A stretch of 64,000 nucleotides of DNA from an uncultured Pelagibacteraceae bacterium. GTDB taxonomy: Bacteria > Pseudomonadota > Alphaproteobacteria > Pelagibacterales > Pelagibacteraceae. The notes under the pieces were generated by a model. That model saw nothing but the letters and a program-made list of their open reading frames with translations. It did no database searches and was not told the DNA's origin. Positions 1 through 64,000 of this stretch are shown one piece after another. The translations under genes were made by a program, and so were the position numbers. Where the stretch lies: NCBI GenBank assembly GCA_902571525.1, contig CACGCL010000003.1, forward strand, positions 50,813 to 114,812. Direction: 5' to 3'. Numbering within the stretch: the stretch's first letter is position 1; every line of letters begins with the position of its first letter.

Positions 1-257
1 TTTCCAACAGAAAATTTTCTAACTATATCGTGCATTATAGAGGAATTAGTTGTTGTTTCACCCTCTTCTTTAATCTCTACATTAGATATGCTGTGTACAA
101 AAATCATATCTAAATCTGTTGCAGTTATTTTTAAAATTTTGTTTTTTGCCTCAATTAAAACGTTAGAAAGAATAGGCAATGTACTTCTTCTTTCAATAAC
201 ATTTTGGCAAAAACCAAGTGACTCTTGTAAATCTTTTTGACTAATACTAAATTTCAT
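1..257 (-). CDS. dnaN: DNA polymerase III beta subunit, N-terminal part (partial at window edge)
   Basis: Reverse-strand reading from ATG at 257 gives MKFSISQKDLQESLGFCQNVIERRSTLPILSNVLIEAKN..., typical of the DnaN N-terminus; directly follows dnaA with an 11-bp overlap. Confidence 0.9.
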   Translation of the reverse strand, partial: MKFSISQKDLQESLGFCQNVIERRSTLPILSNVLIEAKNKILKITATDLDMIFVHSISNVEIKEEGETTTNSSIMHDIVRKFSVG

Positions 258-1647
258 TCTCTTTTTTATACAAAATCTGATTTTTCAAATAACTAATTCC
301 ATTAGATATATCGTTATTATCGCTTTTTAACTTCTCTATTGTCTTAACAGAATGTATCACAGTAGTGTGGTCTCTATTGGAAAATTCTCTACCTATTTCA
401 GGTAAAGATTTTGTAGTAAGAGTTTTGGAGAGGTAAATTGCAACTTGTCTGGGTCTAACTAAATACCTGGATCTTCTGGAAGAAAGCATTTCATTTTTGC
501 TTATTTTAAAATATTTGCACACCAAAGTTTGTATATTATCAATTGTTATATTAGTTTCATTTACACTTAATAAATCTTTTAAAATTATTTTAACTTCGTT
601 TAAATTAGGAGCCCTATTATAAATTCTGGAAAATGACGCAACCCTGTTTAGAGCGCCTACTAATTCTCTAATACTATTACGAATTTCACTACTTATAAAT
701 TTTAATATTTCTTCAGACAATTTTAATTTTTCACTGTATAAAATATTTAATTCATCGACTTTAGTTTTTAGAATTTTTAAACGTAAATCATATTCAGGGC
801 TTTGAATATCAACTACTAAACCTCCAGAAAATCTTGATTTGATCCTTTCTTGTATTTTTATAAGCTTATTAGGTGGTCTATCAGCAGATAGAATAACTTG
901 TGAACCTTTATCTATTAAGGAATTAAATGTATGAAAAAATTCTTCTTGCATAGCTTCTTTTCCATTCATAAATTGAATGTCATCAATTATTAAAACATCC
1001 GTATTTCTAAAATTATCTTTAAATTTTACCATTTCATTCGACTTAATAGCTTTAACGAATTGATACATGAATCTCTCTGCAGATATAAATGTAACTTTTT
1101 TATCTTCTTTAAGTTTAAGACCAATAGCATTTAATAAATGGGTTTTCCCCATTCCAACACCTGCATATAAATAAAAAGGATTATAATGTGAAATTTTTTC
1201 AGAAACTTTTTTTGCAGCTTCAAAAGCAAGTTTATTACTCTCTCCAATAATAAAATTCTCAAAGGATTTGTTATAATCTATTCTATAATATTGAACAAAA
1301 GAATCTTTTATAAAGGATATTTTATTTTCTGAATTTTGTTTAATCTCTTTGTTAATACCATCTATTTTATTCTCTATTTTAAACTCGATTCTAATTATTT
1401 CTTTATTTATCTTTTTAATTGTTCCTAGAATTTGATCAAGGTATCTAGAGACAATCCAGTCTCTAATAAATCTTGTTGATACTGAAACCAATATATAGTT
1501 TGAGAATTTTTCTTCAAAAACAATTTTTTTTAACCAACTTTCGTAAATTTCATTACCAAATTGATGTCGTAATTCTTTTTGAATAACTTCCCAGTTAAAT
1601 TTCTTATCAATACTAACATTTAAATTATTTATCATGGGAAACCCCAT
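247..1647 (-). CDS. dnaA: Chromosomal replication initiator DnaA (start may be MINNL at 1635)
   Basis: Walker A GVGMGKTHLLNAIG, DVLIIDDIQF, and C-terminal DnaA signature GREFSNRDHTTVIHSV. Confidence 0.97.
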   Translation of the reverse strand: MGFPMINNLNVSIDKKFNWEVIQKELRHQFGNEIYESWLKKIVFEEKFSNYILVSVSTRFIRDWIVSRYLDQILGTIKKINKEIIRIEFKIENKIDGINKEIKQNSENKISFIKDSFVQYYRIDYNKSFENFIIGESNKLAFEAAKKVSEKISHYNPFYLYAGVGMGKTHLLNAIGLKLKEDKKVTFISAERFMYQFVKAIKSNEMVKFKDNFRNTDVLIIDDIQFMNGKEAMQEEFFHTFNSLIDKGSQVILSADRPPNKLIKIQERIKSRFSGGLVVDIQSPEYDLRLKILKTKVDELNILYSEKLKLSEEILKFISSEIRNSIRELVGALNRVASFSRIYNRAPNLNEVKIILKDLLSVNETNITIDNIQTLVCKYFKISKNEMLSSRRSRYLVRPRQVAIYLSKTLTTKSLPEIGREFSNRDHTTVIHSVKTIEKLKSDNNDISNGISYLKNQILYKKENEI

Positions 1648-1888
1648 CTAAAATCTTAAAGATAAATATTCAATAAAATTTTTTAATTTAAATAAAAAAA
1701 ATAAAATCCTTAATTGAATAAATTGTAAATTGAATCTAAAGTTTTTATGATAGTAAAAAAAATATTACTAACAGTTTTGTAATTATTTAAAATTTTATTT
1801 GACTCAATATCTAGTTATAGAAATTGCTATGTGTTTATATGTGGTGTAAGTATATTTAAGGTTGATTCTTTTGGTAACCCTAAGTTGA

Positions 1889-2149
1889 TTAAAGAGCGCT
1901 AATCTTTCTACTTATCCTTGAAATATTTCTTGAAGCATTACCCTTTTTTATTATTCCTGTTTTAGCTATCTTCATTAGCTCAGAATTCAACTTGGGCAAG
2001 TAAGAAAGAGCTTTTTTTTTGTCTTTATTTACAATCAGACCGTTCATTTTTTTTAGAGCTAACCTGTATCGGCTCTTCCTAGCTTTGTTTACAGAGGTTT
2101 GTTTTTTAATTCTTCTTATTCTTTTAATTGCTGATTTTGTATTTGCCAT
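1889..2149 (-). CDS. rpsT: 30S ribosomal protein S20
   Basis: MANTKSAIKRIRRIKKQTSVNKARKSR; likely true start at 2149, internal to the longer ORF. Confidence 0.95.
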   Translation of the reverse strand: MANTKSAIKRIRRIKKQTSVNKARKSRYRLALKKMNGLIVNKDKKKALSYLPKLNSELMKIAKTGIIKKGNASRNISRISRKISAL

Positions 2150-2197
2150 GTGACGCGTTGGTATAACCTTAGAAAACGGTATGGTCAATAAATTTTT

Positions 2198-3052
2198 TTA
2201 TTTTTGACAAAAATTACAAATATAAGTCGACCTATTTGAAATATACATTTTTTGGATAATTCCTTTGCATTTATTGTTTTTACATTTTTGATTTTCTCTA
2301 TCATAAACGTTAAATTTTGTTTGAAAAGTTCCACCACTTCCAGAAATGCCCTTAAAGTCCTTAATTGATGAACCACCAAATTTTATTGCATTTCTTAGTG
2401 TCGATCTTGAGAATTGAATAATTTTATCTAAGTCTATTTGGCTCAATTCTTTTACACTTTTCATAGGAGAGATTTGGGATTTAAATAATATCTCATTAGC
2501 GTAAATATTTCCTATGCCTGAAACAATTTTTTGATCTAATAAAAAATTTTTTATATTTTTCTTTCTATTTATAATTTTTTTTTTAAGATAAAATATATTA
2601 AATTTTTTATCTAACGCTTCTGGTCCTATTCTTTTAAAATAGTCTTCAAAATTTTGTTTGTTATTTAATATTTTAAAATATCCAAATCTCCTGGGATCAT
2701 TATAAATTAATTTAAACTTTTTAAAATTAATTATTATATGATTATGTTTTTTTGGTAAAATTGGATTACTATAAAAACTTAAATTTGAAATTTTTTTATT
2801 TGTAGGTATATGTAAGGTTCCTGACATTCCTAAGTGCAAAATTGTATAAAAATCATTATCAAAATCAAATATTATATATTTGGACTTGCGTTCAATATTT
2901 TTAACGATTTTATTTTTTAAAATATATTCGAAATTTGGTGGAAGCTTGAACCTTAAATTTCTATTGTTTACAGTAATTTTAATAATTTTATGGTTTTTAA
3001 TCGTTTTTTTTAAAGAACGTGTTACTACTTCTACTTCTGGTAATTCTGGCAT
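2198..3052 (-). CDS. mutM: Formamidopyrimidine-DNA glycosylase
   Basis: N-terminal PELPEVE catalytic motif and C-terminal zinc finger (CKNNKCKG...CNFC). Confidence 0.96.
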   Translation of the reverse strand: MPELPEVEVVTRSLKKTIKNHKIIKITVNNRNLRFKLPPNFEYILKNKIVKNIERKSKYIIFDFDNDFYTILHLGMSGTLHIPTNKKISNLSFYSNPILPKKHNHIIINFKKFKLIYNDPRRFGYFKILNNKQNFEDYFKRIGPEALDKKFNIFYLKKKIINRKKNIKNFLLDQKIVSGIGNIYANEILFKSQISPMKSVKELSQIDLDKIIQFSRSTLRNAIKFGGSSIKDFKGISGSGGTFQTKFNVYDRENQKCKNNKCKGIIQKMYISNRSTYICNFCQK

Positions 3053-3087
3053 TTAACACTATATTACTAAAAAAAAATATTATTACT

Positions 3088-3792
3088 ATGCAACAAAATC
3101 TCCAGCAAAAAAAAGGGTTAGTTAAAAGTGTTTTTGACTCAGTTTATAGCAAATATGACTTGATGAATGACTTTATGTCATTTGGTGTTCATAGATATTG
3201 GAAGAGAGAATTGATAAGATTAATTAATCCATCTGCAAAGGATACACTTGTGGATGTTGCGTGTGGAACGGGTGACATAGCGAAGTTATTTTCGGATGTT
3301 AATCAAAACCAATCAAAAATTTTGTGCGTGGATTTTAATCGTAAAATGTTATCAGAGGGAAAAAAAAGGCTCAAAAACTATAAAAACATTAAATGGAAAC
3401 TCTCTAATGCAGAAAATCTTTATTTACCTAGTAATAGTTTTGATTTTTATACAATTAGCTTTGGGCTAAGAAACACAAAAAATATTAATAAATCTATAAA
3501 AGAAGCTTACAGGGTTTTAAAAAAAGGAGGTAGATTTTTTTGTCTAGAATTTTCAAAAATTCAAAATCAGAATTTAGAAATTTTATATAAAAATTATTCC
3601 AAATTTATTCCAGCAATTGGAAAAATCGTTGTTGGAGAGAGCAAACCATATGAATACTTAATCAAAAGTATTGAAAATTTCGTAAATCAAGAGGAATTAA
3701 CCGAAATTTTAAAAAAAAATAAATTTTACAAGTCAAGTTATAAGAATCTTTCAGGAGGTATAGTTTCGATACATTCAGGATGGAAAATATGA
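3088..3792 (+). CDS. ubiE: Ubiquinone/menaquinone biosynthesis C-methyltransferase
   Basis: VFDSVYSKYDLMNDFMSFGVHRYWKR and SAM motif DVACGTGDIA; likely start MQQNLQQKK at 3088. Confidence 0.95.
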   Translation: MQQNLQQKKGLVKSVFDSVYSKYDLMNDFMSFGVHRYWKRELIRLINPSAKDTLVDVACGTGDIAKLFSDVNQNQSKILCVDFNRKMLSEGKKRLKNYKNIKWKLSNAENLYLPSNSFDFYTISFGLRNTKNINKSIKEAYRVLKKGGRFFCLEFSKIQNQNLEILYKNYSKFIPAIGKIVVGESKPYEYLIKSIENFVNQEELTEILKKNKFYKSSYKNLSGGIVSIHSGWKI

Positions 3793-5348
3793 TAAAAAAA
3801 ATTATTATATTGTTTCAAATTGCGAGAAAAATAGGATCATCAGAAATTATAGATATTGTCGATAAAACTCATAAAGTTCCATTTTTTATTAAATTACTTT
3901 TTAACTTAGTATCTTTTTCTTTAGGAAAAAATAAAAAAAAACTAGAGAGTGCTTCTGATTTAGCTTCAAGTATTCAAAACTTAGGTACTACTTTTATAAA
4001 ACTTGGTCAATTCTTAGCAACAAGACCAGATATAATTGGTGAAGAGTTAACTAAAAATTTAGAGAAACTACAAGACAAATTACCACCTTTTTCAAAATCT
4101 GTTGCTGAAAATATTATTAAAAAGGATCTTGGAGGAGTCGCAGCAAAAAGTATAATTGAATTCTCCGAGCCTATTGCAGCAGCATCAATAGCTCAAGTTC
4201 ATAAAGCAAAAATAAACGAAGCTAATATTATTAAAGATGTAGCTATAAAAGTTTTAAGACCGAATATTAAGGAAATTTTCAATTCTGAAATTGATGCAAT
4301 AATGATGTTAGCTTATTTGGTTGAAACATTTATTCCAAAAACAAAAAGATTACGATTAATTGAAGTGGTTTTTTTGTTTAAGGAGATAACAAATAATGAA
4401 ATGGATTTAAGATTTGAAGCAGCAGCAGCTAATGAATACTTAGAAAACACTAAGAATGATTTGGGTTTTAACGTCCCTAAAATATATTGGAATTTTACAA
4501 GTGAAAATATTCTTACCTTGGATTGGATTGATGGAGTATCTATAAGAGAAAAAGAAAAATTGAGAGAAAGTGGAGTAAATACCTCTAAGGTTGCATCAAA
4601 TTTAATACAACACTTTCTAAGACAAGCAGTTAGAGATGGTTTTTTTCATGCTGATATGCATCAAGGAAATATTTTTATAAATTCCTCAGGACAAATTGTT
4701 CCTATTGATTTTGGGATTATGGGAAGAATTGACAAATTAAATAGAAGATACTTAGCAGAGATATTGTTTGGTTTTGTAAATCGAGATTATAAGAAAGTAG
4801 CAGAGGTTCACTTGCTTGCAGGATTAGTGCCAAAAAACGTTTCAGTTGATGAGCTTGCTCAAGCTTTAAGATCAATTGGAGAGCCAATATTTGGTCAAAG
4901 TGTTAAAGATATATCTGGAGGAAAATTATTGAAACAATTATTTGATATAACTGAAAAATTTAACATGCAAACACAGCCACAACTTTTGTTACTTCAAAAA
5001 ACGATGGTAGTTGTTGAAGGGGTTTCAAGAAAACTAGATCCAAATACTAATATATGGGAAACTTCAAGGCCAGTATTAGAAAACTGGTTAAAAGAAACCA
5101 AAGATCCAATTAAAAACGCATTAGACTCTCTTAAAGACTCTGCGGAGATTTTAAAAAAGATTCCAGAATTTCCAAAAGTTATGGAAAACGCAAACCAGGC
5201 TTTAGCATTTTTAGCTAGTGGTCAAATTCCACAAAATACTAATTCTTATTCTTCACTAACTGAGAAGAAAAATGAGATGAAATCCTTAAGAAACCAAAGT
5301 ATTATTGGTGTATTAATACTTGTTTTTTTAGGTGTCATAGTATTTTAA
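3780..5348 (+). CDS. ubiB: Ubiquinone biosynthesis ABC1/UbiB-type atypical kinase
   Basis: LGTTFIKLGQFLATRPDIIG, AAASIAQVHKA, FHADMHQGNIF motifs; C-terminal TM segment. Confidence 0.95.
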   Translation: MENMIKKIIILFQIARKIGSSEIIDIVDKTHKVPFFIKLLFNLVSFSLGKNKKKLESASDLASSIQNLGTTFIKLGQFLATRPDIIGEELTKNLEKLQDKLPPFSKSVAENIIKKDLGGVAAKSIIEFSEPIAAASIAQVHKAKINEANIIKDVAIKVLRPNIKEIFNSEIDAIMMLAYLVETFIPKTKRLRLIEVVFLFKEITNNEMDLRFEAAAANEYLENTKNDLGFNVPKIYWNFTSENILTLDWIDGVSIREKEKLRESGVNTSKVASNLIQHFLRQAVRDGFFHADMHQGNIFINSSGQIVPIDFGIMGRIDKLNRRYLAEILFGFVNRDYKKVAEVHLLAGLVPKNVSVDELAQALRSIGEPIFGQSVKDISGGKLLKQLFDITEKFNMQTQPQLLLLQKTMVVVEGVSRKLDPNTNIWETSRPVLENWLKETKDPIKNALDSLKDSAEILKKIPEFPKVMENANQALAFLASGQIPQNTNSYSSLTEKKNEMKSLRNQSIIGVLILVFLGVIVF

Positions 5349-5354
5349 TTCGTT

Positions 5355-6563
5355 ATGAAATTTTTAGAAAAAAAAAGAATATTAATTATAATTTCTGGTG
5401 GCATTGCTGCCTACAAATCGTTAGATTTGATTAGATCTCTCACAAAGCTTCAGTGTGAAGTTAAAACTATTCTTACAAAAGGTGGTGCTGAATTTGTTAC
5501 ACCTTTATCGATTTCATCACTTTCAAAAAATAAAGTTTATTCAGATATATATTCTGCTGAGAATGAATCTGAAATGGATCACATTTCTCTATCAAGATGG
5601 GCAGACTTAATACTAATAGCTCCAGCTACCTCAAATATTATTGCAAAAATGAGCCAAGGTATTAGTGATGATTTAGCGACAACTGTTGTTCAAGCATCTA
5701 ACAAAAATATATTTGTTTGTCCCGCTATGAATGTAAGAATGTGGGAACATGCCTCAAATAGGCAAAATCTAGAAAAAATTAAAAGCTACAATTACAGAGT
5801 CATAGGACCATTTAGTGGGGAAATGGCATGTGGAGAATACGGCGATGGACGATTGGCTGATATAGAATATATACTTAAAGAACTTGATAATTTTTTTAAA
5901 TTTAAAAGTAGTAATAAAAAATTAAGAGCAATTGTTACAGCAGGCCCAACACAAGAATATATAGACCCTGTTAGGTATATTTCAAATAGATCAAGTGGTA
6001 AACAAGGCTACGAGATAGCAAAATCATTATTTAACAATGGTTTTGACACAACTTTAATTTCTGGTCCATCAAGACTTGCCTCTAATCCGAACATTAATTT
6101 ATTAAGAGTAAATACTGCTGAAGAAATGTATAAGAAGACAGTAGAAAATTTACCGTGTGATGTTGCTATTTTTTGTGCAGCTGTAGGTGATTTTAAAGTA
6201 AAAAATTTAAGTAAGGATAAAATAAAAAAAAATAATGTTCTAAAATTAAATTTTGAAAAAAATATAGATATTTTAGAGTTAATATCTAAAAATAATAACA
6301 AACCAAAATTAGTGATAGGTTTCTCAGCTGAAACTAGTAATTTACACTCTAATAGTAAAAAAAAACTACAAAATAAAGGTTGTGATTGGATAATAGCTAA
6401 TGATGTTAGCAAAAATGATATTGGGTTTGACTCTGATTTTAATGAGGTTGCAATATTCTATAAAAATGAAAATATTAGTGACGAAATTATTTCCAAAAAT
6501 TATAAATCAGTAGTGGCTGATGAGATTGTGAAAAGAGTTATCAATCAGCTAAATTTGATTTAA
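5355..6563 (+). CDS. coaBC: Bifunctional phosphopantothenoylcysteine decarboxylase / phosphopantothenate-cysteine ligase
   Basis: ISGGIAAYKSLDLIR, CPAMNVRMW, VTAGPTQEYIDPVRYISNRSSGKQG. Confidence 0.96.
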   Translation: MKFLEKKRILIIISGGIAAYKSLDLIRSLTKLQCEVKTILTKGGAEFVTPLSISSLSKNKVYSDIYSAENESEMDHISLSRWADLILIAPATSNIIAKMSQGISDDLATTVVQASNKNIFVCPAMNVRMWEHASNRQNLEKIKSYNYRVIGPFSGEMACGEYGDGRLADIEYILKELDNFFKFKSSNKKLRAIVTAGPTQEYIDPVRYISNRSSGKQGYEIAKSLFNNGFDTTLISGPSRLASNPNINLLRVNTAEEMYKKTVENLPCDVAIFCAAVGDFKVKNLSKDKIKKNNVLKLNFEKNIDILELISKNNNKPKLVIGFSAETSNLHSNSKKKLQNKGCDWIIANDVSKNDIGFDSDFNEVAIFYKNENISDEIISKNYKSVVADEIVKRVINQLNLI

Positions 6564-7003
6564 TGGTCAAAATATTAATTAAAAAGACTAGTAAAGAAGT
6601 AATCACTCCAAAGTACAAAACTAAAGGTTCATCAGGTTTAGATTTATCTGCATTTATAAATAAAAAAGTTGTGGTTAAACCAAATAGCTCAGAGTTAATT
6701 CCAACAGGTTTACAGGTTGCAATACCTGGAGAATTCGAAATTCAAATACGACCTAGATCTGGTTTGGCTGCTAAAGAAAGCATTGGTGTGTTAAATTCCC
6801 CAGGCACTATAGATAGTGACTATAGAGGTGAATTAAAAATTATATTATTCAATCATGGTGACAAAGATTTCATAATAAATAATGGGGATAGAATAGCTCA
6901 GATGGTTTTAGTTCCAATTCTTAAGATGGAATTTGAGGAAGTTGATAGTTTACCTGATACTGTTAGAGGTCAAGGTGGTTTTGGATCTACAGGAAAAAAA
7001 TGA
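6563..7003 (+). CDS. dut: dUTP diphosphatase
   Basis: RPRSGLAAKESIGVLNSPGTIDSDYRGE and C-terminal RGQGGFGSTG. Confidence 0.96.
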   Translation: MVKILIKKTSKEVITPKYKTKGSSGLDLSAFINKKVVVKPNSSELIPTGLQVAIPGEFEIQIRPRSGLAAKESIGVLNSPGTIDSDYRGELKIILFNHGDKDFIINNGDRIAQMVLVPILKMEFEEVDSLPDTVRGQGGFGSTGKK

Positions 7004-7719
7004 GCCTTAAAGATAATGAAATAGAAAGATATTCCAGGCAAATTATTTTAAAAGATATAGGGATAAGTGGGCAAAAAAAACTGAAGAAATCGAAAGTTTT
7101 AATTGTAGGTCTTGGAGGACTGGGTTGTCCGGCAGCAGAATATTTAAGCAGGGCTGGGGTTGGCACAATTGGCTTGATTGATCATGATAGAGTTAGTTTA
7201 TCAAATATTCACAGACAATCTGTATTTACTGCTGGTGACATTAAAAAACACAAAGTTGATGTTGTAAAGCAAAGAATAAAAAAAGTTAATTCTCACATAA
7301 GTGTAAAAAGTTTTAAAAAAAAAGTTGATAGTTTTAATATAAGTAAAATAATAAAATCATTTGATATAATAATAGATGGAACAGATAACTTTCAAAGTAA
7401 ATTTTTGATAAATAAATTCTCCAAAATTTTAAAAAAAATTTTTATCACTGGAGCAATAGGGAAATTTGATGGTCATATTTTTGGTTTTGACTTTTCTAAA
7501 AAAAAAAAACCCTGTTTAGAATCTTTTTACCAAGGCATACCAAATATAGACACCTGTGAAGAAGATGGTGTTATTGGTACAGTTGCCGGAGTAGTTGGTA
7601 ACATTCAAGCTAATGAAGCAATAAAATATATACTAGATATTGGAAAAAGACTGGATGGTAAAGTTTTAATCATAAATTTATTAAATCTAGAATTTAGAAT
7701 TAGTAATTTAACAAAATAA
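7000..7719 (+). CDS. HesA/MoeB/ThiF family adenylyltransferase
   Basis: ERYSRQIILKDIGISGQKKLKKSKVLIVGLGGLGCPAAEYLSRAGVGTIGLIDHDRVSLSNIHRQ. Confidence 0.9.
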   Translation: MSLKDNEIERYSRQIILKDIGISGQKKLKKSKVLIVGLGGLGCPAAEYLSRAGVGTIGLIDHDRVSLSNIHRQSVFTAGDIKKHKVDVVKQRIKKVNSHISVKSFKKKVDSFNISKIIKSFDIIIDGTDNFQSKFLINKFSKILKKIFITGAIGKFDGHIFGFDFSKKKKPCLESFYQGIPNIDTCEEDGVIGTVAGVVGNIQANEAIKYILDIGKRLDGKVLIINLLNLEFRISNLTK

Positions 7720-7721
7720 AG

Positions 7722-8159
7722 ATGTTAAGAATATTATTTATAACATTAATTATTTTTTTTTTTAGCAACTCTAAAGCAGAAGAAAGTTACTTTCTTTCTT
7801 TAAAATATAATAAAGTAAATGTAAGATATGGACCTGGATTGGACTATCCAATAAAATTTGTATACCTAAAAAAAAATTTCCCTGTTGAAATTATTGATGA
7901 AAAAGAAAATTTTAGAAAAATTTTGGATTATAAAAACAATGGTGGGTGGGTTCATAGGTCTCAACTTAAAAAAAGCAACTCATTAATTGTATTAGAAGAA
8001 AAGATACTTTTTAATAATTTTACAAAATATTCTAAGCCAGTTGCAGTGATTAAAAGTGGAAGAATGTTAATTGTAAAAAAAAAGGAAAAAGAATGGTTCA
8101 AAGTAGTAACAGGAAATTATGCAGGTTGGGTTAATAATGAAAACTTGTGGGGATACTAA
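7722..8159 (+). CDS. Secreted bacterial SH3-domain protein
   Basis: Signal peptide then KVNVRYGPGLDYPIKFVY... and AGWVNNENLWGY, typical of bacterial SH3 repeats. Confidence 0.8.
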   Translation: MLRILFITLIIFFFSNSKAEESYFLSLKYNKVNVRYGPGLDYPIKFVYLKKNFPVEIIDEKENFRKILDYKNNGGWVHRSQLKKSNSLIVLEEKILFNNFTKYSKPVAVIKSGRMLIVKKKEKEWFKVVTGNYAGWVNNENLWGY

Positions 8160-8160
8160 A

Positions 8161-8400
8161 TTATTTTTTTTTACTTGCCCACCATTTATCAAGCACAAAA
8201 TACCAAACAGAATTAGCTATAGGCTCCACAATAGCATCGGTTAAAGCAACTCCAAAAGATACATCAGCCACAAGCATTAAAACTGTTATAGCTATTGCGA
8301 AGTGACCAATCGTATATACTATTGTTCTTAATATTGAGCCTTTGTTATTCTTATAAACGTCTTTACTTACCTCAAATATACCTTTTGTAAATTCAGTCAT
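8161..8400 (-). CDS. DUF2061-like small membrane protein
   Basis: RTIVYTIGHFAIAITVLMLVADVSFGVAL...EPIANSVWYFVLDKWW resembles DUF2061 membrane proteins. Confidence 0.7.
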   Translation of the reverse strand: MTEFTKGIFEVSKDVYKNNKGSILRTIVYTIGHFAIAITVLMLVADVSFGVALTDAIVEPIANSVWYFVLDKWWASKKK

Positions 8401-9011
8401 TATTTAAATGGACTGTCTAACACACATGCTACTAAGTGTATTCTTGCTTGTTCCCCTCCATTAAAAAAATTATGGTATTTAGTATTATTTGTTATCCAAA
8501 TTTTACCATCAGCTGGCAAATGTTTTGCAACATTTTCTATTACCATTGAACAACCAGGATTTGTTATTATTGGCACATGCAGTCTACACTCTGGATCTTT
8601 GTGCCAGCTCAAAGTAGATCTGGGTTCTTTCAGTAATAACCTTACTCTACCTAGTTTAAATTTTTTACTTAAAGTTTCATAAACTTCTTTGAAGTAAGTT
8701 TTTTCGAATTCAGGTAATAGTTTAGTGTATTTAGACTCATTAATCTCTACATCTCTTGAAACCTCTTTTCCAGTTTCATCTGCTATAGTCCAGTATTTGC
8801 CTCTAATATTATTACCTTTTATAGAATTCTCATCATTAGGTATTTGATTAAGAGGTATTGCACCAAAGTGGGTAACCCCTGGTGAATTAAATTTTTTTTC
8901 TTCGAGAATTTTATTTAAATCAGCTCTAAGTCTCTGGATGTCGAATTTTAAATCTGGTACTTCATAAAAGTCCTCAAAACTTACTTTGGGTGAATTAATT
9001 ACAGTTTCCAT
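8400..9011 (-). CDS. Aspartyl/asparaginyl beta-hydroxylase-like 2OG-Fe(II) oxygenase
   Basis: SWHKDPECRLHVPIITNPG...WITNNTKYHNFFNGGEQARIHLVACV pattern. Confidence 0.7.
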   Translation of the reverse strand: METVINSPKVSFEDFYEVPDLKFDIQRLRADLNKILEEKKFNSPGVTHFGAIPLNQIPNDENSIKGNNIRGKYWTIADETGKEVSRDVEINESKYTKLLPEFEKTYFKEVYETLSKKFKLGRVRLLLKEPRSTLSWHKDPECRLHVPIITNPGCSMVIENVAKHLPADGKIWITNNTKYHNFFNGGEQARIHLVACVLDSPFK

Positions 9012-9013
9012 TT

Positions 9014-11248
9014 TTAATTTAATTTTATATCAAATCTGTCAGAATTCATGACTTTTGTCCATGCGGAAACAAAGTCATTCACAAATTTTTTAGATGAGTC
9101 ATTGCAAGCATAAACTTCAGCAATAGCTCTTAATTGAGAGTTTGAACCAAATATTAGGTCTACTCTAGTGCCATGCCACTTAACTTTATCTGTCTTTCTA
9201 TCTTTTCCCACAAACAATTTTTCAGATTTATCTGTCTCTTTCCAAGTAGTATTCATATCTAGAAGATTAACAAAATAATCGTTCGTTAGAGTTCCGGGCT
9301 TTTTAGTAAAAACTCCATTCTTTGAATGATCGTAATTAGTATCCAAAACTCTCATACCTCCAACAAGAACTGTCATTTCTGGAGCTGTTAAACCCATTAA
9401 TTGTGCTTTATCGATTAACTTTTCCTCAGCTGAAACTATTGATGTTTCATCTTTGTTATAGTTTCTAAAACCGTCAGCTTGCGGCTCTAAAAGGTTAAAT
9501 GAGTGAATATCAGTTTGTTCTTGGGTAGCATCTCCTCTTCCTGGGGAGAAAGGTATATCAACTTTCATTCCTGATTTTTTTGCAGCCATTTCAATACCAA
9601 CGTTACCACCTAGCACAATTAAGTCAGCTATTGAAACAGATTTTTTCTTATTATCAAAGTTTTCTTTAATTTTTTCCAAAGTCTTTATAACCTTATTTAT
9701 CTGTTTTGGATTATTAACATCCCAATTAATTTGTGGTTCTAACGTTATTCTCGCACCGTTAGCTCCACCTCTCTTATCTGATCCTCTGTATGTAGAAGCT
9801 GATGCCCATGCTGTACTTACTAATTCTGAAACAGTTAAATTTGATTTGGATATTTTAGATTTAAGAATTTTGATATCAGTTTGTTTTAATTTATACTTTA
9901 GTTTCTTTACAGGATCTTGCCATATCAATTCTTCTTTGGGCACTTCATTGCCTAAGTAACAAGCCCTTGGACCCATGTCTCTGTGGGTTAGTTTAAACCA
10001 TGCTCTTGCAAAAGCATCTTCGAATTCACTCGGATTATTATAAAAATGTTTAGATATTGGTCCATATGATGGATCCATTCTTAATGAAAGATCTGTTGTT
10101 TGCATCATTGGTGGATGCATTTTATTTTTATCATGAGCGTCGGGGACCATCTTAATTTTTTGACCATTTTGTTTAGGAGTCCATTGATGAGCTCCTGCAG
10201 GACTTTTTGTTAACTCCCATTCATGATTAAATAAGCAATCAAAATAACCCATGTCCCATTTAATAGGAGACTGTGTCCACGCACCCTCGATACCACTGCT
10301 TATAGTATCAACACCTTTTCCAGATTTATAATTACTATTCCATCCTGTTGATTGATCTTGAATTTTTGAACCCTCTGGATCAGGACCTTTATGAGCCTCT
10401 GGCGCTGCCCCATGAGATTTACCAAACGTATGACCTCCTGCAACTAATGCAACTGTTTCATAATCATTCATAGCCATTCTTCCAAAAGTTTCTCTAATAT
10501 CATGAGCAGCTAACAAAGGATCTGGATTAGCGTCTGGACCTTGTGGATTTACGTAAATCAATCCCATATGTGATGCCCCAAGAGGTTGTTCTAAATCTCT
10601 TTTTCCACTGTATCTCTCGACACCTAATAATTCTTTTTCGGAACCCCAATAAATATCATCCTCTGGTTCCCAAATATCAACTCTGCCAGCACCAAACCCA
10701 AAAGTTTTAAAGCCCATTGACTCTAGGGCGACGTTTCCAACTAAAATGAATAAATCAGCCCATGAAATTTGTTTTCCATACTTCTGTTTAATTGGCCAAA
10801 GTAATAATCTCGCCTTATCTAAATTTACATTGTCAGGCCAAGCATTTAAAGGTGCAAATCTTTGGTTTCCTGTTCCAGCTCCACCTCTACCATCGCCAGT
10901 TCTATATGTGCCAGCTGCATGCCAAGCTAATCTAATAAAAAAGGGTCCATAATGTCCATAATCTGCGGGCCACCATTCTTGCGAGTCTGTCATTAATTTT
11001 TTAAGGTCTTCTTTTAATTTTTTATAATTTAATTTTTTAAATTCTTTCTCATAGCTAAACTTTTTATCCATCGGATTTGAAAGATTTGAATGCTGACTTA
11101 ATATTTTTAAATTTAGGCTATTTGGCCAAAAATCTTTAACTGTTGTACCTTTTCCAGCTGAAAATTTTGCTGTTGTTCCTGCTCCAGTTACAGGACATTT
11201 GCTTAATTGACTATTTTTGAAATCTTTATTTCTAAATTCTGTGCTCAT
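9014..11248 (-). CDS. katG: Catalase-peroxidase
   Basis: Full-length Kat[70 protein letters not shown]. Confidence 0.98.
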
Positions 11249-11265
11249 GTATCTCCTTTATTATT

Positions 11266-11280
11266 TTATAATAATTCTAA
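11266..11280 (+). promoter_or_regulatory. Putative Irr/Fur-family operator, copy 1 (TTATAATAATTCTAA), upstream of katG
   Basis: Matches copies 2 and 3 at all but the two central positions (8-9 of the 15-mer). Confidence 0.65.
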
Positions 11281-11297
11281 ATTAATTTGTCAATAGT

Positions 11298-11312
11298 TTA
11301 GAACAATTATAA
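11298..11312 (-). promoter_or_regulatory. Putative Irr/Fur-family operator, copy 2 (TTATAATTGTTCTAA on minus strand), upstream of katG
   Basis: Inverted copy of the same 15-mer, 17 bp from copy 1. Confidence 0.65.
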
Positions 11313-11325
11313 TGTAGAAAATGGA

Positions 11326-11745
11326 CTAAGATTTGTCGTCTTCGACTTTGACAAGAACTTCTACAGACTTAATTTTTTTTCCAGGAATCTTTGTGTTAAT
11401 CTTAACTGGCTCAACATCTGAATCGTCTATATCAATTAGATTTTTTTGGCTCTCATCATAAAAATGATGATGGTGCGACGTATTGGTATCAAAGTAACTT
11501 TGATCAGAATTAATTGGTATTTCTTTTAGGTAACCTTTTTTTTTGAATGAATGAACTGTGTTATAGACTGTTGCTAATGATATCTTATGATTTGATACCT
11601 TGCTTATTTTTTTAACAAGTTCATTAATTGTAAAATGAAATGTTTTATCTGTATTGAACAAAACTTCGCAAATTTTTACTCTTTGTTTTGTTGGTCTTAA
11701 TCCAGAACTTCTAAGTTTATCAATATATTGGCTATTATTTAACAT
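11326..11745 (-). CDS. irr: Fur-family transcriptional regulator, Irr-like
   Basis: LRSSGLRPTKQRVKI, ISLATVYNTVHSF, SYFDTNTSHHHHFYDE..LIDID, similar to Irr TYFDTN-THHHYYLE..LVDI. Confidence 0.8.
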   Translation of the reverse strand: MLNNSQYIDKLRSSGLRPTKQRVKICEVLFNTDKTFHFTINELVKKISKVSNHKISLATVYNTVHSFKKKGYLKEIPINSDQSYFDTNTSHHHHFYDESQKNLIDIDDSDVEPVKINTKIPGKKIKSVEVLVKVEDDKS

Positions 11746-11751
11746 TTTAAT

Positions 11752-11766
11752 TTATAATTATTCTAA
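11752..11766 (+). promoter_or_regulatory. Putative Irr/Fur-family operator, copy 3 (TTATAATTATTCTAA), in the irr-fabA divergent region
   Basis: Same 15-mer as copies 1 and 2, 6 bp upstream of the irr start codon. Confidence 0.65.
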
Positions 11767-11816
11767 ACTAAATCTATATTATATTATTGTTAAATCAAGT
11801 ATTAAGGATATCGGAA

Positions 11817-12317
11817 ATGAAAAAAAGCTCATACACTTACGATGAACTAATAAGTTGTGCTAACGGTGATCTGTTTGGGCCAGGTAATGCAAAATTGCCC
11901 TCACCACCAATGCTAATGTTTGATAGAATTACTGAAATTAATGAAAATAAAGGCGAATTTAGCAAGGGATTTATTGTTGCTGAATTAGATATAAAAGATA
12001 CTCTGTGGTTCTTTGATTGTCATTTCAAAAAAGATCCTGTGATGCCAGGATGTCTTGGATTAGACGCTATGTGGCAGTTAGTTGGGTTTTATTTAGGATG
12101 GTTAGGAAATCCTGGAAGAGGAAGAGCTTTAGGAGTTAATACAGTAAAGTTTACTGGTGAAGTTCTAAAAAATGTCAAAAAAGCTGTTTATGAGATTAAT
12201 ATGAAAAGGGTTCTTATAAAAGAGGGTACTTGTGTTGGATTAGCAAACGGTATTTTATTAGCAGATGGAAAAAAAATTTATTCCACTGAAAATCTGAAGG
12301 TAGGATTATTTAAATAA
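11817..12317 (+). CDS. fabA: 3-hydroxydecanoyl-ACP dehydratase/isomerase
   Basis: [33 protein letters not shown]; likely start [11 protein letters not shown] at 11817. Confidence 0.96.
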
Positions 12318-13528
12318 TGAAAAGAGTGGTAGTTACAGGAATAGGAGTTGTATCTTGTCTAGGAAATAATCAAGCAGAAGTGTATCAATCTCTTTTAAAT
12401 TCTAAATCCGGTATTACTTTTTCAGAGGAGTACAAAGAATATAATTTAAAAAGCCACGTTCATGGTAAACCAAAAATAAATCTTGAGGATCACGTGGATA
12501 GAAAATTCATAAGATTTATGGGACCAGGATCTGCTTATAACTACATTTCTATGGCAGAAGCAGTTAAAGACTCTGGCCTAGAAGAAAAAGATGTAAGTAA
12601 TAGTTCAACTGGTATGATCATGGGGTCAGGTGGTCCGTCTATTGAAAATGTTATTCTTGCAGCAGATAAGACGAGAGCAAAAAGTCCTAAACGAATGGGT
12701 CCTTTTATTGTTCCAAGAACAATGTCAAGTACAGCCTCAGCTACTTTAGCTGTTCCATTTAAAATCAAAGGTGTTAATTACACAATTAGTTCTGCATGTG
12801 CAACAAGTGGACATTGTATTGGAAATGCAATGGAATTAATCCAACTAGGTAAGCAAAAAATAATTTTTGCTGGTGGAAGTGATGAAGTTCATTTTGCAAT
12901 GACGGCAATGTTTGATGCGATGACTGCGCTATCTTCTAAATATAATGATACTCCAGAAAAAGCATCAAGACCTTATGATAAAACAAGGGATGGATTTGTC
13001 ATATCTGGTGGTGGTGGAGTTTTAGTTTTAGAGGAATATGAACATGCAAGAGCAAGAGGAGCAAAAATCTATGCAGAATTAACTGGTTATGGTGCAACGT
13101 CAGATGGTTACGATATGGTCGCTCCATCAGGTGAAGGTGCCGTAAGATGTATGCAAATGGCATTAAACACAGCAAAAAATAAAATTGATTATATAAATAC
13201 TCATGGAACATCTACTCCAGTTGGAGATATAACAGAATTAAAAGCAGTAGGAGAGGCATTTAAAGATTACAAACCAAAAATAAGCTCAACAAAATCATTA
13301 GCTGGCCATTCTCTGGGTGCAACATCGGTTCATGAAGCAGTCTATAGTTTAATAATGATGAAAAATAATTTCATAGCTTCATCTGCAAATATTCAGGATA
13401 TGGATGATGAAGCAAAAAATTATCCAATAATAACTAAAGTTGAAAAAGACGTTAACTTAAATTCTGTTATGTCAAATAGTTTTGGTTTTGGCGGAACTAA
13501 TGCCACTTTAGTATTTGAAAAGGTTTAA
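12317..13528 (+). CDS. fabB: 3-oxoacyl-ACP synthase I
   Basis: [55 protein letters not shown]. Confidence 0.96.
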
Positions 13529-13530
13529 CA

Positions 13531-14316
13531 ATGAGTTTGATGAAAGGTAAAAAAGGATTGATCATGGGTGTTGCTAATGAAAGATCAATTGCTTGGGGTA
13601 TTTCTCAAAAACTTGCTGAGGCAGGGGCTGAACTTGCTTTTACATATTTAGGTGATGCATTAAAGAAAAGAGTTGTCCCTTTAGCAGAAAAATTGAATTC
13701 AAATGTTACTTTTAGCTGTGATGTTGAGAAAAAAGAGGAAGTAACGAAATTATTTGAAGATATAAAATCTAAATGGGGTGAAATAGATTTCGTAGTTCAT
13801 GCAATAGCATTTTCAGATAAATCTGAATTATCAGGTGAATACCTTAACACAACTAGAGAAAACTTTTTAAGAAGTATGTTGATTTCTTGTTTCTCATTTA
13901 CAGAAGTTGCAAAAGAAGCATCAAAAATCATGAAACAAGGTGGCAGTATGATTACGTTAAGTTATGAAGCTAACAAAGCTATTCCAAACTATAACGTGAT
14001 GGGAGTATGTAAAGCTGCGCTTGAAGCAAGTGTGAAATATCTTGCAAGAGACTTAGGTTCAAAAGGTATTAGAATTAATGCAATTAGCGCAGGACCCATT
14101 AAAACATTAGCGGCATCAGCAATTGGAGATGCAAAATTTTTATATAAATGGAATGCTGATCATTCTTTTTTAAAAAGAAATGTTGATAATCTTGATGTAG
14201 GAAATTCTGCTTTATATCTATTAAGCGATATGGCTGGTGGTGTTACTGGTGAAATTCATTATGTTGATGCTGGATATAATAAAGTTGGTATGCCAGATCC
14301 AAAAAATATTTCCTAA
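13531..14316 (+). CDS. fabI: Enoyl-ACP reductase (NADH)
   Basis: MGVANERSIAWGISQKLAEAGAELAFTYLGD, YNVMGVCKAALEASVKYLA, INAISAGPIKTLAA. Confidence 0.96.
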   Translation: MSLMKGKKGLIMGVANERSIAWGISQKLAEAGAELAFTYLGDALKKRVVPLAEKLNSNVTFSCDVEKKEEVTKLFEDIKSKWGEIDFVVHAIAFSDKSELSGEYLNTTRENFLRSMLISCFSFTEVAKEASKIMKQGGSMITLSYEANKAIPNYNVMGVCKAALEASVKYLARDLGSKGIRINAISAGPIKTLAASAIGDAKFLYKWNADHSFLKRNVDNLDVGNSALYLLSDMAGGVTGEIHYVDAGYNKVGMPDPKNIS

Positions 14317-14379
14317 TTTTAATTATCAGCGTCATAATAGTTATTTAAATATTTATCAAAAATTATATACGTATTTATA

Positions 14380-14970
14380 ATGTTCGAATTACCTAAATTA
14401 GATTACACAAAATCAGCGCTTGCTCCAATAATGTCAGAGGAAACCCTTGATCTTCATCATGGAAAACATCATCAAACTTATATAACAAATCTTAATAATT
14501 TTATAAAAGATACAGAAATGTCTAAAATGTCATTAGAGGAAATTATTGTTAGTTCTTCTAAAGATAAATCCAAGGCAGGTATTTTTAATAATGCAAGCCA
14601 ACATTGGAACCACATAATGTTCTGGAAATGTATGAAGCCAAATGGTGGTGGTGCTATGCCTGAAAAATTAAAAAAAAGAATTGAATCAGATTTTGGAAGC
14701 GCAGATGAATTCAAAAAACAGTTTATACAAGCAGGAATTACTCAATTTGGTTCTGGATGGTGTTGGTTATCAATCAACAACGGTAAGTTAGTAGTTAGCA
14801 AAACTCCCAATGCTGAAAATACTTTAATTCAAAATATGAAACCTATTTTAGGTTGTGATGTATGGGAACATTCATATTACGTAGATTATAAAAATAGAAG
14901 ACCTGAATATTTAGAAAATTTCTACGAAAAACTAATTAATTGGGAATTTGTTGAGTCTCAACTAGATTAA
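14380..14970 (+). CDS. sodB: Superoxide dismutase (Fe/Mn)
   Basis: LDLHHGKHHQTYITNLN, FNNASQHWNHIMFW, GCDVWEHSYYVDYKNRRPEYLENF. Confidence 0.96.
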   Translation: MFELPKLDYTKSALAPIMSEETLDLHHGKHHQTYITNLNNFIKDTEMSKMSLEEIIVSSSKDKSKAGIFNNASQHWNHIMFWKCMKPNGGGAMPEKLKKRIESDFGSADEFKKQFIQAGITQFGSGWCWLSINNGKLVVSKTPNAENTLIQNMKPILGCDVWEHSYYVDYKNRRPEYLENFYEKLINWEFVESQLD

Positions 14971-14972
14971 AA

Positions 14973-15005
14973 GGGGCGTTCTGTTGACAGGTGCCCCCAT
15001 ACCCC
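14973..15005. repeat. GC-rich hairpin repeat element, copy 1: GGGGCGTTCTGTTGACAGGTGCCCCCATACCCC
   Basis: Near-identical to 48179-48210; GGGGC/GCCCC stem; begins 2 nt after sodB stop and ends 8 nt before the stop of the minus-strand ORF. Confidence 0.75.
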
Positions 15006-15013
15006 AATCTTAG

Positions 15014-15205
15014 TTAAATGTTTTTAGGCTCTTTCTTTAAATGCCCAACAACTTTTCCAGAGTTTTTTCCAGATTTAATAACGTATCCGCTTGTGCCATT
15101 GCCATTAGCTTCAACAGATTTTAAATTTCGGAACATTAATTGATTTAGCCTAGCGATCTTTGAGCCTCGGCTAAACAAATTAAGAACTCTGTGCATTCTT
15201 TTCAT
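15014..15205 (-). CDS. Small basic hypothetical protein (63 aa)
   Basis: AAGGAG ribosome-binding site before ATG at 15205; MKRMHRVLNLFSRGSKIARLNQLMFRNLKSVEANGNGTSGYVIKSGKNSGKVVGHLKKEPKNI; bounded by structured elements. Confidence 0.55.
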   Translation of the reverse strand: MKRMHRVLNLFSRGSKIARLNQLMFRNLKSVEANGNGTSGYVIKSGKNSGKVVGHLKKEPKNI

Positions 15206-15235
15206 ACACACTCCTTGTTAGTTTTTCCAAAACTC

Positions 15236-15293
15236 GCTTTTAACCGATGCGATATCGGTCTCTTTATCACCATGAGATATGGTTATTAAAAGC
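15236..15293 (-). ncRNA. Putative structured 5' leader (three-way junction) upstream of the small ORF
   Basis: P1 GCTTTTA/TAAAAGC (15236-15242/15287-15293) encloses ACCGAT-gcgat-ATCGGT (15243-15259) and ACCAT-gagat-ATGGT (15269-15283). Confidence 0.5.
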
Positions 15294-15355
15294 TTACATT
15301 TTTAAAAAGTTATTGCAACTACTTAAGGAATATCAAACGCAAAATGAACAGAGAT

Positions 15356-15508
15356 TTAAATGAAGTTAAAAGCGCTAAAACCAATTGAAAATATAACTGC
15401 CAACCATATAAGACCTTTTATAAAGAAGAATGCAAAGCCTCCAATAGCTAAAAATTTACCATATTTATTCTTTGATAAAATATTTTTAAATTTTGATAAA
15501 GAAAACAT
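15356..15508 (-). CDS. Small single-TM hypothetical protein (50 aa), not in the ORF track
   Basis: Manual translation: MFSLSKFKNILSKNKYGKFLAIGGFAFFFIKGLIWLAVIFSIGFSAFNFI*; starts 4 bp after pnp stop. Confidence 0.6.
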   Translation of the reverse strand: MFSLSKFKNILSKNKYGKFLAIGGFAFFFIKGLIWLAVIFSIGFSAFNFI

Positions 15509-15511
15509 TAA

Positions 15512-17584
15512 TTAGACAGCTGCTTGTTTAATAGATAGTTTTACTTTACCTCTATCAAAACCTATGACTTTTACTTTTACTTCGTCGCCTTCTTTTACTA
15601 CATCAGTTACTTTTGCAACTCTTTTATCAGCTAATTCAGATATATGAACTAGCCCGTCTTGTTTGCCTAAAAAGTTTACAAACGCTCCGAACTCCATAAT
15701 TTTCATAACTTTTCCATTATATATTTTGTTAAGTTCAGCTTTAGCAGTTAAATCTTTAATCATTTGCATTGCTTTATTTCTAGAGTCTTCATCTGGTGCT
15801 GCTACTGTAACCACTCCTTCATCATTAACATCAACTTTTGCTCCTGATTTTTCAACTATCTCTCTAATTGTAGCTCCACCTTTCCCAATTACCGTTGCAA
15901 TATCTTTTTTATCTACAGTTATTTTTTCCATTTTAGGGGTATGCTTACCTACGCCATCTCTTGACTTATCGATTGCCTTATTCATCTCATTTAAAATATG
16001 CACTCTCCCATCTTTAGCTTGATTTAAGGCTTGTTCCATAATTTCAAAAGTGATACCCGTGATTTTAATATCCATTTGTAATGAGGTAATTCCATCTTTA
16101 GTTCCTGCAACTTTAAAATCCATATCACCTAGATGATCTTCATCACCTAAGATATCTGAAAGGACACTAAAATCCTCTCCTTCTTTAATTAAACCCATAG
16201 CTATTCCAGCAACCGGTTCTTTGATAGGTACACCTGCATCCATAAGCGCTAAAGATGAACCACAAACGGTTGCCATTGATGAAGAGCCATTGGACTCTGT
16301 AATTTCTGAGACTATTCTAAATGTATATGGAAAACTTTCTTTTGTTGGCAAAGACGAATTTATTGCTCTCCATGCTAATTTACCATGACCTATCTCCCTT
16401 CTTCCAGTACCTATCCTGCCAGTTTCTCCAACAGAAAAAGGTGGAAAATTATAGTGAAGCATAAATCTCTCACGTTGTAATCCTTCTAAACTTTCAATTC
16501 TTTGTTCATCATCAGAAGTTCCAAGAGTGGTGGTAACAATCGCTTGTGTTTCTCCTCGAGTAAATAAAGCTGATCCATGAACTCTTGGTAATATTCCTAC
16601 CTCGCACTTTATTTGTCTAACATCCGAAAGACCTCTACCATCAATACGATTTTTATTTTTTAATATGTCAGTTCTAACAATTCCTTTTTCAAGGTTTTTT
16701 AATTCATGCATAACATCTAATTCAGAGTATTTTTCATCCTCCTCATATAATTTTTTAGCTTTTTCAGTTACTTCAGAAATTAAATTTGATCTTTCTTTTT
16801 TATCTTTGATAGAAAACGCTTTTTTTAAGTCTTTGGTAAATTCACTATCTAATTTTTTCTTAACTTCGGATAAATCTCTTTTATCAACGACCCAATCAGC
16901 TTTTTTACATTCTTTTGCAAGCTCCTCAATCATTTTTATAATTGGGACAAAACCTTCATGGCCAAATTTCACTGCATCTAGCATTTGTTGTTCTGTTAAA
17001 CCTTTTGCTTCAGATTCTACCATTAAGACAGCATCTTTAGTTCCTGCTACAACTAGATCCAATTTTGAATTTTCTAATTCTTTTTTAGATGGATTTAAAA
17101 CATATTTTTCACCTATAAAGCCTACTCTTGAAGCGCCAACTGGTCCCATAAATGGCATCCCAGATATTGCTAAAGCTGCTGAAGATGCAATAATTGATAA
17201 AATATCAGCCTCATTTTCCTTATCATAAGAAATAACGGTAGGTAATAATTGAACTTCATTTCTAAATTCATCTGGAAATAAAGGTCTAATAGGCCTATCA
17301 ATCAACCTTGATATAAGTGTTTCACTTTCAGTTGGTCTTGCTTCTCTTTTAAAATAACCTCCAGGAATTTTTCCTGCAGCGTAATATTTTTCTTGATAAT
17401 TAACTGAAAGTGGAAAGTAATCTATATCGGGGTTAACTTTTTTTGCACCAACTACTGTTGCTAAAACAACTGTTTCTCCACAAGTAGCTATTATAGCACC
17501 ATCGGCCTGTCTAGCAATTTTACCTGTTTCTAAAATAATTTTCTTACTATTTACTTCTATTTCTTTTTTAAAAATTTTGAACAT
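15512..17584 (-). CDS. pnp: Polyribonucleotide nucleotidyltransferase
   Basis: PNPase core, KH ([12 protein letters not shown]) and S1 domains. Confidence 0.97.
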
Positions 17585-17833
17585 TTATTTCCTTAAATTT
17601 AGTTTTGTTAATATATTTTTATACGAGTCAATTTTATTTTTCTTAAGATAGTCTAAAAGTTTTTTTCTTTTATTAACTGCTCTTAATAATCCAACAGATG
17701 AATGTTTATCTTTTTTAAATTGCTTTACATGTTTAGATAACATTTCAATTTTATCTGTTAAAAGAGCTATTTGAACCTCCGAAGAACCAGTGTCTTTTTC
17801 ATGTAAGCTTACTTCTGAAATATTTTTTTTCAT
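17585..17833 (-). CDS. rpsO: 30S ribosomal protein S15
   Basis: DTGSSEVQIALLTDKIEMLSKHVKQFKKDKHSSVGLLRAVNKRKKLLDYLKK. Confidence 0.97.
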   Translation of the reverse strand: MKKNISEVSLHEKDTGSSEVQIALLTDKIEMLSKHVKQFKKDKHSSVGLLRAVNKRKKLLDYLKKNKIDSYKNILTKLNLRK

Positions 17834-17840
17834 AATTTTC

Positions 17841-18206
17841 CTATTTATTAGCTTGTTTAATTAAATTTTCAATTTTTTCTGCGTAATCAAAAGACTCATC
17901 TTTTACAAAAAATAGTTTTGGTAAAAATTTCATTATAATTTTTTTTGATAAAACTTTTCTTACTATGAAAGAAAATTCCTTTAATTTTGACACGGTTTCT
18001 ATTGAGTTTTTACCACCCAAAGGCATTACAAAAACTTTAGCAGTTTTTAGATCAGGACTCATCCTAACTTCTGTTACTGTTATCTCCTTTGTGTTAATAT
18101 TTGGTATTTTTGCTTCATCTTTTAAAAATATCATACTTAATGATTGCTTTATCATTTCTCCAACTCTTAACTGTCTTTGACTAATTGGTTTTCCTGCGTT
18201 TGCCAT
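17841..18206 (-). CDS. rbfA: Ribosome-binding factor A
   Basis: SQRQLRVGEMIKQSLS...EVRMSPDLKTAKVFVMP. Confidence 0.93.
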   Translation of the reverse strand: MANAGKPISQRQLRVGEMIKQSLSMIFLKDEAKIPNINTKEITVTEVRMSPDLKTAKVFVMPLGGKNSIETVSKLKEFSFIVRKVLSKKIIMKFLPKLFFVKDESFDYAEKIENLIKQANK

Positions 18207-18208
18207 AG

Positions 18209-20380
18209 TTATATGACTCTCTCTGTTGTTTTAGAACTATAGGCCTCTATAATGTCTTTTTTTTGAAAGTCACCAAAATCTTTGAAAGATATACCACATT
18301 CTAAGCCAGCTGATACTTGTTTAGCCTGGTCTTTTTCCCTAAATATTGTGCTTATTTTTCCACTATAAACTATTGTTCCATCTCTGATTATCCTTGCTAA
18401 TGCATCCTGAGTAATTTCACCATCGATTACTTTTGACCCAGCAACTTTACCCACTTTTGATACTTTAAAAATTTCTAATATTTCAGCTGAACCAATTACT
18501 TTTTCTTCGACATTTGGCGTAAGTAATCCAGACATCTGGTTTTTTACGAAATCAATTAATTCATAAATTATATTAAATGATGAAATTTTGACATGATTGT
18601 GCTCTGCAATTTTTTTAGCTTCTTTGCTAGGTTTTACATTGAAAGCTATCAAAATTGCATTAGATGCTTTAGCCAAATTTACATCTGTCTCTGTAACCAT
18701 TCCTACATCGGACAAAATTATTTTAACTTTTACTTCGTCATGTTTTATTAAATTAATTGCATTTTTAATAGCCTCAGACGAGCCATGCACATCTGATTTT
18801 ACTATTACGTTTAAATCTTCTGACTTATTATCCTTAAATGCCGATTCTTGAGTAAACATGGTCAGTGGATTTTTAGATGTTTTAGTTTCTTCAATTCTTG
18901 CCCCGGACAAAGACTTGGCTTCTTTTTCTGAGTCTAAAACTAGAAAATCATCTCCTGATTTTGCAGCACCATTAATTCCTAATACTTCAACAGGAGTAGA
19001 TGGCAATGCCTCATTAATTTGTTTACCAGTATCATCAATAATTGCTCTTACTTTTCCCCATTTCGTACCACACACAAAATAATCTCCTTTTTTGAGGTTT
19101 CCTGTTGTAACTATGATATTTGCGATTGGACCTCTGCCCACATCAATTTTTGATTCTAAAACAACACCATTAGAGTTGGAATTAAAATCACATTTTAAAT
19201 CTAGCATTTCTGCTTGAAGCAAAATTAATTCAAGTAACTTATCAATATTTTTTTTTGTTTTTGTCGAAATTTCAACCATTATTGTTTCACCAGATAAATC
19301 CTCTGAAATCAATTCATGTTCTAAGAGTTGATTTTTTATTTTCTGTGGGTCAGCATCAGGTAAGTCACATTTATTAATTGCTACAACGATTGGTACCTTT
19401 GCTGCTTTTGCATGTTTTATCGACTCAACAGTTTGTGGCATTACCCCGTCATTTGCAGCAACCACTAATACAACTATATCTGTAAGTTTTGAACCTCTTG
19501 CTCTCATTTCAGTAAATGCAGCATGACCAGGGGTATCTATGAATGTAATTTTTTGATTATTTTTCTCAATTTGATATGCTCCAATATGCTGTGTAATGCC
19601 GCCAAATTCACCTGATACAATATTTGTACTTCTAATTACATCCAAAACTGAAGTTTTACCATGATCAACATGCCCCATAACAGTAATGATTGGTGGACGA
19701 TTTTTAAGATTTTCAGATTTAGTTTCTTTAATATTTTTTATTATTTCGTCTGCCTTTTTTTCCCTAATAGGATTGTGACCAAATTCTTTAACTAAGTATT
19801 CTGCAGTATCAGAGTCAATTGTATGATTAATCGTGACAGAAACACCCATACCCATTAGATGTTTGATTATATTTGAGGATTGCTCAGCCATTCTATTGGC
19901 AAGATCTCTGATTGTAATAAATTCAGGAATATTAATATTTCTTTTGAAATTAGTACTTTGTTCATTGCTAATTTGATTTTTCGATATCCTTAATTCTTTT
20001 TCCCTAGCTCTCTTAATTGATGCAAGGCTTCTAGATTTAAACTCTAAATCTTCACTCAAAGCTCTTGAAACTGTAAGCTTTGCCTCTCTTTTTTTTGTGC
20101 TAAATTTTGACTTATTTTCTTTATCTTTTTGATTATTTTCACCTCTAATTCCTTTCATCGCTTTTTGCTCAGCTAACTTTCTTCTCTCGTAGTCACTTAG
20201 TTTTGAAGTTAGTTGTTTTGGTTTAAAATTTTTTTTAAAATTACTTGAAACTTTATTGAAAGGTTTTGAAAACTTCTTATCGTTAAATGAAGGGGGTTTT
20301 TTACCAACAAAATTTTGTTGAGGGACAAATGTTTTTTTTGGTCTTCCTGTTATTGTAAGTTTTTTTTTTTGTTTTTCCAT
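18209..20380 (-). CDS. infB: Translation initiation factor IF-2
   Basis: [39 protein letters not shown]. Confidence 0.97.
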
Positions 20381-20390
20381 TTTCCATTAA

Positions 20391-21935
20391 TTAATTATTA
20401 TAAATTTTTTCTCTTGCTTTCATTATAAGCTCGTCTGCCTCAGTTCTTGATAAGGCAAAATCTTCTAGATAACCATTAATCTTAACTTTTTCACCTTTAA
20501 TTATATCAAATCCACCTATTAATTCATCAGAGGCGAGATCAGCAAAATCATTCAAAGTTAATATCTTTTTTTCTCCCAGTGTAAGAAGCATCCCTGGCGT
20601 TAATCCTTTATGATTAATTAAATCTGTTTCCAAACCTAAGTCTTCAATTTTCTTTTGAATTTCCTCTTGACTTTTTTTGTAAAATTCTGTCGCTCTTTCT
20701 ATCAATTCTTTGGCAGTTTCTTCTTCTATACCCTCAATTTTAACTAAATCGTTTAATTCACAATTCTTAATTAAGTCAATTGATGAGAAGCCTTCCGCAA
20801 CCAAAAGTTGACCTAATGTTTCATCTACTTCCAGATTTTTCATTAAATTTTCTGTTCTATCTTTGAACTCTTCTTGTCTTTTCTCTGATTCTTCTTGGTC
20901 GGTCATAATATTAATTTCGTAATTAATAAGCTTAGTAGCTAATCTTACGTTTTGTCCTCTTCTACCTATTGCTTTACTTAAATTTTCTTCATTTAGAATA
21001 ACATCCAATTTTTTTGCTTCTTCATAAATGTTGACTTTTAAGACTTCTGCAGGTGATAATGCGTTTGAGACTACTATAGATATATCCTCAGACCAATTCA
21101 CAATATCAATTTTTTCACCTTGTAACTCGTTTACTACAGCTTGAACCCTGCTACCCCTCATTCCTACGCAAGCTCCAACTGGATCTAACGATGTATCTAT
21201 AGCTTTAACACAAATTTTCGCTCTGCTCCCTGGATCTCTTGCTGATGATTTTATTTCAATCAGTCCATCATATATTTCAGGAACTTCTTGTATAAAAAGT
21301 TTTTCCATAAATTTTGGATGAGCTCTTGAAAGAAAGATTTGTTGCCCTCTTTGCTCTCTCCTAACATCATAACAATAGGCTTTTATTCTATCACCGGCCT
21401 TAATATTTTCTCTAGGTATCATCTCGTTTTTTTGTATTATTGCTTCAGCTTTGCCTAAATCAACTATAACATTTCCAAATTCTAATCTTTTAACAATTCC
21501 ACTAAGTATCGTATCTTTTTTATCTATAAAATCGTTAAACTGTCTTTCTTTTTCTGCCTCTCTTACACTGAAACTTATAACTTGTTTCGCAGTCTGAGCT
21601 GCGATTCTTCCAAAATCAAATGTAGGGAGAGGTTCTAATATTTCTTCACCTATTTTTTTTTCATTATTCAAAGCTTTTGCGCTTTCGAGGCTAATTTCGG
21701 TATTATTATTCTCCGGACTCTCAACTATTAATAATTTTCTAAAAATTTCAATATCTCCGTTATCTCTATTTATATTTACTTGTATTTCATTTTCGTTGCC
21801 AAATTTTGATTTTGCTGCTTTTGCTATACCGGTTTCCATAGAATTAATAATTAATTCCTTATCTATGGATTTTTCTAATGCAACTGCTTCCGCAATTCTC
21901 AATAATTCAAGTTTATCTGCTCGTCTGTTTAACAT
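20391..21935 (-). CDS. nusA: Transcription termination/antitermination protein NusA
   Basis: S1/KH organisation: DPVGACVGMRGSRVQAVVNELQGEKIDIVNWSED, IGRRGQNVRLA. Confidence 0.97.
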   Translation of the reverse strand: MLNRRADKLELLRIAEAVALEKSIDKELIINSMETGIAKAAKSKFGNENEIQVNINRDNGDIEIFRKLLIVESPENNNTEISLESAKALNNEKKIGEEILEPLPTFDFGRIAAQTAKQVISFSVREAEKERQFNDFIDKKDTILSGIVKRLEFGNVIVDLGKAEAIIQKNEMIPRENIKAGDRIKAYCYDVRREQRGQQIFLSRAHPKFMEKLFIQEVPEIYDGLIEIKSSARDPGSRAKICVKAIDTSLDPVGACVGMRGSRVQAVVNELQGEKIDIVNWSEDISIVVSNALSPAEVLKVNIYEEAKKLDVILNEENLSKAIGRRGQNVRLATKLINYEINIMTDQEESEKRQEEFKDRTENLMKNLEVDETLGQLLVAEGFSSIDLIKNCELNDLVKIEGIEEETAKELIERATEFYKKSQEEIQKKIEDLGLETDLINHKGLTPGMLLTLGEKKILTLNDFADLASDELIGGFDIIKGEKVKINGYLEDFALSRTEADELIMKAREKIYNN

Positions 21936-21947
21936 ATTTTATCCACC

Positions 21948-21970
21948 AAAAAAAAATGGGCCGAAGCCCA
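21948..21970 (-). terminator. Rho-independent terminator/attenuator: TGGGC-TTCG-GCCCA followed by 9 T (minus strand)
   Basis: Plus strand 21948-21970 reads AAAAAAAAATGGGCCGAAGCCCA; on the minus strand this is a cUUCGg hairpin plus U-tract, 12 bp before the nusA ATG. Confidence 0.8.
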
Positions 21971-22032
21971 CTTTGATATATCAATAATATTATAGGTTTT
22001 ATAATTTAAATTTTTAAATTTTCAACTTATTA

Positions 22033-23196
22033 TTACTTGCTAAAAATGTCTTTTTTATCAACATTTTCCCAAGAAAAAGAGCCATCAGGTCCTGGATCTC
22101 TTCCAAAATGTCCGTAAGCAGCTGATTTCTCATATATAGGTTTATTCAATCCAAGCATTTCTCTTATTCCTCTAGGACTTAAATCGAAATTTTTTCTAAT
22201 TAATCTTTCTACATGTTCATTCTTCTCTTCATCATTATCAAAGAGATCAACATATATTGAAAGTGGTTTTGATACTCCAATCGCATATGCTAGTTGTATC
22301 AAGCATTTATCTGCAATTTTTGAAGCAACAATATTTTTTGCTAAATATCTTGAAGCATATGCTGCTGATCTGTCAACTTTTGTTGGATCTTTTCCGGAGA
22401 AGGCTCCACCACCGTGCGGTGCGGCTCCGCCATAGGTATCAACTATTATTTTTCTACCTGTTAAACCGCTGTCTCCATCAGGACCACCAATAACAAAATT
22501 TCCAGTTGGATTGATGTAAATTTCTTCTTCTGACAGGTTGTTAAGTAATTCTTTTGGTATGGACTTCTCAATATAAGGTTTAACGAGTTCTCTTACTTGT
22601 GACTGATTAACATCTGCAGAATGTTGGGTTGATATTACGACAGATTTTACATTAGATGGTTTTCCATCTTTATATTCTATTGTTATTTGACTTTTAGAAT
22701 CTGGCTCAATATTTTTTAATTTTCCAGATTTTCTATCCTCAGCCATAAGCCTTAATATTTTATGTGAATAGTGTATAGGTGCTGGCATCAGAACATCTGT
22801 TTCGTTACATGCATATCCAAACATAATTCCTTGATCCCCAGCTCCCTCATCTTTGTTTCCTGAAGAGTCGACGCCCATAGCGATATCAGATGATTGAGAA
22901 TGAAGGTGACATTCTATTTTTGTTGCCTCTTTGTAGGTAAATCCTTCTTGGTCATACCCAATATCTTTTATGCAATCTCTAACTTTAATAATTAAATCTT
23001 CTTTTTTTATTTCAGGTCCTCTCACTTCCCCAGCTAATACAACTTTATTAGTTGTTGTTAACGTTTCGCATGCTACTCTAGATTGAGGTTCCGCTCCTAA
23101 ATAAGTATCAACCACCATATCAGATATTCTATCACATACCTTATCCGGGTGACCTTCCGAGACAGACTCGCTTGTAAATAAATAATTTTTCTTCAT
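22033..23196 (-). CDS. metK: S-adenosylmethionine synthetase
   Basis: [47 protein letters not shown]. Confidence 0.98.
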
Positions 23197-24713
23197 TTAA
23201 TTTTTTTTAAAAAAAAAATTAAAGTAATATAAAAAAATACTAAACAAAAGAAAATCTTATTACCAAATCTACTAAACAGTGTTGGAAATGCCTTAGAAAT
23301 TGTATTTATCTCAATGCTTCCCTTTTCAGTTGTGTTTAATTTATTTTTTATTATCCCCGTTGAGCTTATGTGTGCTGAAATTCCGTTGTTAGCAACCCTT
23401 AAAATATCCTTGCCCTCTTCAATTGATCTAAATATTGAATGCGAAAAATGTTGAACGGGTCCTACGCTATTTCCAAACCATCCATCTTCCGAAATATTTA
23501 AGATAAAATCATATTCATAATTATTTTTATTTAATTGCCCGGAGAATATTATTTCATAGCAAATTAAAGGTAAAAATGAAGTTGAATTAACAGTTATTAT
23601 GTTTCTTTCATTAGAATTACTGAAGGATTTGTATCCTTGTGTAATCTTTTTTAAACCTAAATTACTTAAAATTCTTTCAAAAGGTAGAAACTCGCCAAAC
23701 GGAACTAGTTTATTTTTATAGTATTTATCTTCAATTAAAAAATTTTTATCAAATAATGCTAAAGAGTTAAAAATTTTTTTTCCATTCTCTAAAGAAATTC
23801 CCATAATTATTTTCGACCGATTTGATAATTGACCAGAAATTTGATCAAGTTTATTTAAAGATTTGTATAACTTACTAATAGTAGTGATACCTTCAGGATA
23901 AATTAGCAAAAAATCTTTATTAAGTGGAGAGCTAATTTGAATTAACTCATTTAGTCTATTTTCTATAGGTTCATCAATAAAAAATCTTTCAATATTAAAC
24001 TTTGGTGAAATTAATTTTATGGGAGGAAAAATTTCTTTTTTATTTCCTTGTTCAATGTGATCAATTCTATTATGTCCATAAATCGCATTAAATGATATCA
24101 TTACTATTATGGATAAAAAAATAATAATTTTTTTTTGAATTTCAATTTTAAATAATAATATAATTGGTAAACAATAAAGATTTATTAATATCAAATTCAA
24201 TGAATAAGTTCCTATTAAACTGAGTATTTGTATAGAGTGATTAAGGTCTGAAATACTGAATAGGATTAAATTCCACGGAAATCCACTAAAAATAGTCCCT
24301 CTTAAATATTCAAAAAAGGACAGAGTAAGTGAGAAAGTTAAAATTGAATTAAAGTTCAATTTCAATTTGAAAAATCTAGTGCAAAGTGAAAATAATCCAT
24401 AATATATTGATAATAAAGCAGGAATTAATATGATTGATGGAATAATTAAGTATTCAAAATTTTCATCAAATTTCAGAGAATGTGAGATCCAATACAAATT
24501 TGATAAAAAATAACCAAATCCATAAAACCATCCAAATAAAAAATTATTAAATAAATTTTGATTAGAATTAATAACTAAAATATAAAATAAAAAAGGAAAT
24601 GTAAAAAAATTAATAAAAAAAAAATTATAAGGAGGTAAGCTGTATGAAGAAAGAATTCCTAAAATAATTAAAGTTATATTTGTTAAAAACTTGTTATTAA
24701 GAATTAGTGACAA
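23193..24713 (-). CDS. lnt: Apolipoprotein N-acyltransferase
   Basis: Multi-TM N-terminus plus nitrilase domain ([41 protein letters not shown]). Confidence 0.93.
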
Positions 24714-24717
24714 TTTA

Positions 24718-25155
24718 CTAATTAAGTTGTTTAAAAATTAAATTTTCTTTTTTACTCATTTTTTTAAAATCTACATTCTTAACATGATTATATCCAATTA
24801 AGTGTAAGTATCCGTGTATCCACATTTTATCTAGTTCATGCTCAAATAATGATTTTTTTGATCTTTTGTTAACTATTTCATAACTTATTGCAATATCTCC
24901 AAGATAGTTTTTGCTTTTCAACTTTATTTTTAATGGAAATGATAAAACATCAGTTGGTTTATTTATTCCTCTAAATTTGTAGTTTAAACTTTTCATCTTG
25001 GGATTGCTGGTTAATAAAACTGTAAATTCTTTTATGTTTTTCGATGAATTAAGATAATTATTAAGTCTCCTTTGTTTTATTTTAAAGTAATTTTTTATAT
25101 TTTTAATTTTTTTTTTCCATTCAGAGGAACCAACGGCAACGTGGATTTTGATCAT
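24718..25155 (-). CDS. ybeY: Endoribonuclease YbeY
   Basis: NKPTDVLSFP...GDIAIS...HGYLHLIGYNH. Confidence 0.92.
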   Translation of the reverse strand: MIKIHVAVGSSEWKKKIKNIKNYFKIKQRRLNNYLNSSKNIKEFTVLLTSNPKMKSLNYKFRGINKPTDVLSFPLKIKLKSKNYLGDIAISYEIVNKRSKKSLFEHELDKMWIHGYLHLIGYNHVKNVDFKKMSKKENLIFKQLN

Positions 25156-26150
25156 TTCTTAGGATTTTGATCTGAGTAAGCTTTTACAATTTTAGAGACT
25201 AGTGGATGTCTTACAACATCTGTATGGTTAAAATCTATTATGGATATCTCGCTTAAGTGTCCGAGTATTGCCTTAGATTTTTTTAAGCCTGATAAAGATT
25301 TATTTGGTAAATCTATTTGTGATGGATCACCATTTATAACAATTTTAGAATTTTCACCTATCCTAGTTAAAAACATTTTGATTTGTGTGTCCGTAGCGTT
25401 TTGAGCTTCATCTAATATAGCAAATGAGTTTTTGAGCGTTCTTCCTCGCATAAATGCTAGAGGTGCTATTTCTATATCTCCGATTTCTATACGTTTCTGA
25501 ATTTTCTCAAAATCAAGAAGATCATATAAAGCGTCGTATAAAGGACGTAAATATGGATCTACTTTTTCTCTCATATCTCCTGGTAAAAAACCGAGCCTTT
25601 CACCTGCTTCGACTGCTGGTCTTGACAATATTATTCTTTCTATTTTTTTATCTAAAAGCATTGTTAGAGCAATAGCCACAGCTAAATAAGTTTTTCCAGT
25701 TCCTGCGGGCCCAGTGGATATAATAACGTCACTATTTTTTAACGCTCTTACATATTTTTTTTGTTTCTCTGACCTTGGTATTACTGATTTTTTTGGTGTT
25801 TTAATTATGTATTCAATTTTATCTGTTTTTTCCTCAATCATAAATTTATTTACTGAAGATATTATATCTTTCATTTCAATTGTATTATTATTTATAAATT
25901 GATCGTATAAAAAGACAATTGCATTCTTTACCATTTCATTTTTTTTTGATGTACTTTTCACTAAAATAGAATTCCCACGAGAATAAATACTAGTATTTGT
26001 GATTTTTTCTAATTCTTTAAGATTATTGTTAAACTCTCCAACCACGCCCATTAATATATCATTATTTTTAAATATGATGCTTAAGGTATTATTTTCCGAG
26101 TAAACAACTTTTAGATCATTGACGGCTTTTTTATAAGAAGGGTAAGTCAA
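25152..26150 (-). CDS. ybeZ: PhoH-family ATPase (YbeZ)
   Basis: GPAGTGKTYLAVAIAL, SRPAVEAGERLGFLPGDMREKVDPYLRPLYDAL, DEAQNAT. Confidence 0.95.
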   Translation of the reverse strand: MTYPSYKKAVNDLKVVYSENNTLSIIFKNNDILMGVVGEFNNNLKELEKITNTSIYSRGNSILVKSTSKKNEMVKNAIVFLYDQFINNNTIEMKDIISSVNKFMIEEKTDKIEYIIKTPKKSVIPRSEKQKKYVRALKNSDVIISTGPAGTGKTYLAVAIALTMLLDKKIERIILSRPAVEAGERLGFLPGDMREKVDPYLRPLYDALYDLLDFEKIQKRIEIGDIEIAPLAFMRGRTLKNSFAILDEAQNATDTQIKMFLTRIGENSKIVINGDPSQIDLPNKSLSGLKKSKAILGHLSEISIIDFNHTDVVRHPLVSKIVKAYSDQNPKK

Positions 26151-26151
26151 A

Positions 26152-27486
26152 TTAGGCTGCTCTCATATTCTTTTTTTCATCTATTTTTCCAAATAAAGTA
26201 TTTCGATTAATTTTTTCTACTTTTACGTAAACTAATTTTCCAATATGTTTTTTTTCAGCTTCAAAAATAACAGAATTAAAAAAGGTATTTCTTCCAAAAT
26301 ATTTTTTTTGATCTTTTAATTTATTTTCTACTAATACTTCTATAGACTTACCTATTAAAGACTCATTTTTATTTATCTGATGCCTCTCTAAAGCTTTTTG
26401 AATATTTATTAATCTTTCTTTTGCTACTTCTTTATCAATTGCTTCTAATTTTGAAGCTGGTGTTCCTGGCCTAGGACTATAAATGAAGGAATATGAATTG
26501 ATAAATTTGATCTCTTTTACTAAATTCATTGTGTCTTCAAAGTCACAGTCCATTTCGCCTGGATGACCAATAATAAAATCACTTGAGAATTCAACATTAT
26601 GGTTCTTTTGTTTTAGTGATTTATAAATCTCTAAATATTTTTCTACTTTATGGTTTCTGTTCATTAGTTTTAAAATTTTATTTGAACCACTTTGAATTGG
26701 TAAGTGAATAAATGGCATTAATTTTTTCGATATAGAGTAACACTCCATTAAATCTTCTGTCATATCTTTTGGGTGTGATGTGGTGTATCTAATTCTATTT
26801 AATTCTCTAATTTTATCTAATTCTAAAATCAAGTCTGATAATTTATAACTTTTTTCTTTGTCCTTGAAAAAATAAGCATTAACATTCTGCCCTAACAATA
26901 TTATTTCTCTAGTACCATTTTTTACTAAATTCTCTGCCTCCTCAACAACTCTTTTAAAGGGCCTTGAGTATTCTGGTCCTCTCGTATAAGGCACAACACA
27001 AAAACTGCAAAATTTGTCACAACCTTCTTGTATTGTTAAAAATGAGGAAACCTTGCTTTTATTATTTTTAATTTTATCAAGGTAATTAAATTTATCCTCA
27101 GTATCAAATTCTGTTAATTCTTCTTTCTTCTGAAAATTAAAATTTTCAATTAATTTATTTATTTTGTGGTATGACTGTGGACCGATAATAATATCGATGT
27201 AAGGCTCCCTTTTAATCATTTCACTACTTTCCGCTTGCGCAACACATCCTGCAATAATTAAAATTGGTTTTTTTTTATCTCTATAATTTTTTCTAACTCT
27301 GCCTATTTCATCGTAAACTTTCTCTTTAGACTTGTCTCTAATGTGACAAGTATTTAATAAATAACAGTCTGCATCTAAGTGATTGCCTGTTTTATAATAA
27401 CCAATATCTTTAACGGTATCATAAATACGATTTGTATCATATTCATTCATTTGACACCCAAAAGTTTTAATGAAAATTTTCTTCAC
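26152..27486 (-). CDS. miaB: tRNA-2-methylthio-N6-dimethylallyladenosine synthase
   Basis: KTFGCQMNEYDTNR, EGCDKFCSFCVVPYTRG. Confidence 0.97.
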   Translation of the reverse strand: MKKIFIKTFGCQMNEYDTNRIYDTVKDIGYYKTGNHLDADCYLLNTCHIRDKSKEKVYDEIGRVRKNYRDKKKPILIIAGCVAQAESSEMIKREPYIDIIIGPQSYHKINKLIENFNFQKKEELTEFDTEDKFNYLDKIKNNKSKVSSFLTIQEGCDKFCSFCVVPYTRGPEYSRPFKRVVEEAENLVKNGTREIILLGQNVNAYFFKDKEKSYKLSDLILELDKIRELNRIRYTTSHPKDMTEDLMECYSISKKLMPFIHLPIQSGSNKILKLMNRNHKVEKYLEIYKSLKQKNHNVEFSSDFIIGHPGEMDCDFEDTMNLVKEIKFINSYSFIYSPRPGTPASKLEAIDKEVAKERLINIQKALERHQINKNESLIGKSIEVLVENKLKDQKKYFGRNTFFNSVIFEAEKKHIGKLVYVKVEKINRNTLFGKIDEKKNMRAA

Positions 27487-27488
27487 AA

Positions 27489-27914
27489 TTAATCAGACTT
27501 ATCTTTTACGCAATAAAGTTCTAATTTAGAGTCAACAAGTTTATATCCATGTTTTTCTGCAATTTTTTTTTGAATAATTTCAATTTCTTCATTTGTAAAT
27601 TCAATTATATTTCCAGTCTTTATGTCTATAAGATGATTATGATCATCGTTTAGTTCATACCTAGCTTTTCCGTCTTTAAAATCGTGCTTCATCAGAATAC
27701 CAGACTCTTCAAATAATTTTACTGTTCTGTAAACTGTGGCAATACTAATCTTATTATCGATATCTGAAACTCTTTTATAAAGTTCGTCCACATCAGGATG
27801 ATCTGAAACACCATAATTTTTTTTTGACTCCGATATTACTCTTGCAATAGTTCTTCTCTGGTCGGTTAATTTAACACCCTTTGCTAAACATTTTTGCTCA
27901 ATTGAATCTGTCAT
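27489..27914 (-). CDS. fur: Fur-family transcriptional regulator
   Basis: LTDQRRTIARVI, ISIATVYRTVKLFEESGI, HNHLIDIKTGNIIEF. Confidence 0.9.
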   Translation of the reverse strand: MTDSIEQKCLAKGVKLTDQRRTIARVISESKKNYGVSDHPDVDELYKRVSDIDNKISIATVYRTVKLFEESGILMKHDFKDGKARYELNDDHNHLIDIKTGNIIEFTNEEIEIIQKKIAEKHGYKLVDSKLELYCVKDKSD

Positions 27915-27923
27915 AATATTATT

Positions 27924-28316
27924 TTAACTCATATAAAGTGGTTTAATCAAATTCTTTATTAATTTACCTTTCTTTAGTAAATCTAAAACTCTTGAATAGT
28001 CATATTTTTCAACGTCTTTTGATGAAAATCCACAAATTTTAAATTTAAATACTAAATTAAGAGCTTTTAAAGTTGATATAGAGGTTCTGATACTTGAATA
28101 TTTGCCAGGCCCTAAATTCACCAATGCTTTGTCTATAGTGTCAAAGCTGATCATGTTTTTATTTAAAAAATTAAACAATAGAACCGCAAACCTATCAAAA
28201 TTTTTTCTACTGTTTTCATAATCATTAGTATAAGTTTTATTATTATCTATGATTTTGAAAATAATTTTTTCATTCGCCGCATCAATTATCAAGTATTTTC
28301 TAATCCTATTTTTCAT
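27924..28316 (-). CDS. tsaB: TsaB-like tRNA t6A biosynthesis protein (short form, 130 aa)
   Basis: YLIIDAANEKIIFKII..., ALVNLGPGKYSSIRTSISTLKALNL matches TsaB GPGSFTGLRIG-type region; terminal KPLYMS resembles C-terminal P-x-Y-L-R. Confidence 0.75.
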   Translation of the reverse strand: MKNRIRKYLIIDAANEKIIFKIIDNNKTYTNDYENSRKNFDRFAVLLFNFLNKNMISFDTIDKALVNLGPGKYSSIRTSISTLKALNLVFKFKICGFSSKDVEKYDYSRVLDLLKKGKLIKNLIKPLYMS

Positions 28317-29307
28317 AAATAGTTCAACTTTTGCTGAAAGGAATGTTAAATATTATTCTGACGATCATGGTGTTGTATCAATTATGTATCATAGATTTAA
28401 TGAAAATAAATATCCATCAACAAATATTAAAATAGATATTTTTAAAAAGCAACTTGAACTAATTAAGGAAAACAATATTGAATATTACGACCCTGCCATT
28501 TTTGATGCAGAATTTAATTATCCAAAAAAAAATAAGAAAATTTTGATTACAATCGACGATGCTTTCTCTTCTTTTTATGAAAATGCATGGCCAATACTTA
28601 AAAAGGAAGAGATACCGTTTATATTATTTGTATCTACTGAGCCAGTAGGTAAGCCAGGGTATATGACCTGGGAGCAAATTAAAGAAGTTTCACATTATAA
28701 TTTTGCATATATAGGCAATCATTCTCATACTCATGAATATTTATTAGATTTTTCTCATCTTGAATTTATGAAAGATATAAAAAATTCTATAAAAATATTT
28801 AGAGAAAAACTAGGTTATAATCCAATATATTTTTCTTATCCATTTGGAGAATACAATTTAAAACAAACTGAATTTATAAAGAATAATTTTAAATATGGCT
28901 TTGGTCAGCATTCTGGGGTTATAGATTTAACTAAAAATCCTTTTGAACTTCCAAGATTTCCAATAAACGAGGAATATGGTAATTTAGATAGATTTGAGTT
29001 TATTATCAAATTGTTTCCTATCCCGTATAAAAATTTAATACCACAAGATAAATATATAAACAGCAAGCAGAATCCTCCAACTATAGAAATAGATTTTTTT
29101 GAAGCGCAAAAAAATATTAAAAATATTAATTGTTTTTCAAATGAAGGTAATAAGTGGAGAAATTCAATTATGAAATTTGAAAAAAATAGCCTCAAAATAG
29201 ACTTTAGGGAAAAATTTATATTTAGAAGAGGTAGAGTAAATTGCTCGATTAAAGATGATGATATATGGAGATGGCTGGGTGTTCAAATCTCAGTTGAAAT
29301 AAATTAG
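28249..29307 (+). CDS. Secreted polysaccharide deacetylase (NodB-like)
   Basis: Signal peptide; VVSIMYHRF, ILITIDDAFSSFYENAWPILKKEEIPFILFVST, GNHSHTHEYL, YFSYPFGEYN. Confidence 0.85.
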   Translation: MILKIIFSFAASIIKYFLILFFINSSTFAERNVKYYSDDHGVVSIMYHRFNENKYPSTNIKIDIFKKQLELIKENNIEYYDPAIFDAEFNYPKKNKKILITIDDAFSSFYENAWPILKKEEIPFILFVSTEPVGKPGYMTWEQIKEVSHYNFAYIGNHSHTHEYLLDFSHLEFMKDIKNSIKIFREKLGYNPIYFSYPFGEYNLKQTEFIKNNFKYGFGQHSGVIDLTKNPFELPRFPINEEYGNLDRFEFIIKLFPIPYKNLIPQDKYINSKQNPPTIEIDFFEAQKNIKNINCFSNEGNKWRNSIMKFEKNSLKIDFREKFIFRRGRVNCSIKDDDIWRWLGVQISVEIN

Positions 29308-30470
29308 ATTAAGTTTTTATATTTAACACTTAGAGGCATAAGCTTAACATCATCAAAATCTTTTAAAGAATTCTGATTAATAATTTGTTTTAATATTTTG
29401 GTGTACTCATCTCCTGTTTCGGCATAACTATCTAATTGATCAGCAAGTAATAAACTATCAAGCTTTTCACTGTCATCTCTTAATTGGGCTCTCAATTGTC
29501 TAAAATTCTTATAGCTTGAGTGTGTATTTAAGTTTCTCTGATAAGCTCTAACTGAAGCTTTTAAAACTTTAAATTTCATAACTTTATGTTTTGTATCGCT
29601 TTCTGCACCAGCTGGTTTAATTCCATCACCAGACCAAGTCCACTGACCAAACAACGCATTTCCTTCTAATGCAAATCTTGAAGTTCCCCAACCTGTTTCT
29701 TTGGCAGCTTGCGCTATAGCTAAAGATACAGGAATAATATCCATTCTTACTTTTAATGTAGGTATATCCTTATTTAAAACACCATACTGTTTAAACTTAA
29801 TATTTAACCAATTGATTTCTTTTTTAGAGTTATTATTTTTGTTTAAGATGCTAAATAATCTCTTTCTGTCCAATAAGATAAGATTATTTTCCTCTAATAC
29901 TAATGGTAAGATTATTTGTATAAATAAGTTTTTTCTTTTTTTTGAATTCTCAATTTTTTTAATTTCATTTGGTAATAGTGAAAGTCTTATTGGTTTAACT
30001 TTTTTGCTTTTTCTAACCTCACTTAATGAGTAATTAGTATCTTTAAATAGTTGTTCAATTGTTGATGCACTAAGTCTCACAGAATCTTTAGGAAGTTCTT
30101 CAAATTTGAACACATCTTCTAATATGTTTGATAAATCTAATCCTTCATCTAATTTTGTTTTATTCTCTAAAACATCTCCTTCGAGAACTTTTTTAAATTT
30201 TTTATTTGAGTCATTAATCTTAAAATTTTTTACTATTTTTGGATTTATTTCTGTAAATTTATAAAATAAAGGCATAGTGAAAGCTATAAGAATTATCAAT
30301 AAGCTTGAAAGTCCAGTTAAATACAAAGTTTTAAATTTTTCATAATTAAATTTAAGAGTAGATTTTTTTTTGACAATTATTCCCTGAGAGGACAAAAAAG
30401 TTTTAAGTTTCAAAAATTGATTTTGATTAAAATTTTTTTTGATCAATTTGTGTGGGAAAATTTTTTTCAT
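29304..30470 (-). CDS. Bax-like / endo-beta-N-acetylglucosaminidase family protein
   Basis: VSLAIAQAAKETGWGTSRFALEGNALFGQWTW; TM near N-terminus; likely start MKKIFPHKLIKK at 30470. Confidence 0.82.
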   Translation of the reverse strand: MKKIFPHKLIKKNFNQNQFLKLKTFLSSQGIIVKKKSTLKFNYEKFKTLYLTGLSSLLIILIAFTMPLFYKFTEINPKIVKNFKINDSNKKFKKVLEGDVLENKTKLDEGLDLSNILEDVFKFEELPKDSVRLSASTIEQLFKDTNYSLSEVRKSKKVKPIRLSLLPNEIKKIENSKKRKNLFIQIILPLVLEENNLILLDRKRLFSILNKNNNSKKEINWLNIKFKQYGVLNKDIPTLKVRMDIIPVSLAIAQAAKETGWGTSRFALEGNALFGQWTWSGDGIKPAGAESDTKHKVMKFKVLKASVRAYQRNLNTHSSYKNFRQLRAQLRDDSEKLDSLLLADQLDSYAETGDEYTKILKQIINQNSLKDFDDVKLMPLSVKYKNLI

Positions 30471-31006
30471 ACAGCTTCTACCTCTCTTACTTCTGGAATA
30501 TAATGACAAAGTAGATTTTGAACTCCCTGTTTTAAAGTCAACGCAGCACTTGGACAACCAGAGCAGGCGCCTTGGAGTTCTACGCGTACTATCCCATCTC
30601 TAAATTCTTTAAATTTAATATCACCTCCATCTCTGGCAACTGCAGGTCTAATTTTTGTTTCTAATATTTTAATGATTTTACCTTCAACAGTTGATGTATC
30701 GAATTCTCTTTTTTCTTCTATTTCTGAAATAATATTTTCATTACCTTTAGCAAAGTAATCGTTTATAAATGATATGATAATATGTTTTAAGTCTTCCCAT
30801 TCAAAGTCATTCTTTTTATTTACAGAAATAAAATCGTCAGATAGAAAAACACCTTTAACCCCATTTATTGAAAGAATATTTCTAATTAGTTCATTATTAG
30901 TTTTGCTTATTTCTGTTATCTCAATTGGTCCAATTAAAGACACGTTTTTTCCTGGAAGGAATTTTAATGAGTTTGGATTGGGTGTTATCTCAGTTTGTAT
31001 CAACAT
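30467..31006 (-). CDS. NifU-family Fe-S scaffold (Nfu)
   Basis: Nfu N-terminal domain (TPNPNSLKFLPG) and VARDGGDIKFKEF...GACSGCPSAALTLKQGV. Confidence 0.93.
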   Translation of the reverse strand: MLIQTEITPNPNSLKFLPGKNVSLIGPIEITEISKTNNELIRNILSINGVKGVFLSDDFISVNKKNDFEWEDLKHIIISFINDYFAKGNENIISEIEEKREFDTSTVEGKIIKILETKIRPAVARDGGDIKFKEFRDGIVRVELQGACSGCPSAALTLKQGVQNLLCHYIPEVREVEAV

Positions 31007-31051
31007 TTTTTGAATATATGTATAAGTTTGAAATTTTAAAGTAAATAATGC

Positions 31052-32053
31052 TCAAAAACCAAATTTTTTTTTAATATTTTCAATTTTCTTTGATGCTATT
31101 TCATTAGCTTTATCATTTCCATCTTTTAATACTTGATCAATGTAACCTTTATCCGCGTTTAATCTTTTTATTTCTTTTGAAATTGGTGAGATTTTTTTTA
31201 ATATTAATTCGGATAATTTATCCTTAAAAAAAGAAAAATTTTGGTCTTTGAAATCATTTAGTGAATCTTCTAATTTTTTTTCTTTTAAACTTGAATATAT
31301 TCCTATTAAATTCTCAATTTCTGGCCGAGACTTAAGACTATAAGTATCCGTTGGAAACAGATTTGTATCTGTCTTAGCCTTTTTAATCTTATTGATTATC
31401 TCATTATCTGTATCGGTTAAATTTATTCTACTCAAATCTGAAGGGTCTGATTTGCTCATTTTTTTAGTACCATCTTTCAAGCTCATTATTCTTGCAAAAC
31501 TTTTTTGAATTAAAGGTTCGGGAATTTTAAAAAAATCTGGTGCTTCAAAATCAGTATTGAACTTTTTTGAGATATCTCTAGCTAATTCCAAATGTTGTTT
31601 TTGATCCTCTCCAACAGGAACATGGGTTGCATCGTAAAGAAGAATATCAGCAGCCATTAAAACCGGATAGATATAAAGACCTACACTTGCTTTTTCTCGA
31701 TCTTTACCAGCTTTTTCTTTGAATTGAGTCATTCTATTTAACCATCCCATTCTAGCAACGCAACTTAGAAGCCAGGACGCTTCTGAGTGAGAAGATACAG
31801 AAGACTGATTAAAAATTATGCTCTTTTGTGGATTAATTCCACATGCTAAAAATGTTGCTGTAGTTTCTCTAATATTTTTTTTTAATAACTTTGGATCTTG
31901 CTTTACAGTTACAGCGTGTAAGTCAACAACACAAAATATACAATCATTACTCTCATTTTGTAAATCAACAAAATTTTTAATTGCACCTATGTAGTTACCC
32001 AAATGTAGATTGCCAGTAGGCTGGACACCTGAAAAAATTTTTTTTACTCCCAT
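31052..32053 (-). CDS. trpS: Tryptophanyl-tRNA synthetase
   Basis: [31 protein letters not shown]. Confidence 0.97.
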
Positions 32054-32054
32054 A

Positions 32055-33584
32055 TTAGTACTTTATTTTAATATCATTCAATTTGAAAGCTTTAGTAATC
32101 AATGAAGCAGTGAAATAAATTAATATGCTTAATATTACTAAGAAAAGTAGATACAGAACTTTATAATTATTTTCAAAAGATAATTGGCTATCAAAAAAAG
32201 ATATTAGGTTAATAAGGCATATACCCATTATAGTGGATGAAATAAAAATTCTTAAAATTTGTACAATTAATTTTTTATTTAATTGAAAGTTTTTTTCTTT
32301 ATGTAAATAAATATATAGTAGTATCGAATTAATCCATGAGGATATCGATGTCGCAATTGGTATTATAATAAAACCTAGATCGTTAAAAAAATAAACGCTA
32401 ATTAATATGTTTAATAGAACCGATATAGCAGAGAAATAGAAAGGAATTTTTGTATTATCTCTAGCAAAAATAAAACTTGAAAATATCTTTATCAAAGAAA
32501 AGGCCGGTAAGCCAAAAGAAAAATACAATAAAGCTTCTGCAGAATTCTTTACACTTATTTCGTCAAATGATCCATAACCAAATAGTGAAGATACAATTTC
32601 TTCACTTGCAATAATTAGCGCTAGCATTGCTGGAACGCTTAACAACAATGATAATTCAAGTGATTTATTTTGAATTCTTTCAATATCTGATTTTTTATTT
32701 TTCTGTAGGTACATAGATAATTTTGGAAGTATAATTGTCCCAATTGCAATACCAGAAATAGCTAAGTTTATTTGATAAATCCTATCTGCATAATACAAAT
32801 ATGAAACTGCACTTGCTTGAAAAGATGCAATAATTGTTCCTACTAAAATATTTATTTGAGTCACTCCTGAGGAAAAAATACTAGGCAAAAGTTTTTTAAA
32901 AAATAATTTTATATTTGTTGAAATATTTAATTTAAATTGAAACTTTGGTCTAAAAAATTTTTTAACAAATATTATTAAGAAAATAACCTGTATAAACCCC
33001 GCCACTGATACCCCATACGAAAGATAAATAACCAGTTTTTCATCTAATATCTTACCAAAGAGCAATATTCCTATCATTAAAATGTTTAAAATAATCGGAG
33101 CTGCTGAGGCGGCAGCAAATCTATTATGTGAGTTTAGAATAGCAGAAAAGAAAGATGCTAAACTTATAAATAATACAAAAGGGAAAGTAATTTTTGTTAA
33201 TTGCGTAGCCAATAGAAATTTCTCAGGATCAGATTTAAAACCAGGAGCTATTAATGATACAAAAAAAGGCATAAATAATTCCATTAAGAAAACTAATGCC
33301 AATAGAAAAATTGTTAAAAGGTTAAAAACACTATTAGCAAAATTTTCTGATTTTTTTTTTCCTTTAACTAATTCTTTCGAATAACTGGGTATAAATGCTG
33401 CATTAAAAGAACCTTCTCCAAATAATCTTCTGAAAGTATTAGGAATTCTAAATGCAACAAAGAAAGCATCAGCGATTGGTCCTGATCCAAGGAAAATTGC
33501 AATAAGGATGTCTCTTAAATAACCTAAAATACGACTTATTAAAGTATAAAAACTAAAAGTCCCAGTTGACTTAATTATGTTCAT
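32055..33584 (-). CDS. murJ: Lipid II flippase MurJ
   Basis: [48 protein letters not shown]. Confidence 0.96.
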
Positions 33585-33634
33585 AAATCATATTAGTCTT
33601 AATATTGGCTCAATTGTATACATAAATAATCTAA

Positions 33635-35920
33635 ATGAAAAAAAATAAAGTTGAACATTATTCTGATAAAGAAGCCCTGGAATTTCATAATAACAATAAA
33701 TCAGGCAAGATTGAGATTATTTCATCAAAACCAATGACGTCAAAAAGAGACTTGGCATTAGCTTACTCACCAGGTGTTGCTGCTCCTGTTAAGGCTATAG
33801 CTGAAAATCCTGACCGTGCATATGATTATACAACAAAAGGTAATTTGGTTGCAGTTATTAGTAATGGTTCAGCAATTTTAGGCTTAGGTAATTTAGGTGC
33901 TATTGCCTCAAAACCTGTGATGGAAGGAAAGGCCATTTTATTTAAAAGATTTGCAGACATAGACTCTATAGATATTGAAATTGATACATCAGATACTAAA
34001 GAGATTATAAATTCTATAAAAAATATTTCTAAAAGTTTTGGTGGCATTAATCTAGAAGATATAAAAGCACCAGAATGTTTTATAATAGAAAAAGAATTAA
34101 AAAAATTACTGGACATCCCTGTATTTCACGACGATCAACATGGAACTGCAATTATAACCAGCGCGGCTTTAATAAATGCATGTGATATTGCTGGAAAAAA
34201 AATTGATCAAATTAATGTTGTAATAAATGGTGCGGGTGCTTCCGCAATGGCGTGTGCTAAATTATTTATACATTCCGGGGTAAACAAAAATAAGATAAAA
34301 ATGTTAGATTCAAAAGGAGTAATATATAAAGGTAGAGACAACCTTAATGAATGGAAAAATGAATTTTCAATTAAAACAAACGATAGAAATCTTAATGATG
34401 CTATAAAAAATGCTGATGTATTTTTAGGTCTATCTCAAGCCGGAGTTCTTAAGAAAGATATGGTTAAAAAAATGTCAAAAAACCCTATTATATTTGCTTG
34501 TGCTAATCCAGATCCTGAAATCACACCTGAAGAAATTGAAGATGTCAGAGACGATGCAATTGTTGCAACTGGAAGATCAGATTATCCTAATCAAGTTAAT
34601 AACATAATTGGATTTCCATATATTTTTAGGGGTGCTTTAGATGTTAGATCAAAAACGATTAATGAGGAAATGAAAGTTGCTGCGGTACATGCAATAGCTT
34701 CACTTGCAAGAGAAAGAGTGCCTGATGAGGTTGTTGCGGCTATGGGTGGAGAAAGACCTGTTTATGGTAAAGACTATATAATACCCTCTACTTTTGACCC
34801 AAGATTAATTAGTGTAATTCCTTTGGCAGTAGCTAAAGCTGCTATTAAAACTGGTGTAGCAAGAAAAAAAATTGATAATTTTGAAAATTATTTTGATCAA
34901 TTAAAAAATAGACTAGACCCAACAGTTGCTGTTATGCAGGGAATAAACTCACAAATTAAAAAAACTCAGAAAAAGGTAGTTTTCGCTGACGGTGAAGATG
35001 AAAACAATCTTAAAGCTGCAATTGCTTTCAAGAATGGTGGTTTGGGTATTCCAATATTAATTGCTAAGAAAGAAATAGTTAAGAAAAAACTTTATGAAAT
35101 TGGATATAGTGAAAACTTTGATATTAAGATTATTAATTCAACAAACGAAGAACTAAGAAATAAATATACTGAATTTTTGTTCAAAAAATTGCAAAGATCA
35201 GAAGGATTGCTAGAAAGAGATTGTGATAAATTAGTAAGAAACGACAGAGTTACTTTTGGGGCATGCATGGTTTCGTGCGGTGATGCTGATGCAATGGTCA
35301 CTGGGAATACTAGAAGATACTCATCTTCTTTAGAAAAAATTTGCAAGGTTGTTGATCCTAGACCAGGTGAAATAATGTTTGGTCTTAATATGATTGTAAA
35401 TAAAGGTAAAACTATTTTCATTTGCGATACGACAGTAATAGAATATCCAGATGAAAAACAATTGGCTGAAATGGCAATTTCAGCTGCTAGAGTTGTAAGA
35501 TTGTTTGGTTTTGATCCTAAGGTTGCTTTTTTATCTCACTCAACTTTTGGTCAACCAACTACAGATCGAACAAAGAGAACTAGTGATGCAGTTAAAATTT
35601 TGAAAGATAAAAAAGTGGATTTTAAGTTTGACGGTGAAATGCAGCCAGATGTGGCTTTGGAGGAAATGTTTCAAGAACTTTATCCATTTTCAGAAATAGT
35701 TGGTAATGCAAATGTCTTAATAATGCCAAGTCAACATAGCGCAGCTATTTCATATAAAATGATACAATCAATGAGCAGGGCAAAATTAATTGGTCCATTA
35801 TTAATCGGATTAGGCGAAGCAATAGAAATTGCTCCATTGAGAAGTTCGACTTCAGATATTTTAAATCTTGCTTCGGTAGCAGCATATTCAGCTGGAATAA
35901 TAGATTATAAAAAAAATTAA
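33635..35920 (+). CDS. maeB: NADP-malic enzyme with C-terminal phosphotransacetylase-like domain
   Basis: ALAYSPGVAAPVKAI, VFHDDQHGTAII, C-terminal PTA-like region. Confidence 0.95.
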   Translation: MKKNKVEHYSDKEALEFHNNNKSGKIEIISSKPMTSKRDLALAYSPGVAAPVKAIAENPDRAYDYTTKGNLVAVISNGSAILGLGNLGAIASKPVMEGKAILFKRFADIDSIDIEIDTSDTKEIINSIKNISKSFGGINLEDIKAPECFIIEKELKKLLDIPVFHDDQHGTAIITSAALINACDIAGKKIDQINVVINGAGASAMACAKLFIHSGVNKNKIKMLDSKGVIYKGRDNLNEWKNEFSIKTNDRNLNDAIKNADVFLGLSQAGVLKKDMVKKMSKNPIIFACANPDPEITPEEIEDVRDDAIVATGRSDYPNQVNNIIGFPYIFRGALDVRSKTINEEMKVAAVHAIASLARERVPDEVVAAMGGERPVYGKDYIIPSTFDPRLISVIPLAVAKAAIKTGVARKKIDNFENYFDQLKNRLDPTVAVMQGINSQIKKTQKKVVFADGEDENNLKAAIAFKNGGLGIPILIAKKEIVKKKLYEIGYSENFDIKIINSTNEELRNKYTEFLFKKLQRSEGLLERDCDKLVRNDRVTFGACMVSCGDADAMVTGNTRRYSSSLEKICKVVDPRPGEIMFGLNMIVNKGKTIFICDTTVIEYPDEKQLAEMAISAARVVRLFGFDPKVAFLSHSTFGQPTTDRTKRTSDAVKILKDKKVDFKFDGEMQPDVALEEMFQELYPFSEIVGNANVLIMPSQHSAAISYKMIQSMSRAKLIGPLLIGLGEAIEIAPLRSSTSDILNLASVAAYSAGIIDYKKN

Positions 35921-36513
35921 TCTTTTTGAATTCTCAAATTTTCAACGAGAAGAATACTAGCAATAACATTATTTACAGTTTCAATAGAATTTGCTTCATC
36001 AACAACAATTTCTAATTCATCTCTACTTCTAGCTATTCCATAAATATAAATATTATTTTTGTAAGTATCTATTTGATAGTTTGTTGATTTGATAGTTTTA
36101 TTGACAATTAAAGCTGCTCTTAATTGAGAGGTTATAAGAGCATCTTTAGCAGATTGTTTCAGATTAAATTTTTCTTTAATCTTTATATCGTTTCTCACAG
36201 ATCTTACACCACTAGTTTCCCAGGCAATCTTTGTAATTTTTAACTTTTCTTCAGGCTTATCGACTTTACCGGTGATAAATATCCTGCCATCTAATACTTT
36301 AGTTTTAATAGATAAAAAATATTTTTTTTCTTGCATTGTAAGTCTTGTTATCAAATTTTTCTCCATTATAGAGTCATCAATTTGTGTTCCTAGAGATCTT
36401 GGGTCGATTGCAACTGAAACTCCTGTTCCAAATAAACCTCTGGAACCTGTACCTGAGCAGCTATTTAAAAAGATAATCAATAATATTAAAAAATAAATTT
36501 TCTTATTTTTCAT
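35917..36513 (-). CDS. BON-domain lipoprotein
   Basis: Lipobox LNSCSG; repeats FITGKVDKPEEKLKITKIAWETSGVRSVRNDI and IYGIARSRDELEIVVDEANSIETVNNV. Confidence 0.85.
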   Translation of the reverse strand: MKNKKIYFLILLIIFLNSCSGTGSRGLFGTGVSVAIDPRSLGTQIDDSIMEKNLITRLTMQEKKYFLSIKTKVLDGRIFITGKVDKPEEKLKITKIAWETSGVRSVRNDIKIKEKFNLKQSAKDALITSQLRAALIVNKTIKSTNYQIDTYKNNIYIYGIARSRDELEIVVDEANSIETVNNVIASILLVENLRIQKD

Positions 36514-37345
36514 TTTTCAGCTTTAAACAGAGATCGTAGATTGTTTTTTTTGGTATTTTTTTTGTGCTAAATTTTTTTAAAATATCTTTTATAGTTTTAG
36601 TTTTTAGCATTTTTTTTATCATTTTTTTATCAGATTCGCTTAAGAAACCGAAAGAATTTATATTTTCTTTCATCTCTGAAAAAACAATTGTTAATTCTCC
36701 TTTGTCATAAATATTGATTCCTTTAATTTCATCAACTTTACATCTTATAAATTCCTCATGTATTTTTGTCATTTCTCTACAAATGACGACCTCTCTTTGA
36801 TTAAAAAATTTCACTATTGAGTCTAAATTTTTAATGAGTTTTTTTGGTCGAATAAAAATAATGATTGAGAAATTTATTTTAGAAAGAAATTCTAATTCTT
36901 GAATAAACTTGTTTTTTTTATCAGCTAAAAAACCATAAAAAATAAACTTATCTGAAAAACCACTTACTGATAAAGCCGTAATAACTGATGATGGTCCCGG
37001 TATTGGAATAACTGGAATATTTTTACTTAAACATTCTTTAACCAATAACTTACCTGGATCAGAAACAAGAGGAGTTCCTGCATCAGAAATAAGTGATATT
37101 ATTTTACCATTCTCTAAATTACTAATAATGCCTTGAGTCTTTTTTCTTTCATTAAATTTATGAAATGAGTCTAATTGAGTTTTAACATTGTAATGGTTCA
37201 AAAGTTTAATAGAAACGCGTGTGTCCTCACAAAGAATCAAATTTGAATTTTTAAGAATTTCTAATGCTCTAATTGTTAAATCTCCTAAATTTCCTATAGG
37301 TGTAGAAACTAGGTAAAGACCTTTTTTTTGGGATTGTGAAATCAT
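36503..37345 (-). CDS. rsmI: 16S rRNA 2'-O-ribose C1402 methyltransferase
   Basis: GLYLVSTPIGNLGDLTIRALE, CEDTR, SDAGTPLVSDPG, PIPGPSSVITALSVSG. Confidence 0.96.
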   Translation of the reverse strand: MISQSQKKGLYLVSTPIGNLGDLTIRALEILKNSNLILCEDTRVSIKLLNHYNVKTQLDSFHKFNERKKTQGIISNLENGKIISLISDAGTPLVSDPGKLLVKECLSKNIPVIPIPGPSSVITALSVSGFSDKFIFYGFLADKKNKFIQELEFLSKINFSIIIFIRPKKLIKNLDSIVKFFNQREVVICREMTKIHEEFIRCKVDEIKGINIYDKGELTIVFSEMKENINSFGFLSESDKKMIKKMLKTKTIKDILKKFSTKKIPKKTIYDLCLKLKNEK

Positions 37346-37376
37346 TAAATTAGGGGTTTACTATATATTATATAAT

Positions 37377-38528
37377 ATGAAAAAATTACTTAATTTATCA
37401 ATTTTTATATTCATATTTTTTATTTTTACAGTTAAACTTTTTGCGTCAGAGGAAAAAATTAAAGTTGGACTGTTGTTACCTTTAACAGGTCAAAATCAAG
37501 AAATCGGTAAATCGGTTTTAAGAGCTGTGAACTTAGCAATTAATAAGGTTGATGATCCTGCTTTAGAGGTTTATCCGAAAAACAACTTCGATAATCCAGA
37601 GGATAATCTTAGAGCGGCTCAGGTACTTTATGATGAAGGAATAAGAATATTTATCGGACCTGTTTTTGACAAAAATACCAAAGGTCTAGAAAAATTCAAC
37701 GATGCTATATTTGTAACCTTTTCAAATAAAAATAAAAGTAATAAAAAAAATTTAATTTATGCTGGTGTTAATGCCACCTCTCAGATGAATACAATTAAAA
37801 AATTTGTTGAAGATAACGAGATAAAAAAAACCATTTGTCTCATACCAGATACTAACTTCAAGGATGAAATTAAAAAAGGAATTATAGATACAAAAATTAA
37901 TCTAAAAAAAATTTTTTATTATAATATTGAACCAACTGAAATAACAAAGAGAATTGAAAAAATTACCAGGTATTCTATTAGAAAACAAAACTTACTTGAT
38001 GAGATTAAAAGAGTTGAAGATTCGGATGATCCTAACAAGGAAAAGAAAATTAAAAATCTTGATAAAAAAGATACTCTGGGCAAATTAGGATTTGATTCAA
38101 TTATAATTTCAGATTTTGATGAATCATTAAAAAGTGTTATAACATCACTAATATACACAGATGTATCGACCTCTAGGGTTTATTTTATAACTCTTAACCA
38201 ATGGTTTGATGATAGTTTACTTAAGGAGGAAAGTTCTCAAAATATTTATTTTCCATCAATAAACAAAGATAACTATGACAAGTTCTCAGTGTTATTTTTT
38301 AAAAAATTCAATGATTACCCAAACCAAATTTCATTTTTAAGCTATGATCTGGTTGGGTTAGTTTATCATCTTGCCAAAAAAAATAATGCAGAAAATATGA
38401 ATAAAATTTTTGACCAAAAAAATATTTTTAAAGGCAAAACAGGTACTTTTCAAATTAAAGACAACGAGATCAGTCATATTTTAAACTTTTATAAAGTAGA
38501 AAATGGTCAATTTATAAAAATTTTTTAA
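37377..38528 (+). CDS. Penicillin-binding protein activator / periplasmic ABC-binding-like protein (LpoA-like)
   Basis: Signal peptide; KVGLLLPLTGQNQEIGKSVLRAVNLAI, PEDNLRAAQVLYDEGIRIFIGPVF. Confidence 0.8.
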   Translation: MKKLLNLSIFIFIFFIFTVKLFASEEKIKVGLLLPLTGQNQEIGKSVLRAVNLAINKVDDPALEVYPKNNFDNPEDNLRAAQVLYDEGIRIFIGPVFDKNTKGLEKFNDAIFVTFSNKNKSNKKNLIYAGVNATSQMNTIKKFVEDNEIKKTICLIPDTNFKDEIKKGIIDTKINLKKIFYYNIEPTEITKRIEKITRYSIRKQNLLDEIKRVEDSDDPNKEKKIKNLDKKDTLGKLGFDSIIISDFDESLKSVITSLIYTDVSTSRVYFITLNQWFDDSLLKEESSQNIYFPSINKDNYDKFSVLFFKKFNDYPNQISFLSYDLVGLVYHLAKKNNAENMNKIFDQKNIFKGKTGTFQIKDNEISHILNFYKVENGQFIKIF

Positions 38529-39114
38529 TTTTCTGAAAAGCTTTATATCTGTGATCAATCTTGTATTTTCTTTTATGTGAAATTTGTCCAAATGTCATTT
38601 TAGATCCAAGGGGAATAAAAATTGGATCGTATCCAAAACCTTTTGTGCCAATTTTAATTTTTGAAATTCTTCCTCGAACTATCCCGGTTTTTGTCACAAA
38701 TTTTCCATTTGGCCAATAAATTGTCAATGCACAGATAAATTTAGCTTCTATATTCATCTTTTTCCAATATGGAATTTTCTTATCTAGCATTCTGAATACT
38801 TTTTTTATCGCTAAATCAAAATTATTTTTTTGCCCTGCCCAACGAGCAGAATAAATTCCAGGTTGATTATTTAATGATTTAATTTCTAAGCCAGAGTCAT
38901 CTGATAAACAAATTTGATCACTTTTCTTTGAAAAATACCTAGCTTTAATAAGCGAATTTTGTTTAAAGGTTTTTCCATTTTCTATAGGGCTTTTTAAATC
39001 AAAATCTGATGTTGAAAAAATTTTGATTTTTTTTGGTAATAAAGCCTTAATTTCTTCCAATTTACCCTTGTTATTTGTGCCTATTAAAAGCTGTAAAATT
39101 TTTTTTGTTTTCAT
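38512..39114 (-). CDS. rdgB: XTP/dITP diphosphatase
   Basis: LIGTNNKGKLEEIKALLP, CLSDDSGLEI, GIYSARWAG, GFGYDPIFIP. Confidence 0.95.
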   Translation of the reverse strand: MKTKKILQLLIGTNNKGKLEEIKALLPKKIKIFSTSDFDLKSPIENGKTFKQNSLIKARYFSKKSDQICLSDDSGLEIKSLNNQPGIYSARWAGQKNNFDLAIKKVFRMLDKKIPYWKKMNIEAKFICALTIYWPNGKFVTKTGIVRGRISKIKIGTKGFGYDPIFIPLGSKMTFGQISHKRKYKIDHRYKAFQKIKKFL

Positions 39115-39144
39115 CTGGAAATTCTTATTTTACTCACCATATAA

Positions 39145-39741
39145 ATGATTATGGAAAAAGAAAATGATAATAATTCAGAAGTTAAAAATAATGAGACAGC
39201 ATTAAATGATGAGGATAACTCGAAAAGTGAAGAAAAAGTTGAATTGTCAGTTGAAGATAAATTGAAGGAGATGGAAGATAAATTAGCAAGAAGTTATGCT
39301 GAGTTAGAAAATCAAAGAAGAAGATATGAAAAAGAGAAAGACGAGGCTTACGAGTTTGGGGGCATGGCTCTAGCTAAAGAGTGCTTAAATTTAACTGACA
39401 ATCTAGAAAGATCAAAACTATCTATTATTAATGATCAAAGCCTAGACAAAAATAATAAGGACAAGATAATTGAACATATTGAAATTATTTATAAAGATAT
39501 AATGTCAACTTTTAAAAAAAATCAGATTGAGGAAATTATTGCACTTGGTAAAAAATTTGATCCAAACAAACACCAAGCAATGCTAGAAATAGAAGATGAA
39601 AATAAAGAACAGGGATTAGTTGTCCAAGAAATTCAGAAAGGATTTACTTTAAAAAATAGACTTTTAAGACCTTCGTTAGTTGGAGTTTCAAAAAAATCAA
39701 TAAAAAATGAGGAAAAACAGGAAAAAAAGGAGGAAAATTAA
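39145..39741 (+). CDS. grpE: GrpE nucleotide exchange factor
   Basis: Coiled-coil LARSYAELENQRRRYEKEKDEAYEFG...KFDPNKHQAMLEIE, next to dnaK. Confidence 0.94.
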   Translation: MIMEKENDNNSEVKNNETALNDEDNSKSEEKVELSVEDKLKEMEDKLARSYAELENQRRRYEKEKDEAYEFGGMALAKECLNLTDNLERSKLSIINDQSLDKNNKDKIIEHIEIIYKDIMSTFKKNQIEEIIALGKKFDPNKHQAMLEIEDENKEQGLVVQEIQKGFTLKNRLLRPSLVGVSKKSIKNEEKQEKKEEN

Positions 39742-39800
39742 TATTGGTTATAACTTGTAGAATAAGAATTAACACTTATATGAACCTTAATATTTAAATT

Positions 39801-41729
39801 ATGAGTAAAGTTATAGGTATAGATTTAGGAACAACCAATTCTTGTGTGGCGATAATGGATGGAACACAAGCAAAGGTTTTGGAAAATGCTGAGGGTGCAA
39901 GAACAACACCTTCTGTGGTTGCGTTTACTGATAGTGATGAGAAATTAATTGGTCAACCTGCAAAAAGGCAAGCAGTTACAAATCCAGAAAATACCATATT
40001 TGCAGTAAAAAGATTAGTTGGGAGAAATTTTGATGACCCGTCAGTAAAAAAAGATATGGAAACTTCTCCTTTCAAAATAGTTAATTCAGAAAAAGGTGAT
40101 GCGTGGATTGAAGCAAAAGGAAATAAATATTCTCCATCGCAAATTTCTGCATTTGTGCTACAAAAAATGAAAGAAACTGCAGAAAAATATTTAGGACAAG
40201 AAGTTAAGAAAGCAGTAATAACTGTACCAGCATATTTTAATGATGCTCAGAGACAAGCAACAAAAGATGCAGGAAAAATTGCAGGTTTAGAAGTTTTAAG
40301 AATTATAAATGAACCAACTGCTGCTTCACTTGCATACGGTTTGGATAAGAAAACAAACAAAAAAATAGCAGTGTATGATTTAGGTGGTGGAACATTCGAT
40401 GTTTCAATACTTGAATTAGGTGATGGTGTGTTTGAAGTTAAGTCTACTAATGGTGATACATTTTTAGGTGGTGAAGATTTCGATAACACGATCGTTGACT
40501 ATCTATTATCAGAATTTAAGAAAGATAGTGGTATAGATTTGAAGTCTGATAAACTTGCGCTCCAAAGATTAAAAGAGGCTGCAGAAAAAGCAAAAATTGA
40601 ACTTTCTTCAGCTGCACAAACAGAAATTAATCTACCATTTATAACAGCAGATAAAACAGGACCTAAACACATAAATTTAAAGATGACTAGGGCAAAGCTT
40701 GAGGCATTAGTGGAAGACTTAATAAAAAGAACAATGCCACCGTGTGAAACGGCACTAAAAGATGCTGGGATTTCTGCGGGTGAAGTTGACGAAGTAGTGC
40801 TAGTGGGTGGTATGACTAGAATGCCGAAAGTTATTGAAGAAGTTAAAAACTTTTTTGGCAAGGAACCAAATAAATCTGTTAATCCCGATGAAGTTGTTGC
40901 AATGGGAGCGGCAATACAAGCTGGCGTTTTACAAGGAGATGTTAAAGATGTTTTGTTGCTAGATGTTACCCCTTTATCTCTTGGAATTGAGACCCTAGGT
41001 GGAGTTTCAACAAAACTAATAGATAAAAACACAACCATACCTACAAAGAAAAGCCAAGTTTTTTCTACGGCAGAAGATAATCAGCCAGCTGTATCTATTA
41101 GAGTTCTTCAGGGTGAAAGAGAAATGGCATCTGATAATAAAATTTTAGGTAACTTTGAATTAGTTGGAATTGCTCCAGCTCCTAGAGGGGTTCCTCAGAT
41201 AGAAGTGGCATTTGATATTGATGCTAATGGAATAGTTAATGTGTCTGCTAAAGACAAAGGAACAGGCAAAGAGCAAAAAATTCAAATTCAAGCGTCCGGG
41301 GGTTTGAGCGAAGAAGAGATTAATAAAATGGTAAAAGAAGCCGAAGCTAATAAAGACGCTGATAAGAAAAAAAGAGAAGCTGTTGATGCGAGAAACCAAG
41401 CAGACACTCTATTACATTCTACTGAAAAGAATTTAAAAGAGCACGGAAGTAAAGTGTCTGAAACTGACAAAAAAGCTATTGAAACAGCATGCTCTGATCT
41501 AAGAAATTCTCTAAAAGGAACTGATGTTGAAGACCTTAAAAAGAAAACACAAGATTTAGTACAAGCATCTATGAAATTAGGTGAAGCTATTTACAAGTCA
41601 CAACAAAGTGCTAAGCCGAATGATGGCGATGGTGCAAAAGATAAAAAAGAAGAAGGAAAGAAAGATGACAACGTTGTTGACGCAGACTTTGAAGAAGTAA
41701 AAGACGATAATAAAGAAAAAAGTGCCTAA
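39801..41729 (+). CDS. dnaK: Chaperone DnaK
   Basis: [31 protein letters not shown]. Confidence 0.99.
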
Positions 41730-41757
41730 GAGCTAACAACTATTTGTCTAATTAGTT

Positions 41758-42882
41758 ATGGCAAAAAGAGATTATTACGAAGTCTTAGGTGTAAATAAAT
41801 CAGCTTCAGCAGATCAAATAAAAGCAGCTTATAGAAAACTTGCTGTAAAACATCACCCAGACAAAAATAAAGGAGATAAGGCTTCCGAAGAAAAATTTAA
41901 AGAAGCATCTGAGGCATATCACATTTTATCAAATACAGAGCGAAAACAAAATTATGACAATTTTGGGCATGCTGCATTTGAAAATGGAGGTGGTGGAAGA
42001 GGAGGTTTTAGTAACTTCGATTTTTCTGGTCAATTCTCAGATATATTTGAGGATTTTTTCGGTGATTTTGGTGGAGGTGGAAGGAGAAGAAGAAAATCAA
42101 ATTTTAGAGGTTCTGATTTAAGATATGATTTATCCATTTCACTTGAGGAAGCTTACACAGGGAAAAAACAAGATATAAAATTTTCAACTTCTGAAAAATG
42201 TCAAATTTGCAATGGTAGTGGTTCCAAGCCAGGTACAAGTGTTGGATCGTGCTCAATGTGCGGAGGTAGTGGTCAAATAAGGTCAAGCCAAGGTTTTTTT
42301 ACAGTACAACAAACGTGCCCTCAGTGCTCTGGTTCAGGAGAGCAAATTACTGACCCTTGTGATGCTTGTGGTGGACAAGGAAAAAAACAAGCTTCAAAAA
42401 GATTATCAGTAACAATTCCAAAAGGTGTTGATGATGGAACTCGAATTAGATTGGCCGGAAAAGGTGAAGCTGGTTCTAGAGGTGCATCAAGTGGAGATTT
42501 ATATCTTTTTATTAATGTTTATTCACATGACTTATTTAAAAGGAGTGAGGAAAATTTATTTTTTGAATGCCCAATATCTATAGCAGATGCAGCATTAGGA
42601 GCATCCATAGAAATACCAACTATTGATGGAGGAAAAGCAAAAATCAAAATCCCCTCTGGAACCCAAAGTGGTAAACAATTTCGTTTAAGAGGTAAAGGTA
42701 TGCCTTTAATGAGAAATAGTGGAGTTGGTGATTTATATGTTCAGGTAAATACTGAAGTCCCTATTAACCTTAATAAGGAGCAAAAAGAACTTCTTGAGAA
42801 ATTTAGAGAAATTGAAAATGAAAAGTCTAATCCAAGTATTAAAAAGTTTTTTCAAAAAGCAAAAAATTTTTGGAAAAATTAA
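41758..42882 (+). CDS. dnaJ: Chaperone DnaJ
   Basis: J domain with HPD and four CxxCxGxG-type zinc motifs. Confidence 0.98.
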   Translation: MAKRDYYEVLGVNKSASADQIKAAYRKLAVKHHPDKNKGDKASEEKFKEASEAYHILSNTERKQNYDNFGHAAFENGGGGRGGFSNFDFSGQFSDIFEDFFGDFGGGGRRRRKSNFRGSDLRYDLSISLEEAYTGKKQDIKFSTSEKCQICNGSGSKPGTSVGSCSMCGGSGQIRSSQGFFTVQQTCPQCSGSGEQITDPCDACGGQGKKQASKRLSVTIPKGVDDGTRIRLAGKGEAGSRGASSGDLYLFINVYSHDLFKRSEENLFFECPISIADAALGASIEIPTIDGGKAKIKIPSGTQSGKQFRLRGKGMPLMRNSGVGDLYVQVNTEVPINLNKEQKELLEKFREIENEKSNPSIKKFFQKAKNFWKN

Positions 42883-42897
42883 ACACAATGTAATTCA

Positions 42898-43065
42898 ATG
42901 AATTTAGAGGTAATTGTTCCAGTAATAGCATTAATTGGAGTGTTTATGCTAATTCTACCAGGCTTTATTCAAACCAACTATAACTTAAAAATTTTAGTTA
43001 AAAACTTATTAATATGGATTATATTGATATTAATAATATTAATATTTATTTATTTTATATTATAA
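42898..43065 (+). CDS. Small membrane protein (55 aa), not in ORF track
   Basis: Manual translation: MNLEVIVPVIALIGVFMLILPGFIQTNYNLKILVKNLLIWIILILIILIFIYFIL*. Confidence 0.55.
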   Translation: MNLEVIVPVIALIGVFMLILPGFIQTNYNLKILVKNLLIWIILILIILIFIYFIL

Positions 43066-43072
43066 ATATTTT

Positions 43073-43252
43073 TTAGTTATTTTCAGAGCAGATATCTTTG
43101 ATTACTGGAACATTCGAACAGTCACCACATTTAGTCACTTGAACTAAACAACCACTATCAAGCAACTTTACATCAACAACTCTATCACATTTAGAGCACA
43201 CCGATGAAATTGTTAATCCGCATTTTTTACAATTAAATTTTTGTGTTTGCAT
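43073..43252 (-). CDS. Small cysteine-rich zinc-ribbon-like protein (59 aa), not in ORF track
   Basis: Manual translation: MQTQKFNCKKCGLTISSVCSKCDRVVDVKLLDSGCLVQVTKCGDCSNVPVIKDICSENN*; three CxxC motifs. Confidence 0.65.
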   Translation of the reverse strand: MQTQKFNCKKCGLTISSVCSKCDRVVDVKLLDSGCLVQVTKCGDCSNVPVIKDICSENN

Positions 43253-43303
43253 ATATTAAAGATAGAAAATTAAAAATATTATTCAAGAAATAACGTATAA
43301 TAT

Positions 43304-43318
43304 TGATTATCATTATCA
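43304..43318 (+). promoter_or_regulatory. Fur-box-like site TGATTATCATTATCA
   Basis: Resembles canonical GATAATGATAATCATTATC; follows a TATAAT hexamer at 43296-43301. Confidence 0.55.
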
Positions 43319-43360
43319 CAAAAAAAACAATAAAAAACATATCTTTAAAAAAATCTTTAT

Positions 43361-43377
43361 GAATGATAATCATTATC
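43361..43377 (+). promoter_or_regulatory. Fur-box-like site GAATGATAATCATTATC
   Basis: Close match to the canonical Fur box; 14 bp upstream of the likely dapB start. Confidence 0.6.
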
Positions 43378-43391
43378 AACAAATTCTTTAT

Positions 43392-44165
43392 ATGAAAATA
43401 AATTTAACTATCACAGGCTGTATGGGTAGGATGGGACAGCAGCTTATTAAATCTTCAAATAAAAATAAATACTTTAAATTAGTTTCACTCACAGAAAACT
43501 TTAAAATTAATAAAAAGATAAACACAATTTTACCTGGATTTAATACCGTTAGTTCTTTCAAAAAAACTAATGTCATTATAGATTTTACAGTTCCTGAATG
43601 TACTCTAGAAGTTCTTAAAATTGCCTCTAAACTTAAAAAAAAAGTTGTTATCGGAACAACTGGATTTACTGAAAAACAAGAAAATTTAATAAAAAAATAT
43701 TCTAAAAAAATTCCAATACTGAAAGCTGGAAATATGAGCTTAGGTATTAATTTATTAATGTATCTAACTGAAATTGCCTCAAAATCTCTCGGAAATAATT
43801 TCTTAAGTAAAATTTTTGAAATTCACCATAAACACAAAAAAGATCACCCATCAGGTACGGCTTTAATGCTTGGAAAAGGGATAGCTATTGGAAAAAATAA
43901 GGATCTAAATAGATTAATTGGTAAAAAATATCTAAATATGAAATCGTTTCCTTACGGGAAAAAAATAAATTTTAATTCGATGAGAAAAGGCGAAGTAGTT
44001 GGCGAACATGAGGTAAAATTTTCCAGTGGTAAAGAAATTATAACTTTAAATCATGAAGCATTTGACAGAGCCCTATATTCTGAGGGTGCTCTAACGGCTG
44101 CGAAATGGTTGATGAAAAAAAAACCAGGCCTTTACTCGATGAGAGATGTATTGAACTTTAAATGA
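43392..44165 (+). CDS. dapB: 4-hydroxy-tetrahydrodipicolinate reductase
   Basis: TGCMGRMGQQLIK, EIHHKHKKDHPSGTALMLG; likely start MKINLTITG at 43392. Confidence 0.96.
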   Translation: MKINLTITGCMGRMGQQLIKSSNKNKYFKLVSLTENFKINKKINTILPGFNTVSSFKKTNVIIDFTVPECTLEVLKIASKLKKKVVIGTTGFTEKQENLIKKYSKKIPILKAGNMSLGINLLMYLTEIASKSLGNNFLSKIFEIHHKHKKDHPSGTALMLGKGIAIGKNKDLNRLIGKKYLNMKSFPYGKKINFNSMRKGEVVGEHEVKFSSGKEIITLNHEAFDRALYSEGALTAAKWLMKKKPGLYSMRDVLNFK

Positions 44166-44830
44166 GTTCAAAAAATGCTGATAGAATCAAAAGAGCTAAT
44201 ATAGTATTAAAAATACTTAATAAAACCTATCCAAGAATTAATGTTCCTCTTGAAAGTAGAAATATATTTACTTTGTTAATTTCTGTACTTTTGTCTGCAC
44301 AATGTACAGACGTAAATGTTAATAATGTAACTAAAGATATTTATCCAAAATATTACATGCCAATTCATTTTGTTAAGCTTGGAAGAAAAAAAATTGAGAG
44401 GTTGATTAAAAGGATAGGTATATTTAGGATTAAAGCCAAGAATATTTATTATTTATCTAAAACTTTAATTGAGAAATATAATAGTAAAGTTCCAAGTACC
44501 TTTGAACAATTAGAAGAACTTCCTGGAGTAGGTCATAAAACTGCTAGTGTTGTTATGTCTCAAGGATTTGGTTATCCAGCTTTCCCAGTAGATACTCACA
44601 TTCACAGACTTGCGCAAAGATGGGGCTTAACAAACGGTAAAAATGTCGTTCAAACTGAGGAAGATTTAAAAAATTTATTTCCGAAAAAAAATTGGAACAA
44701 GCTTCATTTACAGATTATTTTTTATGGTAGAGAATACTGTAAGGCTCGAGATTGTTACGGTATTTCTTGTAAAATTTGCACGAGTTGCTATCCTAATAGA
44801 AAAAAACCAATTAAAACTAAAAAGGCTTAG
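44162..44830 (+). CDS. nth: Endonuclease III
   Basis: LLSAQCTDVNVN, ELPGVGHKTASVVM, VDTHIHRLAQRWG, 4Fe-4S cluster cysteines. Confidence 0.96.
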   Translation: MSSKNADRIKRANIVLKILNKTYPRINVPLESRNIFTLLISVLLSAQCTDVNVNNVTKDIYPKYYMPIHFVKLGRKKIERLIKRIGIFRIKAKNIYYLSKTLIEKYNSKVPSTFEQLEELPGVGHKTASVVMSQGFGYPAFPVDTHIHRLAQRWGLTNGKNVVQTEEDLKNLFPKKNWNKLHLQIIFYGREYCKARDCYGISCKICTSCYPNRKKPIKTKKA

Positions 44831-44831
44831 T

Positions 44832-45761
44832 ATGAAAATTTTAGGAATAGGAAATGCAATAGTAGACGTGATTTGCAAAGTAGAAGATGATTTTATTCAA
44901 AAAAATGGTCTTACTAAAAGTACGATGAAACTTATTTTTGATGAAAAAGAATTTAAAAAATTATTATCTGATTTAAAAATTGAAAAAACAGTTTCAGGTG
45001 GATCTGTTGCAAATTCTATAGTTGGTCTTTCTCAACTCAAAAACAAAGTTGGGTTTATTGGTAAAGTGAGTGATGATGAATTAGGAAAGAAGTATGAAGA
45101 AGGACTTCAACAAGAAAATGTTCAATATTTTTACTCGAAAAAAAAAGAAGACTTACCAACAGGAACCTGTTTAATTTTAGTTACACCAGACTCTGAGAGA
45201 ACAATGTGCACTTTCCTTGGAACTGCAGGAAAAATTAGTGAAAATGATGTTGATATAAAAGCTATAAAGCAAAGTGAAGTCATTCTGCTGGAGGGGTATT
45301 TATGGGACGAGGGGGATCCTAAAAAAGCATTTGATAAAGCAATAATGAATGCAAATAAAGTTGCGATGTCATTATCTGATCAATTTTGCGTTGATAGACA
45401 TAAGCCTCATTTTTTAGATTTAGTAAAAAATAAATTAGATATAACGTTTGCTAATGAACAAGAAATTATTTCTTTAATAGATGCTAAGAGCTTTGATGAT
45501 GTGATTAATTTTGGAAAAAGTCTTAAAAAATTATTAGTTATTACTCGAGGTGAAAAAGGTGCGATTTCAATTAATAGTGATGAAGTAACTGTGTGCAATA
45601 TTCAAAAAAATCTTAAAATTGTTGATCTGACCGGTGCAGGTGATTTGTTTGCAGCAGGATTTTTACATGGTCATATAAATTGTTTATCTCAAAAAGAGTG
45701 CTTAGAAAAAGGTACTGAAATGTCTTCAAAGGTTATTCAACAAATTGGTGCAAGAATATAG
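44832..45761 (+). CDS. PfkB-family carbohydrate/adenosine kinase
   Basis: MKILGIGNAIVDVICKVED, GGSVANSIVGLSQL, DLTGAGDLFAAGFLHG. Confidence 0.93.
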   Translation: MKILGIGNAIVDVICKVEDDFIQKNGLTKSTMKLIFDEKEFKKLLSDLKIEKTVSGGSVANSIVGLSQLKNKVGFIGKVSDDELGKKYEEGLQQENVQYFYSKKKEDLPTGTCLILVTPDSERTMCTFLGTAGKISENDVDIKAIKQSEVILLEGYLWDEGDPKKAFDKAIMNANKVAMSLSDQFCVDRHKPHFLDLVKNKLDITFANEQEIISLIDAKSFDDVINFGKSLKKLLVITRGEKGAISINSDEVTVCNIQKNLKIVDLTGAGDLFAAGFLHGHINCLSQKECLEKGTEMSSKVIQQIGARI

Positions 45762-45773
45762 TAATTAATCTTA

Positions 45774-46751
45774 ATGATTGATTTTGCTGTCATAGGATCA
45801 GGAATATCAGGTGCTACAATATCTAATAAGTTAAATAAAAGATACTCAATTAAGGTATTTGAAAAAGCAAAAGGTGTCGGTGGTAGAAGTTCTTTTAAAA
45901 GACATAAAGATAAAGTAGGTTTTGACCATGGTCTACAATATATATCTCCAAGATCCAAAGAATTTAAGTCATTTGCAAAAAAACTAATTAAAAAAAGAGT
46001 TATTAAACATTGGAAAGGTAATCACAAATTTTTAAATGAAAGGGTAAAAAGAGACAAAAAACATATAAAATTAATTGGGGTAAGAGGAAATAATGATATT
46101 AGTAAATACTTACTAAAAAAAGTTAATTGTGATTTCCAATCAGAATTATCAAAAATAGAAAGAGAAAAGGATTATTGGACTCTTACGTTTAAAGATAATA
46201 GTATTACTTATTCAAAAAACTTAATAATAACAGCTCCATTTCCACAAGTAAAAAAATTGTCATCAAAGTTTATAAAAACAAAGCTTTTTAAAAATAAAGT
46301 CAAAATGAATTCAAGTCTTACAGTTTTATTAATTACCAATAAAACTGGGTGTAAACTAAGTAGTTTTTTTACTAATGACAATATTTTAGGTTGGGTTTCT
46401 AATGAAAATTCAAAAAAAAGATTTAAATATAATAAAGATTTATGGGTCCTTCAAAGTACCTATGAATATGGCAAGAAGCATACTGATTATTATAGAAATA
46501 AAAGAAAATTTTATACTAGAGTTTTGATAAATAGATTTAAAAAATTAACTAAATTGAAAATAAAAAAAATTTATTTTTCACATATTCATGGCTGGAAATA
46601 CTCTTCTAATTCAAAACCTATAAAAACTAGAAGTTACTGGGATAAAAAACTAGGAATAGGAATTTGTGGTGATTGGTTTGGTGGACCAAGACTAGAGAAT
46701 GGATGGTTAAGTGCAAATAGTTTATATAAAAAGATAAATTTAAAAATTTAA
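45774..46751 (+). CDS. FAD/NAD(P)-binding amine-oxidase-like (renalase-like) protein
   Basis: FAVIGSGISGATISNKLNKRYSIKVFEKAKGVGGRSS; C-terminal GICGDWFGGPRLENGWLSANSL. Confidence 0.82.
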   Translation: MIDFAVIGSGISGATISNKLNKRYSIKVFEKAKGVGGRSSFKRHKDKVGFDHGLQYISPRSKEFKSFAKKLIKKRVIKHWKGNHKFLNERVKRDKKHIKLIGVRGNNDISKYLLKKVNCDFQSELSKIEREKDYWTLTFKDNSITYSKNLIITAPFPQVKKLSSKFIKTKLFKNKVKMNSSLTVLLITNKTGCKLSSFFTNDNILGWVSNENSKKRFKYNKDLWVLQSTYEYGKKHTDYYRNKRKFYTRVLINRFKKLTKLKIKKIYFSHIHGWKYSSNSKPIKTRSYWDKKLGIGICGDWFGGPRLENGWLSANSLYKKINLKI

Positions 46752-46764
46752 AATAAGTTAAAAT

Positions 46765-48033
46765 ATGTCTTTAATTTTTTCAAATAATAATTCGTACAGA
46801 AATGAAACTATTTTTTTTCTTTTTCTTTATGTGACTTTAATAACGGGTTTTATTTTTGGTGAGAATTCAACGGGAGGAGCCATTAGTGATTATTATAATC
46901 AAAAGTATGTAAGCCAAGGATTTGCTGCCGAATTTTTAAAAACTTTTTATGAGTACGAGACATTCGGAACAAGACATTCACCAGTTTTAATAATATTTTT
47001 ATCTTTATTTGAGAGAATTAATATACCAGACACTTTAATAAGGCTAATCCATCTACATTTATGTTTGTTGTTACCTTTTGTATTTTATAGGTGCTTGGAC
47101 AAAAAATTTGGCAAAATAGATAAAAAAATTCTATTTTTTTTAGTAAGTTTGATTTTCTTATCACCAACATTTAGGAGTTTAGCTATTTGGCCGGATAGTA
47201 GATTATTTGGTCTAATTTTGTTTACTCTAAGCATTTATTTTTTCTTACAATTTGAAGAGAGTAAAGATTTTAAATTTGCTATTTATAATGTTTTAGTTTT
47301 AGCTTTTAGTGCTTACTTAAGTCCAAATTTTTCTGTTTTTTCTATATTTTTTTTAATTAATTTCATTTTATATTACGGCTTTTTCTCGAGGCAAATTTTA
47401 TACTTAGTTATTATAAATTTAGTTTTGGCGCTTCCTGCCTTATATTACATATTTATTCTTGATGTAAATTTTTTATTAAAATCAGCCGCAATAGGAATTA
47501 AGGGTGACGAAAAGATTATTTTTAATAATTTATTTAATAATATCTTAATTACTTTTTCGATTATTATATTTTATATATTACCATTTTGGTTTCTTAAAAT
47601 TATTAAAGTTAACAATATTCTTTCTTTAAAAAATATTTTAATTTCTATATTTATTTTTTCAATTTGCCTGTTTAATTTTGATTATAATTATTCTTTTAGT
47701 GGTGGCGGTGTGTTTTTTAAGTTATCTAACTATTTCTTTAAGAATAATTATTTGTTCTATTTTATATCTTTTTTTTCCATACTAATAATATGTTCATTGA
47801 TTTCAAAAAAATACACAAATATTTTGCTCTTTATTTTAATTGTTTTAAATAATCCACAATATACAATTTATCACAAATATTTTGATCCTTTTATTCTTAT
47901 AGCGTTTCTTACAATTTTCTCTTTTAAACTCGATATTAAGAAAGTTTACTATAAAAAAAACTATTTACTTATTTTTGCATATTTTTTAGTTTTTTTGATT
48001 ATAAGTAACTTAAAGTTAATATTAGTAGTCTAA
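46765..48033 (+). CDS. Polytopic membrane protein, possibly GT-C type glycosyltransferase
   Basis: Many TM segments; overall topology resembles ArnT/PMT-type proteins, but no diagnostic motif confirmed. Confidence 0.55.
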   Translation: MSLIFSNNNSYRNETIFFLFLYVTLITGFIFGENSTGGAISDYYNQKYVSQGFAAEFLKTFYEYETFGTRHSPVLIIFLSLFERINIPDTLIRLIHLHLCLLLPFVFYRCLDKKFGKIDKKILFFLVSLIFLSPTFRSLAIWPDSRLFGLILFTLSIYFFLQFEESKDFKFAIYNVLVLAFSAYLSPNFSVFSIFFLINFILYYGFFSRQILYLVIINLVLALPALYYIFILDVNFLLKSAAIGIKGDEKIIFNNLFNNILITFSIIIFYILPFWFLKIIKVNNILSLKNILISIFIFSICLFNFDYNYSFSGGGVFFKLSNYFFKNNYLFYFISFFSILIICSLISKKYTNILLFILIVLNNPQYTIYHKYFDPFILIAFLTIFSFKLDIKKVYYKKNYLLIFAYFLVFLIISNLKLILVV

Positions 48034-48065
48034 AAACTTTTCTTATTGGATAGTGTAATTTATAT

Positions 48066-48179
48066 ATGTCAAAAAGGTACAGTGGAAAATCGTTCAAAGA
48101 CTCTAGCTTTAAAAAGAAACCCAAATTATCTCTGAAAGAAAAAAGAAGGTTAAAAAAAGAAAAAAAAAAGAGTAAATAG
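48066..48179 (+). CDS. Very small lysine-rich protein (37 aa), not in ORF track
   Basis: Manual translation: MSKRYSGKSFKDSSFKKKPKLSLKEKRRLKKEKKKSK*. Confidence 0.5.
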   Translation: MSKRYSGKSFKDSSFKKKPKLSLKEKRRLKKEKKKSK

Positions 48180-48210
48180 GGGCGTTCTGTTGCTAGGTGC
48201 CCCGGACCCC
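48179..48210. repeat. GC-rich hairpin repeat element, copy 2: GGGGCGTTCTGTTGCTAGGTGCCCCGGACCCC
   Basis: First 25 nt differ from 14973-14997 at only 2 positions; shares the G of the preceding TAG stop; ends 7 nt before the stop of a minus-strand gene. Confidence 0.75.
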
Positions 48211-48217
48211 AAAAAAT

Positions 48218-48424
48218 TTATCCTTTAAACATTTCTAATGCTTTATTTAGAAGCTCTACTGATTTTTTGTGCTCTCCACTATCGTGAGCTTTCATTCCAG
48301 CCTCTCTTAATTTTTGAGCTTCTGCAATTTTTGCATCAATGCTTTTTGCCATCATTGGGCATGAACCTGCAAATACAGAACTCGAAAATAATACAAAAGA
48401 TAAGATTAAGACTAATTTTCTCAT
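48218..48424 (-). CDS. Small secreted protein with SCPMM motif and helical hairpin
   Basis: Signal peptide (MRKLVLILSFVLFSSSVFA); EAQKLREAGMKAHDSGEHKKSVELLNKALEMF, TPR-like. Confidence 0.75.
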   Translation of the reverse strand: MRKLVLILSFVLFSSSVFAGSCPMMAKSIDAKIAEAQKLREAGMKAHDSGEHKKSVELLNKALEMFKG

Positions 48425-48533
48425 AATTTTCCTTTCATTTATATGATATGGTTATTTATTAACAAATTTTAAGCAGCAGAGTGTCACACTAATTAAGCTA
48501 TAAAACCTTGGGCATTAAATATATATAGTCGAA

Positions 48534-48836
48534 ATGTTTATAGCAATGAATAGATTTAAAATTGTGCTGGGTAAAGAACAAGACTTTGAAGATGTTTGGA
48601 GAAATAGAGATACACATTTAAAAGGTGTGCCAGGCTTTAAAGAATTTCATTTAGTTAAAGGAAATACCAACGAAGAATTCAGTTTGTATGCATCACATAG
48701 TATATGGAGTTCAAAAGAAGATTTTATAAATTGGACGAAATCAGAGGCATTCAGATTAGCGCACAAGAATGCTGGTCAACATCAAGATCTTTATTTAGGT
48801 GCTCCTAATTTTGAAGGATTTGAAGTTGTTTTATAA
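48534..48836 (+). CDS. Antibiotic-biosynthesis-monooxygenase (ABM) fold / heme monooxygenase-like protein
   Basis: MNRFKIVLGKEQDFEDVWRNRDTHLKGVPGFKEFHLVKG...YASHSIWSSKEDFINWTKSEAFRLAH. Confidence 0.8.
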   Translation: MFIAMNRFKIVLGKEQDFEDVWRNRDTHLKGVPGFKEFHLVKGNTNEEFSLYASHSIWSSKEDFINWTKSEAFRLAHKNAGQHQDLYLGAPNFEGFEVVL

Positions 48837-49228
48837 TGATTGAACAAAGCATTACATACCTAACTTCAATACTTTTAGGTATCATGCTTTTTTTTTCATT
48901 TGTTGTTGCGCCATCTACATTTAGATTTTTAAATGAAAAATATGCGAGGAAGTTTATAAGAGGTATATTTCCTTTATATTACATACTTAATCTTAGCATC
49001 AGCCTGATTGTAGTGATGTTAATCACTTACTTAAGTACTTTTGGTTTTAAATTTTATTTAATGCTATCGATTTGTATTTTGTTTTTTATCTCTAATTTTT
49101 TTTTAATGCCAGTAATAAATAAATTTAAAGATGAAGGAAAAGAAAAAAAATTCAAAATATCACATTTTATATCTGTTGTAATAAACTTTTTGCAAATAAT
49201 ATTTCTTATAATAATATTAATTAAGTAA
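48836..49228 (+). CDS. DUF4149-like membrane protein
   Basis: LGIMLFFSFVVAPSTFRFLNEKYARKFIRGIFPLYYI, typical of DUF4149/TMEM205-like proteins. Confidence 0.7.
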   Translation: MIEQSITYLTSILLGIMLFFSFVVAPSTFRFLNEKYARKFIRGIFPLYYILNLSISLIVVMLITYLSTFGFKFYLMLSICILFFISNFFLMPVINKFKDEGKEKKFKISHFISVVINFLQIIFLIIILIK

Positions 49229-49704
49229 TGGACACTAATTTTAATAAAAGAAGTTTTATAAAATATTTTACTATTACAATTTTTACATTTTTCCTAATAC
49301 CATTTGAGCTAGTAAAAGCTGTAACAAAAAAAGTCGTAAATAAAAAACTAACGAAAAAGCAAAAAGAAATAATGTTTGATGAGGGGACTGAGAGAGCATT
49401 TACTAGTGATTTAATAAATGAAAAAAGAGAAGGTTTTTATCATTGTGCAAATTGTGGTGCGAAGTTATTTGCATCAACTGCCAAATTTGATAGCGGAACA
49501 GGTTGGCCATCCTTTACGGAAGCTTTGCCAGGTGCTTTTAAAACTAAAGTAGATTACTCTTTTGGAATGAAAAGAATTGAGTATCATTGTGCTAGCTGTG
49601 GAGTTCATCATGGTCATGTTTTTGCTGATGGCCCAAGCGAAACTGGGAAAAGGTTTTGTAATAACGGACTTTGTTTAATCTTTAAACCAACAAATAATAA
49701 TTAA
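49228..49704 (+). CDS. msrB: Peptide-methionine (R)-S-oxide reductase, probably exported
   Basis: FYHCANCGAKLF, KFDSGTGWPSF, VDYSFGMKRIEYHCASCGVHHGHVF, KRFCNNGLCL; N-terminal KRSFIKYF plus TM/signal. Confidence 0.94.
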   Translation: MDTNFNKRSFIKYFTITIFTFFLIPFELVKAVTKKVVNKKLTKKQKEIMFDEGTERAFTSDLINEKREGFYHCANCGAKLFASTAKFDSGTGWPSFTEALPGAFKTKVDYSFGMKRIEYHCASCGVHHGHVFADGPSETGKRFCNNGLCLIFKPTNNN

Positions 49705-49705
49705 T

Positions 49706-49813
49706 CTATTTTTTTTTTCTTTTAAAGCTGCCCTTTCCTTTTTTTGGTTTTATTATTCTAAGCTTATACTTTTTAGAAAATAAGTCCTTTTTAAGAGGAT
49801 TTTTTTTACTCAT
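49706..49813 (-). CDS. arfA: ArfA-like alternative ribosome-rescue factor (35 aa), not in ORF track
   Basis: Manual translation: MSKKNPLKKDLFSKKYKLRIIKPKKGKGSFKRKKK*; matches the conserved ArfA core ([20 protein letters not shown] in E. coli). Confidence 0.6.
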   Translation of the reverse strand: MSKKNPLKKDLFSKKYKLRIIKPKKGKGSFKRKKK

Positions 49814-50405
49814 TAATTATGTAGCCCTCCTTTTTACTTTGAATAAAATTATCATCACTAAAAGTTTCTTTAATTTTTTTTCTTAATCTATAAATGTGTG
49901 TCTCAACTGTATGTGTTTCTAAGTCTTCTCCATATTTCCAAACTTTATTTTGCAAAATATCTACTTTCACAGGTTTATTTTCTTTATGAAGAAAAATTAT
50001 AGTATCGATTTCCCTTTCAGTTAGTTTTAACTGATAATTTTTGTTCCTTAAAATTCGAGAATTTACATCTAAAGTATATTCTTTTATATTAATATTAGAT
50101 TGAACTAAAAATTTTTGTTGTATAAATTTTGCGTTTAATTGATCGATTAGGTTTGAAATTTTTAAAGGGAATTTTGTAATACAATAAATATATTTTTCGT
50201 TAATCTTGTTCTTTATTGATGGAAAGTCTTTTTGATTAATTAAAATTATTGAATTTTGTAAAAATTTTTTATCTTTATTAATTTTATTTAATAGATCTTT
50301 TTTTTCATTATAGTATTGAACTTCATAATTAAAATAGTCTTTAATTTCTATAATAATATTGTCCAATTCTGGTATATTTAATATATGCAATTTTTGAGAA
50401 AGCAT
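49806..50405 (-). CDS. OmpR/PhoB-type winged-helix regulator with degenerate receiver domain
   Basis: C-terminal LKLTEREIDTIIFLHKENKPVKVDILQNKVWKYGEDLETHTVETHIYRLRKKI; N-terminus lacks clear phosphoacceptor motif. Confidence 0.82.
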   Translation of the reverse strand: MLSQKLHILNIPELDNIIIEIKDYFNYEVQYYNEKKDLLNKINKDKKFLQNSIILINQKDFPSIKNKINEKYIYCITKFPLKISNLIDQLNAKFIQQKFLVQSNINIKEYTLDVNSRILRNKNYQLKLTEREIDTIIFLHKENKPVKVDILQNKVWKYGEDLETHTVETHIYRLRKKIKETFSDDNFIQSKKEGYIINE

Positions 50406-50416
50406 TAAATTATATT

Positions 50417-50908
50417 ATGCTTATAAAATTAAAAAATAAACAATATTTAATTGTTGATGAATTTAAGTTTAAATGTTCAGTTGGTAAAAATGGATTAAAA
50501 AACCAAAAAAGAGAAGGAGATAATTGTACTCCTAAGGGAAATTTTAAAATAGGAAAGGTCTATTACAGATCTGATAGAGTTAAGAAACCAGAGACTGAAT
50601 TAACAACTAAAATAATTAAAAAAAATATGGGCTGGTGCAACGATCCCTATAATAGAAATTATAATAAAGAAATAACTTTAAATAAAAAAAACAAAGGTGA
50701 GAAACTTTTTAGAAGTGACAGTGTTTATGATATTTTAATAGTGATCGAGTATAATACAAAAAAAATTAAACCATTTATAGGTAGCGCAATTTTTATTCAC
50801 TTAACTAGAAATTATAAACATACTCAAGGGTGCATAGCGCTAAATAAAAATGATCTTTTAGTATTATTAAAAATACTAAAACCAGGGTCAAAAATTAATA
50901 TATCTTAA
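50417..50908 (+). CDS. L,D-transpeptidase catalytic domain (YkuD) protein
   Basis: GDNCTPKGNFKIG...GSAIFIHLTRNYKHTQGCIALNKNDL (HxxxxxxxxTxGCIAL). Confidence 0.85.
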   Translation: MLIKLKNKQYLIVDEFKFKCSVGKNGLKNQKREGDNCTPKGNFKIGKVYYRSDRVKKPETELTTKIIKKNMGWCNDPYNRNYNKEITLNKKNKGEKLFRSDSVYDILIVIEYNTKKIKPFIGSAIFIHLTRNYKHTQGCIALNKNDLLVLLKILKPGSKINIS

Positions 50909-51546
50909 GTTCTGGAACCAAAGATTTTCGAACCAATTCTTATAAAAGTTGATCCTTGTTTTATCGCCTCGCGGTAATCATTGGACATGCCCATACTTAT
51001 TTCTTTTAAATTTAAATTGTTAGATAGTTCTCTCATTTTACCAAAGTAAGGATTAGGATCTTTATCAAATGGTGGGATACTCATTAAACCAATTATATCT
51101 AATTTAAAATCATCTACACATCTTTTATAAAATTCCTCTAGATTGTTTAACTCTATTCCACTTTTTTGGGATTCATTACCTATGTTAACTTGTATAAATA
51201 TTTTAGGTTTAAAATTTTTTTTAATTTGTTGTTCTGAAATTTTGCTTGCAAGTTTTATGCTATCTAAAGAGTGTATATAGTCAAACAAAGGTAATATAAA
51301 CTTGACTTTATTTGTTTGTAATTTTCCTAATAAGTGCAAATTTATCTTTGGAAAATCTTGTTTAATACTTGTCCATTTTTCAAGTGCTTCTTGTACTTTA
51401 TTTTCACCAAAATCGGTATGTCCCTCATTAATTACCGGTAAAATATGATTGATTGGAAAAGTTTTGGTAACTGCAACTAGTTTTACGTTTTTTTTATCTG
51501 TAATTTCTTGCTTTATTAAATTAAAATTTTTTACTACGTTTTGCAT
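50905..51546 (-). CDS. YggS/PLPBP-family pyridoxal phosphate homeostasis protein
   Basis: KNVKLVAVTKTFP, DFGENKVQEALEKW, HLLGKLQTNKVK, LMSIPPF, MGMSNDYREAIKQGSTFIRIGSKIFG. Confidence 0.93.
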   Translation of the reverse strand: MQNVVKNFNLIKQEITDKKNVKLVAVTKTFPINHILPVINEGHTDFGENKVQEALEKWTSIKQDFPKINLHLLGKLQTNKVKFILPLFDYIHSLDSIKLASKISEQQIKKNFKPKIFIQVNIGNESQKSGIELNNLEEFYKRCVDDFKLDIIGLMSIPPFDKDPNPYFGKMRELSNNLNLKEISMGMSNDYREAIKQGSTFIRIGSKIFGSRT

Positions 51547-52107
51547 ATGTTTAAATCTATTTACTATTATATAGACAAATTTGACAAAGATGAAATTGAT
51601 AAATTAGATAAATTAATTTCAATAATCTATAGGAATTACTCAAATAAAATTAGTGAAAAAGAAATTAAATATCTCGTAGATTTTTGTAAAAGTCAAAGGA
51701 GAAAAGTTTATATTTCTAACAATTTAAAGTTAGCTCTTAAATTTAATTTTGATGGTATTTATATACCCTCCTTTAATAAAACTTTAAAATATGAAAACAT
51801 ATATAAAAGGAATTTTGAAATAATTGGATCCGCTCATAATATCAAAGAAGTTTTAAATAAAGAGAAGCAGGGTTGTAACAAAATTTTCTTGTGTCCAATA
51901 TTCAAAACTAAAAAAAACAAATATTCATTGGGCGTTACGAAATTTAATTTGATTAAGTTGCATACAAAAAAAGATGTTATTCCACTTGGTGGGATTAATG
52001 AAAATAATTTTAAAAAAATTAATCTCTGCGGAGCAAAGTGTGTTGGTTCTATATCGTGGATAAAAAAAACGGCCCAAGTAAAAATACTGGGCCGTTTTAA
52101 ATTTTAG
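51547..52107 (+). CDS. Thiamine-phosphate synthase-like (ThiE/TenI) protein
   Basis: GIYIPS, IIGSAHNIKEVL, KIFLCPIFKTKKNKYSLGVTKFNL, VIPLGGINENNFKKINLCGAKCVGSISWI. Confidence 0.75.
   Translation: MFKSIYYYIDKFDKDEIDKLDKLISIIYRNYSNKISEKEIKYLVDFCKSQRRKVYISNNLKLALKFNFDGIYIPSFNKTLKYENIYKRNFEIIGSAHNIKEVLNKEKQGCNKIFLCPIFKTKKNKYSLGVTKFNLIKLHTKKDVIPLGGINENNFKKINLCGAKCVGSISWIKKTAQVKILGRFKF
52062..52105. terminator. Bidirectional rho-independent terminator overlapping the 3' coding end of the ThiE-like gene
   Basis: AAAACGGCCC-A-AGTA-AAAA-TACT-GGGCCGTTTT (52066-52098); 8 T on minus strand after the porin gene, TTTTAAATTTT on plus. Confidence 0.85.
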
Positions 52108-52119
52108 TAAAAAATTAAA

Positions 52120-53199
52120 TTAGAACGCAAGTCCTAAAGCAATTTCAGTTACTTTTGAATCGTCAGCATCTTCATCAAATGAAGGATTTGTTACATCCAT
52201 TTGATAAGCTTTTATTGACATACCACCCATAGAATATGCAACCTGAATTGCATCAATCTTTTGGTCAACATCAGCTACTGTTACACCTTTACCAGCCTGA
52301 GCATCATATGTCTCTTCTGATTCTGTGTAAGAAAGTGATAAATTTTCATTTACGTTAAACGCAATACCAATTTGATGACCTTCTTGGATACCTGCATTTG
52401 TTCTAAGTACTTTTGCTGAAGTTGTAGCTTCTGCTGTACCTGATACACCTGCGTCTATGTAGAACTCTGAATAACCAATAGATACTGGACCCATTGAATA
52501 TTTAGCATACCATACACCGTTAAACTCATCTCTTACATTGTCAACACCAGCTGCTGTTTGTGTGTTGTTTTCTCTTTCAGCACCATAGATACCGAATTTG
52601 AAAGCATCGTAAGCGATAGTTATACCAGCTTCTTGACCAGATCCGTATGTACCTTCTCCTGGAACTCCACCGTCACCTGTTTCAGTGTCATTAGCATCTG
52701 TTGCATAACCAAGGTGAGCAGTTACTTGCGCTCCACCAAGATCGAATGTAGGTGCTGTGTACGTAACATGGTTGTTATCCATAAAGTCACCAACTTTGTT
52801 TTGCGTAACAGTAGATGTAATATCTGAAATCTGTTCGTAAACTTGTGGAACTTCTTCATCGTAGTACATGTGAGCTGCACCACTGTGGTTACCTAATAAG
52901 AACGAACCAAATGATGGTGTCGAAATTGTAATGTAACCAGATGATAAGTCACTTTGTTTGTCATCTGTAGCTGTAGTAACAGAAAATGTTGTTCCGTTAT
53001 CTAGCTCTCCACCACCAGAAAAGGCAACGTCTTTGTCAGTACCGATACCTCTGCTTGTAGTGTTTGTTGCTGCTGCAGCTGTACCATGTTTGAAAGTGAC
53101 GTTAACACCACCTGAAACACTAAGCTCACCAGCATGAGCTGATACTGCAACTAAAGAACCTGCTAGTGCTGTAAGCCCAATTTTTTTAAAATTATTCAT
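52120..53199 (-). CDS. Outer membrane porin
   Basis: Signal MNNFKKIGLTALAGSLVAVSAHA, then ELSVSGGVNVTFKHG, gram-negative porin-type beta-strand pattern, terminal aromatic (GLAF). Confidence 0.85.
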   Translation of the reverse strand: MNNFKKIGLTALAGSLVAVSAHAGELSVSGGVNVTFKHGTAAAATNTTSRGIGTDKDVAFSGGGELDNGTTFSVTTATDDKQSDLSSGYITISTPSFGSFLLGNHSGAAHMYYDEEVPQVYEQISDITSTVTQNKVGDFMDNNHVTYTAPTFDLGGAQVTAHLGYATDANDTETGDGGVPGEGTYGSGQEAGITIAYDAFKFGIYGAERENNTQTAAGVDNVRDEFNGVWYAKYSMGPVSIGYSEFYIDAGVSGTAEATTSAKVLRTNAGIQEGHQIGIAFNVNENLSLSYTESEETYDAQAGKGVTVADVDQKIDAIQVAYSMGGMSIKAYQMDVTNPSFDEDADDSKVTEIALGLAF

Positions 53200-53386
53200 A
53201 AATTACTCCTTTTGTTTATATTCATATGAATGAGCTTTTTTAGCAAAAAATTGGCTATAAGCTCTTCGAATCATTATTATATGGACATTTTTTGATAATG
53301 TGTGATATAAAAGTCACAATTAAAATACTAGATTTTGCTTTATTTTACTATAATTCAAGAGTTTTATATCTTTATACCAATTTTTT

Positions 53387-53956
53387 ATGAATAAATTTAA
53401 GTTTTTAAATGTAATTTTGAGCTTTCTAATTCTTATTAGTCTTAATTCATGTGGAATTTATAAAAGAGCTGATGTCAAAGATGTTCCTGTAAATGTTGAT
53501 GATAGAACGAGAAAAAATATTCAGGAGGGAAGAGGTATAAGGTTTGGCAAAGGCGCAACAAGAGGTGGGGATTTTGATTTTGCTTCATCAAATCCATTAT
53601 GGAGAGCATCTATAGAAATATTTGATTTTGTGCCTTTGACTAATGCAAGTTATTCGGGTGGAATAATTATTACGGATTGGTTCTCAGCTGAAAATAAAGA
53701 TTCTGAAAGTACAAGAGATCTTAAAATAACAGTTAAATTTTTAACTAATGAAATAAGAGCAGATGCAGTAGATGTAGTACTTTTTGAAAAAATTTGCAAA
53801 AATGATAATTGTAGTACTAATAAAATTCAATCTAAATTAGGTAAAGAAATCAAGCTTGCTATTTTAAAAAAAGCAACATTGATGGAAAAAGATGGTTTCG
53901 ATAAATATTACGAAGAAAAAGGAAAAAATAAAGCCAAATCGCTTCGTAGTCCTTAA
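53387..53956 (+). CDS. DUF3576-like lipoprotein
   Basis: Lipobox LNSCG; RADVKDVPVNVDDRTRKNIQEGRGIRFG...SSNPLWRASIEIFDFVPLTNASYSGGIIITDW. Confidence 0.8.
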   Translation: MNKFKFLNVILSFLILISLNSCGIYKRADVKDVPVNVDDRTRKNIQEGRGIRFGKGATRGGDFDFASSNPLWRASIEIFDFVPLTNASYSGGIIITDWFSAENKDSESTRDLKITVKFLTNEIRADAVDVVLFEKICKNDNCSTNKIQSKLGKEIKLAILKKATLMEKDGFDKYYEEKGKNKAKSLRSP

Positions 53957-53986
53957 CAGATGTTTATTATTTTTTGAATAAGTTTT

Positions 53987-56530
53987 GTGGAACGATATAA
54001 TTTTAAAATAGTCGAGGAGAGGTGGCAAGAATTTTGGCATAAGAATAATTTTTTCAAAACAGATTTAGATAAAAATAAAAAAAAATTTTATTGTCTTGAA
54101 ATGTTCCCGTATCCATCTGGTAAAATTCATATGGGGCATGTTAGAAATTATACAATTGGTGATGTACTAGCTAGATACAAAAAGCTACAAAATTATAACG
54201 TTCTTCACCCTATGGGTTGGGATTCTTTTGGGATGCCTGCAGAAAATGCGGCGAAAGAGAATAACTTGGATCCTAAGATTTGGACAGAAAAGAATATATC
54301 TGTAATGAAATCTCAATTAAAAAAGTTAGGACTGTCAATAGACTGGGATAGAGAAATTTCTACGTGTTCACCAGATTACTATAAACACCAACAGCTGTTT
54401 TTTTTAGAACTTTATAATAAAGGACTAGTTTACAAGAAAGAAAACTATGTAAATTGGGATCCTATAGACCAAACTGTGTTAGCGAATGAACAAGTAATTG
54501 ATGGTAAGGGGTGGAGATCAGGTGCAATTGTTGAGAGGAAAAAATTAAGTCAGTGGTTTTTTAAGATTTCAAAATTTTCAGATGAACTTTTATTAGGCTT
54601 AGAAAAACTTGATAAATGGCCGAACAAAGTAAAAGTTATGCAAAAAAATTGGATTGGAAAATCTTTTGGATGTGAAATTGATTTTAAAATTGAAGGAAGC
54701 AAAACAATAAAAAATATCAAATGTTTCACTACTCGACCTGATACATTGTTTGGTTTTTCTTTTTTAGGGATTTCAGTAGATCATCCCATTTCGAAATTTT
54801 ATGAAAAAGATAAAGAATTTCAAAAATTCAAGCAGGATTGTTCTAAAACTGGTACTACAGAGGAGTCAATAGCCCAAGCAGAAAAAATCGGCTTTAAGAC
54901 TGATTTAATTGCTGTAAACCCTTTTGATAAAAATATGAAAGTTCCAGTTTACTTTGCAAACTTTGTATTAATGGATTACGGTTTTGGTGCAGTTTTCGGG
55001 TGCCCAGCTCACGATCAAAGAGATTTTGAATTTGCCAAAAAATACAATTTACCAATAAAAACTGTTGTAAAACCAAAGGATTTTAAAGGTAACTTCAATG
55101 TAAGTGACGAAGCTTATGTTGGAGGTGGGATAATGATTAATTCATCGTTTTTAGATGGATTAAATGCTCCAGATGAAGCAATATCAAAAGCTATTGAAAC
55201 AATTGAGGAAAAAAAATCTGGAAAGAAAAAAATTAATTTTAGATTAAAAGACTGGGGCATTTCTAGACAAAGATATTGGGGTTGTCCGATACCTATTGCC
55301 TATGACGATGAAGGAAATTACAAACCTGTGCCTAAGGATCAGCTGCCAATTAAATTACCAGAAAACATAAATCTTAAAACTAAAGGAAATCCTTTAGATC
55401 AGCAAGAAGAATGGAGAACAATTAAAATTGAAGGTAAAAACTACAAATTAGAAACAGACACTCTTGATACTTTTGTGGATTCATCTTGGTATTACCTTCG
55501 TTTTTGTTCCCCCACAAATGATAAATATGGATACGATATTGATGAAATTAAATATTGGATGCCTGTAGATCAATATATTGGCGGGGTTGAGCATGCAATA
55601 TTGCACTTGCTTTACTCAAGATTTTTTATGTTGGCTCTTAATTATCAAAATAAAGAATTTATTAGTAAGGAACCATTTAAGGGATTATTTACACAAGGGA
55701 TGGTTTGTCATGAAACTTACAAAGATGAAAACAACAATTGGTTAAAGCCTAGTGAAGTATTTTCAAATGATGGAAAAAAATTTTTTAAAATTGATAATAA
55801 AAAATCAAAAGTTATTGTTGGGTCATCAGAATCGATGTCAAAATCAAAAAAAAATGTCATTGATCCAGAAAAAATTATTGAAACCTATGGAGCCGATGCC
55901 GTGAGAATTTTTATTCTATCTGATAGTCCTCCTGAGAAGGATATACAGTGGTCAGAACAGGGTATGATTGCTTCTTATAAATTTGTTAATAAATTTTGGA
56001 CTCTTCATAATAAGATTATAGAGAAAATAAAACTAAATGAAAAGGGCTCGGATCACAAAGAACTTGATATTTTTACAAATAAATTAATTCAAAAAATTAC
56101 ATTTAATTTAGAAAAATTTAATTACAATGTAATTGTTGCTAACATTTATGAAACTTACAATTTTTTAATCAAAGAAATAGAAAAAGATTATCAATCAGAA
56201 GTACTAAAAAAAAATTATTTAAAAATCTTGACCTTAATGATGCCAGTAATGCCTCATATAATATCAGAAGCAGTTAAAAATTTAAATCATACAAAAAAAA
56301 TTGAGTGGCCTATAGCAGATGCAAAATATCTGGAAGAAAAGTTTGTAAATATTGTTATTCAAATAAATGGCAGGAAAAAATCACTACTTAAAATAGAAAA
56401 AGATTTAAAAGACAGCGAAGTTATTAACAAAATTAAAAAAGATGAAAAAATATCAAATATTTTAAGTGAGAAAAATTTATTAAAACATATTATAGTAAAA
56501 AATAGATTAGTTAACTTTATTATAAAATGA
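53987..56530 (+). CDS. leuS: Leucyl-tRNA synthetase (GTG start)
   Basis: [39 protein letters not shown]. Confidence 0.98.
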
Positions 56531-56982
56531 AAAAAATATTCTTAATTTTTCCATTATTATTAATGATGAGTTGCGGATATACACCAATATATTCATCAAA
56601 AGATAGTAATTACAAAGTCATAAGTTTTAAAAAAAATGTTAATAACAATCTTACAAAATATATTGAAAATAGTATAAATGTACTCTCTAATGAAAATGCT
56701 AATAAAAATTTAAACATCATTTTTGACTTTAAAGAAAGTGTTTCGGTTATTTTAAAAGATTCTAAAGGGGATCCTTCAAGAAATAGATTGACAATAACTA
56801 TAGATTTGTCACTTCTAGATGAAAATCAAAAATCAATTTCATCAAAAATTTTTGACGAAAGCTTTGAGTATAATGTTAATGATAATAAATTTAATTTAAA
56901 ACAATACGAAAAAAGCCTAAAACAAAATTTAGTAGAGGAAATTACTCAACAAATACTATTATATTTAGCTAATGTTAAATGA
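56527..56982 (+). CDS. lptE: LPS-assembly lipoprotein LptE-like
   Basis: Lipobox [11 protein letters not shown]; position between leuS and holA. Confidence 0.85.
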
Positions 56983-57989
56983 TTATAAAAACCTTTGAAA
57001 TAGATAAAAAAAATATTTCAAAATTTAAAGTCTTTCTTATTTACGGTGAAAATGAAGGTTTAAAAAAAGAGATAATCTATAAAATTAAAAAAAATCACAA
57101 CGGAAAAGAAATAAATTACGATGAGTCTCGGATCCTAAAAAATACAACTGAGTTTTATAATGAAATTAAAAATAATTCATTATTTGAAGATAAGAAAATT
57201 TTTTTACTCGAAAGATGTACAGACAAAATATCAGAAATAGTAATTGAAATATGTGAGGATATTATTGAAGATTTAATAATAATTAATTGCGGCGTTCTTG
57301 AAAAAAAATCTAAACTGAGAAAAAATTTTGAAGTTTCAAAAAATGCTGTAATAATACCAACTTTCAAAGACAATTCTCAATCTCTATTAAACATTGCAAA
57401 AGTTTTCTTCAACGAAAAAAAAACAAACATTTCCCATGAGACATTAAATTTACTGGTCGGTAGATGTAATGGTGACAGGGGATATCTTAAGCACGAACTA
57501 GAAAAAATTTCAAATTATTTGTCTGATAAAAGAATTATATCCTTAAAGGAAATCTCTATACTAACAAATTTATCTGAAAATTACAGTGCTGCAGAATTGG
57601 TTGATGCATCTTTAAGTAAAAATATGAAAAAAACATGCGAAATATTGAATGAAAACAATTACTCTTATGAGGATACATTTTTAATTTTAAGAGTATTTTT
57701 ACAAAAAACAAAAAAATTATTAAATCTGCTAGAAAATCTTAATACTGAAAAAAACGTAGAAAAAGCAATATCGGAATACAGACCTCCGATATTTTGGAAG
57801 GATAAACCTATTATTGAGAAACAACTTCAAATGTGGTCTTGTGAAGGTGTTAAAAATTTAATTTACAAAATAAATGATGTAGAAACAAAAATTAAAAAAG
57901 ATAATTCATTGAGTTTAATTTTGATGAAAAATTTTATTTATGAGATAATAGGTAACAAAACTAATAACTCTTCTTTATTGACTCAATAA
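56979..57989 (+). CDS. holA: DNA polymerase III delta subunit
   Basis: FLIYGENEGLKKEIIYKI, RCNGDRGYLKHELEKIS; position next to leuS-lptE. Confidence 0.88.
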   Translation: MIIKTFEIDKKNISKFKVFLIYGENEGLKKEIIYKIKKNHNGKEINYDESRILKNTTEFYNEIKNNSLFEDKKIFLLERCTDKISEIVIEICEDIIEDLIIINCGVLEKKSKLRKNFEVSKNAVIIPTFKDNSQSLLNIAKVFFNEKKTNISHETLNLLVGRCNGDRGYLKHELEKISNYLSDKRIISLKEISILTNLSENYSAAELVDASLSKNMKKTCEILNENNYSYEDTFLILRVFLQKTKKLLNLLENLNTEKNVEKAISEYRPPIFWKDKPIIEKQLQMWSCEGVKNLIYKINDVETKIKKDNSLSLILMKNFIYEIIGNKTNNSSLLTQ

Positions 57990-58803
57990 TCCTGTTCAAT
58001 TGGCCTAATTCTTTATAATTGAAAATTATTGATCCGTTATTGTTTTTTTTGTGTTTAATCTCTACATTTATCCCAATTTTCTCCATCAAATTTTGTTCAA
58101 GTATCCTAATGTTTGGATCTTTGTTTCTTAAGAGTTGTTTGCTAGGTATTTTATATGCTCTAACAAGATTTTCCGTTTGTCTTACTGATAATTTTTTTGA
58201 AATAATTTTTTTAGAGATCAATAAACAATTTTCTAAACCAACCAAAATTTTTGCGTGCCCAGGAGAAATTTTATTATCTTTGACAAATTCAACCACTTCT
58301 GAGGGTAAGGTAAGCATCCTCAAAGAGTTTGCTATATGACTTCTACTCTTACCAATAAATTTAGCTACTTGTTCTTGATCGTAAGAGAACTCATCGATTA
58401 ATCTTTTATAGCCCTCGGCTTCCTCTATTGCATTTAAATCATGTCTTTGAACATTTTCAACTATTCCGAATTCTAATGCTTTTTTATCATCAGCCTCTAT
58501 GACTACAATTGGGACTTCGTGCAATCCTGCCTTCTGTGCAGCAAGCCATCTTCTTTCGCCTGCAATAATTTCATACTTGCTGTCTTCATTAGAATCTCTC
58601 ACTATTATTGGCTGAATAATTCCTCTAGATTTGATTGAGACAGCTAGCTCATTCAAACTAATTTGGTCAAATCTCTTTCTTGGTTGATATTTATTTCTTC
58701 TGAGATCGCTTATGTTAGCTTTTTTGCTTGAAGATACTCTGCCCTCACCTATTAAAGATGACAGACCTCTACCTAAACCTTTTTTACTTTTAAAACTGAT
58801 CAT
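57961..58803 (-). CDS. parB: Chromosome partitioning protein ParB
   Basis: KGLGRGLSSLIGE, NKYQPRKRFD, IAGERRWLAAQKAGL, GKSRSHIANSLRMLTLP. Confidence 0.97.
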   Translation of the reverse strand: MISFKSKKGLGRGLSSLIGEGRVSSSKKANISDLRRNKYQPRKRFDQISLNELAVSIKSRGIIQPIIVRDSNEDSKYEIIAGERRWLAAQKAGLHEVPIVVIEADDKKALEFGIVENVQRHDLNAIEEAEGYKRLIDEFSYDQEQVAKFIGKSRSHIANSLRMLTLPSEVVEFVKDNKISPGHAKILVGLENCLLISKKIISKKLSVRQTENLVRAYKIPSKQLLRNKDPNIRILEQNLMEKIGINVEIKHKKNNNGSIIFNYKELGQLNRIIESIKKSY

Positions 58804-59600
58804 GCTGCTGTCTCAAAACTTTCCTCTTGGGCCAAGAACTCCTCTGTAAAATTAATATAAGACTTGCTACCAGGGCAAGACTTGTCATAGAATATCACTG
58901 GCTTTCCATACGAAGGTGCCTCCGACAATCTTACATTCCTTGGAACAACATTTTTGTAAACTTTTTCTTTAAAATAATTTCTTGCCTCTACCTCAACTTC
59001 TCCAGATAGTTTGTTTCTCTTATCGTACATTGTTAAAAGAATGCCTCTTATTGATAAATCTGGATTTAATCCTACTTTAATTCTTTCGATTGTTTTTATT
59101 AGTTGAGTTATGCCTTCTAGGGCAAAAAATTCCGTTTGAAGGGGGACTAAAAGTGAGTGAGAAGCTACTAGGGCCATTACAGTCAACAAACTAAGAGATG
59201 GAGGACAGTCTATAAGCACATAATCATACGAACGGCTAGAAGTGTTTAAATATGCGGTTAATTTCTCCTTCAAAATATACGCTCTTTGAGCATCATTTGC
59301 AGTTTCTACCTCTAGACCAGACAAATCCACATTTGAAGTAATAATATCAAGATTAGAAAATTTTGTTTTTGAAATTGCATCATCAATTTTTTTTGTACCA
59401 CTTAGTATCTGATAAATCGAATTAGATGTTGGGTCTACATTAGACAATCCAAGACCAGTTGTAGCATTGCCTTGGGGATCAAGATCAATTACCAAAATTT
59501 TTTTATTGTTTATAGAAAGCCCGGCCGCTAAATTAATTACAGTCGTAGTTTTTCCAACTCCACCTTTTTGATTTATAATTGATATAATTTTTTCCTTCAT
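58800..59600 (-). CDS. parA: Chromosome partitioning ATPase ParA
   Basis: IISIINQKGGVGKTTTVINLAAGL, DLDPQGNATTGLG. Confidence 0.97.
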   Translation of the reverse strand: MKEKIISIINQKGGVGKTTTVINLAAGLSINNKKILVIDLDPQGNATTGLGLSNVDPTSNSIYQILSGTKKIDDAISKTKFSNLDIITSNVDLSGLEVETANDAQRAYILKEKLTAYLNTSSRSYDYVLIDCPPSLSLLTVMALVASHSLLVPLQTEFFALEGITQLIKTIERIKVGLNPDLSIRGILLTMYDKRNKLSGEVEVEARNYFKEKVYKNVVPRNVRLSEAPSYGKPVIFYDKSCPGSKSYINFTEEFLAQEESFETAA

Positions 59601-60232
59601 TTTTTTTTTAAATTATTAATTTTTATTATGATAGAATTTTCGTCTGTTAAACTTTTTAAAACCTTGTAGTTAAAATTCCATGATTTTTGACACTCTTTTA
59701 TAATTTTGCCTCCACTTTTTCCTAAAAAAAGTATCAAATTGTTAAAATGTATAAAATTCTTATCAATTAATTCTAAAATAATTTTTAGTGGTTTAAATGC
59801 TCTTGCAACCACAGTGTCAGCCTCAAGATCTTTTTCTTCAAAAATGTTTTTATGTCTTACTTCTGCATTCAGCTCAAAGTGTTTAACCATCCTTCTCAAG
59901 AAGTTACTTTTTTTTAGACTTTTTTCATAAAGATAAAATTTTATTTTTGAACCTTTTTTCTTAAATATTATGGCCAAAACAACCCCGGGAAGACCTGATC
60001 CTGACCCCAAATCTATACATAAATTGGAATTTTTATCAATAATATCAATAATTTGAGCTGAGTCAATTATATGTCTTTTAATCGAATCTTTCTCTGTGGA
60101 CTTGCCTATAAGGTTAATTTTTTTGTTTTCGTTGATTAATAATGTTCTAAATTCCTCCAAAGCAGGAAATGTTTCACGTGAAACGTTTAGTGTCTCTAAT
60201 TGAGAATATTTTTTAAAATTTGATTCGATCAA
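59597..60232 (-). CDS. rsmG: 16S rRNA (guanine527-N7)-methyltransferase
   Basis: [43 protein letters not shown]. Confidence 0.96.
60170..60185. promoter_or_regulatory. parS-like centromere site TGTTTCACGTGAAACG inside rsmG
   Basis: 15/16 match to canonical TGTTTCACGTGAAACA; adjacent to parAB. Confidence 0.9.
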
Positions 60233-62100
60233 GCTATATGCTTAATAGACTTTCTTTTTAGATGAGACAACAGAATAAATACTGCGGCAGGAGTAATTCC
60301 ATCTATCCTTAACGCTTGACCCATTGTTTTTGGCCTAATTTTTTTGAATTTTGATTTGACCTCATTAGAAAGCCCAGAAAAACTATCGTAATTTATATCA
60401 ATTGGGATTTTAAGGCTTTCGTCCCTTTTAAAAGCTAAAATGTCAGCTTTTTGTTTCTTCAAATAACCTTTGTAATGGGCATTTATTTCAACTTGTTCCT
60501 CAATTTCCGCTGTATAATTTCCAACTTCTGGCCATATTTCTCTTATTTTACTCATTTTTACACCTTTTTGAGATAAAACTGAATTTGCTGATCTATAAAT
60601 ACCGTCTTTTGCAATATTAATCCCATATTTTTCTGCCTCTGAAGGAGAAATTCTCAGATTATCCATTTGCAAATTTAATTGACTTAATTGAATTGATTTG
60701 TCATTAAATGATTTCATCCTCTCTGATTTTACTAGGCCAAACTTAATACCAATAGGGGTTAATCTTAAATCGGCATTATCACATCTCAATGATAGTCTAT
60801 ATTCAGCGCGAGATGTAAACATTCTATATGGTTCAGCAACACCTTTGGTGACTAAATCATCTATCATTACCCCAATATAAGCTTGGGACCTATCTAGAAT
60901 TAATGGTTCCTCTCCTTTTATTGATAAAGCTGCATTTGCTCCTGCTATAAGACCCTGAGCAGCTGCCTCCTCATAACCTGTTGTGCCATTAATTTGTCCT
61001 GCTAAGTAAAAATTTTTAATCTTTTTTGTTTCTAAAGTAAGGAAAAGCTCACTAGGATCAACATAATCATACTCGATTGCATATCCTGGCCTTAATATTT
61101 TAACATTTTCTAAACCTATGATATTATTACATATTTCTTGCTGTAAATCAGCTGGAAGTGATGTTGAAATTCCGTTAGGATACACTGTGTTATCTTGAAG
61201 CCCTTCAGGTTCAAGGAAGATTTGATGTCTGGTCTTATCTTTGAATTTATAGATTTTATCCTCAATAGATGGACAGTACCTTGGTCCTATCCCTTTTATA
61301 CTTCCTGAATAAATTGCGCTTTGTTTAATATTTTTAGTAATCAATTTATGAACCTTTTCATTTGTGTAAGTAATTCCGCAACTAATTTGTTTGTTGATAT
61401 TTTTTTTGGTTAAGAAAGAGAAAAAAGATGCTTCATCATCTGGATGCTGTTCTTCTAAATTTGAGTAATTAATAGTACGTCCATCTAACCTAGGTGGAGT
61501 CCCTGTTTTTAACCTTCCAATTTTAAAATCATATTTTTCTAACTGTTCACTTAAACCAGTAGTAGGCTTTTCATTATACCTTCCCGCAGGAGTTCTTTTA
61601 TCACCAATATGTATCATTCCATTCAAAAAAGTGCCTGTTGTAAGTATTACCTTGTTAGAGTGAATTTCTTTCCCAGAAGAAGTGATTATACCGTTTAAAC
61701 TATTTTTATCAAAAATAAATTTGATTACAGAATCAGAAAAAATGCTTAAATTACAATAGTTTACAAGTTTTTCTTGCATATATTTTTTATATAGTGATCT
61801 ATCACTCTGTGTACGCGGTCCTCTAACAGCTGGTCCTCTACTTTTATTTAATAGCTTAAATTGTATGCCAGATTTGTCAGCCACATCTCCCATAACACCG
61901 TCTAAAGCATCTATTTCTCTAACTAAATGGCCTTTACCTAGACCGCCAATTGCAGGGTTACAAGACATCTCACCAATAGAAGATTTATCATTAGTAAATA
62001 GAGCTGTATTTACCCCCAATCTTGCAGACGCAGCGGCAGCCTCACAGCCTGCATGACCTCCACCAATTACTATGACGTCATACTGTTTATTCTTTTTCAT
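60229..62100 (-). CDS. mnmG: tRNA uridine-5-carboxymethylaminomethyl modification enzyme MnmG
   Basis: [49 protein letters not shown]. Confidence 0.98.
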
Positions 62101-62195
62101 TACTTGAATTTATATTTGAAATCTTTTTTTACAAGACTATCTTAAATATTATTAATTAATTGTAAGATATGCTAATAAGATAGATAAATAGCGGT

Positions 62196-63530
62196 TTATT
62201 TGCCTATGCAGAAATCGTTAAAAATACTCGATAAAACCTCTTCTACATCAACTTTGCCTACGACCTTGCCTAAATTTCTTAAGGCAGCTCTTACGTCCTC
62301 AGTGGCTTTATCGAAATCTTCGTTTATATTTTTATTTTTGAAATCTTTTAAAGAAAGAATACAATTATTTAGATCAATTCTATGACGTTCTCTAGTAATA
62401 AAAACATCTGTGCTTGTATATAAAGATTTTTTTAAAATAAATTTAATTTCTGATACTACTTTATCAATGTTCGTTTCTTTAAGAACAGAAATAGAAAAAG
62501 GATTATATTTTTTTAATTGCTCAGGAACTTTAAAATCATATAAATCTGTTTTATTAACTAATAAAATTGAGCTTTTATCAAATAAATCATTCAAAAAACC
62601 AAAGAATTCAACATTTTTTGGCTCTATTATTACTATTCTTAAGTCTGCTTCCTCTGCTTTTTTAAACGCTAGTTTTATACCTTCTTTCTCTATTAAATCT
62701 TTTGAGGCCCTAATACCTGCGGTATCTGAAACAATAACTGGAAATCCATCAAAGTTTAAGTGAGTTTCTAAAACATCTCTAGTTGTACCGGCTATTTCGG
62801 AAACAATTGAAACATCTCTTTTAGAAAAGTAATTCATTAAACTTGATTTCCCTGAATTAGGTGGACCAACAATGGCAATTTTGAAACCAGTTCTAATCTT
62901 CTCTCCAACTTTATTGTCATCAAGGATTTTTTTTATCTCTATCTCAATATTTTCAACTTCATTTCTAATGTTTTCAGTCACATTTTCAGGAATATCTTCC
63001 TCGGGAAAATCAATTTTAGCTTCCATAGTTCCCAGTATTTTTATAATTTTTTCTCTAATATTTTCAAATTTTAAAAAACTTTTACCTCTAATAATACTTT
63101 GCGCTTGATCGATCTGAATTTGTGTTTCTGCAGCTATTAAGTCTCCTATTGCTTCAGCTTTTAATAAATTTATTTTACCATTAATAAAAGCTATCTTAGT
63201 AAACTCACCTGCCTCAGCCATTCTACATTTTTTTGTGCTCAAAAGATTATTTTGTATTTCCGCAATTACACCTCTGCTACCATGAACATGGAGTTCTGCC
63301 ATATCCTCGCCTGTGTAGCTGTTTGGGGCAGGGAACCATAAAATTATCCCCTCGTCTATAAGGTTAGAATTATTGATATTGTTTATTTTTAAGAGTTTTG
63401 CTTTTCTTGGAGATGGTAAATCTCTATTTGTAATTAATTTGATAATATTGCCTGTTTCTGGACCTGAGATTCTAAAAACAGCCACTCCAGATTGACCTGG
63501 CGCTGAGGATAGTGCAAAAATCGTCATCAC
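62196..63530 (-). CDS. mnmE: tRNA modification GTPase MnmE
   Basis: GPPNSGKSSLMNYFSKRDVSIVSEIAGTTRDVLE, C-terminal FCIGK. Confidence 0.97.
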   Translation of the reverse strand: MMTIFALSSAPGQSGVAVFRISGPETGNIIKLITNRDLPSPRKAKLLKINNINNSNLIDEGIILWFPAPNSYTGEDMAELHVHGSRGVIAEIQNNLLSTKKCRMAEAGEFTKIAFINGKINLLKAEAIGDLIAAETQIQIDQAQSIIRGKSFLKFENIREKIIKILGTMEAKIDFPEEDIPENVTENIRNEVENIEIEIKKILDDNKVGEKIRTGFKIAIVGPPNSGKSSLMNYFSKRDVSIVSEIAGTTRDVLETHLNFDGFPVIVSDTAGIRASKDLIEKEGIKLAFKKAEEADLRIVIIEPKNVEFFGFLNDLFDKSSILLVNKTDLYDFKVPEQLKKYNPFSISVLKETNIDKVVSEIKFILKKSLYTSTDVFITRERHRIDLNNCILSLKDFKNKNINEDFDKATEDVRAALRNLGKVVGKVDVEEVLSSIFNDFCIGK

Positions 63531-63597
63531 TTTAGTATATAATGTGAATTACTAAAGAACATAAATAATTTTTAGATTTAATTTGAAAATTTCCAGC

Positions 63598-64000
63598 TTA
63601 AGCTGGTTTATTCATTGAATTAAAAAATTCTGTATTAGATTTCGTGGCTTTTAATTTAGAGTTTATGAATTCAATAGCATCCATAGATCCCATCGGAGCA
63701 ATTATTCTTCTTAATACATTCATCTTCTGAAGATCATTTTTGTCAAACAACAACTCTTCTCTCCTTGTGCCAGATTTAGTTATATCAATTGCTGGATAAA
63801 TTCTTTTTTCTGAAATTTTTCTATCTAGAATAGTTTCACTATTACCTGTTCCTTTGAACTCTTCAAAAATCACTTCATCCATTCTACTACCAGTATCAAT
63901 CAGGGCAGTGGCGATTATAGTGAGGGAACCGCCTTCTTCGATATTTCGTGCAGCACCAAAAAATCTTTTTGGTCTTTGAAGAGCATTTGCATCAACACCG
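63598..64000 (-). CDS. rho: Transcription termination factor Rho, C-terminal part (partial at window edge)
   Basis: [53 protein letters not shown]...[17 protein letters not shown]; frame open to 64000. Confidence 0.97.

Follow-up and report, generated by a model that had tools for sequence, protein, structure and literature searches.

The tmRNA gene is an established target of genomic islands, and in Dehalococcoides tandem ssrA islands are bounded by a 20-bp repeat (McMurdie 2011, PMC3146451). In Methylophilaceae, additive flexible islands contain repeats of a tRNA end (PMC10872708). For the streamlined SAR11 bacteria, attC sites have been reported to be absent from the hypervariable regions (Wilhelm 2007, PMC2217521), and the route by which small accessory and defence genes enter these genomes had been unclear. 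SAR11 papers on hypervariable regions, on flexible islands and on structured RNAs, drawn largely from outside the subscription journals, yielded no description of tmRNA cassettes in this group.

The DNA analyzed here (the window) is a stretch of 64,000 nucleotides from an uncultured Pelagibacteraceae bacterium, with the following features.

14380 to 14970, plus strand: sodB, Fe/Mn superoxide dismutase gene, transcribed towards the copy-1 gene; the native right flank of copy 1 is the end of sodB
14973 to 15005, minus strand: copy 1, tmRNA terminal-pseudoknot sequence, sense GGGGTATGGGGGCACCTGTCAACAGAACGCCCC (Rfam fragment match, stem pairing)
14973 to 14984, minus strand: putative minimal shared recombination core of copy 1, ACAGAACGCCCC, from the sodB-side junction in genome G034
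15014 to 15205, minus strand: 63-aa gene whose 3' end bears copy 1; no Pfam match
48066 to 48179, plus strand: 37-codon lysine-rich ORF converging on copy 2, with the G of its TAG stop shared with the element
48179 to 48210, minus strand: copy 2, tmRNA terminal-pseudoknot sequence, sense GGGGTCCGGGGCACCTAGCAACAGAACGCCCC (Rfam fragment match, stem pairing)
48218 to 48424, minus strand: 68-aa small gene with a signal-peptide-like start, adjoining copy 2
48534 to 48836, plus strand: antibiotic-biosynthesis-monooxygenase-like gene (PF03992), divergent from the copy-2 gene and used as the anchor for aligning the orthologous site

The two copies are direct repeats 33.2 kb apart, and the positions, the shared orientation and the 2 differences over the first 25 nt given in a first-pass annotation all proved exact on re-checking. 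They are the only sites in the window with at most 3 mismatches, compared with 0 in 100 dinucleotide shuffles, and the repeat is therefore not due to chance. As had also been described, the copies begin at or within 2 nt of a plus-strand stop codon, the sodB TAA (14968-14970) standing 2 nt before copy 1 and copy 2 starting from the G of TAG, and the opposing small genes are 7-8 nt away, with ends at 15014 (8 nt, copy 1) and 48218 (7 nt, copy 2). What had been overlooked is that the minus strand is the sense strand of both elements, each standing at the 3' end of a small gene on that strand.

Read in this direction, both copies are almost certainly the complete 3'-terminal pseudoknot (the knot, below) of the permuted alphaproteobacterial tmRNA that the host itself encodes (GGGGtnnGGGGCACCTnnCAACAGAACGCCCC). 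The true tmRNA is encoded on a separate contig of the same genome (31 contigs, 78% complete), where a third copy, at G000:C4:26959-26983, forms the end of the tmRNA gene; this tmRNA is permuted, with the tag ANNKFALAA (ARAGORN), and matches RF01849 alpha_tmRNA with 226 bits (Rfam). The window copies match the 3' end of RF01849 on the minus strand with 28.3 and 24.7 bits (E-values of 1e-4 and 1.5e-3), well under the gathering score of 50 bits; at the gathering threshold Rfam returns no match across the window, and no other Rfam family appears at the two sites at any reported threshold. The copies represent the last ~32 nt of the alpha_tmRNA family but have neither its tRNA-like domain nor a tag frame, and ARAGORN predicts no tmRNA gene at either. 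The element, which the first-pass annotation could place in no named family, is thus a sub-threshold fragment of a known one, and the proposed comparison with Rfam does return a match, but to tmRNA, which is neither a terminator nor a riboswitch.

The sense strand is an H-type pseudoknot, with stem S1 (GGGU:ACCU), stem S2 (GGGGC:GCCCC) and an A-rich third loop. Both stems are intact in both window copies: in copy 1, S1 pairs 15004-15001 (GGGU) with 14992-14989 (ACCU) and S2 pairs 14997-14993 (GGGGC) with 14977-14973 (GCCCC), and in copy 2 the corresponding stems are 48209-48206 with 48198-48195 and 48203-48199 with 48183-48179. The two pairings that the first-pass annotation had read as alternative folds are these two stems of a single structure; its other calls, of a structured RNA in a repeat family, terminator-like on the minus strand and more than a generic terminator, were well made. 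In tmRNAs of the sister family and class, S1 shows a compensatory change from GGGU:ACCU to CGGU:ACCG, and S2 pairs 2, 4, 5 and 6 switch between GC and AT, so that both stems are supported in tmRNA (stem pairs were counted by script, since the variable length of loop 1 displaces S1 in a MAFFT alignment). S1 is missing from many other dispersed copies, in which S2 is retained.

Described at first as a two-copy element, in a reading that a lack of further copies in related genomes would have refuted, the knot proved, when these were checked, to be widespread across Pelagibacteraceae. Of 194 Pelagibacteraceae genomes, 85 have the core CACCNGGCAACAGAA in two or more places, with a maximum of 7; the corresponding counts are 0 among the 53 sister-family genomes (Fisher p about 1e-11) and 6 among 286 other genomes of the class. 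Matches to the search pattern in public genomes are overwhelmingly from SAR11 (Pelagibacteraceae single cells). The non-redundant copies collected comprise 114 in tmRNA, 45 just 3' of a protein gene and 50 others, from a sample of mostly incomplete single-cell assemblies with loci fetched by patterns that favour well-conserved knots. The extra copies form tandem arrays below tmRNA or sit at the 3' ends of protein genes, recurrently pnp, rnhA, the copy-1 gene and the copy-2 gene. In several SAR11 genomes the knot lies 1-2 nt past the stop codon of rnhA (RNase HI), and in others 6-16 nt past that of pnp (loci L047, L101, L149, L161 and L020 for the two genes). Viral contigs gave 9 exact matches to the first pattern, and those checked were phage- or host-borne tmRNAs. 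One contig classed as viral (L004, IMGVR_UViG_3300020477_001008, 242 kb) encodes an alpha-type permuted tmRNA with the tag ADENLALAA, near a sub-threshold RNase P RNA match and a tRNA-Ser; it may come from a large phage that encodes RNAs for translation, or else be a misclassified host contig. Another viral-contig tmRNA (L009:1395-1705) has an extended predicted tag, AKTINADENLALAA.

The sequences flanking the dispersed knots argue strongly that they are recombination junctions of mobile gene cassettes. Sixteen right-flank clusters recur behind knots whose left-hand partners differ (tmRNA, pnp, rnhA, the copy-1 gene, other cassettes), and shuffled flanks gave no comparable similarity clusters. 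A cassette of 342-350 bp, consisting of a copy-2-family gene and a knot, is 88-97% identical in three contexts, namely after tmRNA (G014), after another cassette (G019) and in the gap between the copy-1 knot and sodB (AG-333-P14), and the homology stops at or within about 25 nt of the flanking knots. In AG-337-M06 a copy-2-family cassette likewise follows the copy-1 gene, on a contig that ends soon after. In two single-cell genomes, then, a cassette of the copy-2 family stands behind the copy-1 knot, physically linking the two window features as parts of a single system. All 53 pairs of adjacent knots are direct repeats, 124-6291 bp apart; below tmRNA the arrays can be long, as in G316 with seven core matches within 7 kb, and in tandem arrays the genes are mostly on the strand opposite to the knot. 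In the array at L063 (G028:C12), the copies bear the same variant knot (CACGGTCT-GGGGCACCGGGTAACAG) as the genome's own tmRNA, which suggests either local derivation or matching to the host site.

The copy-1 site shows both occupied and unoccupied states across this genome and its relatives. The copy-1 gene is accessory, with close homologues in 4 of 37 same-genus genomes, its own included. Its knot abuts sodB in this genome (G000) and in G016; in G034, where sodB is 96% identical, a 1-kb element lies between them. It begins with sequence that in G031 stands behind the rnhA knot, and its sodB-side junction keeps only ACAGAACGCCCC (12 nt). Three further genomes (G029, G079, G084) have the sodB end, with half-knots, joined to other DNA. 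This junction and these half-knots locate the exchange in the knot's right half. The non-tmRNA copies have 97 mismatches on the left and 23 on the right, a fourfold difference in degeneracy that is expected with the core in the right half. At the second site, the copy-2 orthologues beside the monooxygenase gene end in a knot in G000, G016, G034 and G092, with a compensatory S2 change in G034 (A-U for G-C), and G008, G082 and G065 have unrelated ordinary hairpins in its place. Relatives of the copy-2 gene elsewhere form mobile units of gene plus pseudoknot; the gene itself is a stable neighbour of the monooxygenase gene in several species, which counts against mobility. No knot lies upstream of either window small gene, so these are single sites and not complete cassettes, and in this genome neither is followed by an additional cassette.

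The genes found in cassettes encode, among others, a type I restriction-modification system, HNH and DpnI-like nucleases and MrcB/NO VEIN-type proteins, and many have no known function. The tmRNA-proximal cassettes (L048, L161, L063, L185, L321) carry defence-like cargo, with type I restriction-modification in L048 (G009:C3) and an MrcB/NO VEIN protein beside an exo/endonuclease in L161, and contain numerous short genes for secreted proteins that begin with MKKLLxIVxLxLL.

On the basis of these comparisons, we consider it very probable that the elements are dispersed SAR11 tmRNA-tail pseudoknots serving as attachment sites of a gene-cassette system. In the model we propose, a cassette would consist of one or a few genes followed by a knot, and recombination in the right half of the knot (ACAGAACGCCCC) would insert it downstream of any resident knot, whether that knot belongs to tmRNA or closes a protein gene, regenerating a knot on either side. 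The two small accessory genes of the window would each end in such a resident site.

The closest precedent, and provisionally the class of which the SAR11 system would be a new variant, is that of the tmRNA-targeted islands of Dehalococcoides. As there, tandem units with accessory cargo lie below a single tmRNA gene, all in one orientation and delimited by that gene's 3' end or by short direct repeats of this end; the same element is found at different att copies, with occupied and unoccupied sites, and some Dehalococcoides islands also have no integrase. The Dehalococcoides arrays lie within 100 kb of ssrA, and a serine recombinase module (DsiB) is present in many of their islands; the SAR11 units measure 0.1-6 kb and no recombinase was found in any. 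In SAR11 the repeated sequence takes in the terminal pseudoknot of a permuted tmRNA, and it also occurs far from the tmRNA gene, at protein-gene 3' ends. The Methylophilaceae tRNA-gene islands and tycheposons resemble this system in that cargo accretes by a tRNA gene whose last ~20 bp recur, and they differ from it in the tmRNA target, the single-gene cassettes, the dispersed secondary sites and the failure to find an xerD-like gene in the SAR11 units. Integron cassettes likewise combine a small gene with a 3' recombination site able to form a structured single strand, in arrays of one orientation and with a recombinase that, in the SAR11 case too, would act in trans. In contrast to integrons, the knot contains by inspection no attC core (RYYYAAC...GTTRRRY), there is no integron integrase (the genome's tyrosine recombinase scores 29.9 with integrase_gron, against a cut-off of 265), and the cargo of the larger SAR11 cassettes mostly runs against the site.

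We infer that a site-specific recombinase is at work. Among 94 cassette ORFs there is no match to tyrosine or serine recombinase families at an E-value below about 1e-6 (ten weaker Pfam matches among these ORFs stand outside that set), no resolvase was found in 37 same-genus genomes, and the tyrosine recombinases of the genomes lie outside the cassettes. Most genomes of the genus Pelagibacter with a match have one such enzyme, of about 320 aa and distant from XerC/XerD; the sister family mostly has two canonical ones. With a single recombinase in most of these genomes and none found in the cassettes, the lone Xer-like enzyme is a candidate for acting in trans, an enzyme supplied by phage being equally open. 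The 32-nt knot has no match in 50,697 phage records as a phage attP, a query of low power at that length. In G000 the Xer-like recombinase (317 aa) is encoded at G000:C2:37304-37843 (L325:1936-2889), beside glycosyltransferase-like genes. That it should be an integron-like trans system, in which the 317-aa enzyme recombines the knots and cassettes, each with its own terminator, are caught at tmRNA and at gene 3' ends, is a tentative proposal that we hold to be rather doubtful. The single divergent Xer-like enzyme separately raises the question of chromosome dimer resolution in SAR11.

Could the cassettes move without such an enzyme? RecA-type homologous recombination or replication slippage between knots of 25-32 bp would account for the lack of an element-encoded recombinase, and recombination in SAR11 is reported to be high, with structural RNA genes proposed as homology zones (PMC2217521). 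At several junctions, however, the shared sequence is far below the usual length for homologous recombination, as where the inserted element meets sodB in G034; a specific enzyme is suggested by the invariably direct orientation and by the repeated use of exactly one point, and the sister family has the same tmRNA tail yet no dispersed copies, all of which makes this explanation improbable. More remote still are a REP-like palindrome that a TnpA-REP transposase mobilizes and a novel riboswitch or other regulatory RNA, either of which a dispersed, intergenic, GC-rich hairpin might bring to mind: the element is homologous over its full length to the tmRNA tail, and knots stand beside cassettes or gene ends and not upstream of a regulon. 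The tmRNA identity (ARAGORN, Rfam), together with the shared cassette starts, contradicts such a reading.

A role at transcript ends is a different matter, since it may be combined with attachment. Because ordinary hairpins take the place of the knot at the copy-2 site in relatives, the knot probably also ends transcription, and at the window sites the hairpin or pseudoknot with its U tract would terminate the minus-strand transcript and protect its 3' end, as its position in tmRNA implies. After the hairpin there is TTTT at copy 1 and only TATTT, a poor tract, at copy 2; across copies the first six positions after the knot are T-enriched (0.44-0.51 versus 0.37-0.44 in the background). A simple promoter/terminator scan identified no terminator at either copy, and isolated knots, copy 2 included, fold no better than shuffles by a method that cannot score pseudoknots. 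One might go further and regard the knot as nothing but an exapted terminator or 3'-stability element, a tmRNA tail spread by ordinary duplication and kept for ending or protecting mRNAs. The location 7-8 nt past stop codons between convergent genes, the substitution by hairpins in orthologues, the one compensatory change and the T-enrichment would all suit this explanation, which nonetheless leaves unaccounted for the cassette starts common to different left contexts, the ending of cassette homology at knots, the tandem arrays with genes mostly on the opposite strand and the loss of S1 in many copies, and we judge it unlikely.

For the attachment-site reading, ACAGAACGCCCC within the tmRNA pseudoknot provides a concrete, searchable junction; cassettes are predicted after tmRNA, pnp, rnhA and small genes, and the recombinase becomes testable. 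If the proposal on the Xer-like enzyme is correct, such a system would capture single-gene cassettes, defence genes included. On the attachment-site reading itself, the end of an RNA gene has been put to a second use as a movable joint, probably with termination as an added role, and the ocean SAR11, among the most abundant cells on Earth, possess a gene-exchange route that has been little noticed.
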